A DNA stretch of 39,451 nucleotides from Muribaculaceae bacterium (lineage in GTDB: Bacteria > Bacteroidota > Bacteroidia > Bacteroidales > Muribaculaceae), in the NCBI GenBank assembly GCA_017557625.1, contig JAFYYG010000012.1, positions 1-39,451 on the forward strand, given 5' to 3'. The notes under the pieces were generated by a model that worked only from the letters and a program-made list of their open reading frames with translations, was not told the DNA's origin and ran no database searches. A program made the translations under genes and the position numbers. Position 1 is the first letter of the stretch; the number at the start of each line of letters is the position of its first letter. Below are positions 1-39,451 of this stretch, one piece after another.

Positions 1-1824
1 GAGCTGATACTCAACGGCGAGCTTGAGGAGGCGAAGAAACTTCTCGACAGCCAAGGCGATAACACCGAAATCATCAACGACGTGAACAAGAAGAAGGAGG
101 AGGCACAGAAGGCTCAGAACCATGCCGCCGACCTGTGTTACAACAAGTATAACCTGTTCCTGCTTCAGCACCAGAACGACTCGGCGGCCTATTATCTTGA
201 GCAACGCACACTGCTTGACACGACAAACGTGCAATGGCAACTGGAAGCCGGCACGTTCTTTGAAGATTATTTGGCACAGTACGACAAAGCACAGTCTTTT
301 TTCGAGGCGGCGTTGTCACATGCCTTGAAGAATGGCGAGCGAAATGCCGATGTGGCCACCTGCTACGACAAAATAGGATCTATATATAAAGCAACGAGTC
401 ATAGTTTCGAAGCACTTAAAAACTATAAAAAAGCGCTTGAAATCCGCAAGGAGCTATATGGCGAGCGTCATCCTGCAGTTGCCGATAGCTACAACAATAT
501 AGGCGTAATTCGTGTTAATGTGTATTCTCAAGAAGATACTATCTTAATTTCTCGGGTGCCTTCTGTGGCGTATGAGTATCTTAATAAAGCACTTGAGATC
601 AACAAGGAATTCTATGGCGAGCGTCATCCTGCTGTCGCTGTAAGCTACGATAATATCGGCTTCATGTTTAGTTGTCAAGGTAAGTATTCCAAAGCGCTTG
701 AGTGTTACAAAAAGTCGCTTGAGATCTCCAAAGAAGTATATGGCGAGCGTCATCCTGCTGTCGCCACTTGCTATAACAATATTGGTGAAGTACTTCGTGA
801 TCAAAATAAATATAGTGAAGCGCTAGAGTACTACAAAAAGTCGCTTGAAATCAACAAGGAGGTCTATGGCGACCGTCATCCTGCTGTAGCCACTTGTTAC
901 AACAAGATTGGCTATGTGCTTGAAATGCAGGAAAATTATGCCGAGGCACTTGAGTGTCATAAAAAGTCGCTTGAAATAAGGGAGGAGGTCTTTGGCGATG
1001 GTAATTATTACGTTCATTCGAGTCGTATCAGTATTGGTGATGTGCTTGATGCTCAAGGTAAATATAGCGAGGCGCTTGAGTATTATAAGAAAGGGTATAA
1101 TATTGACAAGTCTGTAGCTGTGGATTATTATCTTGCAGAAAAATACAGAAGTTTGGGTTTTTATCTTTTGCAAAAAGAAGACCATTACTATAGTGAATCT
1201 CTGGAATGTTTCCAAAAGGCGCTTGAAATCTATAATGGGCTTGATGATAAGCGTGCTGCATCTGGTGTCGATAATTGCTACCACAACATCGGCAATGTGT
1301 TAAGTAAACAAGGCAAGTATTCCGAAGCGCTTGAGTATTACAATAAAGCACTTGAGCTTTGCAAAAATAATAGTGATAAGTTTTTTGTAGCTATAATTTA
1401 TAACTCAATCGGCGAAGTACTTCGAGAACAAAGTAAGTATTCCGAAGCGCTTGAGTATTACAATAAAGCACTTGAGCTTTCCAAGGGAACGCAATTGGCC
1501 GATTGCTATAACAAAATAGGCAAAATGCTTCATGAACAAGGCAAATATGCTGAAACGCTTGAGTATTACAATAAAGCACTTGAGCTCTACAAGGAGATCC
1601 AAAAGGAGATCCAAGTGAAAAAAAGAGGTTATATTGATTATGAATATTATGCTGCCACAATTTATAACGAAATCGGCAAAGTGCTTCACGAACAAGGCAA
1701 GTATTCCGAAGCTTTTGAGTATTATAATAAAGCACTTGAGATTTGTCCTGAGCGATCTACTAAACTAAAATCAACAATTGAGGATAATATCAAGGATTTG
1801 AAAGCGGTGATGGGTGAGCAATAG
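1..1824 (+). CDS. Kinesin-light-chain-like TPR repeat protein, 5' truncated
   Basis: The reading frame is open from base 1, so the true start lies outside the window; the GTG at 82 is only an internal codon. About 607 residues are visible. After a helical N-terminal part there are about eleven TPR units of roughly 42 residues, with the pattern CYNxIGxVLxxQGKYSEALEYYxKSLEI followed by a YGxRHPAVA linker, as in kinesin light chain TPRs. Such arrays are usually protein-protein interaction scaffolds. The ORF ends in charged residues and I see no enzymatic domain. Several units are almost identical at the DNA level (around 730-880 and 1430-1590), which suggests recent repeat turnover. The next gene begins 23 bp downstream on the same strand, so it is probably co-transcribed with the RyR-type genes. 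Function is unknown; an adaptor role is inference. Confidence 0.85.
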   Translation, partial: ELILNGELEEAKKLLDSQGDNTEIINDVNKKKEEAQKAQNHAADLCYNKYNLFLLQHQNDSAAYYLEQRTLLDTTNVQWQLEAGTFFEDYLAQYDKAQSFFEAALSHALKNGERNADVATCYDKIGSIYKATSHSFEALKNYKKALEIRKELYGERHPAVADSYNNIGVIRVNVYSQEDTILISRVPSVAYEYLNKALEINKEFYGERHPAVAVSYDNIGFMFSCQGKYSKALECYKKSLEISKEVYGERHPAVATCYNNIGEVLRDQNKYSEALEYYKKSLEINKEVYGDRHPAVATCYNKIGYVLEMQENYAEALECHKKSLEIREEVFGDGNYYVHSSRISIGDVLDAQGKYSEALEYYKKGYNIDKSVAVDYYLAEKYRSLGFYLLQKEDHYYSESLECFQKALEIYNGLDDKRAASGVDNCYHNIGNVLSKQGKYSEALEYYNKALELCKNNSDKFFVAIIYNSIGEVLREQSKYSEALEYYNKALELSKGTQLADCYNKIGKMLHEQGKYAETLEYYNKALELYKEIQKEIQVKKRGYIDYEYYAATIYNEIGKVLHEQGKYSEAFEYYNKALEICPERSTKLKSTIEDNIKDLKAVMGEQ

Positions 1825-1847
1825 ATGCCCTAAGAAGCGAGAGAAAA

Positions 1848-3467
1848 ATGAGAGAGAACTGTAAAATATTGATCATTGGGGAACATCCGTTGAGAAGATG
1901 TTTTGAAGAGCAATATGCCGCCAATAATTGCGAAGTGACAACTATTGAGACTCTTGGCGATGAGGATGTGTCGCATTGCGATGAGATAGTGCTGCTTACC
2001 TCACCGAGAGCTAAGAGCAAGACTGCCGAGGACAATCGTGCTCTCGCATTGTTGAGCAAGATGTCAGCGCTGTTGACTGCCGAAGATGCCAAGCGCCCCG
2101 TGGTTCATTTGCTGCTCCAGAGTAATCACACGCTTAGGGTGTTGCAGACTGTTGACCTTCCTGACACAGTGATCAACACTATGGACGTGTATCCTTTTAC
2201 TCTTGAGAGCCAGTGGTCAAGGATTGTAGTCGCCAAGATGCCTGGAGAGTTGCCTGCCATTGATTATCCCACTCTTGACCGCGAACCCATCGTTAGTGAT
2301 TCGAAGAAAACGGTACATTTGTTGGTTAGTGGTTTTTCGTCATTGGCTAAATCGTTGGCAATCCATGCAGCACTAGTGGCCCATTACCCCAACTACAACA
2401 GCAATAGCCCTGATCCTCTGCGCACTCGCATCACTATCCTCTCTAAAGGCTTGGAAGTGCAAAAGGGAGAGCTGATTACCCGCTACAGGTCGCTCTTTGA
2501 GAACAGCTATTATCGCACAACAAATATTATAAAGAATACATCCTCATATCATGAACCACAATATACAGGAAAACGCAAAGATTTTGTTGACGTGGAGTGG
2601 GAGTTTGTGGATGGTGACATCTATAATGAGATGGTTCAAAGTGAGATAAAGAAATGGTCGACGAGCGATAATCAATTGCTCACAATCGCTATTGCTCATG
2701 ACAGCGAAGACCAAAACATACAGGATGTGCTTGCTCTTCCCGACGAAGTGATGAAAAATGGTGTGACTGTTCTCGTCCGTGTAGATAACAGTATGTCGAT
2801 GTCACTACTAAGGTCTTCGAGCAAATATGATAATGTGTATCCTTTCGGCATGAACGATACTGGCTATGATGTGAGATTGCCGTTAATGCGCATGGGTAAA
2901 CTGCTCAATGCCTGCTACTGGGGTGTAATAGAAGAAAATAATCCCGTCATCGATCAATGCCAAGTGGACGAAGCATGGAAGAGTCTGCCCTCGTTTGCTA
3001 AGCGTTTCTCCAACATATATAACGTGATGACAATCCCCACCAAGATGCGCTCGCTAGGCCACGAACAGGCTGAATGTGAGAGCTATTTCGCTCTCTCGGA
3101 GCGTGAAGTGGAAGAGATCGCCCTCGTGGAGCACAACCGATGGAGTGTAGAGGAGCTGATAATGGGCTTCAGACCCTGTAGCGACAGTGAGCTTAAAATG
3201 GTAGAAAAGAGCATTGCCGATTTTCTTTCCATAAAGGACGATGAAGAGAAGTTGAGTCAATGGAAACTGCGTGACGGACAAGGGCGACCATGCACAATGA
3301 AAGAGGTGTTAAAAGAGGATGATACCAAGCGAGCTCACTATGATTTGCGAGACTATGATGATTTGCGCGTTGACAGAAATGGCATTAATGTTCAGGATTA
3401 TGATAAGAAGCTCACTCGTTGCATACCGCTACTGGCGTGCGCATTTGTGAAAGGAGGCGATAAATGA
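1848..3467 (+). CDS. Soluble tandem Rossmann (TrkA-N-like) protein with RyR-type C-terminal domain
   Basis: 539 aa with no signal peptide or membrane helix. Residues 5-130 form a first nucleotide-binding-like fold beginning KILIIGEHPL. Residues 155-315 form a second, beginning HLLVSGFSSLAKSL and ending with the strand VTVLVRVDN, as in TrkA-N/RCK-type domains. Residues 375-405 have the W..LP......SN......P.KMRSLG linker that often precedes bacterial RyR (ryanodine-receptor repeat) domains. This is followed by VEHNRWSVEELIMGF (427-441) and HYDLRDYDDL (497-506), the two hallmark parts of that domain. A charged insertion of about 50 residues separates them. The domain calls come from motif reading, not from a search. 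The same layout recurs in the membrane protein encoded next, so the two are probably partners. RyR domains in bacteria have been proposed to sense small ligands; the ligand here is unknown. Confidence 0.75.
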   Translation: MRENCKILIIGEHPLRRCFEEQYAANNCEVTTIETLGDEDVSHCDEIVLLTSPRAKSKTAEDNRALALLSKMSALLTAEDAKRPVVHLLLQSNHTLRVLQTVDLPDTVINTMDVYPFTLESQWSRIVVAKMPGELPAIDYPTLDREPIVSDSKKTVHLLVSGFSSLAKSLAIHAALVAHYPNYNSNSPDPLRTRITILSKGLEVQKGELITRYRSLFENSYYRTTNIIKNTSSYHEPQYTGKRKDFVDVEWEFVDGDIYNEMVQSEIKKWSTSDNQLLTIAIAHDSEDQNIQDVLALPDEVMKNGVTVLVRVDNSMSMSLLRSSSKYDNVYPFGMNDTGYDVRLPLMRMGKLLNACYWGVIEENNPVIDQCQVDEAWKSLPSFAKRFSNIYNVMTIPTKMRSLGHEQAECESYFALSEREVEEIALVEHNRWSVEELIMGFRPCSDSELKMVEKSIADFLSIKDDEEKLSQWKLRDGQGRPCTMKEVLKEDDTKRAHYDLRDYDDLRVDRNGINVQDYDKKLTRCIPLLACAFVKGGDK

Positions 3468-3532
3468 AAGCAAAAGACTATTCATTGACTTTCTGGGAAA
3501 CTGCTCATTTTATCGCAAAGGCGACTTTTTGA
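3464..3532 (+). CDS. Possible 22-aa ORF or frameshifted gene remnant
   Basis: The ATG overlaps the TGA of the preceding gene (ATGA) and follows AGGAGG at 3452-3457, an unusually good Shine-Dalgarno for this genome. The product is only 22 residues (MKAKDYSLTFWETAHF and so on). A +1 shift at the T run near 3507-3510 would continue the frame as YRKGDFLKEIQFKIDI and stop at 3561, just before the next gene. It could be a short coupled peptide or a decayed small gene of the RyR operon. No function can be assigned. Confidence 0.3.
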   Translation: MKAKDYSLTFWETAHFIAKATF

Positions 3533-3594
3533 AGGAAATACAATTTAAGATAGACATTTAAAAATTTGAAGTGAACAAAAATAAAAAGAGCCAA

Positions 3595-6423
3595 ATGAAG
3601 AAGATAAACAAAATAAAGAGAATACTTGGAAATGCTGCATTAAGGGCTTTGTCTTTTGTTGTGGTGATGTTGTCGAGTTCATTAAGTGTTTTTGCTGAGA
3701 ATCAAGAAACAGCAGAATTGGGTGAGCATGCGACTGACTTGGAGAGATTCCTTCGCAATGATCTGTTTTTAGGTGACAAGTGGTGGTTGTTTTGCCTTAT
3801 TGTTATAGTATTTCTTGTACTCGCTCTTTATTGTTGGTGCCGTGGTTACAGAGTTTTAGTCTTATTTCGTAAATTGAGACTCTCTGCCAAGATTGCTATA
3901 GTGATTGTCTTGACAACCGGTTTGTGCGTTTTGGGATGTCTTAAAGGCCACAGGGTAGGTTGGTGGTTTACCATACCAGTGGCATTCTCAATACTGATGT
4001 TTATCATTGTTGTCTGGGACGTTGTAAGGCGTTTGTGTAAGCTAAGAGAAGCGAGAATAGCAGCCAAGAGACAAGGCCAAAACATGCGTGGAACGCAAGT
4101 GGCATCGGGGCTGGTGGGGCATCAGCTTAATCTCAAGTTGCTCGCTAAGGTAGTGCTCTTGGTGTGGGGATTGGGATGGACTTTGTATTTTATCCCTGTG
4201 AATGCTGTTCATGGCTCTCATGTGGGTGCTGAGGCACTTTTCCACCCTGCGTTTTGTGCTTTACAGATGTTTGCTTTTCACATGGACAGCTTTGTTATTG
4301 ATGCTCATATCTTCAACAATTATGATGTTGTTAAAGGCTTAATTTCAATAGTGTGCTTTGCTGCGGCGATATGCACAATGATTGCTGTGTTGGGACTTGT
4401 CATGTCTCGCCTGATGGCATATTTCCATGTTAAGAACTTCATGGTTGACAAAGATTTCAATCATCTTTATATTTTCTTTGGCATCAACGACTCTTCGCTT
4501 TTGCTGGCAAATAGCATTCTTGATGAGGAGACTGGTGACAGCAAGGCTAAAGTTGTTTTTGTGGAGACAAATCTTGCTGGAGAGAAGGACTCAAAGAGTG
4601 AGACAGATGGCTGGAAGGGTATATTGAGCATGTTCATTCATCGTCGCAAGACCTTTGCATTGGCTCAAGAGAACAAACGTCGTGCTTTGGCAATTTCTAG
4701 CGCTAATATCGCGTCTCTCGACATTACCAATAAGTATATTGACGTGTGGGGCAGTTTGGGCTTGAACAGTGTCAAGAATCTGCTTGATGATAAGAATGGC
4801 TTGGGTGGATTGTGTGAAACCACCAAAGAAAAAGGCAAACTTTTCTTGTTTTTCCTCTCTGAAGACCGTCAAGAGAACGTATTGGGAGCTACCAATATCA
4901 CTCACGATATTCTGCTCAAGGAAGCGATAAAAGACAACAACCACAAGTTCTCAATCGACATCTATTGTCATGTTGCCGACTACGCTACTGGTCGTATGCT
5001 GAAGGATGCTGTTGTGAATAAGAAAATGTCGATGCACATCCTAAACTATTCGTTGTTGGCAGTTGAGGGCTTGAAGCGTGATGTCAAGAATCAGCCTGTG
5101 AACTTTGTTGACGTGGAACCCTTAGAAAGTGCAAATCCAGGTTCGGTTAGTTCACCGTTTGTCAGTCTTGTTATAGGATTTGGTGAAACTGGTCAGCAGG
5201 CACTGAACTTCCTCTATGAGTATGGGGCATTCCCATCCGCCCAGTCTAGTGCCACCAACTCGTTCCGCAGCGAGTTTGTGTGTCATGTGGTTGATAAGGA
5301 AATGAATAGTAAGGTGGGCGCATTCCATGCCAACCGTCCTGCAGTTCCTTGTATATATGTTGATGCTGAAAGCATTAGCAAAGAGCCTGCCGTTTCTCAT
5401 CTTGATTCTAAGCCAGAGGGGAAAAATGCTATGCCATTGCCAAAGATAAAGTTCTTTAATTGTGATTACAAGTCGGTTGGGTTCTATGAGAAAGTACTCT
5501 TGCCCATTGCCGACAGACTGAACTATGTAGTGGTGGCCCTTGGTGATCCCCGTCTTAACATTAGAGTGGCAATCGATGTTCTTCGTTATGTTCGTCGCCA
5601 TCGTCCCAATCTTGATAATTTCCGCATCTTCGTTCGTGGATATGACAAGGATAGCTATGACTTCATTGATGCAATAGGTGAACGATATAACAAACTGTTG
5701 CATTATGATAATTTTGTTGGACTGGACAAGGAAAAAGTTCCAGAATATGATAGAGATGTAGATCAAAGGATTGTGATTTTTGGCACCAATGAGAAAATTT
5801 GCACCTATGACCTCTTTGTTCAGGACAAATATCAGAGGGACGCAAAGAAGTATCAGGATGCTTATAACAGATTACATGGTTATGACAATCCCGAAGTTGA
5901 CGCCTGGCAGGCACGACGCATGGAAAAACTGGGAACTGATGATAGGTACGCCTGGAGCAGGTTGTCGGAGTTGCGTCGCAAAGAGGGGCAAGACCGCTCT
6001 AATGCTGTACACAGCATGACAAAAATGGCACTTTTGTGCAAGGCTCTGGACGATGATGAGAAGAACACAAAACGAATGGAATTGGTTAATCGAATGTTTA
6101 TGAGGAGAATTGATGGAAAAATTGAGTCGACTCTCTCAAAAGATGCTGCCAATTTCTGTTACCCCGACCTCTCAGAACAGGAGAACAAACTCTTGCTTAA
6201 CGTCACCATCACCGAGCACATGCGGTGGTTGGCATCGCATGAGATGATGGGCTACATTGTTGATGAAAGTCAGAATGGGTGTAACGAGGTCAGCAAGCAG
6301 CACAGTGCGTTACGTCCGTGGCATGAACTCTCGGCCGAATACAAAAAAAATAACTTCGGGGTCACTGAGACGACACTCAATTTGGAATTGTTTGAACCCG
6401 AATCGGTCATTAGGCGACGTTAG
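3595..6423 (+). CDS. Membrane protein with channel-like segment, tandem Rossmann domains and RyR-type C-terminus
   Basis: 942 aa from the ATG at 3595; an in-frame GTG at 3571 would add eight residues. Numbering from the GTG, hydrophobic stretches lie at about 25-42, 71-90, 105-124, 131-150, 189-210 and 255-280. Between the last two is an amphipathic stretch (FHPAFCALQMFAFHMDSF) placed where a pore helix would sit in a cation channel, but there is no TVGYG-type filter. The soluble part has a Rossmann-like domain from about 297 (HLYIFFGINDSSLLLANSI) and another from about 528 (VSLVIGFGETGQQALNFLYEYGAF). The C-terminus (about 865-945) has EHMRWLASHEMMGY and HSALRPWHELSAEYKKNNF, typical of RyR domains. 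The arrangement resembles RCK-gated channels, but transport is inference. It matches the soluble neighbour domain for domain. Confidence 0.75.
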   Translation: MKKINKIKRILGNAALRALSFVVVMLSSSLSVFAENQETAELGEHATDLERFLRNDLFLGDKWWLFCLIVIVFLVLALYCWCRGYRVLVLFRKLRLSAKIAIVIVLTTGLCVLGCLKGHRVGWWFTIPVAFSILMFIIVVWDVVRRLCKLREARIAAKRQGQNMRGTQVASGLVGHQLNLKLLAKVVLLVWGLGWTLYFIPVNAVHGSHVGAEALFHPAFCALQMFAFHMDSFVIDAHIFNNYDVVKGLISIVCFAAAICTMIAVLGLVMSRLMAYFHVKNFMVDKDFNHLYIFFGINDSSLLLANSILDEETGDSKAKVVFVETNLAGEKDSKSETDGWKGILSMFIHRRKTFALAQENKRRALAISSANIASLDITNKYIDVWGSLGLNSVKNLLDDKNGLGGLCETTKEKGKLFLFFLSEDRQENVLGATNITHDILLKEAIKDNNHKFSIDIYCHVADYATGRMLKDAVVNKKMSMHILNYSLLAVEGLKRDVKNQPVNFVDVEPLESANPGSVSSPFVSLVIGFGETGQQALNFLYEYGAFPSAQSSATNSFRSEFVCHVVDKEMNSKVGAFHANRPAVPCIYVDAESISKEPAVSHLDSKPEGKNAMPLPKIKFFNCDYKSVGFYEKVLLPIADRLNYVVVALGDPRLNIRVAIDVLRYVRRHRPNLDNFRIFVRGYDKDSYDFIDAIGERYNKLLHYDNFVGLDKEKVPEYDRDVDQRIVIFGTNEKICTYDLFVQDKYQRDAKKYQDAYNRLHGYDNPEVDAWQARRMEKLGTDDRYAWSRLSELRRKEGQDRSNAVHSMTKMALLCKALDDDEKNTKRMELVNRMFMRRIDGKIESTLSKDAANFCYPDLSEQENKLLLNVTITEHMRWLASHEMMGYIVDESQNGCNEVSKQHSALRPWHELSAEYKKNNFGVTETTLNLELFEPESVIRRR

Positions 6424-6473
6424 GTAGTTTTTTATGTCTATCTTGACATAAATCCTAATGACCGATTCGGGTT
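6395..6473. repeat. Perfect 20-bp inverted repeat with nested hairpin
   Basis: The arm at 6395-6414 (AACCCGAATCGGTCATTAGG) is the exact reverse complement of 6454-6473. Inside lies a second perfect 8-bp hairpin, TTTATGTC (6431-6438) with GACATAAA (6445-6452). The left arm encodes the last codons of the membrane RyR protein (EPESVI). No T tract follows, so this is not a standard terminator. It could protect the mRNA 3' end or be a recombination or insertion footprint. Confidence 0.85.
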
Positions 6474-6510
6474 GAATAGTTCTAAGTGATTGATAAACAC
6501 CCACTATCGG

Positions 6511-6539
6511 TGCCTGGCGCGTTGCGTCGGGCATTTTTT
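6511..6539 (+). terminator. Intrinsic terminator after the RyR locus
   Basis: Stem TGCCTGGCGC (6511-6520) with GCGTCGGGCA (6524-6533), 10 bp including two G-U pairs, loop GTT, followed by six T. It would close transcription of the TPR/RyR genes. Confidence 0.8.
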
Positions 6540-6625
6540 GATATTTTATAGTTGATGTGCCGTGTTTTTGCTCACCTGATGTGTAATTTTGCGTCGTGAA
6601 TGATAACCAACAAAATTATATAGCA

Positions 6626-6772
6626 ATGAAAAAGACCGACAAAACCACCTCTTGCGCATTTGGCAACAACAAGTTTGCCAGCGTGCGCCATCTTGTTAAC
6701 ACACTGTCCAATCTGAGTGGCATCATGTTTATTGTAACATTCTTGGGTTATATCGTCCTCCACTGCTTTTGA
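6626..6772 (+). CDS. 48-aa putative single-pass membrane miniprotein
   Basis: The ORF encodes 48 residues beginning MKKTDKTTSCAFG. It has a polar N-terminal half and a hydrophobic C-terminal helix (GIMFIVTFLGYIVLHCF, residues 32-48). It lies alone between an intrinsic terminator upstream and a bidirectional terminator downstream, which supports an independent transcription unit. The only alternative reading is a longer antisense ORF with no recognisable features. No family is recognised. Coding status rests on the layout and the membrane helix, so confidence is moderate. Confidence 0.5.
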   Translation: MKKTDKTTSCAFGNNKFASVRHLVNTLSNLSGIMFIVTFLGYIVLHCF

Positions 6773-6801
6773 TTTACGCGGCAACTAACAAAGGAAAAAT
6801 C

Positions 6802-6840
6802 AAGGAGCAAGAACCGGGTGGGGCTCTTGCTCCTTGTCAT
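6802..6840. terminator. Bidirectional intrinsic terminator
   Basis: Perfect 11-bp stem AAGGAGCAAGA (6802-6812) with TCTTGCTCCTT (6825-6835). A T-rich stretch follows on the plus strand, and on the minus strand the stem is followed by GATTTTTCC. It serves the converging miniprotein gene and the FMN-binding gene. A second hairpin, TTTAACCC/GGGTTAAA (6848-6868), sits between it and the minus-strand gene. Confidence 0.75.
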
Positions 6841-6878
6841 TTTTATGTTTAACCCAGGTAGGGTTAAAAGGCATGATG

Positions 6879-7334
6879 TTATTTTGTCATGCTGCGCTTG
6901 CCTTTGCCTTTTTTGTTTTTCTTGTTGCCCTTGTTGTTTGTGCTGGTGCTGCTGTCTTTTGCTTGCTGAAGTCCCATCTTGATATTCTTGATGAGAGCCT
7001 CGCTTGAGTAAGTGGCTCCGCTGGCAACATCGGCTTTGAGGTTGATAGCCTCGTCAACGGTCTTGCCAATGAACTGCTTGAACACCTTTTCTTTAGCCCG
7101 GTTGAAATAGGAGGGGGTCTCCTTGTTGTCAAGAGCAGTGATGCTTGTGATGCGTCCATTAGAAATGGTGATATTCACGGGTGTCGGCCCATTATATCCA
7201 ACCACTTTCTTGGCAATCTCGCCGGTGTAGATGACTTGTGGGCTACCTGATTTACCTTTTGCCATTGCGTTAGGCGCAAAAACTACTGCGGCAACGAGTG
7301 CCACTGCTAGAAATGCAAATTTGATTTTAGTCAT
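6879..7334 (-). CDS. Secreted FMN-binding domain protein
   Basis: 151 aa. Residues 1-25 are a signal peptide (hydrophobic core FAFLAVALVAAVVF, cleavage near AMA-KG). The rest is a small FMN_bind domain like those of NqrC/RnfG. D102..SGAT (105-108) matches the motif in which a threonine receives FMN covalently from the flavin transferase ApbE, so T108 is the likely attachment site. The last 25 residues are a Lys/Asn/Gly-rich tail ending in KGKGKRSMTK. It is probably a periplasmic electron-transfer protein; partners are not encoded nearby. It is a single-gene unit with its own promoter and a shared terminator. Confidence 0.88.
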   Translation of the reverse strand: MTKIKFAFLAVALVAAVVFAPNAMAKGKSGSPQVIYTGEIAKKVVGYNGPTPVNITISNGRITSITALDNKETPSYFNRAKEKVFKQFIGKTVDEAINLKADVASGATYSSEALIKNIKMGLQQAKDSSTSTNNKGNKKNKKGKGKRSMTK

Positions 7335-7377
7335 AATATTATTTTTTATGTTTTGTCTTTTTCTTTCAATTAGACTG

Positions 7378-7385
7378 CAAACTTA
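7378..7385 (-). promoter_or_regulatory. -7 box of the FMN-binding protein gene
   Basis: Minus-strand TAAGTTTG fits the Bacteroidota -7 consensus TAnnTTTG and lies about 45 bp before the start codon. No clear -33 TTTG was seen. Confidence 0.5.
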
Positions 7386-7492
7386 ACGAAAATATTAACC
7401 GGAGAATAGCAGGAAAAAAGGATTTTAACAATTTTAGAGAAAAAAAAGGTGGAAAAATGTAATTTTTACTTTTTTTATCGCAAAGAAAGCAC

Positions 7493-7500
7493 TACCTTTG
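7493..7500 (+). promoter_or_regulatory. -7 box upstream of the threonylcarbamoyl-AMP synthase gene
   Basis: TACCTTTG matches TAnnTTTG exactly and lies 58 bp before the ATG. Upstream sequence is T-rich without a clear -33 element. Confidence 0.6.
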
Positions 7501-7558
7501 TTTTTTGATTTGAGAAAAAGGCACCCGAAGCAGTGCCTCAAGAAATGAAGTTAGACTA

Positions 7559-8125
7559 ATGACAATTGACGAAGATATACAAGCATGCATCGAGGTGTTG
7601 AACCGTGGTGGAGTGATATTGTATCCCACCGACACAATATGGGGAATAGGCTGCGATGCAACTAATGCCGATGCTGTGAAGAATGTGTATAACCTCAAGC
7701 GGCGCGACGATAGCAAGGCACTTATTGTGCTACTCGACAATGTGGAGCATCTTGACCACTATGTGGTGAACGTTCCCGAGATGGCGCGTGAACTGCTCGA
7801 CGTGGCAGTGAAGCCCTTGACGATTATCTATGATGGTGCCTATAATGTGGCGCCTAATCTGTTGGGAGAGAACGACTCGTTGGGAATACGCATCCCTCGT
7901 GAGGAGTTCTCGCAGCGCCTATGTGCCGAGTTTGGCAAGCCTCTGGTCTCCACTTCGGCCAATGTGAGTGGCGAGGTTAGCGCAAAGACTTTTGCCGATA
8001 TCAGCGACGAGATAAAGCATGGTGTTGATTATGTGGTGAACTACCGTCAGGACGACACCAAGCCCCGCTCGGCCTCCAACATCATCATGCTTCACAGTGA
8101 CGGAACATTCAAGATAATAAGATAG
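7559..8125 (+). CDS. tsaC: L-threonylcarbamoyladenylate synthase (Sua5/YciO/YrdC family)
   Basis: 188 aa, the length of the short TsaC-type enzymes that lack the Sua5 C-terminal domain. The family makes threonylcarbamoyl-AMP from threonine, bicarbonate and ATP as the first step of tRNA t6A modification at position 37. Visible motifs are GGVILYPTDTIWGIGCDA near the N-terminus, LKRRDDSKAL (the KxR region), LGIRIPRE and the PLVSTSANVSGE signature. The cytosolic YciO paralogues share much of this fold, so the YciO alternative is possible. It starts at the first ATG after a consensus -7 box. The 135-bp spacer downstream is full of tandem repeats. Confidence 0.9.
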   Translation: MTIDEDIQACIEVLNRGGVILYPTDTIWGIGCDATNADAVKNVYNLKRRDDSKALIVLLDNVEHLDHYVVNVPEMARELLDVAVKPLTIIYDGAYNVAPNLLGENDSLGIRIPREEFSQRLCAEFGKPLVSTSANVSGEVSAKTFADISDEIKHGVDYVVNYRQDDTKPRSASNIIMLHSDGTFKIIR

Positions 8126-8132
8126 GATTTTT

Positions 8133-8167
8133 AAGTGTTAAGTTATAAGTGTAAAGTGTTAAGTAGG
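8133..8167. repeat. Heptamer array (AAGTGTT type)
   Basis: Five in-phase 7-bp units: AAGTGTT, AAGTTAT, AAGTGTA, AAGTGTT, AAGTAGG. It begins 8 bp after a stop codon and runs directly into a 20-bp palindrome. Confidence 0.8.
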
Positions 8168-8186
8168 GACAAGGCGCGCCTTGTCC
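8167..8186. repeat. Perfect 20-bp GC-rich palindrome
   Basis: GGACAAGGCGCGCCTTGTCC is its own reverse complement. It sits between a heptamer array and a nonamer array. Without a loop or T tract it is not a typical terminator; a REP-like dispersed element is possible. Confidence 0.9.
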
Positions 8187-8249
8187 GTTAGAAATTTCAG
8201 AAACTCTAGAATTTCTAGGCAATCTAGAACATATAGCAACTCTAAACTA
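8187..8249. repeat. Nonamer array (TCTAGAATT type)
   Basis: Seven consecutive 9-bp units, for example TTCAGAAAC, TCTAGAATT, TCTAGGCAA, TCTAGAACA, TATAGCAAC. They are followed by AACTATT AACTATA (8245-8258) just before the ATG at 8261. The same nonamer type recurs before fmt. Confidence 0.8.
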
Positions 8250-8260
8250 TTAACTATAAA

Positions 8261-9676
8261 ATGACAGGTGAACAGCGACAACGGCTAAGATATGTCCTCG
8301 GCGATTTTGTGTCGTCGAATGTGGCTTGGTTCCTTTTCAACCTGATGCGTTACCATTTGGGTTTTGTGAAGGGCCAGTTGTCGTTGCACTCGTTCCTCGT
8401 CTCCAATAATGTGATAGTTGGGCAGATAGTGTTTCCGCTGCTCATGATGTTTGTGTATTATCTCTCGGGTTATTACAATGTTCCATACCGCAAGTCACGT
8501 TTACAGGAGTTCCTTATCACCCTGCTGAGTGCCGTGTGCAACAGTTTCATGATAATTCTTATTGCGCTCATCAACGACATGGTGGAGAGTCGCATCGAGA
8601 ATTATGAGGTGATATTCCTCCTAGTGGGCATCCTGTTTATAGTGGTTTATTTTGTGAGGCTGCTGATTACCAATGCCGTCACGCGACGCATCAGGAACGG
8701 TCAGTTGCAGTTCCGTGCGTTGATAGTGGGCAGCGGGGCTTCGGGATTCTCGTTCTATCAGCGCCTGAAGAAAAACATCAACACTTTTGGCTACGATGTC
8801 GTGGGGTTTGTTGACTTGCCTGGAGAGAACCGAGTGAAGGAGATTGCTTTGCCGGTCTATGACTTCGACAATATTGTGGAGGTCTGCAAGGAGCAGTCGG
8901 TGAGTGAGGTGATAGTGGTTCCTACCAAGCAGAATATGGAGCAGATGCTTGCGATAATTGACCGCCTTTATGCCTTGAATGTGCCCATCAAGATGACTCC
9001 CGACAAGAAGAATGTGTTCATGTCGCGCGCACGTTTCAGCAACCTCTATGGCGACCCGCTGGTGGATGTGGGTGGAAGCACAATGAGTGAGGGTGGCAAA
9101 AACATCAAGCGCGTGATGGACATCGTGGTTTCGGCGGTGCTGATGGTGTTGCTGTTGCCAGTGTATATTGTTGTGTCAATCCTCATAAAACTCGATTCTA
9201 AAGGTCCTGTCATTTTCACGCAAGAGCGTGTGGGATACCATAATAAGATTTTCAAAATATATAAATTCCGTTCCATGGTAGCCGATGCCGAGAAAGATAA
9301 CATGCCCCAGCTCTCGAGTTCTGATGATCCCCGCATCACGCGCTTGGGCCATGTGCTTCGCAAGTTCCGCATTGATGAGTTGCCACAGTTCTGGAACGTG
9401 TTCAAGGGCGATATGTCTCTTGTGGGGCCGCGTCCCGAACGTCAGTACTACATTGATCAGATTGTGGCTCGCAAACCAGCCTACCTGCTTGTGCATCAGG
9501 TTCGTCCTGGCATCACATCAATGGGTCAGGTGAAGTTTGGATATGCCCGCAATGTCGAGGAGATGCTTGAGCGTCTTGATTATGACTTGCTCTATATTGA
9601 GAATATGTCGCTACTGAACGACATCAAAATCTTGGCTTACACTATAAAAATCGTTGTCACCGGCAAGGGAGTGTGA
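8261..9676 (+). CDS. Polyprenyl-phosphate sugar-phosphate transferase (exopolysaccharide initiating enzyme)
   Basis: 471 aa with the three-part layout of WbaP/WcaJ-type enzymes. Four hydrophobic helices lie within residues 10-150. A central Rossmann-like domain begins near 160 (FRALIVGSGASGFSFYQRL). The catalytic bacterial sugar transferase domain starts near 280 (KRVMDIVVSAVLMVLLLPVY, a reentrant membrane helix) and contains GPVIFTQERVGYHNKIF, KFRSM, FRIDELPQFWNVFKGDMSLVGPRPE and VRPGITSMGQ. The family moves a sugar-1-phosphate from a nucleotide sugar onto undecaprenyl phosphate to begin a surface glycan. The exact sugar cannot be read from the sequence. No glycosyltransferases flank it, so it is an isolated initiator. 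Its TGA overlaps the ATG of the ClC gene (TGATG), implying translational coupling. Confidence 0.92.
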   Translation: MTGEQRQRLRYVLGDFVSSNVAWFLFNLMRYHLGFVKGQLSLHSFLVSNNVIVGQIVFPLLMMFVYYLSGYYNVPYRKSRLQEFLITLLSAVCNSFMIILIALINDMVESRIENYEVIFLLVGILFIVVYFVRLLITNAVTRRIRNGQLQFRALIVGSGASGFSFYQRLKKNINTFGYDVVGFVDLPGENRVKEIALPVYDFDNIVEVCKEQSVSEVIVVPTKQNMEQMLAIIDRLYALNVPIKMTPDKKNVFMSRARFSNLYGDPLVDVGGSTMSEGGKNIKRVMDIVVSAVLMVLLLPVYIVVSILIKLDSKGPVIFTQERVGYHNKIFKIYKFRSMVADAEKDNMPQLSSSDDPRITRLGHVLRKFRIDELPQFWNVFKGDMSLVGPRPERQYYIDQIVARKPAYLLVHQVRPGITSMGQVKFGYARNVEEMLERLDYDLLYIENMSLLNDIKILAYTIKIVVTGKGV

Positions 9677-11511
9677 TGAATAGCTTTGGCAAGGTAAATA
9701 AGACTACAGATGAGCCTGTTGAGCACGGCACATCGCGATGGCTTGCGGCTGTGCGCCACTGGCGTGAGAATCACATCAAGGAGAAGACCTTTGTGGTGAT
9801 ACTTGCTTTGGTGGTGGGTGCCGTTTCGGGACTTGCCGCTGTGCTGCTGAAGTTTCTTATTGGTTTTATTGCCGGTGTTCTCACCAAGCATGTGCGCATT
9901 GCTGGAGGCAACTACGAATATCTGGTCTTTCCCGTGGCAGGCATTCTGCTTGCGGGGATGTATGTGCGCTATGTCATCAAAGATGATATCTATCATGGTG
10001 TGACACGCGTACTCTATGCCATTGCGCAGCGCAAGAGCAGGTTGAAGACTCACAACATGTATGCCTCGCTCGTTTCGTCATCGGTGACCATCGGCTTTGG
10101 TGGCTCGGTGGGAGCCGAGGGTCCTATTGTGTTTACTGGTGCTGCCATAGGCTCTAATTTGGGGCAGTTTTTCAGGCTTTCTCCCCAAACCCTCATGCTC
10201 CTTGTGGGCTGTGGCGCTGCTGCTGGTATCGCTGGTATCTTCAAGGCACCCATCGCCGGAGTGCTGTTTACCATCGAGGTGCTGCTCATCGACCTTAACT
10301 CACGGTCGGTGGTGCCGCTGATTATTGCTTCGGTGACTGGTGCCACAGTGGCCTACGCTTTCACAGGTTATAACGTAGAGTTCTTCTTTTCACAGAGCGA
10401 GCCGTTCTTCACCTCTCGCATTCCGTTTGTGATTCTGTTGGGACTGTTTTGCGGCTTTGTCTCTTTCTATTTCAACAAGACAATCGAGATGATGGAGAAC
10501 ATGTTTGCCCGCATCACTAACCATTGGGTACGCTTCGCCATCGGTGCGGTGATACTCAGTTCGCTCATTTTCCTGTTCCCCGCGCTTTATGGCGAGGGTT
10601 ATGGCGCTATAAACAGTCTGCTCAATGGCGATGTGAAGCCGCTCTTCGATAATAGCATCTTCTACGACTACCACAGCAACGTGTGGTGGGCAATAGGCCT
10701 GGTGGGATGCCTGTGCTTCACTAAGGTGTTTGCCACCAGTGCCACCAATGGCGGTGGCGGTGTGGGTGGTACGTTTGCTCCCTCGCTATATGTGGGGTGC
10801 ATGGCTGGTTTCTTCTTCGCCTTTTTGCTCAACTCATTGGGTGTGGTTGACCAGAGTCTGCCGTTGTCTCACAAGAATTTTGCCTTGCTGGGAATGGCGG
10901 CTGTGATGGCAGGCGTGATGCACGCTCCGCTCATGGCAATCTTTCTAACCGCCGAGATGACAGGAGGCTACCAACTGTTCTTGCCGCTGCTAATCGTCTC
11001 GGTAGTGTCTTACTTGACATCGCGCATCCTCTTGCCTTATGGCATTTACTCTCGCCGCTTGGCAAAGCGTGGTGAACTGTTAACCCACCACAAGGACAAA
11101 TCGGTTCTCACACTGCTTAAGATTGACAGTGTGATAGAGACCGATTTCATCCCTGTCAATCCTATGATGAGTCTCAAGGAGATGGTGGATGTGATAGCGC
11201 AGAGCTCACGCAACCTGTTCCCGGTTACCGACGATGAGGGTCGCTTGCTCGGCATCGTGCTGCTCGATGACATCCGCAACATTATGTTCCGCCCCGATCT
11301 TTACCGGCGTATTTATGTGGAGCGCTTCATGTCCTCACCTCCAGCCATGATTGAGGTGGGTACCCCAATGGAACAGGTAATGAAAATCTTCGATGAGACT
11401 AATGCCTGGAACCTGCCAGTAGTGGAGAACGGAAAATATGTGGGCTTTGTGTCAAAGTCAAAGATTTTCAACTCCTACCGTGAACTGCTTAAGCACTACA
11501 GCTACGATTAA
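9676..11511 (+). CDS. ClC-family chloride channel/antiporter with CBS pair
   Basis: 611 aa from the ATG at 9676; a GTG at 9673 would add one residue. The membrane part carries the ClC signatures GSVGAEGPIVFTGAAIGS (gating glutamate at about 148), GCGAAAGIAGIFKAPIAGVLFTIE and GGGGVGGTFAPSLYVG. In E. coli ClC the helix after GILF reads IIEEM, with the second Glu acting as the internal proton site. Here it reads TIEVL, so Val replaces that Glu. The serine-containing GSGIP anion motif is also altered (YHGVTRV). Two CBS domains follow, beginning near IETDFIPVNPMMSL and RFMSSPPAMIEVGTP, and may bind adenine nucleotides. It is coupled to the upstream sugar transferase by a 1-bp overlap. Confidence 0.92.
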   Translation: MNSFGKVNKTTDEPVEHGTSRWLAAVRHWRENHIKEKTFVVILALVVGAVSGLAAVLLKFLIGFIAGVLTKHVRIAGGNYEYLVFPVAGILLAGMYVRYVIKDDIYHGVTRVLYAIAQRKSRLKTHNMYASLVSSSVTIGFGGSVGAEGPIVFTGAAIGSNLGQFFRLSPQTLMLLVGCGAAAGIAGIFKAPIAGVLFTIEVLLIDLNSRSVVPLIIASVTGATVAYAFTGYNVEFFFSQSEPFFTSRIPFVILLGLFCGFVSFYFNKTIEMMENMFARITNHWVRFAIGAVILSSLIFLFPALYGEGYGAINSLLNGDVKPLFDNSIFYDYHSNVWWAIGLVGCLCFTKVFATSATNGGGGVGGTFAPSLYVGCMAGFFFAFLLNSLGVVDQSLPLSHKNFALLGMAAVMAGVMHAPLMAIFLTAEMTGGYQLFLPLLIVSVVSYLTSRILLPYGIYSRRLAKRGELLTHHKDKSVLTLLKIDSVIETDFIPVNPMMSLKEMVDVIAQSSRNLFPVTDDEGRLLGIVLLDDIRNIMFRPDLYRRIYVERFMSSPPAMIEVGTPMEQVMKIFDETNAWNLPVVENGKYVGFVSKSKIFNSYRELLKHYSYD

Positions 11512-11530
11512 ATTAATGCATAATGCACAA

Positions 11531-11575
11531 TCTAGAATTTCTAGAAAGTCTAGAAAATCTAGAGTCTCTAGAAAA
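11531..11575. repeat. Nonamer array before fmt
   Basis: Five perfect-phase 9-bp units: TCTAGAATT, TCTAGAAAG, TCTAGAAAA, TCTAGAGTC, TCTAGAAAA. The array ends 13 bp before the fmt start codon. It is preceded by ATGCATA/ATGCACA heptamers (11517-11530). Confidence 0.85.
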
Positions 11576-11588
11576 CAACTGATAAATA

Positions 11589-12554
11589 ATGACTAAAGAA
11601 GACCTGAGAATAGTATTTTTCGGCACTCCCGATTTTGCGGTTGAGAGCCTGCGACGCCTTGTGGAGGGCGGTTATAACATAGTGGGTGTGGTGACTATGC
11701 CCGACAAAATTGCCGGGCGCGGGCACCGATTGATACAAAGTGCAGTGAAACAGTATGCCGTGGAGCAGGGTTTGCACATTATGCAGCCCGAGCGTCTCAA
11801 GGACGAAGCGTTTGTCGAGGAGCTTCGCAGTCTCAATGCGCAGCTGCATATCGTAATAGCTTTCCGTATGCTCCCCGAGGTAGTGTGGGCGATGCCGCCA
11901 CTAGGCACCTTCAACCTGCACGCGTCGTTGCTGCCCAAGTATCGTGGTGCAGCACCTATCAACTGGGCGGTGATGAACGGCGACACTACTACTGGTGTGA
12001 CCACCTTCTTCCTTAAACACGAAATCGACACCGGCGATGTGATACAGCAGCGGGCAGTCGATATAGGGCGCACCGACAATGTGGAGGCTGTCCACGACCG
12101 CCTGATGATGCTTGGCGCCGACATGGTGATTGATACCGTTGATGCCATCATTGCCGGAACGGTGGAGCCCATTCCACAAGACAAGATGCTTACCGCTGGT
12201 GAGCAGCCTACACCGGCGCCGAAAATCTTCACCGAGACCTGCCGCATTGACTGGAATCGTCCTGCCGAGCAACTTTATAATCACATTCGCGGACTTTCGC
12301 CATATCCAGCAGCGTGGAGCGAGATAATTGATGCTTATGGTAATGCTCTTCACGTCAAAATCTATGCTACAAGTGAACCTATATCAAACGGTGAGCTAGC
12401 GCCAGGCACTATCACAGCCGACGGCAAACACCTTGTGGTGGCTTGCGGTGATGGGGCGTTAGAAATCCAGTCGCTCCAGCTCTCGGGTAAGCGACGAATG
12501 CCTGCACCCGACTTTATGCGCGGCTTCAATCTTGATGGCTGCCACTTCGCATAA
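11589..12554 (+). CDS. fmt: Methionyl-tRNA formyltransferase
   Basis: 321 aa, normal family length. It formylates the amino group of Met on initiator tRNA using 10-formyltetrahydrofolate. The N-terminal catalytic domain shows FFGTPDFAVESL, TMPDKIAGRG, and FNLHASLLPKYRGAAPINWA, with the catalytic Asn109 and His111. Asp147 in HEIDTGD completes the triad known from E. coli (N106, H108, D144). The C-terminal tRNA-binding domain begins near residue 210 with RIDWNRPAEQLYNHIRGLSPYPAAW. It is 77 bp downstream of the ClC gene, a spacing filled by nonamer repeats. Clustering with a threonylcarbamoyl-AMP synthase and a ClC gene is, from memory, common in Bacteroidales. Confidence 0.97.
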   Translation: MTKEDLRIVFFGTPDFAVESLRRLVEGGYNIVGVVTMPDKIAGRGHRLIQSAVKQYAVEQGLHIMQPERLKDEAFVEELRSLNAQLHIVIAFRMLPEVVWAMPPLGTFNLHASLLPKYRGAAPINWAVMNGDTTTGVTTFFLKHEIDTGDVIQQRAVDIGRTDNVEAVHDRLMMLGADMVIDTVDAIIAGTVEPIPQDKMLTAGEQPTPAPKIFTETCRIDWNRPAEQLYNHIRGLSPYPAAWSEIIDAYGNALHVKIYATSEPISNGELAPGTITADGKHLVVACGDGALEIQSLQLSGKRRMPAPDFMRGFNLDGCHFA

Positions 12555-12647
12555 AACTGTCGGAAAGTCAAAATCCACTTTGACTCACATACACACATAT
12601 TAACCTTAATTAACAAAATGGTGGGGGGTGAATTGTAAAATCTTGTG

Positions 12648-12655
12648 TAATTTTG
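12648..12655 (+). promoter_or_regulatory. -7 box of the lipoprotein gene
   Basis: TAATTTTG matches TAnnTTTG and lies 59 bp before the ATG. No well-spaced -33 element was seen. Confidence 0.5.
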
Positions 12656-12714
12656 TCCCAATTAATTGAGATAGACAAATTACATTAAGTATTACAAAAA
12701 AACGGAAACAAATT

Positions 12715-13215
12715 ATGAGAACGCTGAGTATTTTTTTCTTCACTTTGTTATTCGCACTACTCACATCAGTGTCATGCAACAATCAGGCAAACGTAAATTC
12801 CAGTCAGCAGTCCACAGAGCAAAATGATTCTTCGGAGATTGCTGCACCTACTGCTGAAGCAGTAAAAGTCTTGGAGGAGAATGGTGAAATGGATTTTCAT
12901 GAGGGAGAGCGTACAGAGGCAGAGCTTGAAATTTCAAAATGGCTAAAAGAATATGTTAGGGTAAATGAAATTCCTGAGCACATGAAAAATCATAACTTGA
13001 CATTGAGTAGCCAGCAAATGAATGACATAAAGGTGAAAAGTGATGAAGCTTTGGAGCAGTTGGTTTATTGGATTGATGTGAGAGGTGAAGAACTTGCCAA
13101 ACAAATAGAGGAAGCTAAGGCATCAAACAACCAGCATTTGTTAAAGCAATGCGAAGATGAAGTCCAGAGTAATAAAGAGATTATGGAAATTATCGAAAAA
13201 ATGTGGAAGAAATGA
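12715..13215 (+). CDS. Putative lipoprotein, charged helical, function unknown
   Basis: 166 aa. An N-terminal hydrophobic segment (IFFFTLLFALLTS) leads to SVSC-NN, an acceptable lipobox with the modified Cys at residue 21. A Ser/Gln-rich linker follows, then a strongly charged, probably helical body with EEAKASNNQHLLKQCEDE and a Lys-rich end. I recognise no domain. It has its own promoter-like box and is closed by a strong terminator, so it is a single-gene unit. It is probably exported and anchored to a membrane. Confidence 0.75.
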   Translation: MRTLSIFFFTLLFALLTSVSCNNQANVNSSQQSTEQNDSSEIAAPTAEAVKVLEENGEMDFHEGERTEAELEISKWLKEYVRVNEIPEHMKNHNLTLSSQQMNDIKVKSDEALEQLVYWIDVRGEELAKQIEEAKASNNQHLLKQCEDEVQSNKEIMEIIEKMWKK

Positions 13216-13241
13216 TATTTGCGTAATCGCTATTATATCTT

Positions 13242-13280
13242 AACGGGTTTTGTGGAAAACGTTCCACAAAACCCGTTTTT
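13242..13280 (+). terminator. Strong intrinsic terminator
   Basis: Perfect 16-bp stem AACGGGTTTTGTGGAA (13242-13257) with its complement at 13262-13277, loop AACG, followed by a T-rich run. It ends the lipoprotein gene. Confidence 0.92.
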
Positions 13281-13785
13281 ATTTATAGAACCCACCTTAT
13301 TATATGAGTTATGATAATGCAAAACAAAATTAGGATCGGTCGCAAAAAGGTTGGGGCAAGACAAGTCGGAGACTTGACCATGTGTTTCGCACACCACGAG
13401 GGTGTTGCAAAACAAAAAATGCGAAGCTTCTAGCTCCCCCCTCTAAGATAGAGGGGGCGGGGGGAGTATGATGGCTGCCAATACAAGTACTTGAGTTTCA
13501 GGCTAATGCGATTTTTATACTCCTGCGCCCCGTTGGGGCACCTTCTCTATCTTAGAGGAAGAGTTGCGTTTAATTCAGAGTTATGCTACACCTTCGTTGC
13601 ACTAGATTTCTCTTTAAAGTTTCTATTTCGTCATCCACACATTTTTGCGACTGTTCCCAAAATTATAGACCTATTTAGGTTAATATTTTCTTCTTGCGAC
13701 TATAGGGTATCTCATTTCTAAAACAGGAGAACTGTTGCCTCTTTTTATTTTTTTTTGAAAAAAAAGATAATAATTTCGTTTTTTA
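13281..13785. other. Long spacer with no supported gene
   Basis: No ORF here has recognisable protein features; the short ORFs begin inside repeats. It contains small hairpins such as CAAGTC-GGA-GACTTG near 13359-13373 and the inverted-repeat element at 13440-13558. TGTTGCAAAACA at 13403-13414 recurs inverted at 27284-27295. Confidence 0.6.
13440..13558. repeat. MITE-like imperfect inverted-repeat element
   Basis: CCTCTAAGATAGAGG at 13440-13454 is inverted at 13544-13558 (TCTCTATCTTAGAGG). Inward, GGGGCGGGGGGAGTAT pairs imperfectly with ATACTCCTGCGCCCC. The whole can fold as one long stem of about 120 bp with a central loop. No ORF lies inside. Confidence 0.65.
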
Positions 13786-13818
13786 TTGCTGCTATTGTGA
13801 AATTTATGCCTATCTTTG
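13786..13818 (+). promoter_or_regulatory. Probable sppA operon promoter
   Basis: TATCTTTG at 13811-13818 fits TAnnTTTG, and a TTG at 13786-13788 lies 22 bp upstream. It implies a leader of roughly 105 nt, containing the small hairpin GTTCTTGAAAAGAAC. Confidence 0.55.
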
Positions 13819-13930
13819 TAGATTGCATAGCGAGTGTGTCTTGCCGTGCGGTTGATTTTTGTATAACAAACAAATTGTATTTGGTTCTTGAAAAGAACAT
13901 TAAGCTACTTATAATAAAACGATTATAGCT

Positions 13931-15736
13931 ATGTTGAAAAAATTCTTCTTGGTAGTTTGCGGGTCATTTGTCGGCAGTTTTTTGGCATTGATATTTTTCA
14001 CAATCACCACAGTTCTTATGAGTTTTGTGATTTTTGGATATTTGACCTCTCAGATGGGCGTGAAGATTGAAGACAACTCGATTCTCTACATCAGGCTGGA
14101 GGGAGAGCTTAACGAGCGCCCCTCAGAGATAAGCCAGTTCATGTCTATGATTACAGATGAGCAACCAGGTCAAGACCTAAACACTCTCATAAAGAGTTTG
14201 AAGTTGGCCAAGGACAATGACAAGATAAAAGGCGTGTATATCGACTGCCGCGGTATGGTGTCGGGGATGTCATCGCTCTATGAGTTGAGGAATGCCATAA
14301 TTGATTTCAAGAAAAGCAAGAAATTTGTCTATGCTTTTGGTGACGAGGGTATTATGCAGAGCGACTATTATCTGGCATCGGTTGCCGACAGCATCTTCCT
14401 TAATCCCGAGGGGTCGGTTGACGTGCATGGCCTGGGCGCCGCTACACCTTACATGAAGAATCTACTCGACAAGGTGGGAGTAGAAATGCAAGTGGTGCGT
14501 GTGGGGGAGTTCAAGAGCGCTGTAGAGCCCTACATGCTCAGCGAGATGAGCGATGCCAACCGCAAGCAGCAAGAGCATTATCTAGGCAGCTTGTGGGGCG
14601 TGATATCAAAAGACATAGCTACCTCGCGCAATATCGACACCACAACTTTCCATCAGCTTACCGACAGCGTGATGCTGACCATGAGCTCTCAAGAATTGAT
14701 GCAAAACAAAATTGTTGACCATCTGTGTTACCGCACCGAGATGGAAGATAAGCTTCGCCGATTGACCGATGTGGAAATGAAAGACGAACTCAAACTTGTC
14801 ACACCAAGCCAAATGGTTCTCACCGACAACAAAAAGAAGAAAGAAGATAAGCAAATAGCTGTTATCTATGCCACTGGAGAGATTGACGGTACCACAGGTT
14901 CGGTGCCTGGTATGGGAGAGGAGGGCATCGACAGCGAGTCATTATCGGCAACGATTAGGAAGTTGCAGTATGACGAGAACGTTAAGGGCTTAGTGCTGCG
15001 AGTTAACTCGCCAGGTGGCAGTGCTTTTGGCAGTGAGGTGATTTGGAAGGCTATCGAGGATTTCAAGAAGAGTGGCAAGCCGGTAGCAGTTTCTATGAGC
15101 GACTATGCCGCCTCAGGAGGATATTATATCTCGTCGGGGGCACAGCGCATCTTTGCCGAACCCACGACAATCACTGGCAGTATAGGCATCTTTGGCATGA
15201 TACCTAATGCCAGCAATCTCATCAATAACACTTTAGGCGTGAATGTAGAAGAGGTGACCACCAATAAGAATGCTATTGCTGGAACGCTATATAAACCTCT
15301 CACCGAGCAGCAGACGGCTGCCCTGCAACGCATGGTAGAGAGAGGTTATGACCTATTCACTCGACGCTGTTCTGATGGACGCAAGGCAACAGGTCTCAAT
15401 ATATCGCAAGACTCTATCAAGGCAATAGGACAGGGACGTGTGTGGGACGGCAAAACCGCCAAGAACATAGGCCTCGTTGACGAGTTCGGTGGTCTTCAAT
15501 CAGCAATTGACTGGGTTGCAAAGAAGGCTAATCTCGGTGATGATTACTCTATCACCAACCTGCCCAAGCAGGAATTTAGTTGGTCGCTTCTGTTTGGACA
15601 GATGACTCGTTCCAAGGTTGAGGAAGACATGCAGCGGCGCATGGGAATGTTCTACACCTACTATGAGAAGCTGCAGGCAATCCTGAGTCGAGAACAAGTT
15701 CTATGTCTTATGGAACCAGTTGAGATTGACTTTTAA
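13931..15736 (+). CDS. sppA: Signal peptide peptidase SppA, 67-kDa type
   Basis: 601 aa, the length of the duplicated (E. coli-like) form. An N-terminal membrane anchor covers residues 5-38. Two ClpP-like halves follow. The catalytic dyad is split between them as in E. coli SppA: Lys195 in VGEFKSAVEPY in the first half and Ser395 in DYAASGGYYIS in the second. The enzyme cleaves leftover signal peptides and small membrane peptides on the outer face of the inner membrane. It lies just upstream of lpxK and punA on the same strand. The 62-bp spacer to lpxK is largely an 8-bp tandem repeat. Confidence 0.96.
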   Translation: MLKKFFLVVCGSFVGSFLALIFFTITTVLMSFVIFGYLTSQMGVKIEDNSILYIRLEGELNERPSEISQFMSMITDEQPGQDLNTLIKSLKLAKDNDKIKGVYIDCRGMVSGMSSLYELRNAIIDFKKSKKFVYAFGDEGIMQSDYYLASVADSIFLNPEGSVDVHGLGAATPYMKNLLDKVGVEMQVVRVGEFKSAVEPYMLSEMSDANRKQQEHYLGSLWGVISKDIATSRNIDTTTFHQLTDSVMLTMSSQELMQNKIVDHLCYRTEMEDKLRRLTDVEMKDELKLVTPSQMVLTDNKKKKEDKQIAVIYATGEIDGTTGSVPGMGEEGIDSESLSATIRKLQYDENVKGLVLRVNSPGGSAFGSEVIWKAIEDFKKSGKPVAVSMSDYAASGGYYISSGAQRIFAEPTTITGSIGIFGMIPNASNLINNTLGVNVEEVTTNKNAIAGTLYKPLTEQQTAALQRMVERGYDLFTRRCSDGRKATGLNISQDSIKAIGQGRVWDGKTAKNIGLVDEFGGLQSAIDWVAKKANLGDDYSITNLPKQEFSWSLLFGQMTRSKVEEDMQRRMGMFYTYYEKLQAILSREQVLCLMEPVEIDF

Positions 15737-15754
15737 CTAGACTATCATTTTGCT

Positions 15755-15786
15755 CGTCAACTCGTCAACTACTTTACTACTCTACT
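15755..15786. repeat. Octamer array before lpxK
   Basis: Four 8-bp units: CGTCAACT, CGTCAACT, ACTTTACT, ACTCTACT. It ends 12 bp before the lpxK start codon. Confidence 0.7.
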
Positions 15787-15798
15787 AATTGTTAATAA

Positions 15799-16923
15799 AT
15801 GGATTTTGACAACATAAAAAGAATCAGCCGCAGGGTGCTTCTCGGTACCGAGAAAGTGCTGCTCACACCATTGTCATGGTGCTATGGCGCCGGAGTGTGG
15901 ATGAGAAACAAGGCTTTTGATGCCGGCATCCTCAAGGAGGAGTCGTTTGAGGTTCCTGTTGTGTCGGTAGGCAATATAACCGTAGGCGGAACAGGAAAGA
16001 CACCCCATGTGGAGTATATTGTCTCAAGATTGGGACGACGTTACAACATCGCCGTCTTGAGTCGTGGATACAAGCGTCGCACCAAAGGCTTTGTGATGGC
16101 CAACGACAACCTCACTCCAGTGGATTTAGGCGATGAACCCTATCAAATTTATCATAAGTTCCGTGGACTCATCGATGTGGCGGTGTGCGAAAACCGACGC
16201 AAGGGAATTGAGACGCTGTTGAAAATCAATCCTAATATCGACCTCATCATCCTTGACGACGCGTTTCAGCACCGTTATGTGAAACCCAAGGTCAATGTGG
16301 TGATGATCGACTACAATCGACCTCCTTTTGAGGACAAACTCCTGCCCCTCGGACAACTGCGTGAACCCCCTCACCGCATCCTCAAGGGTGAGTGCGACAT
16401 GGTGGTGGTGACCAAATGTCCTGATGATGTGAAGCCGGTGGATCTGCGTATGTTTAAGGAGCATCTGTCTCTCTTCAAATACCAGCAGCTGTATTTCTCT
16501 AAGATACGATATGGTGCTCCCGAGCCGGTGTTCCCAATAGGCAATCCCGAGCTCACCTCTCTCAACTGGCTTGACAAGGATGACCTACTGCTGGGCATCG
16601 CCGGCATTGCCAATCCCCGTCCGTTCACCAAGTACCTGAAGCAGTTTGGCACACGTCTTAAGGTGATTCACTACGATGACCACCATACATACACTCGCAG
16701 CGACTTCCGCTACATTTTCAAGGTTCTTCAGGAGCTTGAAGGTCGCCGCAAGTTCATCATCACTACCGAGAAAGACGCTGTGCGCATCCTCAACAGTCCA
16801 TATTTCCCTCCCACACGTCGGGACCAGATATTTTTTATACCTATCCAGGCCGACTTCCTCAATTACGAGGATCGCGACTTCATATATGAGATGCAGACGC
16901 TGATTTCGGCAAATGAAGATTAA
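15799..16923 (+). CDS. lpxK: Tetraacyldisaccharide 4'-kinase (lipid A biosynthesis)
   Basis: 374 aa, normal family length. It phosphorylates the 4' position of tetraacyldisaccharide-1-phosphate to give lipid IVA, using ATP at the inner membrane. The N-terminal hydrophobic patch is followed by the Walker A loop VGGTGKTP (residues 62-69). Other family features are LSRGYKRRTKGF, the acidic LIILDDAFQHRYVKP and LPLGQLREPPHRI. The C-terminal half has HYDDHHTYTRSDF and FIITTEKDAVR. Its presence indicates a Gram-negative lipid A outer membrane. It lies between sppA and punA, 27 bp before the latter, consistent with one operon. Confidence 0.97.
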   Translation: MDFDNIKRISRRVLLGTEKVLLTPLSWCYGAGVWMRNKAFDAGILKEESFEVPVVSVGNITVGGTGKTPHVEYIVSRLGRRYNIAVLSRGYKRRTKGFVMANDNLTPVDLGDEPYQIYHKFRGLIDVAVCENRRKGIETLLKINPNIDLIILDDAFQHRYVKPKVNVVMIDYNRPPFEDKLLPLGQLREPPHRILKGECDMVVVTKCPDDVKPVDLRMFKEHLSLFKYQQLYFSKIRYGAPEPVFPIGNPELTSLNWLDKDDLLLGIAGIANPRPFTKYLKQFGTRLKVIHYDDHHTYTRSDFRYIFKVLQELEGRRKFIITTEKDAVRILNSPYFPPTRRDQIFFIPIQADFLNYEDRDFIYEMQTLISANED

Positions 16924-16950
16924 TATTATTTACCTTAACATAGATTGATT

Positions 16951-17793
16951 ATGACAAAAGAAGTAAACTGGTTAGAGAAAATCCAGGAGACCGCAGCTTT
17001 CATCAGTGAGAAAGTAGGCGGTGAGATGCCTAAAGTGGCTATCGTGCTTGGCTCGGGACTTGGAAACCTTGCCGACAAAATCGATATAAAAGTAGCCATT
17101 CCCTATGGTGAAATACCAAACTTCCCCGTTAGTACCGTTGAGGGGCATAAGGGGCAGCTCATCTTCGGTATGCTTGGCAAGAAGTATGTGATGGCGATGC
17201 AGGGACGCTTCCACTACTACGAGGGTTACTCGATGAAGGAGGCTACTTTCCCCATCCGTGTGATGAAGGCGATTGGCGTGAAGGTGCTGTGCGTGAGCAA
17301 CGCCGCCGGAGGCATGAACCCCGACTTCCGTGTGGGTGATGTGATGCTTATCACCGACCACATCAACCTCTTCCCCGACCATCCCTTGCGCGGAAAGAAC
17401 TACAATGAACTCGGTCCGCGCTTCCCTGCGATGAACGAGGCTTACAGCCACCGCATCATTGACCTCGCCCGCAAGATAGCAAAGAAAAACAAGGTTAGAC
17501 TGATGGAAGGTGTGTATGTGGGCACACAAGGTCCCACCTTCGAGACCCCATCGGAGTATCGCTACTTCTACCGCATTGGCGGCGACGCAGTGGGCATGAG
17601 CACCGTGCCTGAGGTTATTGTGGCACGCCATGCCGATATAGAGGTGTTTGGTCTGAGTGTCATCACCGACCTCGGCGGCGAGGGAATTTTCGTTGACGTC
17701 TCTCACGAGGAAGTGCAGCAGGCTGCCACCAAAGCCGAGCCCATCATGACGCTTATGGTACAGGAGGTCATCAACAACCTCGACGAGGTGTAA
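16951..17793 (+). CDS. punA: Purine nucleoside phosphorylase, trimeric type
   Basis: 280 aa from the ATG at 16951; an in-frame TTG at 16945 would add two residues. It cleaves purine nucleosides with phosphate to base and ribose-1-phosphate in the salvage pathway. Motifs include VLGSGLGNLADKI (phosphate loop), GRFHYYEGYSM, SNAAGGMNP, DHINLFPDHPLRG, GTQGPTFETPSEYR (base-binding Glu198) and GMSTVPEVIVARH. The base-contacting segment reads SVITDLG with Asp240, where the mammalian enzyme has Asn243. That position influences 6-oxo versus 6-amino purine choice, so the substrate range is worth testing. A 275-aa antisense ORF over this gene is a shadow. Confidence 0.96.
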   Translation: MTKEVNWLEKIQETAAFISEKVGGEMPKVAIVLGSGLGNLADKIDIKVAIPYGEIPNFPVSTVEGHKGQLIFGMLGKKYVMAMQGRFHYYEGYSMKEATFPIRVMKAIGVKVLCVSNAAGGMNPDFRVGDVMLITDHINLFPDHPLRGKNYNELGPRFPAMNEAYSHRIIDLARKIAKKNKVRLMEGVYVGTQGPTFETPSEYRYFYRIGGDAVGMSTVPEVIVARHADIEVFGLSVITDLGGEGIFVDVSHEEVQQAATKAEPIMTLMVQEVINNLDEV

Positions 17794-17882
17794 GCACAAC
17801 TTTTGTCTTCTGATTAGGTTTTATGCTGGTATATTGAAGTTTATCTCAACCTTTTGAGTGTATTTTATTTGCATTCAATGAT

Positions 17883-18410
17883 ATGAAAAAGAGGCTTTTG
17901 CTAATTACTTGCGTGCTGTTGCCCTTGCTGGCAAGCTCACAGACTGTACAATCAGGGATGACACCATTTATTTTCCACCAGGCATGGGAAAAAGTGGAAG
18001 ACTCTGACATTGATGAAGCCGAAGCAATACTTAAAAAAGCAGGTTACAGCAAGGTGGGAGAGTACAACCTCGAGATAGGCTTCAATATCATCTATGCCAA
18101 GGGGTGTACTGTTACTGTGTCGCGCTCAGGAGATGTGAAAGCTGCTAAGGCGACTGAAACCAACGATTATGCCAGCTATGTACAGATTGGAGCCGGTGTG
18201 GGCCTGTGTTACGATATGTCGGTAACATTTCTTAGCAAGAAAGGTGCTCAGGCGTTCGTCTCGCTTCTCAAGAAGAGCGGTTATCGCTTTTCCCGCAGGG
18301 ACCTGTTTGACTGGGGGATAGTTGAGAATGTGTGGGAGCTGCCTACCAACAATTGGCGCATAATGCAAAAAGGCAATACCTTCTACATCAACGAGGGACC
18401 TTGCGCTTGA
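17883..18410 (+). CDS. Secreted hypothetical protein
   Basis: 175 aa with a clear signal peptide (MKKRLLLITCVLLPLLASSQ, cleavage after about residue 19). The mature part is compact and mixed alpha/beta, with IDEAEAILKKAGYSKV, a glycine-rich QIGAGVGLC and AQAFVSLLKKSGYRFSR; it contains two cysteines besides the one in the signal. I do not recognise the family. It begins a block of hypothetical genes between punA and thiL. A terminator follows 38 bp after the stop, so it may be the last gene of the sppA operon or stand alone. Confidence 0.8.
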   Translation: MKKRLLLITCVLLPLLASSQTVQSGMTPFIFHQAWEKVEDSDIDEAEAILKKAGYSKVGEYNLEIGFNIIYAKGCTVTVSRSGDVKAAKATETNDYASYVQIGAGVGLCYDMSVTFLSKKGAQAFVSLLKKSGYRFSRRDLFDWGIVENVWELPTNNWRIMQKGNTFYINEGPCA

Positions 18411-18447
18411 ATACATTTGCTTAAAGCTACATCAAGAATAAGAGGAT

Positions 18448-18476
18448 GGTGTGTCAAAATTATGGCACACCTTTTT
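18448..18476 (+). terminator. Intrinsic terminator
   Basis: Stem GGTGTGTC (18448-18455) with GGCACACC (18464-18471), one G-U pair, followed by TTTTT. A second hairpin (TTAGCTC/GAGCTAA, near 18532-18563) with a T run lies just downstream. Confidence 0.75.
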
Positions 18477-18627
18477 CTACAACATATGGTAAAACAAAGT
18501 AAAAGCCCATGCTTTTTCATGTTATCAGATTAGCTCTTCTTTCGTATTTGAAAGGGAGCTAATTTCCTTTTTTTGCGTAGCACTATGGTTTTGAATGGAT
18601 TACCTCTCGGCTTTGAAATTTATATAG

Positions 18628-18777
18628 AAGAAAACTATTACAAAAACATTTTACTATGAACTACTTGCCAACCTGGGAATCTCATATAATTTTGGATTCT
18701 TCCTGAAAGGCGCAAAAGCACCTCTGTATAAATTCCCGGTCACACCACAGCAACTGCTGGAGCTGAAAAGTCATTAA
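18628..18777 (+). pseudogene. C-terminal remnant of the neighbouring secreted-protein family
   Basis: An open frame with no start codon, entered from an in-frame stop at 18625-18627. It translates to a peptide containing ELLANLGISYNFGFFLKG and AKAPLYKFPVTPQQLLEL. This matches the last about 40 residues of the two intact genes that follow (LGITFNFRIYAQG at 18964-19482 and ANLGISFNFRFYYKGEKAP at 19659-20531). No matching upstream coding sequence was found, so it is a truncated gene copy. The rest of the 553-bp spacer holds terminators and the promoter of the next gene. Confidence 0.7.
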
Positions 18778-18831
18778 ACCCCAGCAGTTTGTCATTAAAA
18801 ACTTATATTTCGTCATCTATGTGATAAATAA

Positions 18832-18864
18832 TTTGCTTTTAGATACCTAGCCGTTATAACTTTG
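18832..18864 (+). promoter_or_regulatory. Consensus Bacteroidota promoter
   Basis: TTTG (18832-18835), 21-bp spacer, TAACTTTG (18857-18864). It predicts a leader of about 90 nt before the ATG at 18964. Confidence 0.75.
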
Positions 18865-18963
18865 TGATGTGAAAATTAAGCAAATGATTCATCCGAGACA
18901 ATAATGATGAGATAAGAGCAAAATAAAGACACAAATTAATTATTAACCTATAAAAAAAACATT

Positions 18964-19482
18964 ATGAAACAGTTAAGAAGCTTTTTTACAGTTACAATGA
19001 TTGCAGTAATGCTGGTTGGCGCTTTAGATGCCAATGCTAAGACAAAACGCTCTAAAACCAACAAGAGCAAGTCCAAAACCACTAAGACTACCAAAACTCC
19101 CAAAAAGTCGCATCAAAGTGACTATGATCTGGAGTTTTTCCAACAAGTGGCAAAATTTGCCAACATGGAAACTCCCATAGACTGTGGCGAAGGTATTGTT
19201 GTTAAAAGTATTACAATGGAAGGTACTAAATTCTGTTTTAATTACTCAGTAACTGATGATGAGTTATGTGAGATGATCAGGGATTACCCCGACTTGTTTA
19301 CTAGTTTCATGAAATCAGAAGGCATTGTTAAAGATTTGCGCAATGATATGTTTGATGATGACGGGATGCTTGATGCAGTGATACGTTTGGGTATTACGTT
19401 CAACTTCCGAATCTATGCCCAGGGTGAGATGAAACCTCTTCTCGTAATCCCTATCACTGGCAAGGAAATGAAGAATATTTGA
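18964..19482 (+). CDS. Secreted hypothetical protein with Lys/Thr-rich linker
   Basis: 172 aa. A signal peptide ends near residue 25 (DANA-KT). Residues 26-50 are a Lys/Ser/Thr-rich, disordered-looking linker (TKRSKTNKSKSKTTKTTKTP). A globular C-terminal domain of about 120 residues runs to LGITFNFRIYAQGEMKPLLVIPITGKE. This domain is homologous to the C-terminus of the next gene and to the remnant at 18628-18777. The family is unknown to me. It has a consensus promoter and a terminator, so it is expected to be expressed as a single-gene unit in the periplasm or outside the cell. Confidence 0.8.
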   Translation: MKQLRSFFTVTMIAVMLVGALDANAKTKRSKTNKSKSKTTKTTKTPKKSHQSDYDLEFFQQVAKFANMETPIDCGEGIVVKSITMEGTKFCFNYSVTDDELCEMIRDYPDLFTSFMKSEGIVKDLRNDMFDDDGMLDAVIRLGITFNFRIYAQGEMKPLLVIPITGKEMKNI

Positions 19483-19555
19483 CACTATAAATTATTTCAA
19501 AACATTGCAAATACCTACTGTGACAGTAGAGTAGGCTTGATTCTTCTGACATGAA

Positions 19556-19589
19556 AATGCTCGAAAACTTAAGTTTTTGGGCATTTTTT
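19556..19589 (+). terminator. Intrinsic terminator
   Basis: AATGCTCGAAAACTT (19556-19570) pairs with AAGTTTTTGGGCATT (19571-19585) including two G-U pairs, and runs into TTTT. A smaller hairpin (CTACTGTGACAGTAG) precedes it. Confidence 0.75.
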
Positions 19590-19658
19590 CTTTTCTGTTG
19601 ATTACCTTTCTCAGTTTTTTTGATAAAGAATAAAGATCAATACTAAAAATTTGCAATT

Positions 19659-20531
19659 ATGGAATACTCACTATTAACATTGGTAGATGATAAAGACTTG
19701 GCAATCAAGATATCGGATTACTTGAAGTCTAATGATGTGGATAGCTACGCTGCCCAGCCTATTGAATATGACACTGAGCAGTGGGGTGTGTATGTTGACG
19801 AGTCAAAGGCCGAGACTGCGCAAAGCTTGTTAGATTCATACACAATCACCTCATCGGTTTATAGTCCTGACTATACTCTCGGTAACAAAAATGCCGACAA
19901 TCGCTCAAATGCAATTTTTCCATCTCGTAGGTGTTCACTGGCTGGTTTTTCACAAAGTTGGGGATACTATTTGTTGATGCTCTTTGTGATTGGTAGTGTT
20001 CGCTTTTGTATAAAAATGGATAAGAACAATAATCAGCAAAATGTGAATTATGTTAATGAAATAATTGAACATAATCGTAAAACGCAGGAAATGAGCAGGA
20101 AGTGTACTGAAATAATGAAGAAAAAGATGGAAGATGGTACTTTATTCAACACACCAAAGTCACAGAATATTATCACTATTGAAGATGTCAAGAAGTTTGT
20201 TGAACAAGAAAACAGAAAAAACTCTAAAAAAAATTTAGGTTCAATTACCATAAAGAAGATATCTATGCAGAAGACTAAAATATTTTATGATATTCTTGTG
20301 AATGACGGCTATTTGCTTAAAGATGATGATGAATCAATAAAGAAGCAAATGGCTATGGAAATGGCTTATTCTTTTGATAACTACAAATCAATCGCAGGAG
20401 AAGATATTTTAGACCAATTTGCAAATCTTGGCATCTCGTTTAATTTCAGATTTTATTATAAAGGCGAAAAAGCACCATCTAAAACAATATCTTTGCCTGC
20501 AAGTTATATAAAGACAATAGATAAATCATAG
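19659..20531 (+). CDS. Single-pass membrane protein sharing the C-terminal domain of its neighbour
   Basis: 290 aa. Residues 1-65 (YSLLTLVDDKDLAIKISDYL ... WGVYVDES) resemble the small DUF2007-type domain thought to sense or signal; this is a motif-level guess. A single membrane helix lies at about 106-122 (YYLLMLFVIGSVRFCI). A Lys/Asn-rich coiled segment follows, then a C-terminal domain homologous to the 18964-19482 product (ANLGISFNFRFYYKGEKAP). The gene is more AT-rich and uses more AAA/AAT codons than the flanking housekeeping genes, hinting at separate origin. The function is unknown. Confidence 0.8.
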   Translation: MEYSLLTLVDDKDLAIKISDYLKSNDVDSYAAQPIEYDTEQWGVYVDESKAETAQSLLDSYTITSSVYSPDYTLGNKNADNRSNAIFPSRRCSLAGFSQSWGYYLLMLFVIGSVRFCIKMDKNNNQQNVNYVNEIIEHNRKTQEMSRKCTEIMKKKMEDGTLFNTPKSQNIITIEDVKKFVEQENRKNSKKNLGSITIKKISMQKTKIFYDILVNDGYLLKDDDESIKKQMAMEMAYSFDNYKSIAGEDILDQFANLGISFNFRFYYKGEKAPSKTISLPASYIKTIDKS

Positions 20532-20552
20532 TTGTAATAGTTTTTGGATTGA

Positions 20553-20606
20553 GGGATGTTCTTTAATTGCTTGATTCATGATTTTAAGGAATTTGTAGAA
20601 CATCCC
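20553..20606 (+). terminator. Hairpin after the membrane hypothetical gene
   Basis: GGGATGTTCT (20553-20562) pairs exactly with AGAACATCCC (20597-20606) around a 34-nt loop. The T run is missing, so it is a weak candidate ahead of the stronger one at 20629. Confidence 0.45.
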
Positions 20607-20628
20607 TGTTAAAAAAGTTGTTGATTTG

Positions 20629-20660
20629 GCTCAGAAACTTTGGTTTCTGAGCTATTTTTT
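20629..20660 (+). terminator. Intrinsic terminator before thiL
   Basis: GCTCAGAAAC (20629-20638), loop TTTG, GTTTCTGAGC (20643-20652), then TATTTTTT. Its loop also provides the -33 TTTG of the thiL promoter. Confidence 0.85.
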
Positions 20661-20669
20661 GTAACTTTG
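20639..20669 (+). promoter_or_regulatory. thiL promoter overlapping the terminator
   Basis: TTTG (20639-20642), 19-bp spacer, TAACTTTG (20662-20669), 32 bp before the thiL ATG. The -33 element is the terminator loop, so termination and initiation signals share DNA. Confidence 0.75.
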
Positions 20670-20701
20670 TGGTTTATTAGTAAAAACTACAGATTTAAGC
20701 T

Positions 20702-21727
20702 ATGAGTGAGACTGAGATTTCTACGTTGGGAGAGTTTGGGTTGATAGAGAATCTTACACGCGATTTTAAGGTAAAGAACACCTCCACTCTGCGGGGAGTG
20801 GGTGATGACTGCGCGGTGCTCGACTATGGCGGCAAGCGCACTCTTGTCACCACCGACCTGCTGCTTGAAGGCATCCATTTCGACCTTACTTACACCCCTC
20901 TCAAGCACTTGGGCTACAAAGCGGTGGCGGTGAACTTGAGCGACATATATGCCATGAACGGCACCCCTCGCCAGATTACTGTGTCGCTGGGAATCTCCAA
21001 GCGTTTCACTGTTGAACACATCAACGAACTCTATGCCGGCATCTATGCGGCATGTGAGAAATATGGCGTTGACCTCGTGGGTGGCGACACCTCGGCATCG
21101 GTCACCGGGCTGCTCATCAGCATCACCTGCATTGGCGAGGCACTAGATGATGAGATTGTATATCGCAGCGGAGCGCGTGACACCGACCTCATATGCGTTA
21201 GCGGTGACCTCGGGGCTGCCTATATGGGCCTCCAGCTCTTAGAGCGTGAGCGAGTGGCGGGAGCTGGGCAGAAGGACTTTCAACCCGACTTCGCTGGGCG
21301 TGAATATCTGCTGGAGCGACAACTCAAACCTGAGCCTCGCGCCGATGTCATCACCGAGCTACGTGAATTAGGCATCAAACCCACTGCCATGATGGACGTG
21401 AGCGACGGACTATCGAGCGAACTGCTGCACATCTGCAAGCAGAGCGGGGTAGGGTGCCGGGTATATGAAGACCGCATCCCCATAGATTACCAGACTGCTG
21501 TCATGGCCGAGGAGCTGAACATGAACCTCGTGACCGCTGCTATGAACGGAGGCGAGGACTACGAGTTGCTCTTCACCGTTCCGCTAACTCAGCACGAGAA
21601 AGTGGAGCAGATGAAGACTGCCCGTCTCATTGGCCGCATCACCAAGCCAGAACTCGGCGCCTATATGGTTGCCCGCGACGATACCGAGCTCGAAATCCGC
21701 GCTCAAGGGTGGAACGCTTTTAATTAA
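20702..21727 (+). CDS. thiL: Thiamine-monophosphate kinase
   Basis: 341 aa. It phosphorylates thiamine monophosphate to thiamine diphosphate, the last step of vitamin B1 cofactor synthesis. Family motifs are GEFGLIENL, GVGDDCAVLDYGG, TTDLLLEGIHFD, AVNLSDIYAMNGTP, VDLVGGDTSAS and, in the C-terminal half, MMDVSDGLSSELLHI and MNGGEDYELLFTVP. These acidic residues bind Mg-ATP in the PurM-like fold. Sequences between the main motifs are ordinary. From memory, Bacteroides genomes often place thiL directly after punA; here about 2.9 kb of hypothetical genes separates them, and thiL has its own promoter. Confidence 0.96.
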   Translation: MSETEISTLGEFGLIENLTRDFKVKNTSTLRGVGDDCAVLDYGGKRTLVTTDLLLEGIHFDLTYTPLKHLGYKAVAVNLSDIYAMNGTPRQITVSLGISKRFTVEHINELYAGIYAACEKYGVDLVGGDTSASVTGLLISITCIGEALDDEIVYRSGARDTDLICVSGDLGAAYMGLQLLERERVAGAGQKDFQPDFAGREYLLERQLKPEPRADVITELRELGIKPTAMMDVSDGLSSELLHICKQSGVGCRVYEDRIPIDYQTAVMAEELNMNLVTAAMNGGEDYELLFTVPLTQHEKVEQMKTARLIGRITKPELGAYMVARDDTELEIRAQGWNAFN

Positions 21728-21807
21728 TGCATAATTCATAATGCACTAAACTCATAAATGAAAGAGATGATTAATAGCTTATTAATAACTAGCAAAATAA
21801 TAAAACA

Positions 21808-22659
21808 ATGAAGAATTACAAATTTTTATCCGTGATTATGGTGCTGGCGCTGTGCTTTGGTGCTGCGCAGAGTGTTGACGCTAAAAAGAAGAAACACCAC
21901 AAAAGAGCAAAAACAGAGAAAAATCAAACACACAAGAAAAATCGTACAACGGAATTAACTGTAGTTGCAGATGAATTAGTAGAGGTTGTTCCAATAAAAA
22001 ACGAAGTGGCTATAGAGTGCGAAATGGAATGCGATAATGTTTTCATGAGTGCTGCTCACATGCCTGAATTTCCTGGTGGCACTCCCGCATTAATGAATTT
22101 TTTAAGCCAAAACATACGGTATCCTCAAGTAGCTCAAGATAATGGTATTCAAGGAAAAGTTGTTGTGCAGTTTGTTGTTGAAAAAAACGGAAGTGTTGGC
22201 GAAATAAAAGTTGCTCATGGCGTTGACAAAGACCTTGACAAAGAGGCTGTGCGAGTGTGCAAGACTCTGCCAAAATTCAAGCCTGGCCGCAACTCCGATG
22301 GTGACCCTGTGCGCGTGTGGTACACATTGCCAATAACTTTTAAGCTGCAAGGCGTTGATGGTGACACTTATGATGGTCCCACTGGTGATTATGCAAAAGA
22401 CGCCAGGCAGGCTGGTGAAAAAATACTTGAGATTTTGAATAGAGATATCAAGAGTGAAGATGATCTTGAACAGATGGAGAAAGCTATGGATGCGGTTCAA
22501 AAGATATATGAGGATTTCTATCGAGAGAAAGGCGACGAAGAACTGAAGAAATTCAATGATGAACTCAACAAGTTGGAGTATGACCCAGTGCTCGGCAAAA
22601 AGATAGAGGAGGCTATGAATAAATTGCAAGAGAAGATATCCAAACTCTTGAATGAATAA
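21808..22659 (+). CDS. Secreted TonB C-terminal-domain protein with GPTGDY helical module (copy 1)
   Basis: 283 aa. The signal peptide (1-25, ending QSVDA-KK) is followed by a Lys/His-rich linker and a TonB_C domain at about 86-181. Its core reads FPGGTPALMNFLSQNIRYP, NGIQGKVVVQFVV, LDKEAVRVCKTLPKF and WYTLPITFKLQG. Unlike classical TonB it has a cleavable-looking signal instead of a membrane anchor and Pro-rich spacer. After GPTGDY (190-195) comes a roughly 90-residue charged helical module with YEDFYREKGDEEL, also present in copy 3 and in the second kinase. It is probably periplasmic. It begins a cluster with two transmembrane kinases; a terminator-like hairpin separates it from the first kinase. 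Confidence 0.85.
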   Translation: MKNYKFLSVIMVLALCFGAAQSVDAKKKKHHKRAKTEKNQTHKKNRTTELTVVADELVEVVPIKNEVAIECEMECDNVFMSAAHMPEFPGGTPALMNFLSQNIRYPQVAQDNGIQGKVVVQFVVEKNGSVGEIKVAHGVDKDLDKEAVRVCKTLPKFKPGRNSDGDPVRVWYTLPITFKLQGVDGDTYDGPTGDYAKDARQAGEKILEILNRDIKSEDDLEQMEKAMDAVQKIYEDFYREKGDEELKKFNDELNKLEYDPVLGKKIEEAMNKLQEKISKLLNE

Positions 22660-22670
22660 AAGACTTTAGC

Positions 22671-22708
22671 AAAGCCATGTCTCAACACCCCCCCGATTGT
22701 GGCTTTTT
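22671..22708 (+). terminator. Probable terminator
   Basis: AAAGCCA (22671-22677) pairs with TGGCTTT (22700-22706), followed by TT; the loop contains a run of C. Read-through to the kinase is possible. Confidence 0.5.
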
Positions 22709-22786
22709 GTGGGCAATCGAGTTGATAATCCACACTCAAGACAGGATTTTTTATAATGCACAATTTACAATGCAATAATATCAAAA

Positions 22787-24232
22787 ATGGAAACCAAGAA
22801 ACAATACAATTATGTTCTTTCCCAAGGGTTTGTCTTGCGAGGTGGTAAGAGAGACTATGTAGTGGAACAAGTGCTGGGAAAAGGCGGCTTTGGTGTCACC
22901 TACAAGGTGATAGGGCATGTTGATGTTGACAATATCGATTTTGACGCGCCGTTTGCGGTAAAGGAATATTTCCCCGACATATGTAGCCGTGAAGCCGATA
23001 ATGCAACAATCAAAGTGCCTGAGACGAAGCAGCGTGATGTGGCTGAGGGATTGAAGGACTTTGTCAACGAGGCGCGTCGTCTGCAGGAAACATGCAAACT
23101 GAACCACAATATTGTTAATGTAAACGAGGTGTTTGAGGCTAATGGCACTGCTTATTATGTGCTTGAATACTTAGGTGGCGGTGACCTGCGTAAGAGGGTG
23201 AAGGAGTCTCCCGACAAAGCACTTACCGAGCAGCAGATGCTCGAGCTGATGCTGCCAGTGGGTAAGGCCGTTCAGTGTCTGCATGAGAACCATATCCTGC
23301 ACCTTGATATAAAGCCCGACAACATAGTGATGCGCAAGGGGCGGAAAGGTGCTCCCGATGAGCCTGTGCTAATCGACTTTGGACTTGCTACGCATTTCAA
23401 TAATAGCGGCGTGCCAACAAGCATGACCCCGTCGCAAGGCATCAGCGCCGGATATTCACCCATTGAGCAGTATTCGCTACTGCGCCAGTTTGAGCCGCGC
23501 CTTGACGTGTATGCCTTCAGTGCCACATGCCTATACCTGCTCACAGGAAAAGATCCCGCCGAGGCTCTAAGTATGCCGGCTTTTTTCGACGACAGCATAA
23601 TACCCTCCAACGTAAGCGAGAGAGTACGTCAGGCAATCAAGCACGGCATGAGCAAGGAGAAAGACTTCCGCACTCCCACTATAAAGAAGCTTCTTGAAGA
23701 ACTGCAAGGAGAAAAAGGCGAGGAGACCATTCTCATTAATGTGCAATCTGCAAATGTTGTCGATGCGAACAAGACAATTGAATCCCACCGTAAATATCCA
23801 TATGCAGATAATAATTTGAAAGATGAAAAGTCTGATCATCGGTCAATGCAAAATCAGTCTAGAGCAGGAAAGTCAAATAAAAAAGTTGTTAAAAAGAATA
23901 GTATAAAGGCATCAAAGGTTAAGCTGCTGCATCAGGAGATGATGCTGGCGCTCGATCACAAGGCTACGAACAAGACGCTGAAACTTTGGGCTATATCATT
24001 GATATTGTCTATAGTTGGGTTCTTTTTATTAATGTATGCTGTTGCTAAAATTGGTGGGTGTGAAAATAGTGGTTCTGAGCCTAGTAGAGGTTCTGATAGC
24101 ACTGCTTATGAAGAACAGTGGCAACAGCAGTCAGTTCCAGCTTCTTATGCTAGTGAAGAGTACGAGCAGGCTGCAGAAGCAGAGCCTGCTATAGAGTACC
24201 AGTATTCAGAAGAAAAAACTGCCGCCGAATAG
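22787..24232 (+). CDS. Transmembrane Hanks-type Ser/Thr protein kinase (PK1)
   Basis: 481 aa. Cytoplasmic kinase domain at about 24-310: glycine loop GKGGFG (31-36), ATP-binding Lys59 in FAVKEYF, Glu95 in the alphaC helix, catalytic loop HLDIKPDN (Asp174), Mg-binding DFG (197-199) and GYSPIEQY in place of the APE motif. All catalytic residues are present, so it should be active. A Lys-rich juxtamembrane stretch precedes a single membrane helix at about 400-421 (WAISLILSIVGFFLLMYAVA). The outer tail of about 60 residues is Glu/Tyr/Ser-rich (EEYEQAAEAEPAIEYQYSEE) with no folded domain and no PASTA repeats. It lacks the GPTGDY module of the second kinase. It is followed at 51 bp by TonB-like copy 2. 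Confidence 0.93.
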   Translation: METKKQYNYVLSQGFVLRGGKRDYVVEQVLGKGGFGVTYKVIGHVDVDNIDFDAPFAVKEYFPDICSREADNATIKVPETKQRDVAEGLKDFVNEARRLQETCKLNHNIVNVNEVFEANGTAYYVLEYLGGGDLRKRVKESPDKALTEQQMLELMLPVGKAVQCLHENHILHLDIKPDNIVMRKGRKGAPDEPVLIDFGLATHFNNSGVPTSMTPSQGISAGYSPIEQYSLLRQFEPRLDVYAFSATCLYLLTGKDPAEALSMPAFFDDSIIPSNVSERVRQAIKHGMSKEKDFRTPTIKKLLEELQGEKGEETILINVQSANVVDANKTIESHRKYPYADNNLKDEKSDHRSMQNQSRAGKSNKKVVKKNSIKASKVKLLHQEMMLALDHKATNKTLKLWAISLILSIVGFFLLMYAVAKIGGCENSGSEPSRGSDSTAYEEQWQQQSVPASYASEEYEQAAEAEPAIEYQYSEEKTAAE

Positions 24233-24283
24233 AGAGTCTGCAGTGAATAATACTTACTTATTAACTAACAAAATATTAAAACA

Positions 24284-24766
24284 ATGAAGAATTACAAATT
24301 TTTATCCGTGATTATTGTGATGGCGTTGTGTTTAGTCGCAGCGCAGAGTGTTGACGCACAAAAAAAGACTAGAAATCGCAAACGCACTACAAAAACCGAG
24401 AAAAAGCAGACTAAAACAACGCAAGAAAAAGAAGAGGTTTTCAAGAGTGCCGCTCACATGCCATCTTTTCCTGGTGGCGATGCTGCTTTAATGGCGTTTA
24501 TTAACAAGAATATCCATTATCCTCAGAATGCATACGATAATGACATTCAAGGTAAGGTCATAGTGCAGTTTGTCGTGAAAAAGGATGGTAAGATTGGGGA
24601 AGTAAAAGTAGCGCATGGTGTTGACCCCGACCTTGATAACGAAGCGGTGCGCGTGTGCAAATCGTTGCCGGCATTCTCGCCTGGCCGCAATGCCAATGGT
24701 GACCCTGTGAATGTGTGGTACACTTTGCCAATCAATTTTAAACTACATCCAACAGTTGATAAATAA
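24284..24766 (+). CDS. Secreted TonB C-terminal-domain protein (copy 2, short)
   Basis: 160 aa. It has the same signal peptide as copies 1 and 3 (MKNYKFLSVI...QSVDA), then a Lys/Thr-rich linker, then a TonB_C domain at about 58-154 (FPGGDAALMAFINKNIHYP, DIQGKVIVQFVV, WYTLPINFKL). It stops right after the domain, lacking the GPTGDY extension. It may be the minimal form of the family or a shortened copy. It lies between the first kinase and copy 3 with gaps of 51 and 33 bp, consistent with one transcript. No membrane anchor is evident beyond the signal peptide, so it is inferred to be periplasmic. Confidence 0.85.
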   Translation: MKNYKFLSVIIVMALCLVAAQSVDAQKKTRNRKRTTKTEKKQTKTTQEKEEVFKSAAHMPSFPGGDAALMAFINKNIHYPQNAYDNDIQGKVIVQFVVKKDGKIGEVKVAHGVDPDLDNEAVRVCKSLPAFSPGRNANGDPVNVWYTLPINFKLHPTVDK

Positions 24767-24799
24767 TACAAATAGCAGATATTCATTAAAAACAGAAAA

Positions 24800-25705
24800 A
24801 TGAAGAATTACAAATTTTTATCCGTGATAATGGTAATAGCGCTGTGCTTTGGTGCTGCGCAGAGTGTTGACGCTAAAAAGAAAAAAAAACACAGAAGAAC
24901 CCACAAAACAGAGAAAATTCAGCCTACAAAAGAGCAAGTAAAAGAAGGTGAACGAGCAATTGGTGCGAAGGATGATGATGCGCCAATAGTCGACGATGTT
25001 CTAGCACCTGCACTTCAAAAATCCATTGAACCAAAACCAATGCCCAAGCAACGAGATGACGAAGTGTTATGGGGATCGGTTACCAAGCCTATGTTCCCTG
25101 GAGGACAGCAGGCTTTAATGAATTTTATAGCTCAAAACCTGCAGTATCCTGAAGAAGGGCAAGACAATGGCATTCAAGGCAAGGTTGTTGTACAGTTTGT
25201 GATAGAAAAGGATGGTCGTGTTGGTGAAGTGAGAGTTGCTCGTGGCGTTTACCCCGACCTTGATCGTGAGGCTGTGCGTGTGTGCAAGATGCTTCCTAAA
25301 TTCTCACCTGGTCGCGACCACAATGGTAACCCTGTTCGAGTGTGGCACACATTACCTATCATCTTTAAGTTGCAAGGTGCTCACACTGATGATGGCCCTA
25401 CAGGGAACTATGAGGTGGATGCTAAGAAGGCCGCCATTGAGTTAATTAACCTTATGAATAACGCTGATTTATCTGGCATCAAGAGTGCTGAAGACTTCGA
25501 AAAGTGGGAGAAGGAATTCACAAAACAATTAGAAGATATCCAGAAGAAATATGAGGATTTCTACAAAGCGAGAGGCGAGGAAAAACTGGAAAAATTCAGT
25601 GCAGCGCTCAACGCATTGGAGAATGATCCAGAGATTAGCAAAAGACTTGATGAAGCTCAGAGAAATTTAGAAGAAAAAGCAGCAAAACTAATGGAGTTTA
25701 AATGA
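24800..25705 (+). CDS. Secreted TonB C-terminal-domain protein with GPTGNY module (copy 3)
   Basis: 301 aa. Signal peptide 1-25, then a Lys-rich and acidic linker of about 70 residues, then TonB_C at about 97-192 (FPGGQQALMNFIAQNLQYP, GIQGKVVVQFVIEKDG, VWHTLPIIFKLQG). GPTGNY (199-204) opens a C-terminal helical module of about 95 residues with KKYEDFYKARGEEKLEKF. It is closest in layout to copy 1. A hairpin without a T tract (ACATAAAA/TTTTATGT, 25705-25739) follows, and the second kinase begins 76 bp downstream. Likely periplasmic; whether it contacts TonB-dependent receptors or the kinases is unknown. Confidence 0.85.
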   Translation: MKNYKFLSVIMVIALCFGAAQSVDAKKKKKHRRTHKTEKIQPTKEQVKEGERAIGAKDDDAPIVDDVLAPALQKSIEPKPMPKQRDDEVLWGSVTKPMFPGGQQALMNFIAQNLQYPEEGQDNGIQGKVVVQFVIEKDGRVGEVRVARGVYPDLDREAVRVCKMLPKFSPGRDHNGNPVRVWHTLPIIFKLQGAHTDDGPTGNYEVDAKKAAIELINLMNNADLSGIKSAEDFEKWEKEFTKQLEDIQKKYEDFYKARGEEKLEKFSAALNALENDPEISKRLDEAQRNLEEKAAKLMEFK

Positions 25706-25781
25706 CATAAAACTTTTTAGTGGCTTTTGGCTTTTATGTTATAATACACGATAAATAGGTGTCAATAAAGATTAAACAATC

Positions 25782-27251
25782 ATGAGGACAGAACAGATGC
25801 TTAAACCTGGGTATGTGCTTGTTGGTGGCAAGCGCACCTATGTCATTGAGAAAATATTAGGATCTGGCGGCTTTGGCATCACCTACAAGGTGAAGTCGCG
25901 AGTGCAGTTAGACAATATTCTCACCGATGTCTCTTTTGCTGTGAAAGAGTTCTTCCCCGACAGCTGTTGGCGCGGCAGCGACAGCACCACACTGATTGCT
26001 CCGCCAACCAAGCAGCAGGAGGTGGGCAACGGCATTAAGGACTTTGTCAATGAGGCTCTGAGGCTGCAACGAGCTTGCCATCTCAACTCTAACATCGTTA
26101 ACGTGAACGAGGTGTTTAGGGCAAATGGCACCGCCTACTATGTGCTTGAGTATCTGGAAGGTGGCGACTTGCGCAAGATGGTAAGAGACAATGGCGGCAA
26201 TGGGGTTAGCGAGCAGCAGATGCTTAATGTGATGCTCCCCATTGGTCGTGCCTTGCAGTGCTTGCACGACAACAGTATGCTGCATCTCGACATCAAGCCC
26301 GACAATATTGTGATGCGGCGCAACAGTTCTGGTGACGACAACGAGCCGGTGCTTATCGATTTTGGACTCGCCACACACTTTGACAAAAAGGGCGCTCCTA
26401 CCACCAACACGCCCACGAGCGGCATCAGCTCGGGTTACTCGCCAATGGAGCAATATGCTCAAATAAAGCGATTTGACCCGCGTCTCGACGTGTATGCCTT
26501 CAGTGCCACCTGCCTCTACCTCCTTACTGGCAAGGATCCTGACGAGGCGATGTATTTGCCCCCTAATTATGTCAGGGACGTTATCCCATCTGGCGTGAGC
26601 GAGGAGGTGATTTGCGCCATTGAGCGAGGCATGAGCATGAGAAGGGATGAGCGCGTGGCGTCAATGAAAGAGATGCTCGATATGCTAGGCAATGAGAACC
26701 CGCCTGAGATTCAAGACCAGATTCTTGTGCAGCCCTATCAGCAGCAGTCGGCATACTTGCCTGATAATGTCTATACCCAATTGGACAATCGCCCGCGAAG
26801 ATTGCAGCAGCCGACAGCATCGAAATCTTCTAAAAAATCGACTCTTAAGGTTGTGTTCTTATCTTTGGCAATAGCGCTTGGTCTCATTGCAATATCAAGT
26901 CTTGTCTTTTGGGCAATAAATGACAAACCCAAGAAAGAGGTGGTAAAAAAAAGGTCAAAATCTAACCCGAAACCGCAATCAGATGGCCCTACAGGGGACT
27001 ATGAGGAAGATGCAATGGCAATATGTGATAGATTTATTTATCTGGCTTATCGTGTTAAATCACAGGATGACATAAATGACCTGTCAGATGAAATGAGTGA
27101 AATGCTTCAAGAATACGAGAACTATTATCAAGAAAAGGGTGAATATCAAGAATTTGGGAAAGCTTTTGACAATCTTGATGATGATATTAAAACCAAGATG
27201 GAAAAGGCTAAGAAATATGTCTCAGAGAAAGAATCAGAATTCTCACAATAG
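25782..27251 (+). CDS. Transmembrane Hanks-type Ser/Thr kinase with extracytoplasmic GPTGDY module (PK2)
   Basis: 489 aa. Kinase domain at about 20-303: GSGGFG (27-32), Lys54 in FAVKEFF, Glu91, catalytic loop HLDIKPDN (Asp170), DFG (193-195) and GYSPMEQY. It is a close paralogue of the first kinase. One membrane helix lies at about 355-378 (VVFLSLAIALGLIAISSLVFWAI). Outside the membrane, after a Lys-rich stretch, DGPTGDYEEDA (401-411) opens a helical domain of about 85 residues with YENYYQEKGEYQEF. The same module ends TonB-like copies 1 and 3. The shared module suggests that the kinase and the secreted proteins bind the same partner or each other. That is inference; the fusion itself is visible in the sequence. 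Confidence 0.93.
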   Translation: MRTEQMLKPGYVLVGGKRTYVIEKILGSGGFGITYKVKSRVQLDNILTDVSFAVKEFFPDSCWRGSDSTTLIAPPTKQQEVGNGIKDFVNEALRLQRACHLNSNIVNVNEVFRANGTAYYVLEYLEGGDLRKMVRDNGGNGVSEQQMLNVMLPIGRALQCLHDNSMLHLDIKPDNIVMRRNSSGDDNEPVLIDFGLATHFDKKGAPTTNTPTSGISSGYSPMEQYAQIKRFDPRLDVYAFSATCLYLLTGKDPDEAMYLPPNYVRDVIPSGVSEEVICAIERGMSMRRDERVASMKEMLDMLGNENPPEIQDQILVQPYQQQSAYLPDNVYTQLDNRPRRLQQPTASKSSKKSTLKVVFLSLAIALGLIAISSLVFWAINDKPKKEVVKKRSKSNPKPQSDGPTGDYEEDAMAICDRFIYLAYRVKSQDDINDLSDEMSEMLQEYENYYQEKGEYQEFGKAFDNLDDDIKTKMEKAKKYVSEKESEFSQ

Positions 27252-27482
27252 GCGAAATGATTGTTTGTTGAGTTGTAGGAGGGTGTTTTGCAACAGCCTC
27301 TTACTGCCCGCAAGAAATCTCGAATTTTAACACCCACTTGGATTGTTTTTTGTGGTGATTCTAGTTCGTGAACTTGAAGTTTAGATTAGAGTTTAGTGGG
27401 TTTAGCGTTAGATTTTATAGTGAATAAAAGCACTTTTTTTAAAAAACTGGATGCATATAACTGATAACTGAAAACTTTTTCG

Positions 27483-27490
27483 TACCTTTG
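27483..27490 (+). promoter_or_regulatory. -7 box of pnp
   Basis: TACCTTTG, exact TAnnTTTG, 44 bp before the ATG. ATAACTG heptamers (27456-27469) precede it. There is no clear -33 TTTG. The rest of the 283-bp spacer after the second kinase shows no gene. Confidence 0.65.
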
Positions 27491-27534
27491 CACGATTTTT
27501 TTATATTATATAATATACAATTAGACGTATTTAG

Positions 27535-29841
27535 ATGTTAACACCTACTAAGAAAACCATCGTATTGGGTGACGGACGTGAGATCACCCTTGAAACAGGA
27601 AAGCTTGCCAAGCAGGCCGATGGAGCAGTTGAATTGCGCTTCAACAACACCATGTTGTTAGCGACCGTTGTTTCGGCGAAGGAAGCCGAAGAGGGCGCCG
27701 ACTTTATGCCCCTCACAGTTGAATACAAGGAGAAATATTCTTCTTTTGGACGTTTCCCTGGTGGCTTCACTAAGCGTGAAGGCCGCGCCAGCGACTACGA
27801 AATCTTGACAGCACGCCTCGTGGACCGCGTGCTTAGGCCATTGTTCCCCTCGAACTATCATGCCAACACTATCGTCCACATCTTGATGTTCTCGAGCGAC
27901 GGTGCCGACTGCCCCGACGCTCTCGCCGGTCTCGCCGCCAGCGCCGCTATCGCAGTTAGTGACATCCCCTTTGAGGAGCCTATCAGTGAGGTGCGCGTGG
28001 CACGCATCGACGGCAACTTCGTTATCAACCCCACCTTCGAACAACTCGAAAACGCTGACATGGAATTGGTAGTAGGTGCTACTTACGACAATATTATGAT
28101 GGTGGAGGGTGAGATGGACGAAGTTCAAGAGGAAGACCTCATCGCAGCTCTGAAGTTTGCTCACGACGCTATTAAGCCTATGTGCTTGATACAGAAGGAG
28201 CTCGCTGCCGAGCTCGGCGTTGTCAAGCGTGAGTATTGCCACGAGGTTGACGACGAGGAAATCAAGGAGCGCGTGCGCAAGGAGTGCTACAAGCCCTGCT
28301 ACGACATCGCCAAGGCCGGCTGCGCCGACAAGCACTGGCGCAACGACAGCTTCGACAAGATTGAGGAAGATTTCATCGAGACCATTCCTGAGGAGGAGCG
28401 TGAGGAGAAGACTCCGATGATCAAGCGTTACTTCCACGACGTGCAGCGCGATGCCGTGCGCCGCGTGATTCTTGACGAGGGCATCCGCCTGGACGGCCGC
28501 AAGACTACCGACATCCGCCCCATCTGGTGCGAGACCGACTATGTTCCCGGCCCTCACGGAAGCGCCGTGTTCACACGTGGAGAGACTCAGTCGTTGGCGA
28601 CAGTGACTTTAGGCACTAAGCTTGACGAGAAGCTTATTGACGATGTTTTGACTCGCCGCAATGAGCGTTTCTTGCTCCACTATAACTTCCCATCGTTCTC
28701 TACTGGTGAGGCACGCGCTCCACGTGGCGTGAGCCGCCGCGAGATTGGTCATGGCAACTTGGCACACCGCGCCCTCAAGCGCATGTTCCCCGACGACTTC
28801 CCTTACACCTGCCGCATCGTGAGCGACATCCTCGAGAGCAACGGCTCATCGTCGATGGCAACAGTGTGCGGTGGCACTCTGGCTCTGCTCGACGCTGGTG
28901 TTAAGATGAAACGCCCCGTAGCAGGTATCGCTATGGGTCTTATCAGTGATGAGGGCAACGTGAAGCACGCAGTGCTGAGCGACATCCTCGGTGACGAAGA
29001 CCACCTCGGTGATATGGACTTTAAGGTTACTGGTACCGTTAACGGTATCACCGCCACTCAGATGGATATCAAGTGCGACGGTCTGCCCTACGAGATCCTG
29101 GAGCAGGCATTGAACCAAGCTCGTGAAGGCCGCCTCCACATCCTCAACATCATCAACGAGACCATTCCAGAGCCTCGTGAGGACTATAAGCCACACGTTC
29201 CACGCATCGTGGCCATGACCGTTGACAAAGAGTTCATCGGTGCTATCATTGGCAAGGGTGGCGAGGTTATCCAAGGCATCCAGGAAGATACGGGCACTAT
29301 CATCACTATCGACGAGATTGACGGCAAGGGAGAGATTGAAATCTCGGCTGCCAACAAAGACAGCATCGAGGCTGCCGTTGAGCGCATCAAGGCCATCATT
29401 GCTGTTCCCGAGGAAGGCACCATCTACACAGGTCCCATCAAGAGCATCCTTGAGTTTGGCGCTTTTGTTGAGTTCATGCCTGGCAAGGAAGGTTTGCTCC
29501 ACATCAGCGAGATAAGCTGGGAGCGCTTAGCCGACATGGAGGCCAGCGGTCTGCATGAGGGCGATGAGGTGACTGTGAAGCTCATTGAGATTGACAAGAA
29601 GACCGGCAAGTTCCGCCTCTCGATGCGCGCTCTGCAAGAGAAGCCCGAGGGTTATGAGGAGCGCCGCAATGGCAACGGCGGCAACCGTCCACGCAACAAC
29701 GGTGGCTCACGCAACGGCAACGGCCAGCATCGCAACGACAACCGTCCCCGCCGTAACGACAACCGTCCTCGCCGCGACAACCGTAACAACGACCGCCGCC
29801 GCGACGACCGTAACGACCAGAGCTACGACGACCGCAATTAA
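27535..29841 (+). CDS. pnp: Polyribonucleotide nucleotidyltransferase (PNPase)
   Basis: 768 aa. It degrades RNA 3' to 5' using phosphate and belongs to RNA turnover complexes. Two RNase PH domains (about 10-150 and 325-460) are joined by an all-helical linker. Motifs include [42 protein letters not shown] and [11 protein letters not shown]. Then follow a KH domain with the GKGG loop (about residue 572) and an S1 domain (about 625-700; [20 protein letters not shown]). The last 60 residues are a low-complexity Arg/Asn/Gly/Asp tail (NRPRRDN-type repeats), longer and more basic than in E. coli, and may bind RNA. A 299-aa antisense ORF here is a coding shadow. It has its own promoter. Confidence 0.98.
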
Positions 29842-29858
29842 GCGCCTGCGGCGCGAGA

Positions 29859-29935
29859 ATCGTGGATCGAGGATCGTGGATCGAGGATCGAGGATCGAGG
29901 ATTCTGTATTGTGCATTGAGTATTCTGCATTAAAT
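29859..29935. repeat. Heptamer array after pnp
   Basis: Eleven in-phase 7-bp units. Six are ATCGTGG or ATCGAGG (29859-29900), then ATTCTGT, ATTGTGC, ATTGAGT, ATTCTGC and ATTAAAT. The sequence family changes in mid-array but the 7-bp register does not. Confidence 0.9.
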
Positions 29936-29937
29936 AA

Positions 29938-29981
29938 AAACCGCTATTCTGTGATAAAAGCAGGGTGGCGGTTTGTTTTTT
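29938..29981 (+). terminator. Probable pnp terminator
   Basis: AAACCGC (29938-29944) pairs with GCGGTTT (29968-29974), followed by GTTTTTT. Confidence 0.7.
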
Positions 29982-30014
29982 AGTTTATTTTATGGAAATG
30001 AGTAAACTATTTAG

Positions 30015-30022
30015 TAACTTTG
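30015..30022 (+). promoter_or_regulatory. -7 box before the secreted paralogue pair
   Basis: TAACTTTG fits TAnnTTTG and lies 27 bp before the ATG at 30050. This placement argues against the in-frame upstream start at 30020, which overlaps the box. Confidence 0.65.
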
Positions 30023-30049
30023 CAATCAAACTATAAAACCTTTGCCATT

Positions 30050-31093
30050 ATGAAGAAGATTTTGACTTTTGTGCTGCTGGCTTGCTGCGTGCTTTGTGTT
30101 GATGCTCGCAGGAAATCTGATCGTGAATGTGAGAAAGAGATGGAGGCCGTAATGGCCGATGCTCTGCTGCCGCTGGAGCAGGCATCTAACGACGTGTTTG
30201 AACCAAATAGCACAATGGAGTGGCGCTATGGGTTTGACCATTGCCGCATCAAATCGTTTAATAACGAGCAGGGCGAACCCGACCACCTGGGATTTATGCT
30301 CGAAGACACATGGGAGTGGAACGAAGGCAACAATATCTATAAGGTGAAATTGATTGATGGCAAGCCAGTTGTGATAAACCGACCTGGCTTTACCGCTAGT
30401 CATCTCGTGGCAGGACAATGGGATATAATCGTGTTTCAAGACGAGAAGGAGCAGGTACACGATGTGCTGTTGAAATGCAAGGAGCACAATCCTTATTCAT
30501 ATAAAAAAGAAGAAAACGGCGACATGCAAGACATGTTTGCTGGAGTCTGGGTCAATGACAGCGATGCTGTGACAGAATTTGGTTACATTTTTAAGACAGA
30601 TAACCGATGGAGGCATGTGGCCCCTGGCAATGAATATGAGATAAGGGGATATCGCAATAGAGATGATAACAGCAGACAACTGAAGCTGGTTTTTGTGGAA
30701 GAGCGCGTTAAAGGCGCTGGCAGCGTTATGATGGGTGGCGGCATCAACGGCGGTGGTGGCCATGGCTCACAGCACGGTCCCATCATCTGGTGGATTAAAG
30801 ACACTGAGGGAAATCTCTCTGTGGAACTCGATAAACCCTACGACGAGGAACTCGATGATTACTACTCCAAATTTCGCGACCCACAATTTGCCCTCCAATG
30901 GGTGCGCAGTCCATATTTAGACCGTAACGAACGCTGGACAGTGCTCTCAATGCGTCCCGTTACGCGCGGGATGCTGGAGTTCTTTGACAAAATGTCGCAG
31001 CAGCAGATGCTCAACTATCTCAACACCCGCGAGAATCCAACCGACATCGAAAAACTCAATAAGAGTCTGATAAACACTGTGCTGAATGATTGA
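30050..31093 (+). CDS. Secreted hypothetical protein, paralogue A
   Basis: 347 aa from the ATG at 30050, which starts a good signal peptide (MKKILTFVLLACCVLCVDA). An in-frame start at 30020 would bury that signal and overlap the promoter. The mature protein has an N-terminal region with MADALLPLEQASNDVF and MEWRYG, a glycine-rich segment (MMGGGINGGGGHGSQHGPIIW) and a conserved C-terminal part with FALQWVRSPY, LSMRPVTRGML and NPTDIEKLNKSLINT. The gene immediately downstream encodes a paralogue with the same blocks. I do not recognise a family and see no catalytic motif; it is presumably periplasmic or surface-exposed. Confidence 0.82.
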   Translation: MKKILTFVLLACCVLCVDARRKSDRECEKEMEAVMADALLPLEQASNDVFEPNSTMEWRYGFDHCRIKSFNNEQGEPDHLGFMLEDTWEWNEGNNIYKVKLIDGKPVVINRPGFTASHLVAGQWDIIVFQDEKEQVHDVLLKCKEHNPYSYKKEENGDMQDMFAGVWVNDSDAVTEFGYIFKTDNRWRHVAPGNEYEIRGYRNRDDNSRQLKLVFVEERVKGAGSVMMGGGINGGGGHGSQHGPIIWWIKDTEGNLSVELDKPYDEELDDYYSKFRDPQFALQWVRSPYLDRNERWTVLSMRPVTRGMLEFFDKMSQQQMLNYLNTRENPTDIEKLNKSLINTVLND

Positions 31094-31102
31094 AGAAAGA
31101 TT

Positions 31103-31158
31103 TCAGAAGTCAGAAGTCAGATTTCAGATTTCAGAAATCAGATGCCAGAGGTCAGAAG
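31103..31158. repeat. Heptamer array (TCAGAAG type)
   Basis: Eight in-phase 7-bp units: TCAGAAG twice, TCAGATT twice, TCAGAAA, TCAGATG, CCAGAGG, TCAGAAG. It begins 9 bp after the stop codon of paralogue A. Confidence 0.9.
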
Positions 31159-31164
31159 CCTTTT

Positions 31165-31199
31165 AACTAAGAACTAAAAACTACTAACTAATAACTATA
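31165..31199. repeat. Heptamer array (AACTAAN type) before paralogue B
   Basis: Five in-phase units: AACTAAG, AACTAAA, AACTACT, AACTAAT, AACTATA. It ends 5 bp before the ATG at 31205. The same AACTAAN family occurs at 39071-39112 and as two units before 8261. Confidence 0.85.
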
Positions 31200-31204
31200 T
31201 AATT

Positions 31205-32332
31205 ATGAGAAGTTTATTATTACTTGCGTTTGCAGTTTGTGCTATGGTGTCCTTTAATGTTAACGCAACAAAACAGGAGGAGAACGACGCTAAGATTGAG
31301 GCTGTCATGGCCGACGCTAAGCTGAAATTCAAGCAAGGTGACAACGACGTGTTTATGCCCGACAATAATATTGAATGGCGCAATGGTACTCCTTATTGTG
31401 GCGTGGTGAGCTGCTATAACGAGAAAGACGAACCCGACCATGTGGCGTTCCTGCTCGAGGAGTGCGATGATTGGGAAAGCAGTAAGCACTACTATGAGGT
31501 GAAATTGGTGAAGGGCAAGCCAGTGGTTGTCAATCAAAAAGGTGTAACCGTTAAACATGAGGTAGCTGGACGCTGGGACATGCTTGTGTTCCGTAATGCC
31601 GGCGGAGCGGTGCTTGACGTGGTTCTGAGAAAGACCGACAAATATGATGAAGAAGATGCCGCCGACTTGCGCGACATGATTAACGGTGTGTATGCTGGTA
31701 CAGGCAAGAACGCAACCGACACGGTAATGTTTGGCGCTGTGTATGGCGTTGCTAACTCTCGGCTGCCCGGTGAAGACTATAAGTTGGAATATATGGATTA
31801 TAGCGATGGCACACCTAAATTAGTAGATAGGCTTCATGTGGCTTATTTCCCTGAACGTATGAAGCGCGTGCACATGCCTGTACCTTCTCAGAAAGTGGAT
31901 AAGAACGGTGTTACGCACTATTATGCCGACGACAGAGAGATTTCGCGCGACGAATACGAGCACCTGAGATCTATGCCTACTGGTTACAAAGGACATGGCT
32001 CACTGCATGGACCGCTATGGTGGACTGTGAAACCGCAGGGCAATGACCTTGCCGTGGAATTGAAAGAACCGTTCCAAGAGGAACTCGATGCGTTCTATTC
32101 CAACTTCCGCGATGATAAATTCACTTTAAAATGGGTACGCAGCCCTTACAAAGGAATGAAAGACCGTTGGGCGGTGCTCTCGATGCGACCAGTCACTCGC
32201 GGCATGTTGGCCTACTGCGATAAGGCCACCATGCAGCAGATGCTCAAATACCTGAACGCCCGCAAGACTCCCACCGACATTGAGCGTCTTAACAAGAGCC
32301 TTATCAATACAATGGTCAACGGCTCCAAATAG
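31205..32332 (+). CDS. Secreted hypothetical protein, paralogue B
   Basis: 375 aa with a signal peptide (MRSLLLLAFAVCAMVSFNVNA). It aligns over its length with paralogue A: IEAVMADAKLKFKQGDNDVF near the N-terminus, DEPDHVAFLLEE, GHGSLHGPLWW in the middle, and FTLKWVRSPY, LSMRPVTRGMLAY and TPTDIERLNKSLINT at the C-terminus. Conserved GHGSxHGPxxWW and RPVTRGML blocks define the family. It contains an extra insertion of about 30 residues (HMPVPSQKVDKNGVTHYYAD). The pair arose by tandem duplication and is well diverged. The short, repeat-filled spacer suggests co-transcription. The function is unknown. Confidence 0.82.
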   Translation: MRSLLLLAFAVCAMVSFNVNATKQEENDAKIEAVMADAKLKFKQGDNDVFMPDNNIEWRNGTPYCGVVSCYNEKDEPDHVAFLLEECDDWESSKHYYEVKLVKGKPVVVNQKGVTVKHEVAGRWDMLVFRNAGGAVLDVVLRKTDKYDEEDAADLRDMINGVYAGTGKNATDTVMFGAVYGVANSRLPGEDYKLEYMDYSDGTPKLVDRLHVAYFPERMKRVHMPVPSQKVDKNGVTHYYADDREISRDEYEHLRSMPTGYKGHGSLHGPLWWTVKPQGNDLAVELKEPFQEELDAFYSNFRDDKFTLKWVRSPYKGMKDRWAVLSMRPVTRGMLAYCDKATMQQMLKYLNARKTPTDIERLNKSLINTMVNGSK

Positions 32333-32361
32333 CGATAGTTATTCACTCAATTTCTCTAATT

Positions 32362-32393
32362 TCGAGAAATCGAATACTCGAATAATCGACTAT
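32362..32393. repeat. Octamer array before the symporter gene
   Basis: Four 8-bp units starting TCGA: TCGAGAAA, TCGAATAC, TCGAATAA, TCGACTAT. It ends 12 bp before the ATG at 32406. Confidence 0.7.
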
Positions 32394-32405
32394 AGTTATC
32401 TATAA

Positions 32406-33587
32406 ATGAAATATCTTAAAAAACTGCCGCTTTTAGCGCGCATCATCATCGCTATAGCTTTAGGTATTGCTTTAGGTTTGGTGCTGCCGCTGCCTGCTGT
32501 GAGGGTGTTTGTCACCTTCAATAGCATCTTCAGCCATTTCCTCCAGTTCTTAATCCCACTTATTATCATTGGACTTATTACCCCTGCTATCAGCGACATA
32601 GGCAAGAGTGCTGGCAAACTGCTGCTAATCACCACGCTGATAGCTTACGGTGACACGGTGTTCTCGGGATATCTGTCCTATTTTACCAGTTCGAGCGTTT
32701 TTCCACTCCTCATCAGTAATGGGCAAGGGGTGGAGAAGATTGCTGAGGTAAAGGCACTTGAGCCGTTCTTTACCATAAACATCCCTCCGCTGGTGGATGT
32801 GATGTCGGCATTGGTGACGGCGTTCACCGTAGGACTGGGAATCGCATTCTTTGGCTCCAAGACGTTGAAGCCTGGCTTTGACGAATTTCGGGATATTGTT
32901 GCCAAGACCATCGAGGTGGCGCTTATCCCGCTGCTGCCTATATATATCTTCGGCATCTTTCTTGAGATGAGCCACACAGGGCAGGCTTGGCATGTGCTCA
33001 ATGTCTTTATTTCTATTATAGGTGTAATTTTCGCTTTGCACATCTTCTTACTCGTGATGCAATACTGCGTAGCAGGAGCGGTCACGCGCCGCAACCCATT
33101 TAGGCTGCTGTGGAACATGCTACCAGCCTATTTCACCGCTCTCGGCACCTCGTCGAGCGCGGCAACCATACCCGTGACACTCAAAAGTGCGCTCAAGAAC
33201 GGCGTGAGCAACGGCATCGCCAGCTTTGTGGTGCCACTGTGTGCCACCATCCATCTCTCTGGCAGTTGTTTGAAAATTGTGGCGTGTGCCGTGGCGCTGA
33301 TGCTTATGACGGGAATGCCGTTTGACATTGGGATGTTTACAGGGTTTATCCTTATGCTCGGTGTGATGATGGTGGCGGCTCCAGGAGTGCCTGGTGGTGC
33401 CATAATGGCGGCATTGGGAGTGCTGCAGTCAATATTGGGCTTTGATGCCCAACAGCAGGCGCTGATGATAGCCCTCTACATCACCATGGATAGCTTCGGC
33501 ACTGCCTGCAATGTCACCGGTGACGGCGCCATCGCCCTTATAATAGACAAAATCAACAGCAAGAAAGAAGCAAGAGCGTTAGAATAA
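32406..33587 (+). CDS. Dicarboxylate/amino acid:cation symporter (DAACS/SLC1 family)
   Basis: 393 aa, strongly hydrophobic, eight membrane helices plus two reentrant hairpins as in GltPh. Hairpin 1 is GTSSSAATIPVTL (about 246-258). Hairpin 2 lies around APGVPGGAIMAALG. Helix 8 has DSFGTACNVTGDGAIALIID, matching the D..xT..NV.GD motif that binds substrate and sodium. The helix-7 NMDGT motif is changed to HLSGS, so substrate and ion coupling may differ from the glutamate transporters. It probably imports a C4-dicarboxylate or an acidic or neutral amino acid using sodium or protons. It ends 45 bp from the convergent recG gene. Confidence 0.9.
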   Translation: MKYLKKLPLLARIIIAIALGIALGLVLPLPAVRVFVTFNSIFSHFLQFLIPLIIIGLITPAISDIGKSAGKLLLITTLIAYGDTVFSGYLSYFTSSSVFPLLISNGQGVEKIAEVKALEPFFTINIPPLVDVMSALVTAFTVGLGIAFFGSKTLKPGFDEFRDIVAKTIEVALIPLLPIYIFGIFLEMSHTGQAWHVLNVFISIIGVIFALHIFLLVMQYCVAGAVTRRNPFRLLWNMLPAYFTALGTSSSAATIPVTLKSALKNGVSNGIASFVVPLCATIHLSGSCLKIVACAVALMLMTGMPFDIGMFTGFILMLGVMMVAAPGVPGGAIMAALGVLQSILGFDAQQQALMIALYITMDSFGTACNVTGDGAIALIIDKINSKKEARALE

Positions 33588-33600
33588 CGCGCAGCACAAT

Positions 33601-33628
33601 TGTGCATTGTGAATTATGCATTGAGCAT
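33601..33628. repeat. Heptamer array between converging genes
   Basis: Four in-phase units: TGTGCAT, TGTGAAT, TATGCAT, TGAGCAT. Similar ATGCATA-type heptamers occur near 11517 and 21724. Confidence 0.75.
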
Positions 33629-33631
33629 TAT

Positions 33632-35728
33632 CTAGGATATCATTCCCCAGTTGGTTTCTCTTGAGAAGAGGAAGCGCATGTTGCGTTGTAGGAGTTGGTC
33701 GTCGGGGGTGGTGAGGTCGTAATCTTCGTCGAGGATACGTTGTGCCTCGTCGCGGGCAGCTTGGAGCACAACGCCGTCGCTGGCGAGGTTGGCGATGCGC
33801 AGGTTGAACGCCACGCCGCTCTGCTGTGTGCCTTCCATGTCGCCTGGTCCTCGCAGTTTCATGTCTTCCTCGGCGACCACGAAACCGTCGTTAGTCTGTG
33901 TCATCACCTCCAGGCGGTGGCGCGTCTCTTTTGTTACCTTATATTTTGACATCAGGATGCAGTAGCTTTGGTCGGCACCGCGCCCTACACGTCCCCTGAG
34001 CTGATGCAGTTGCGAGAGTCCGAACCGTTCGGCGTTCTCTATCACCATCACGCTGGCGTTTGGCACGTTCACGCCCACTTCAATCACTGTGGTAGAGACT
34101 AGGATGTGCGCCTTGCCGCTTGCGAAAAGCCCCATCTGATAATCCTTCTCGCTGGGTTTCATCTTGCCGTGGACATAAGCTACATTATAGCTTGGGAAGT
34201 TCTCACGGATTATCTCATAACCTTCCTCAAGGGCACGCAGGTCGAGTTTTTCGTTTTCCTCGATGAGAGGATATACGATGTAGCACTGTCGGCCTTTTTT
34301 AAGTTCTTGGCCAATGAAGTGATATACTGCCATGTGATTGTTTTCATAGCGAAGTACTGTAGTCACAGGTTTGCGGCCAGGCGGCAGTTCGTCGATAACG
34401 CTCACGTCGAGGTCGCCATAGACCGTCATAGCAAGGGTGCGCGGGATGGGTGTAGCTGTCATCACCAGCACATGGGGTGGGGTAGTATTCTTGCGCCACA
34501 GTTTGGCACGCTGCGCCACGCCGAAGCGGTGCTGCTCGTCGATGATCGCTAGTCCCAAATTCTTGAACTGCACGGTGTCCTCGATCAGAGCGTGGGTGCC
34601 GATGAGGATGTTGAGCTCGCTGCTCATCAACTGCTCGTGAATCTTGTCGCGCTCCTTTTTGCGGGTGGAACCGGTAAGTAATGCCGCCTTTAGCCCCACC
34701 GCCTGCGCCATCTCACCTATGCTCTCATAATGCTGTGTGGCAAGAATCTCGGTGGGTGCCATAATGCACGCCTGATAACCGTTGTCGGCAGCTAAAAGCA
34801 TGGTCATAAATGCCACAATCGTCTTTCCGCTGCCCACATCGCCCTGGAGCAGTCGGTTCATCTGCTTGCCGCTACCCATGTCGTGGCGAATCTCCTTGAT
34901 GACACGTTTTTGCGCACCAGTGAGCGGGAATTTCAGGTAGCTCTTATAGAAGTTGTTGAAATAGTCACCCACATGCGAGAACACATGCCCAGGCACCTGT
35001 GCGTTGCGGCCCTTGATGTATTTGAGGATGTTCATTTGCAGGAAGAACAACTCCTCAAACTTCAACCGCCGCTGGGCTTGTTGCAGCTGTGTGATGCTTT
35101 GCGGGGTGTGAATGTTGAAAAGCGCCTCCTTTAAAGGCATGAGTTTATAGCGGTCGATAATTGACTGCGGCAGTGTCTCTTGAATGCTTTTAAATAGTTC
35201 ATGGTCAAGCAGTGATTTGATAATCTTCTGCATCACACGAGTGGTGATGTTGCGGTTGTGCATCTTCTCAGTGAGAGTATATACTCCCACGAGGCCACGG
35301 TTCAGTGCCTCGGGTTTGTATGGGTCCACCTCGGGATGAGCCATATTGTAGTGGCTTTTGTAGATGGTGGGTTTGCCGAAGAGGATATATTCCTTGCCGG
35401 TGTGGTAGTTTTCCATGATGTATTTCACACGGTTGAACCACACTACCTCGATTGTGCCTGTGCCATCGGTGAACAGGGCGTTCAAGCGTCGTTTAGCGCC
35501 CTCGCCTTGTGGAGCGAACGAGATAAAACGGCCTTTGAGCTGTATGTAAGGCATCTCGCCCTGCATCTCGCTGATTTTGTGGATGGTAGAGCGGTCAATA
35601 TAGCGGAAGGGAAAATAATAGAGCAAGTCATAGAACGAATGGATATCCAGCTCTTTCCCCAGCAGTTCGGCACGCTTTGGCCCCACGCCAGGCAGGTATT
35701 TTATGTCGGTATTAGCAAGTCGTTGCAT
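33632..35728 (-). CDS. recG: ATP-dependent DNA helicase RecG
   Basis: 698 aa from the ATG at 35728, whose product begins MQRLANTDIKYLPGVGPKRAELLG like other Bacteroidales RecG; an in-frame ATG at 35773 would add 15 atypical residues. RecG remodels stalled replication forks and Holliday junctions. An N-terminal wedge/OB domain has YIQLKGRFISF and FTDGTGTIEVVWFN. The helicase core has Walker A GDVGSGKT (296-303), MAPTEILA, DEQH (397-400), MTATPIPRTLAM, TVIEVGVNVPNA and QLRGRVGRG. It lies 102 bp downstream of ispD on the same strand, probably in one operon. The spacer is rich in AACAA-type short repeats. Confidence 0.97.
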   Translation of the reverse strand: MQRLANTDIKYLPGVGPKRAELLGKELDIHSFYDLLYYFPFRYIDRSTIHKISEMQGEMPYIQLKGRFISFAPQGEGAKRRLNALFTDGTGTIEVVWFNRVKYIMENYHTGKEYILFGKPTIYKSHYNMAHPEVDPYKPEALNRGLVGVYTLTEKMHNRNITTRVMQKIIKSLLDHELFKSIQETLPQSIIDRYKLMPLKEALFNIHTPQSITQLQQAQRRLKFEELFFLQMNILKYIKGRNAQVPGHVFSHVGDYFNNFYKSYLKFPLTGAQKRVIKEIRHDMGSGKQMNRLLQGDVGSGKTIVAFMTMLLAADNGYQACIMAPTEILATQHYESIGEMAQAVGLKAALLTGSTRKKERDKIHEQLMSSELNILIGTHALIEDTVQFKNLGLAIIDEQHRFGVAQRAKLWRKNTTPPHVLVMTATPIPRTLAMTVYGDLDVSVIDELPPGRKPVTTVLRYENNHMAVYHFIGQELKKGRQCYIVYPLIEENEKLDLRALEEGYEIIRENFPSYNVAYVHGKMKPSEKDYQMGLFASGKAHILVSTTVIEVGVNVPNASVMVIENAERFGLSQLHQLRGRVGRGADQSYCILMSKYKVTKETRHRLEVMTQTNDGFVVAEEDMKLRGPGDMEGTQQSGVAFNLRIANLASDGVVLQAARDEAQRILDEDYDLTTPDDQLLQRNMRFLFSRETNWGMIS

Positions 35729-35830
35729 TGTAAGTTTGTCTTTTGGCAGGATTATTTCAAACAACACTAACAACTCAAAAACAACTACTACAAATATTTT
35801 TTATTGTTGTTTAGTTTGTTAAATTGTTGT

Positions 35831-36544
35831 TTAAGTTGTTTGATTTTGTGGCATATCTTTTATCAACTCATTTGCGATAATCATATCAATAGGGGTGGTG
35901 ATTTTTATATTTGTGACTTCTCCCTCAACGAGAATTACTTGATGCCTAGCGCTTTCCACCACGCTGGCGTCATCGGTGAACAGTGGCGACTCGTCAACGT
36001 CGTAAGCGCCTTTAAGCAGCTCGGCACGGAAGGTCTGGGGAGTCTGTACAGCACGGAGCGATGAGCGCAGCAATTGGCGGGAAGTGCCATCGTCAAGCAC
36101 TTGGCGAATACTGTCGTTAGGGTTGACTACAGGGATTGCGCTGCCAGTTGTTTGAGCAATGTCGTAGCAGCGGTTTATCAGCTCCACGCTCGCCAATGGG
36201 CGCACTCCATCGTGCACCGCTACTAGGTCGCCATCGGCAAGGTCTTCGATAGCTGCGATGCCGTTTTTCACCGACTCAAAACGAGTCTTGCCACCAGTAG
36301 CAACAGTGTGAGTGACAGGGAAGTTACTGTCTTTGCACATCGCCATCCACATCTCCTGATGCTCAGCAGGAAGTACCACGACGATTGTTGCCCCAGCTTG
36401 GTCAAACTTCTCAATAGTGTGCATCAACACCGCCTTGCCCTCAAGTGGCAAAAACTGCTTAGGCACCTCACTTCCAAATCGCGTCCCGCTGCCACCTGCT
36501 ACTATTATCGCATGTCGCTTGCTATTCTTCTCGCTCATAGTCAT
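35831..36544 (-). CDS. ispD: 2-C-methyl-D-erythritol 4-phosphate cytidylyltransferase
   Basis: 237 aa; a second Met two codons in is also a possible start. It joins CTP and MEP to CDP-ME in the non-mevalonate isoprenoid pathway. The nucleotide-binding signature GGSGTRFGSEVPKQFLPL is at the N-terminus. TGGKTRFESVKNGI, VAVHDGVRP (metal-binding Asp), QTPQTFRAELLKGAY and the C-terminal TDDASVVES and VEGEVTNIKITTPID are typical. Length matches the family. Transcription starts from a consensus promoter embedded in a repeat element, leaving a very short leader, and probably continues into recG. Confidence 0.96.
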   Translation of the reverse strand: MTMSEKNSKRHAIIVAGGSGTRFGSEVPKQFLPLEGKAVLMHTIEKFDQAGATIVVVLPAEHQEMWMAMCKDSNFPVTHTVATGGKTRFESVKNGIAAIEDLADGDLVAVHDGVRPLASVELINRCYDIAQTTGSAIPVVNPNDSIRQVLDDGTSRQLLRSSLRAVQTPQTFRAELLKGAYDVDESPLFTDDASVVESARHQVILVEGEVTNIKITTPIDMIIANELIKDMPQNQTT

Positions 36545-36560
36545 TCAATATTTCTTGTTG

Positions 36561-36592
36561 CAAAATTAGTGCAAGTTGAGGGAAATGCCAAA
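36561..36592 (-). promoter_or_regulatory. Consensus ispD promoter
   Basis: On the minus strand TTTG (36592-36589), 20-bp spacer, TAATTTTG (36568-36561), then the ispD start 17 bp later. The -33 element falls in the hairpin of the surrounding repeat. Confidence 0.8.
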
Positions 36593-36638
36593 TTTATTTG
36601 AGCATTTCCGAAACGTAGCCTAATTTATCCAAAAATAG
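36561..36638 (-). repeat. Promoter-hairpin repeat element, ispD copy
   Basis: Minus strand: TATTTTTG followed by GATAAATTAGGC, then a hairpin (GGAAATGC/GCATTTCC at 36581-36588 and 36602-36609), then CTTGCACTAATTTTG. The same order occurs in two copies at 39109-39258 with unrelated hairpin sequences. Confidence 0.7.
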
Positions 36639-36747
36639 CAAGAAGATTATGCTTGGACAAATTTATTCTTGTTTTTGTGGTCGCAAACTCGTAGTAAACT
36701 ATTAGAAAATCTTTGTAAGAAAAACTGCAATATTTTTGAACCAATAC

Positions 36748-36784
36748 TTGCAGGTATAGAAAAATATACCTATTTTTGCAAAAA
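36748..36784 (+). promoter_or_regulatory. Promoter with operator-like palindromes
   Basis: TTG (36748-36750), 20-bp spacer, TATTTTTG (36771-36778). The spacer holds the inverted repeat AGGTATA (36752-36758) and TATACCT (36765-36771). TTTTTGCAAAAA (36773-36784) is a perfect 12-bp palindrome over the -7 box. The DUF4160 ATG follows at 36795. This placement suits repression by the HTH protein of the same operon. Confidence 0.65.
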
Positions 36785-36794
36785 AATATTTGCT

Positions 36795-37040
36795 ATGCCT
36801 ACTATATTTGAAATTTTTGGACTAAGATTTTTCTTTTTTGCCAATGAACATGAACCGATTCATGTTCACGTTGTAAAGGGTGATGATAGTGCTAAAATTG
36901 CAATCAATCCCAAGGTAGAACTTGTTTTTAACCATGGCTTAAAAGCAAAAGATTTAAAACGTGCGCTTCAACTTGCAGAGATGTACAAAGACGACATCAT
37001 TGAAAAATGGTATTACTATCAAAATCAACTGAAAAAATGA
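36795..37040 (+). CDS. DUF4160 protein, probable toxin-antitoxin-like partner
   Basis: 81 aa from the ATG at 36795; upstream in-frame starts would overlap the promoter. It begins MPTIFEIFGLRFFFFANEHE and has HEPIHVHV, the conserved His-rich motif of DUF4160, followed by LKAKDLKRALQLAEMYKDDIIEKW, the usual C-terminal helices. The stop codon overlaps the start of the next gene (ATGA). DUF4160 and DUF2442 genes are commonly paired and have been suggested to form toxin-antitoxin-like modules. Which member is toxic, if any, cannot be read from the sequence. Confidence 0.85.
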   Translation: MPTIFEIFGLRFFFFANEHEPIHVHVVKGDDSAKIAINPKVELVFNHGLKAKDLKRALQLAEMYKDDIIEKWYYYQNQLKK

Positions 37041-37453
37041 ATGAAGTAATTGAGAATTTTTGGTTTGAGAACGAACGGATTTACATACGCACTAATGAGG
37101 CAAATGTATATAGTCGTCCATTGGGTGTGTTCCCTATTTTATGTAACGCCACTCCCGAACAGAGGGAAGAAGGACGTATTGTTCTAAGAGGAGAAGCCTT
37201 AAGATGGGATAACATTGATGAAGACATTCACATCTCTTCTTTCTATAAAAAAGATGAACCTGTTGAGAATGAAATTATGATTATTTTTAGTAGTTTACCA
37301 CAACTCAACATAAAGCAATTTGCTCAATCTATAGGTATTAACTACACGTTGTTGTCCAGCTATATCAATGGTTCAAAGAAACCAAGCAAGCAAAGAATTC
37401 AGTTTATAAAGGATGGTCTACGCAACCTAGGAAGAGAACTCCTCGCAATATAA
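37037..37453 (+). CDS. DUF2442 protein with C-terminal helix-turn-helix
   Basis: 138 aa from the ATG at 37037, which overlaps the stop of the DUF4160 gene. The N-terminal DUF2442 domain has FPILCNATPEQRE, LRGEALRWDNIDEDIHISSF, typical of the family. The C-terminal 50 residues (LNIKQFAQSIGINYTLLSSY followed by INGSKKPSKQ) form an XRE-like helix-turn-helix. It is probably the DNA-binding regulator of the pair, acting on the palindromes at 36752-36784. A longer ORF from 37007 overlaps the previous gene and is not preferred. Confidence 0.85.
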   Translation: MNEVIENFWFENERIYIRTNEANVYSRPLGVFPILCNATPEQREEGRIVLRGEALRWDNIDEDIHISSFYKKDEPVENEIMIIFSSLPQLNIKQFAQSIGINYTLLSSYINGSKKPSKQRIQFIKDGLRNLGRELLAI

Positions 37454-37478
37454 TTTATTTTACCATAAAATTAATGCA

Positions 37479-39029
37479 ATGTTTAAGAGATTTATATCCA
37501 TATTATTTGTGACATTATTTGTCTTTGCAGCAAATTTTGCTAATGCCGAGGAGAGAATAAAGATGACATTAGATGGTGGCGTCTATACAATTCCTTGCGA
37601 GGTGAATGGACTGCGTATGAAATTCATCTTTGATACAGGAGCATCTATGGTTTCTATATCAATGACCGAAGCAAGGTTTATGTATAAAAACGGTTATATT
37701 GATGATGACGATTTTACTGGAACTGCAAAAACTCGTATTGCCAATGGTGATATAGAAGAAAACATGAAACTAACACTGAGGGAAGTAAAGGTTGGCAGCA
37801 AAACAATCCACAATGTTGAAGCACTTGTTTCAAATTCAGCCAATGCCCCTTTGTTGCTCGGACAATCAGTGTTACGTCAGTTAGGCACATGGTCTATAGA
37901 TGGTGATTGTTTTGTAATAAAGGACGGTAGCAATTATGATGACGAAGAAGAGGATGAGGCCTACCCTGATGAGGCTGACAGGCTATACAAATTGGCATTA
38001 CAGTATTTGAATTCTGGGGACAAAAAGAATGCAATTGAATGTTTTAATGAAGCTGCTCAGATTTATTATGACCTAAATGATTTTGAAAATTATTACAACA
38101 TAGCTAAAAAATCAGCTAATCTGGGAAGTTCAGAGGGACAAAACAACCTTGGCTTTTGCTATAATGAAGGGCTTTACGTTTCACAAGATTACAAACAGGC
38201 TGTCTATTGGTACAAAAAAGCAGCCGAACAAGGATACGATTTAGCTCAGTATAATATGGCTCTCCATTATAATAGTGGAGAGGGCGTTACAAAAAATATC
38301 CGGCAAGCTGTCTATTGGTATAAAAAAGCTGCAGTACAAGGATATGATTTAGCGCAGTTTAATTTAGGATTATGTTATTATAACGGAGAAGGTGTTGCTA
38401 AAAACTATGAGCAAGCAGTTTATTGGTATAAGAAAGCTGCAGAGCAAGGATATGCCAGGGCGCAATATAATTTAGGTGTTTGTTATGACAATGGTGATGG
38501 TGTCGCTCAAAGTTACCAGCAGGCAGTCTATTGGTACACAAAAGCTGCAGAGCAAGGACATGCCTCGGCGCAATTTAATTTAGGTCTTTGTTATAAGAAA
38601 GGTGATGGTGTCGCTCAAAGTTACCAGCAGGCAGTCTATTGGTACAAAAAAGCCGCAGAGCAAGGAGATGCTGAGGCGCAATGTAATTTAGGTGTTTGTT
38701 ATTACAATGGTGATGGTGTCGCTCAAAGTTACCAGCAGGCAGTCTATTGGTACAAAAAAGCCGCAGAGCAAGGATATGCCGGGGCTCAATATAATTTAGG
38801 TGTTTGTTATGACAATGGTGATGGTGTCGCTCAAAGTTACCAGCAGGCAGGCTATTGGTTCAAACAAGCTGCAGAGCAAGGACATGCCATGGCGCAATAC
38901 AATTTAGGTGTTTGTTATGACAATGGTGATGGTGTTCCTCAAAGCAAAAAAGAAGCCAAATACTGGTTCAGAAAAGCTGCTGCACAAGGAGACCGTGATG
39001 CTCAAATCATGCTTGAGAAACTGCAATGA
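37479..39029 (+). CDS. Secreted retropepsin-like aspartic protease with eight Sel1 repeats
   Basis: 516 aa. Signal peptide 1-23 (FISILFVTLFVFAANFANA). Residues 30-148 are a clan AA aspartic protease-like domain with the catalytic FIFDTGAS and the later PLLLGQSVLRQLG; such domains work as dimers. A short acidic linker (DDEEEDEAYPDEADR) and a TPR-like pair of helices follow. Residues 218-505 are eight 36-residue Sel1 repeats of the form AxAQYNLGVCYxNGDGVAQS and YQQAVYWYKKAAEQG. The combination of a peptidase with a repeat scaffold suggests processing or binding of a protein partner in the periplasm; the substrate is unknown. It is 25 bp from the preceding gene, but the AT-rich gap could hold a promoter. 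Confidence 0.9.
   Translation: MFKRFISILFVTLFVFAANFANAEERIKMTLDGGVYTIPCEVNGLRMKFIFDTGASMVSISMTEARFMYKNGYIDDDDFTGTAKTRIANGDIEENMKLTLREVKVGSKTIHNVEALVSNSANAPLLLGQSVLRQLGTWSIDGDCFVIKDGSNYDDEEEDEAYPDEADRLYKLALQYLNSGDKKNAIECFNEAAQIYYDLNDFENYYNIAKKSANLGSSEGQNNLGFCYNEGLYVSQDYKQAVYWYKKAAEQGYDLAQYNMALHYNSGEGVTKNIRQAVYWYKKAAVQGYDLAQFNLGLCYYNGEGVAKNYEQAVYWYKKAAEQGYARAQYNLGVCYDNGDGVAQSYQQAVYWYTKAAEQGHASAQFNLGLCYKKGDGVAQSYQQAVYWYKKAAEQGDAEAQCNLGVCYYNGDGVAQSYQQAVYWYKKAAEQGYAGAQYNLGVCYDNGDGVAQSYQQAGYWFKQAAEQGHAMAQYNLGVCYDNGDGVPQSKKEAKYWFRKAAAQGDRDAQIMLEKLQ
38130..38993 (+). repeat. Eight in-frame 108-bp tandem repeats (Sel1)
   Basis: Each unit encodes one 36-residue Sel1 repeat. Units 4-7 (38454-38885) share long nearly identical DNA stretches, for example GTCGCTCAAAGTTACCAGCA, indicating recent duplication or conversion. 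The outer units are more diverged. Confidence 0.9.
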
Positions 39030-39043
39030 TTTTTACCCAAAAA

Positions 39044-39062
39044 CGTCGCAATTTTTGCGACG
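39044..39062. terminator. Short hairpin after the Sel1 gene
   Basis: CGTCGCAA (39044-39051) pairs with TTGCGACG (39055-39062). No T run follows on the plus strand, so termination is uncertain. Confidence 0.5.
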
Positions 39063-39070
39063 ATTCAAAA

Positions 39071-39112
39071 AACTGTCAACTAATAACTGAAAACTAAAAA
39101 CTAATTACTACC
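39071..39112. repeat. Heptamer array (AACTAAN type)
   Basis: Six in-phase units: AACTGTC, AACTAAT, AACTGAA, AACTAAA, AACTAAT, TACTACC. The last unit overlaps the promoter-like TACCTTTG at 39109-39116. Confidence 0.85.
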
Positions 39113-39258
39113 TTTGGATAAATTAGGCTGCACCTCCGAAATAAAAATGAAAAACTTTGTTTTTCATTTTTATTTCACTCGGCTTGCACTAATTTTGGAT
39201 AAATTAGGCGGCGTCGAGTGAACTTTCAAGATAGAAATGCATAATTTTATCTTGAAAA
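39109..39258 (+). repeat. Two tandem copies of the promoter-hairpin element
   Basis: Copy one: TACCTTTG plus GATAAATTAGGC (39109-39128), then a perfect 18-bp hairpin (39138-39155 with 39159-39176, loop TTT). Copy two starts 81 bp later: CTTGCACTAATTTTG, GATAAATTAGGC (39190-39209), then a different hairpin, TTTCAAGATA/TATCTTGAAA (39224-39233 and 39248-39257). No gene lies within. Confidence 0.75.
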
Positions 39259-39261
39259 ATA

Positions 39262-39428
39262 ATAATGATGTGCTGTTAGAATCGGAAATAACTTTGTAGT
39301 GTAGCGAAGTGTAACGGAGAAGTTATTCTGATTTTAACAGCGGGTCAGCAGGCAATGCAAAAAAATGAGGAAACCGAAGTTCCCTCAAAATGAATTAAAT
39401 TTGCATTGCTAATATGACACATTTAACT
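39262..39428 (-). ncRNA. Candidate structured RNA or untranslated leader
   Basis: A minus-strand -7 box, TACCTTTG (39442-39435), would start transcription near 39428. Downstream are two long hairpins. One is at 39410-39347, with AGCAATGCAA/TTGCATTGC ends and an inner GAGGGAAC-UUCG-GUUUCCUC helix. The other is at 39340-39273, a 21-bp imperfect stem with CTGTTA/TAACAG ends. No ORF was seen. The -33 region lies outside the window and no RNA family is recognised. Confidence 0.35.
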
Positions 39429-39451
39429 CGAGAGCAAAGGTACGCAATTTA

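Follow-up and report, generated by a model that had tools for sequence, protein, structure and literature searches.

Three proteins encoded in one gene cluster of a Muribaculaceae bacterium, apparently from a lineage of the rumen, a Hanks-type Ser/Thr kinase and two secreted-looking proteins with a TonB C-terminal domain (TonB_C), share a real domain, as judged from their sequences. This domain is referred to here as the GPTGDY module, and the window is the whole stretch of 39,451 nucleotides that was analysed (assembly GCA_017557625.1, contig JAFYYG010000012.1).

The gene cluster and its borders

The cluster lies at 21808–27251 and consists of five ORFs, all on the + strand, encoding in order a TonB_C protein ending in the module, a kinase, a TonB_C protein, another TonB_C protein ending in the module, and a kinase followed by a transmembrane (TM) segment and the module. 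Pfam returned the order TonB_C, Pkinase, TonB_C, TonB_C, Pkinase, every match being above the gathering cut-off, which confirms the gene order given in a first-pass annotation of this DNA. The features are as follows.

20702..21727, + strand: thiL (thiamine-phosphate kinase), the left border, which adjoins a TonB_C–module gene in genomes G070 and G095 too
21808..22659, + strand: T1, signal-like N-terminus, TonB_C at 22111–22347, module at the C-terminal end, thiL directly upstream
22360..22656, + strand: module copy 1 (GPTGDY), the end of T1
22787..24232, + strand: K1, Hanks-type Ser/Thr kinase (GKGGFG, FAVKE, HLDIKPDN, DFG), TM segment at residues 402–420, tail without the module
24284..24766, + strand: T2, TonB_C after a signal-like N-terminus, without the module
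24800..25705, + strand: T3, signal-like N-terminus, TonB_C at 25136–25372, C-terminal module
25376..25702, + strand: module copy 2 (GPTGNY), the end of T3
25782..27251, + strand: K2, Hanks-type Ser/Thr kinase, single TM segment (residues 357–375, 26850–26906), C-terminal module, presumably periplasmic
26967..27248, + strand: module copy 3, the C-terminal domain of K2, four predicted helices (mean pLDDT 92.3)
27483..27490, + strand: TACCTTTG, a −7-like box upstream of pnp (27535), the right border

We take TACCTTTG to be a Bacteroidales −7-like box; between 20669 and this box, the + strand holds one other TANNTTTG, inside K2 (26860). In a hydropathy scan, each TonB_C protein has a single N-terminal hydrophobic stretch and each kinase a single internal one. 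T1–T3 resemble the TonB energy transducer in having a full TonB_C (PF03544, 66–74 bits versus a cut-off of 24.6) but differ from it in the signal-like N-terminus and, in T1 and T3, in the added C-terminal module; an ExbD gene is found at another site of the genome, next to a different TonB_C protein. All three of T1–T3 start with a signal-like stretch running to VDA, followed by a lysine run, a start that looks like a cleavable signal. Close to the cluster, the ORFs at 18964–19482 and 19659–20531 have a C-terminal domain common to both.

The shared module

The first-pass annotation held that one module ends two TonB_C proteins and forms the outer domain of the second kinase, and this is borne out, as the alignment extends past GPTGDY. 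For the part after the motif, the scores of the three pairs of window copies were 184, 92, and 79 against shuffle means of 39, 38, and 36, and 0 of 2000 shuffles per pair reached the real score. A model built from 16 stand-alone modules of other genomes, with the motif columns removed, matched the three window proteins at E 1.5e-21, 2.9e-20, and 1.4e-14 (the last being K2), the next best of the 86 window ORFs of at least 60 residues being at E 2.3; the rows of this model had earlier been co-aligned with the window rows, making the control not fully blind. The same search found no module in T2 or K1, again as the annotation had it.

The copy in K2 is 30–32% identical to those of T1 and T3. In a module tree of 35 rows (without matches above E 1e-18, domains shorter than 75 residues, truncated copies of window genes, or sequences duplicated over their first 80 residues), it sits on a long branch and is not sister to the T1/T3 modules, and the tree is poorly resolved. 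A special kinship between the K2 and T1/T3 modules is thus unsupported, leaving the suggestion that module meets module without special support.

No Pfam or NCBIfam family fits the module, and an open-licence literature search found no description of it or of a kinase–TonB_C protein. Among PDB sequences, the module profiles matched nothing that is convincing as kin: the top match was a designed miniprotein (7uhb; E 0.0066 with profile A2 and 0.071 with A3), and a PSII_Pbs31 protein was at E 0.81. A remote kinship of the module with Psb27, the 11 kDa photosystem II assembly lipoprotein, in which the module would likewise clamp a membrane protein on its outer side, is in our estimate very unlikely. 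Both are small, four-helical, partly lipoproteins, with TG[DN]Y..D close to the start; HHalign scores exceeded those of all 100 column-shuffled controls, local and global (and all 60 with a smaller alignment), and Psb27 structures hold ranks 1, 5, 10, and 19 of 43 in Foldseek, with fold support below significance. TIGR03044 on the K2 module (E 0.0086, 16.2 bits) and PF13326 on T1 (E 0.017, 15.8 bits) stay under their cut-offs of 117.35 and 25 bits. Given that these recurrent weak signals lie below significance in both profile–profile and fold comparisons, the kinship is kept as a lead only.

Spread of the module and conservation of the cluster

The module is mainly a small lipoprotein-like family, present in 45 of 101 genus genomes and rare outside. 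Stand-alone copies are common, often in tandem, the present genome having two module lipoproteins, and most carriers are small with starts that, judged by eye, are signal-like or lipobox-like. Fusions to TonB_C occur in three genomes (T1 and T3 in the present one, G070, and G095), and others to zinc-ribbon proteins, in which one TM segment precedes the module in 5/5 scanned. Because of these starts and of the TM segment before the module in the zinc-ribbon proteins, the module is placed where an outward-facing domain is expected. Among 393 order genomes, four gave a module match, the present one included; the other three (E 2.6e-4 to 9.5e-4, two with internal stops) are probably chance matches, as is a 44-residue Nitrospinota match (L058, E 3e-4) among 11 module loci, which was excluded from subsequent analyses.

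Conservation of the cluster, which the first-pass annotation had looked to, largely fails. A kinase–module protein was found in one of the 45 module-bearing genus genomes, namely in the present one as K2, and the interleaved kinase/TonB_C cluster is likewise found there only. What recurs is the pair of thiL followed by a TonB_C–module gene, in two relatives (G070 and G095) and without kinases; in G106, a TonB_C gene follows thiL. In thiL-downstream stretches of eight genomes picked for a close thiL or pnp, two of them only ~4 kb long owing to the contig end, TonB_C was seen in one, and the module and kinase in none; in pnp-upstream stretches of seven genomes, TonB_C, module, and kinase were all absent.

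It is possible that the module is a neutral mobile appendage, that is, a lysine/glutamate-rich helical lipoprotein domain spread onto the ends of envelope proteins by recombination among lineage-specific paralogs, the copies in K2 and T1/T3 reflecting local recombination with no partnership. The abundance of stand-alone and tandem copies, the single kinase fusion in an unconserved cluster, and the lack of the module in K1 and T2 would all fit, as would the domain shared by the two ORFs close to the cluster, which suggests that exchange is not peculiar to the kinase. Against this, a TM segment precedes the module in two distinct inner-membrane classes, and the G, DA, Y, and F core columns are kept in 24 aligned copies, ~22–38% identical to K2.

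The kinases and their outer domains

K1 and K2 are Hanks-type Ser/Thr kinases, with PF00069 above cut-off, Gly loop, VAIK-like Lys, HxDxKPxN, and DFG, and the hydropathy scan places one TM segment between the kinase domain and tail of each. In K2, the outer domain spans residues ~380–489; the linker beyond the TM segment is lysine-rich, and for a protein with such a linker the positive-inside rule is unhelpful in assigning orientation. K1 and K2 share with the PASTA kinases (PknB/PrkC/Stk1) the Hanks-type catalytic domain and a C-terminal domain beyond a single TM segment, but neither has a PASTA match (NF033483 scores 92.3 and 87.4 bits on K1 and K2 versus a cut-off of 450); the first-pass annotation, which set the sensor apart from PASTA and similar types, is supported here. 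PADLOC matches (best mad6, E 4e-38; PD-T4-6) were read as generic kinase similarity and a defence role was set aside, NCBIfam MADS6 scoring 92–97 bits versus a cut-off of 460.

All seven kinase paralogs scanned in this genome have one TM segment followed by a tail that is TonB_C, SEL1, FGE, or unassigned. That close paralogs bear TonB_C, FGE, or SEL1 after one TM segment supports exchangeable outer domains, and recognisable domains at this same site count against a neutral appendage. Kinase–TM–TonB_C proteins were found in this genome (L002) and in G070 (L147, whose kinase part, truncated where the contig ends, was picked up by the model built here and by K2, not by Pfam). The three domains are therefore joined pairwise, as kinase–module (K2), TonB_C–module (T1, T3, G070, and G095), and kinase–TM–TonB_C (L002 and L147). 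In a kinase tree of 17 rows (omitting the cut L010 and L147, the distant L011 and L012, and more distant genus kinases except L143), K1 clusters with FGE kinases of its own genome (97/97), and the larger clade around them (100/99) also takes in K2, which stands close to a kinase–TonB_C paralog at a fork left unresolved. As K1 and K2 are not sisters, a tandem duplication of a TonB_C–kinase pair is unsupported; their outer tails are also unlike, 713 of 1000 shuffles reaching the observed score.

The kinase–TM–TonB_C proteins also bear on a rather unlikely alternative centred on TonB, in which TonB_C would be the sensor, T1–T3 would either report on loaded transporters or contend with TonB for their TonB boxes, kinases bearing TonB_C or the module would read this state, and the module would serve as an attachment handle only. 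It would account for TonB_C after the kinase TM segment in this genome and in G070, for the signal-like starts of T1–T3, whereas another TonB_C protein adjoins ExbD, and for thiL being followed by TonB_C in G106 and by TonB_C plus module in G070 and G095. The N-terminus of T1–T3, however, may instead be an uncleaved anchor, and TonB_C proteins occur in 61/61 genus genomes searched, with a K2-like kinase (E 1e-20) in 19 of them, the present one included. The open-licence literature search found no kinase coupling to TonB-dependent transport, and the word "kinase" is absent from the available part of a paper on TonB/TolA evolution (PMC12204202).

Proposed envelope sensing by K2

The best reading, held tentatively, is that K2 senses the envelope in the manner of PpkA with TagR, its outer domain being drawn from a pool common to secreted proteins; the neutral appendage is about equally likely. 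What is observed of it are the domains and their sharing, the intact kinase motifs, the single hydrophobic TM segment, and the varied outer domains on close paralogs. From there, we infer export, topology, co-expression, binding, activation, and signal as follows. K2 would be a one-pass inner-membrane Ser/Thr kinase with a periplasmic domain from the lineage-specific small lipoprotein-like family, and T1 and T3 would be soluble periplasmic proteins joining the module to TonB_C. T1/T3 or free module lipoproteins would bind the K2 outer domain, directly or via a shared partner, and thereby control its dimerisation and activity, comparable to RtkS/TagR on PpkA, and through the TonB_C half, the outer membrane or TonB-dependent transport would be coupled to this signal.

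The precedent is the type VI secretion threonine phosphorylation pathway, in which PpkA acts with TagR in Pseudomonas aeruginosa or RtkS in Serratia marcescens and likewise has one TM segment, a domain beyond it, and adjoining secreted-looking proteins. According to PMC6082577, there is direct binding of RtkS to the periplasmic domain of PpkA, and activation of PpkA by TagR probably also involves direct contact; a further source on these periplasmic regulators is PMC10482370. By contrast, a homologous domain is common to K2 and the secreted proteins, a feature that the portions of these two papers drawn on do not describe for PpkA.

Clear module homology, the kinase motifs with a single TM segment, the pairwise domain joins, and the PpkA precedent count for K2 as an envelope sensor. 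Against it count the restriction of the kinase–module fusion and of the interleaved cluster to this genome, the divergence of the K2 module from those of T1/T3, the lack of the module in K1 of the same cluster, and that no PP2C or FHA was recognised among the scanned window proteins, including beside K1/K2. Elsewhere in the genome, an FHA protein adjoins the L011 kinase, the L012 kinase has as its neighbour a PP2C-like protein scoring just below cut-off, and PP2C and FHA proteins occur near other kinases in G007 and G097. Of the envelope-sensing interpretation in the first-pass annotation, the sharing of a domain by kinase and secreted-looking proteins stands, cluster conservation largely does not, and homotypic pairing gains no special support.

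Possible outer-domain exchange and the FGE islands

A broader proposal, which we consider unlikely, is that the envelope Ser/Thr kinases of this lineage and neighbouring secreted proteins would use one exchangeable pool of outer domains (GPTGDY module, TonB_C, FGE, and SEL1), so that receptor and ligand would be matched cassettes and new signalling pairs would arise via domain swapping, with TonB_C-bearing kinases listening to TonB-dependent transport. Two relatives at first seemed to offer a parallel, since three (G007) and five (G097) FGE proteins with signal-like starts lie near kinase–FGE proteins. The FGE domain is at residues 333–559 in the G007 protein (PF03781, E 8.7e-50), and its start is recognised in that of G097, which is cut by the stretch end. 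No TM segment was found in either (top 19-residue hydropathy 0.93 and 1.2, the second for the cut protein), so that their FGE domain probably does not face outward; the remaining kinases of both stretches have hydrophobic segments, and none has an FGE match. Because the kinase–FGE proteins have no TM segment, the parallel is weaker than first thought, the islands lose force as additional cases of a shared outer domain, and the odds are lowered for both the matched cassettes and envelope sensing by K2. These kinases also gained the FGE of secreted neighbours, with receptor–ligand pairing unlikely there, which speaks for a neutral appendage.

Taken as it stands, the analysis defines a domain family that is new and looks periplasmic, and it ties Ser/Thr kinases and TonB-type domains together through fusions of three kinds. 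Should the matched cassettes of kinases and secreted proteins prove to be genuine pairs, a domain in common would provide a rule for predicting what binds those bacterial Ser/Thr kinases in which the outer domain lacks a known partner.

Gene cluster between thiL and pnp

Between thiL and pnp, five genes on one strand (order thiL, T1-K1-T2-T3-K2, pnp) interleave TonB_C (PF03544) proteins with kinases, three of the products ending in a predicted helical domain marked by GPTGDY or GPTGNY (the module):

20702-21727, +, thiL, left border (TIGR01379 above cut-off)
21808-22659, +, T1, TonB_C and module
22787-24232, +, K1, kinase
24284-24766, +, T2, TonB_C
24800-25705, +, T3, TonB_C and module
25782-27251, +, K2, kinase, transmembrane (TM) segment and module
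from 27535, +, pnp, right border (TIGR03591 above cut-off)

This layout, with the module in T1, T3, and K2, had been described in the first-pass annotation and is confirmed by the open reading frames, domain order, and module alignment. The intergenic gaps within the cluster are 127, 51, 33, and 76 bases, in that order. From 20669 to the box upstream of pnp (27483), the sole other plus-strand TANNTTTG, a Bacteroidales -7-like box, lies inside K2, a placement that is compatible with a single transcript but no demonstration of one. T2 terminates in HPTVDK (24752-24766) exactly where T1 and T3 run on with GPTGDY or GPTGNY, and this end is possibly the remnant of a lost module, or chance.

Homology and distribution of the module

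As had been proposed, module homology extends past GPTGDY. Local alignments of the post-motif parts of three copy pairs score 184, 92, and 79, where shuffled sequences average 39, 38, and 36, and none of 2000 shuffles per pair reaches the real score. A motif-less model, made of 16 copies from other genomes (a 24-row alignment minus three window, three own-genome, and two zinc-ribbon rows) with the columns through 'DA' cut off, finds all three window proteins at E 1.5e-21, 2.9e-20, and 1.4e-14, the next E among 86 window ORFs being 2.3, although this control is not fully blind because the window rows were included when the 24 copies were aligned.

The source genome holds six clear copies, in T1, T3, K2, two small proteins with lipobox-like starts (L013, L014), and a zinc-ribbon-TM-module protein (L015). 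The module is present in 45 of 101 genus genomes and, at family level, in 48 of 397 genomes and six of 30 genera; 11 of these 48 genomes fall outside the genus, five with matches at E 2e-7 or better and six at 4e-4 or worse. Four of 393 genomes match at order level, three of them doubtfully, and a narrower model matches seven of 41 relatives, every one within the genus. Most carriers are small and begin with a signal-like or lipobox-like stretch; they frequently stand in tandem, and some hold two copies (L093, L104). Of the relatives that carry a name, the majority are MAGs from the forestomach of ruminants, labeled Muribaculaceae, Bacteroidales, or Prevotellaceae, and the window presumably stems from a lineage of this kind. 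TonB_C-module proteins also occur in two relatives, G070 and G095, and a reading of every genus match lying in an open frame of >205 residues (14 in all) found no kinase-module protein other than K2.

Conservation of the site

In G070 and G095, examined here because both hold a TonB_C-module gene, that gene lies immediately 3' of thiL, in the same place as T1, and is followed by a convergent ORF, not by kinases. Among eight thiL-downstream stretches picked for closeness, TonB_C occurs in one (G106, lacking the module), and the module and kinases in none; TonB_C, module, and kinase are each absent from all seven pnp-upstream stretches. In the other listed genomes, thiL and pnp lie on separate contigs or have 38 kb or more between them, and contig ends may conceal neighbours. 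The expected conservation of the cluster was largely not borne out. From these comparisons, T1 beside thiL looks like the older state, and K1-T2-T3-K2 like an addition or rearrangement in the window's lineage.

A purine-nucleoside phosphorylase gene adjoins thiL in G070 and G095; in the window, two genes stand between, 18964-19482 (short, signal-like start) and 19659-20531 (no Pfam match at E 0.001), whose products have a common C-terminal domain (local score 106 vs shuffle mean 34, reached by 0/1000 shuffles). Elsewhere in the window, 30050-31093 and 31205-32332 encode adjacent secreted-looking paralogs, 39% identical, with no Pfam or NCBIfam match above cut-off.

Kinases and their outer domains

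The kinase motifs of K1 and K2 are intact, each protein has a single TM segment, and searching the source genome with K2 gives 12 hits at E 1e-20, these two included; at this threshold, 19 of 61 genus genomes, own genome included, have a K2-like kinase. Some of the paralogs end in TonB_C (L002), SEL1 (L003, L009), or FGE (PF03781; L004, L006, L007), and a hydropathy scan places one TM segment ahead of the tail in 7/7 (these six and L008). A 17-row tree places the three FGE kinases in a single clade with K1, K2, and L002 (100/99); within it, K1 is grouped with the FGE kinases (97/97), while K2 and L002 have no settled fork. The tree shows outer domains varying inside one own-genome clade, and speaks against simple duplication of a TonB_C-kinase pair. 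A second kinase-TM-TonB_C protein is found in G070, its kinase part cut by a contig end.

The source genome also has a cut kinase gene (L010, 1474-1899), in which the kinase domain is reduced to about 130 residues. Sel1, the tail of two own-genome kinases, recurs as repeats in a secreted-looking aspartyl-protease-domain protein at 37479-39029, where a 108-base tandem array (38189-38944) codes for part of them.

Two islands in which Ser/Thr kinases stand beside PP2C, FHA, and FGE proteins were selected for their clustered kinases and serve as examples, not as a rate. They were considered as further cases in which a kinase and its secreted neighbours have an outer domain in common:

L138, G007 contig 34, 19500-39000: four kinases and one kinase-FGE protein beside PP2C, two FHA proteins, and a caspase-domain protein; signal-like starts are seen in three FGE proteins and one TonB_C protein
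L144, G097 contig 3, 87500-107000: four kinases, one bearing an FGE start before the stretch ends, PP2C, two FHA proteins, and five FGE proteins with signal-like starts

This reading is weakened, as the hydropathy scan detected no TM segment in the kinase-FGE protein of either island; FGE is common to kinases and neighbours, yet probably not on the same membrane side, which lowers the odds for both PpkA-like regulation and exchangeable cassettes.

Proposed regulation of K2

The envelope-sensing reading of the cluster stands in part: none of the libraries searched describes the module family, and the proteins do share the domain, but conservation of the cluster is lacking and a kinase-ligand pair is a proposal. 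K1 and K2 would belong to a known kind, membrane Ser/Thr kinases with an exchangeable outer domain. According to a review, outer domains of bacterial kinases can bind ligands and favour dimerisation (PMC6213207), and truncated forms of a Xanthomonas kinase that lacked the outer domain are reported to have failed to restore function (PMC13147305). Several points count against regulation of K2 by T1, T3, or module lipoproteins: the kinase-module fusion occurs once, the module of K2 is divergent, kinase-FGE proteins elsewhere have no TM segment, and no phosphatase or FHA neighbours were recognised among the window proteins scanned.

What the sequences show of the model is the domains, the sharing of the module, the intact motifs and TM segment of K2, and the varied outer domains of its relatives. 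Export, co-expression, the orientation of K2, binding, activation, and the signal are inferred. The nearest worked-out case is PpkA (PMC10482370), by analogy with which T1 and T3, or module lipoproteins, would regulate K2.
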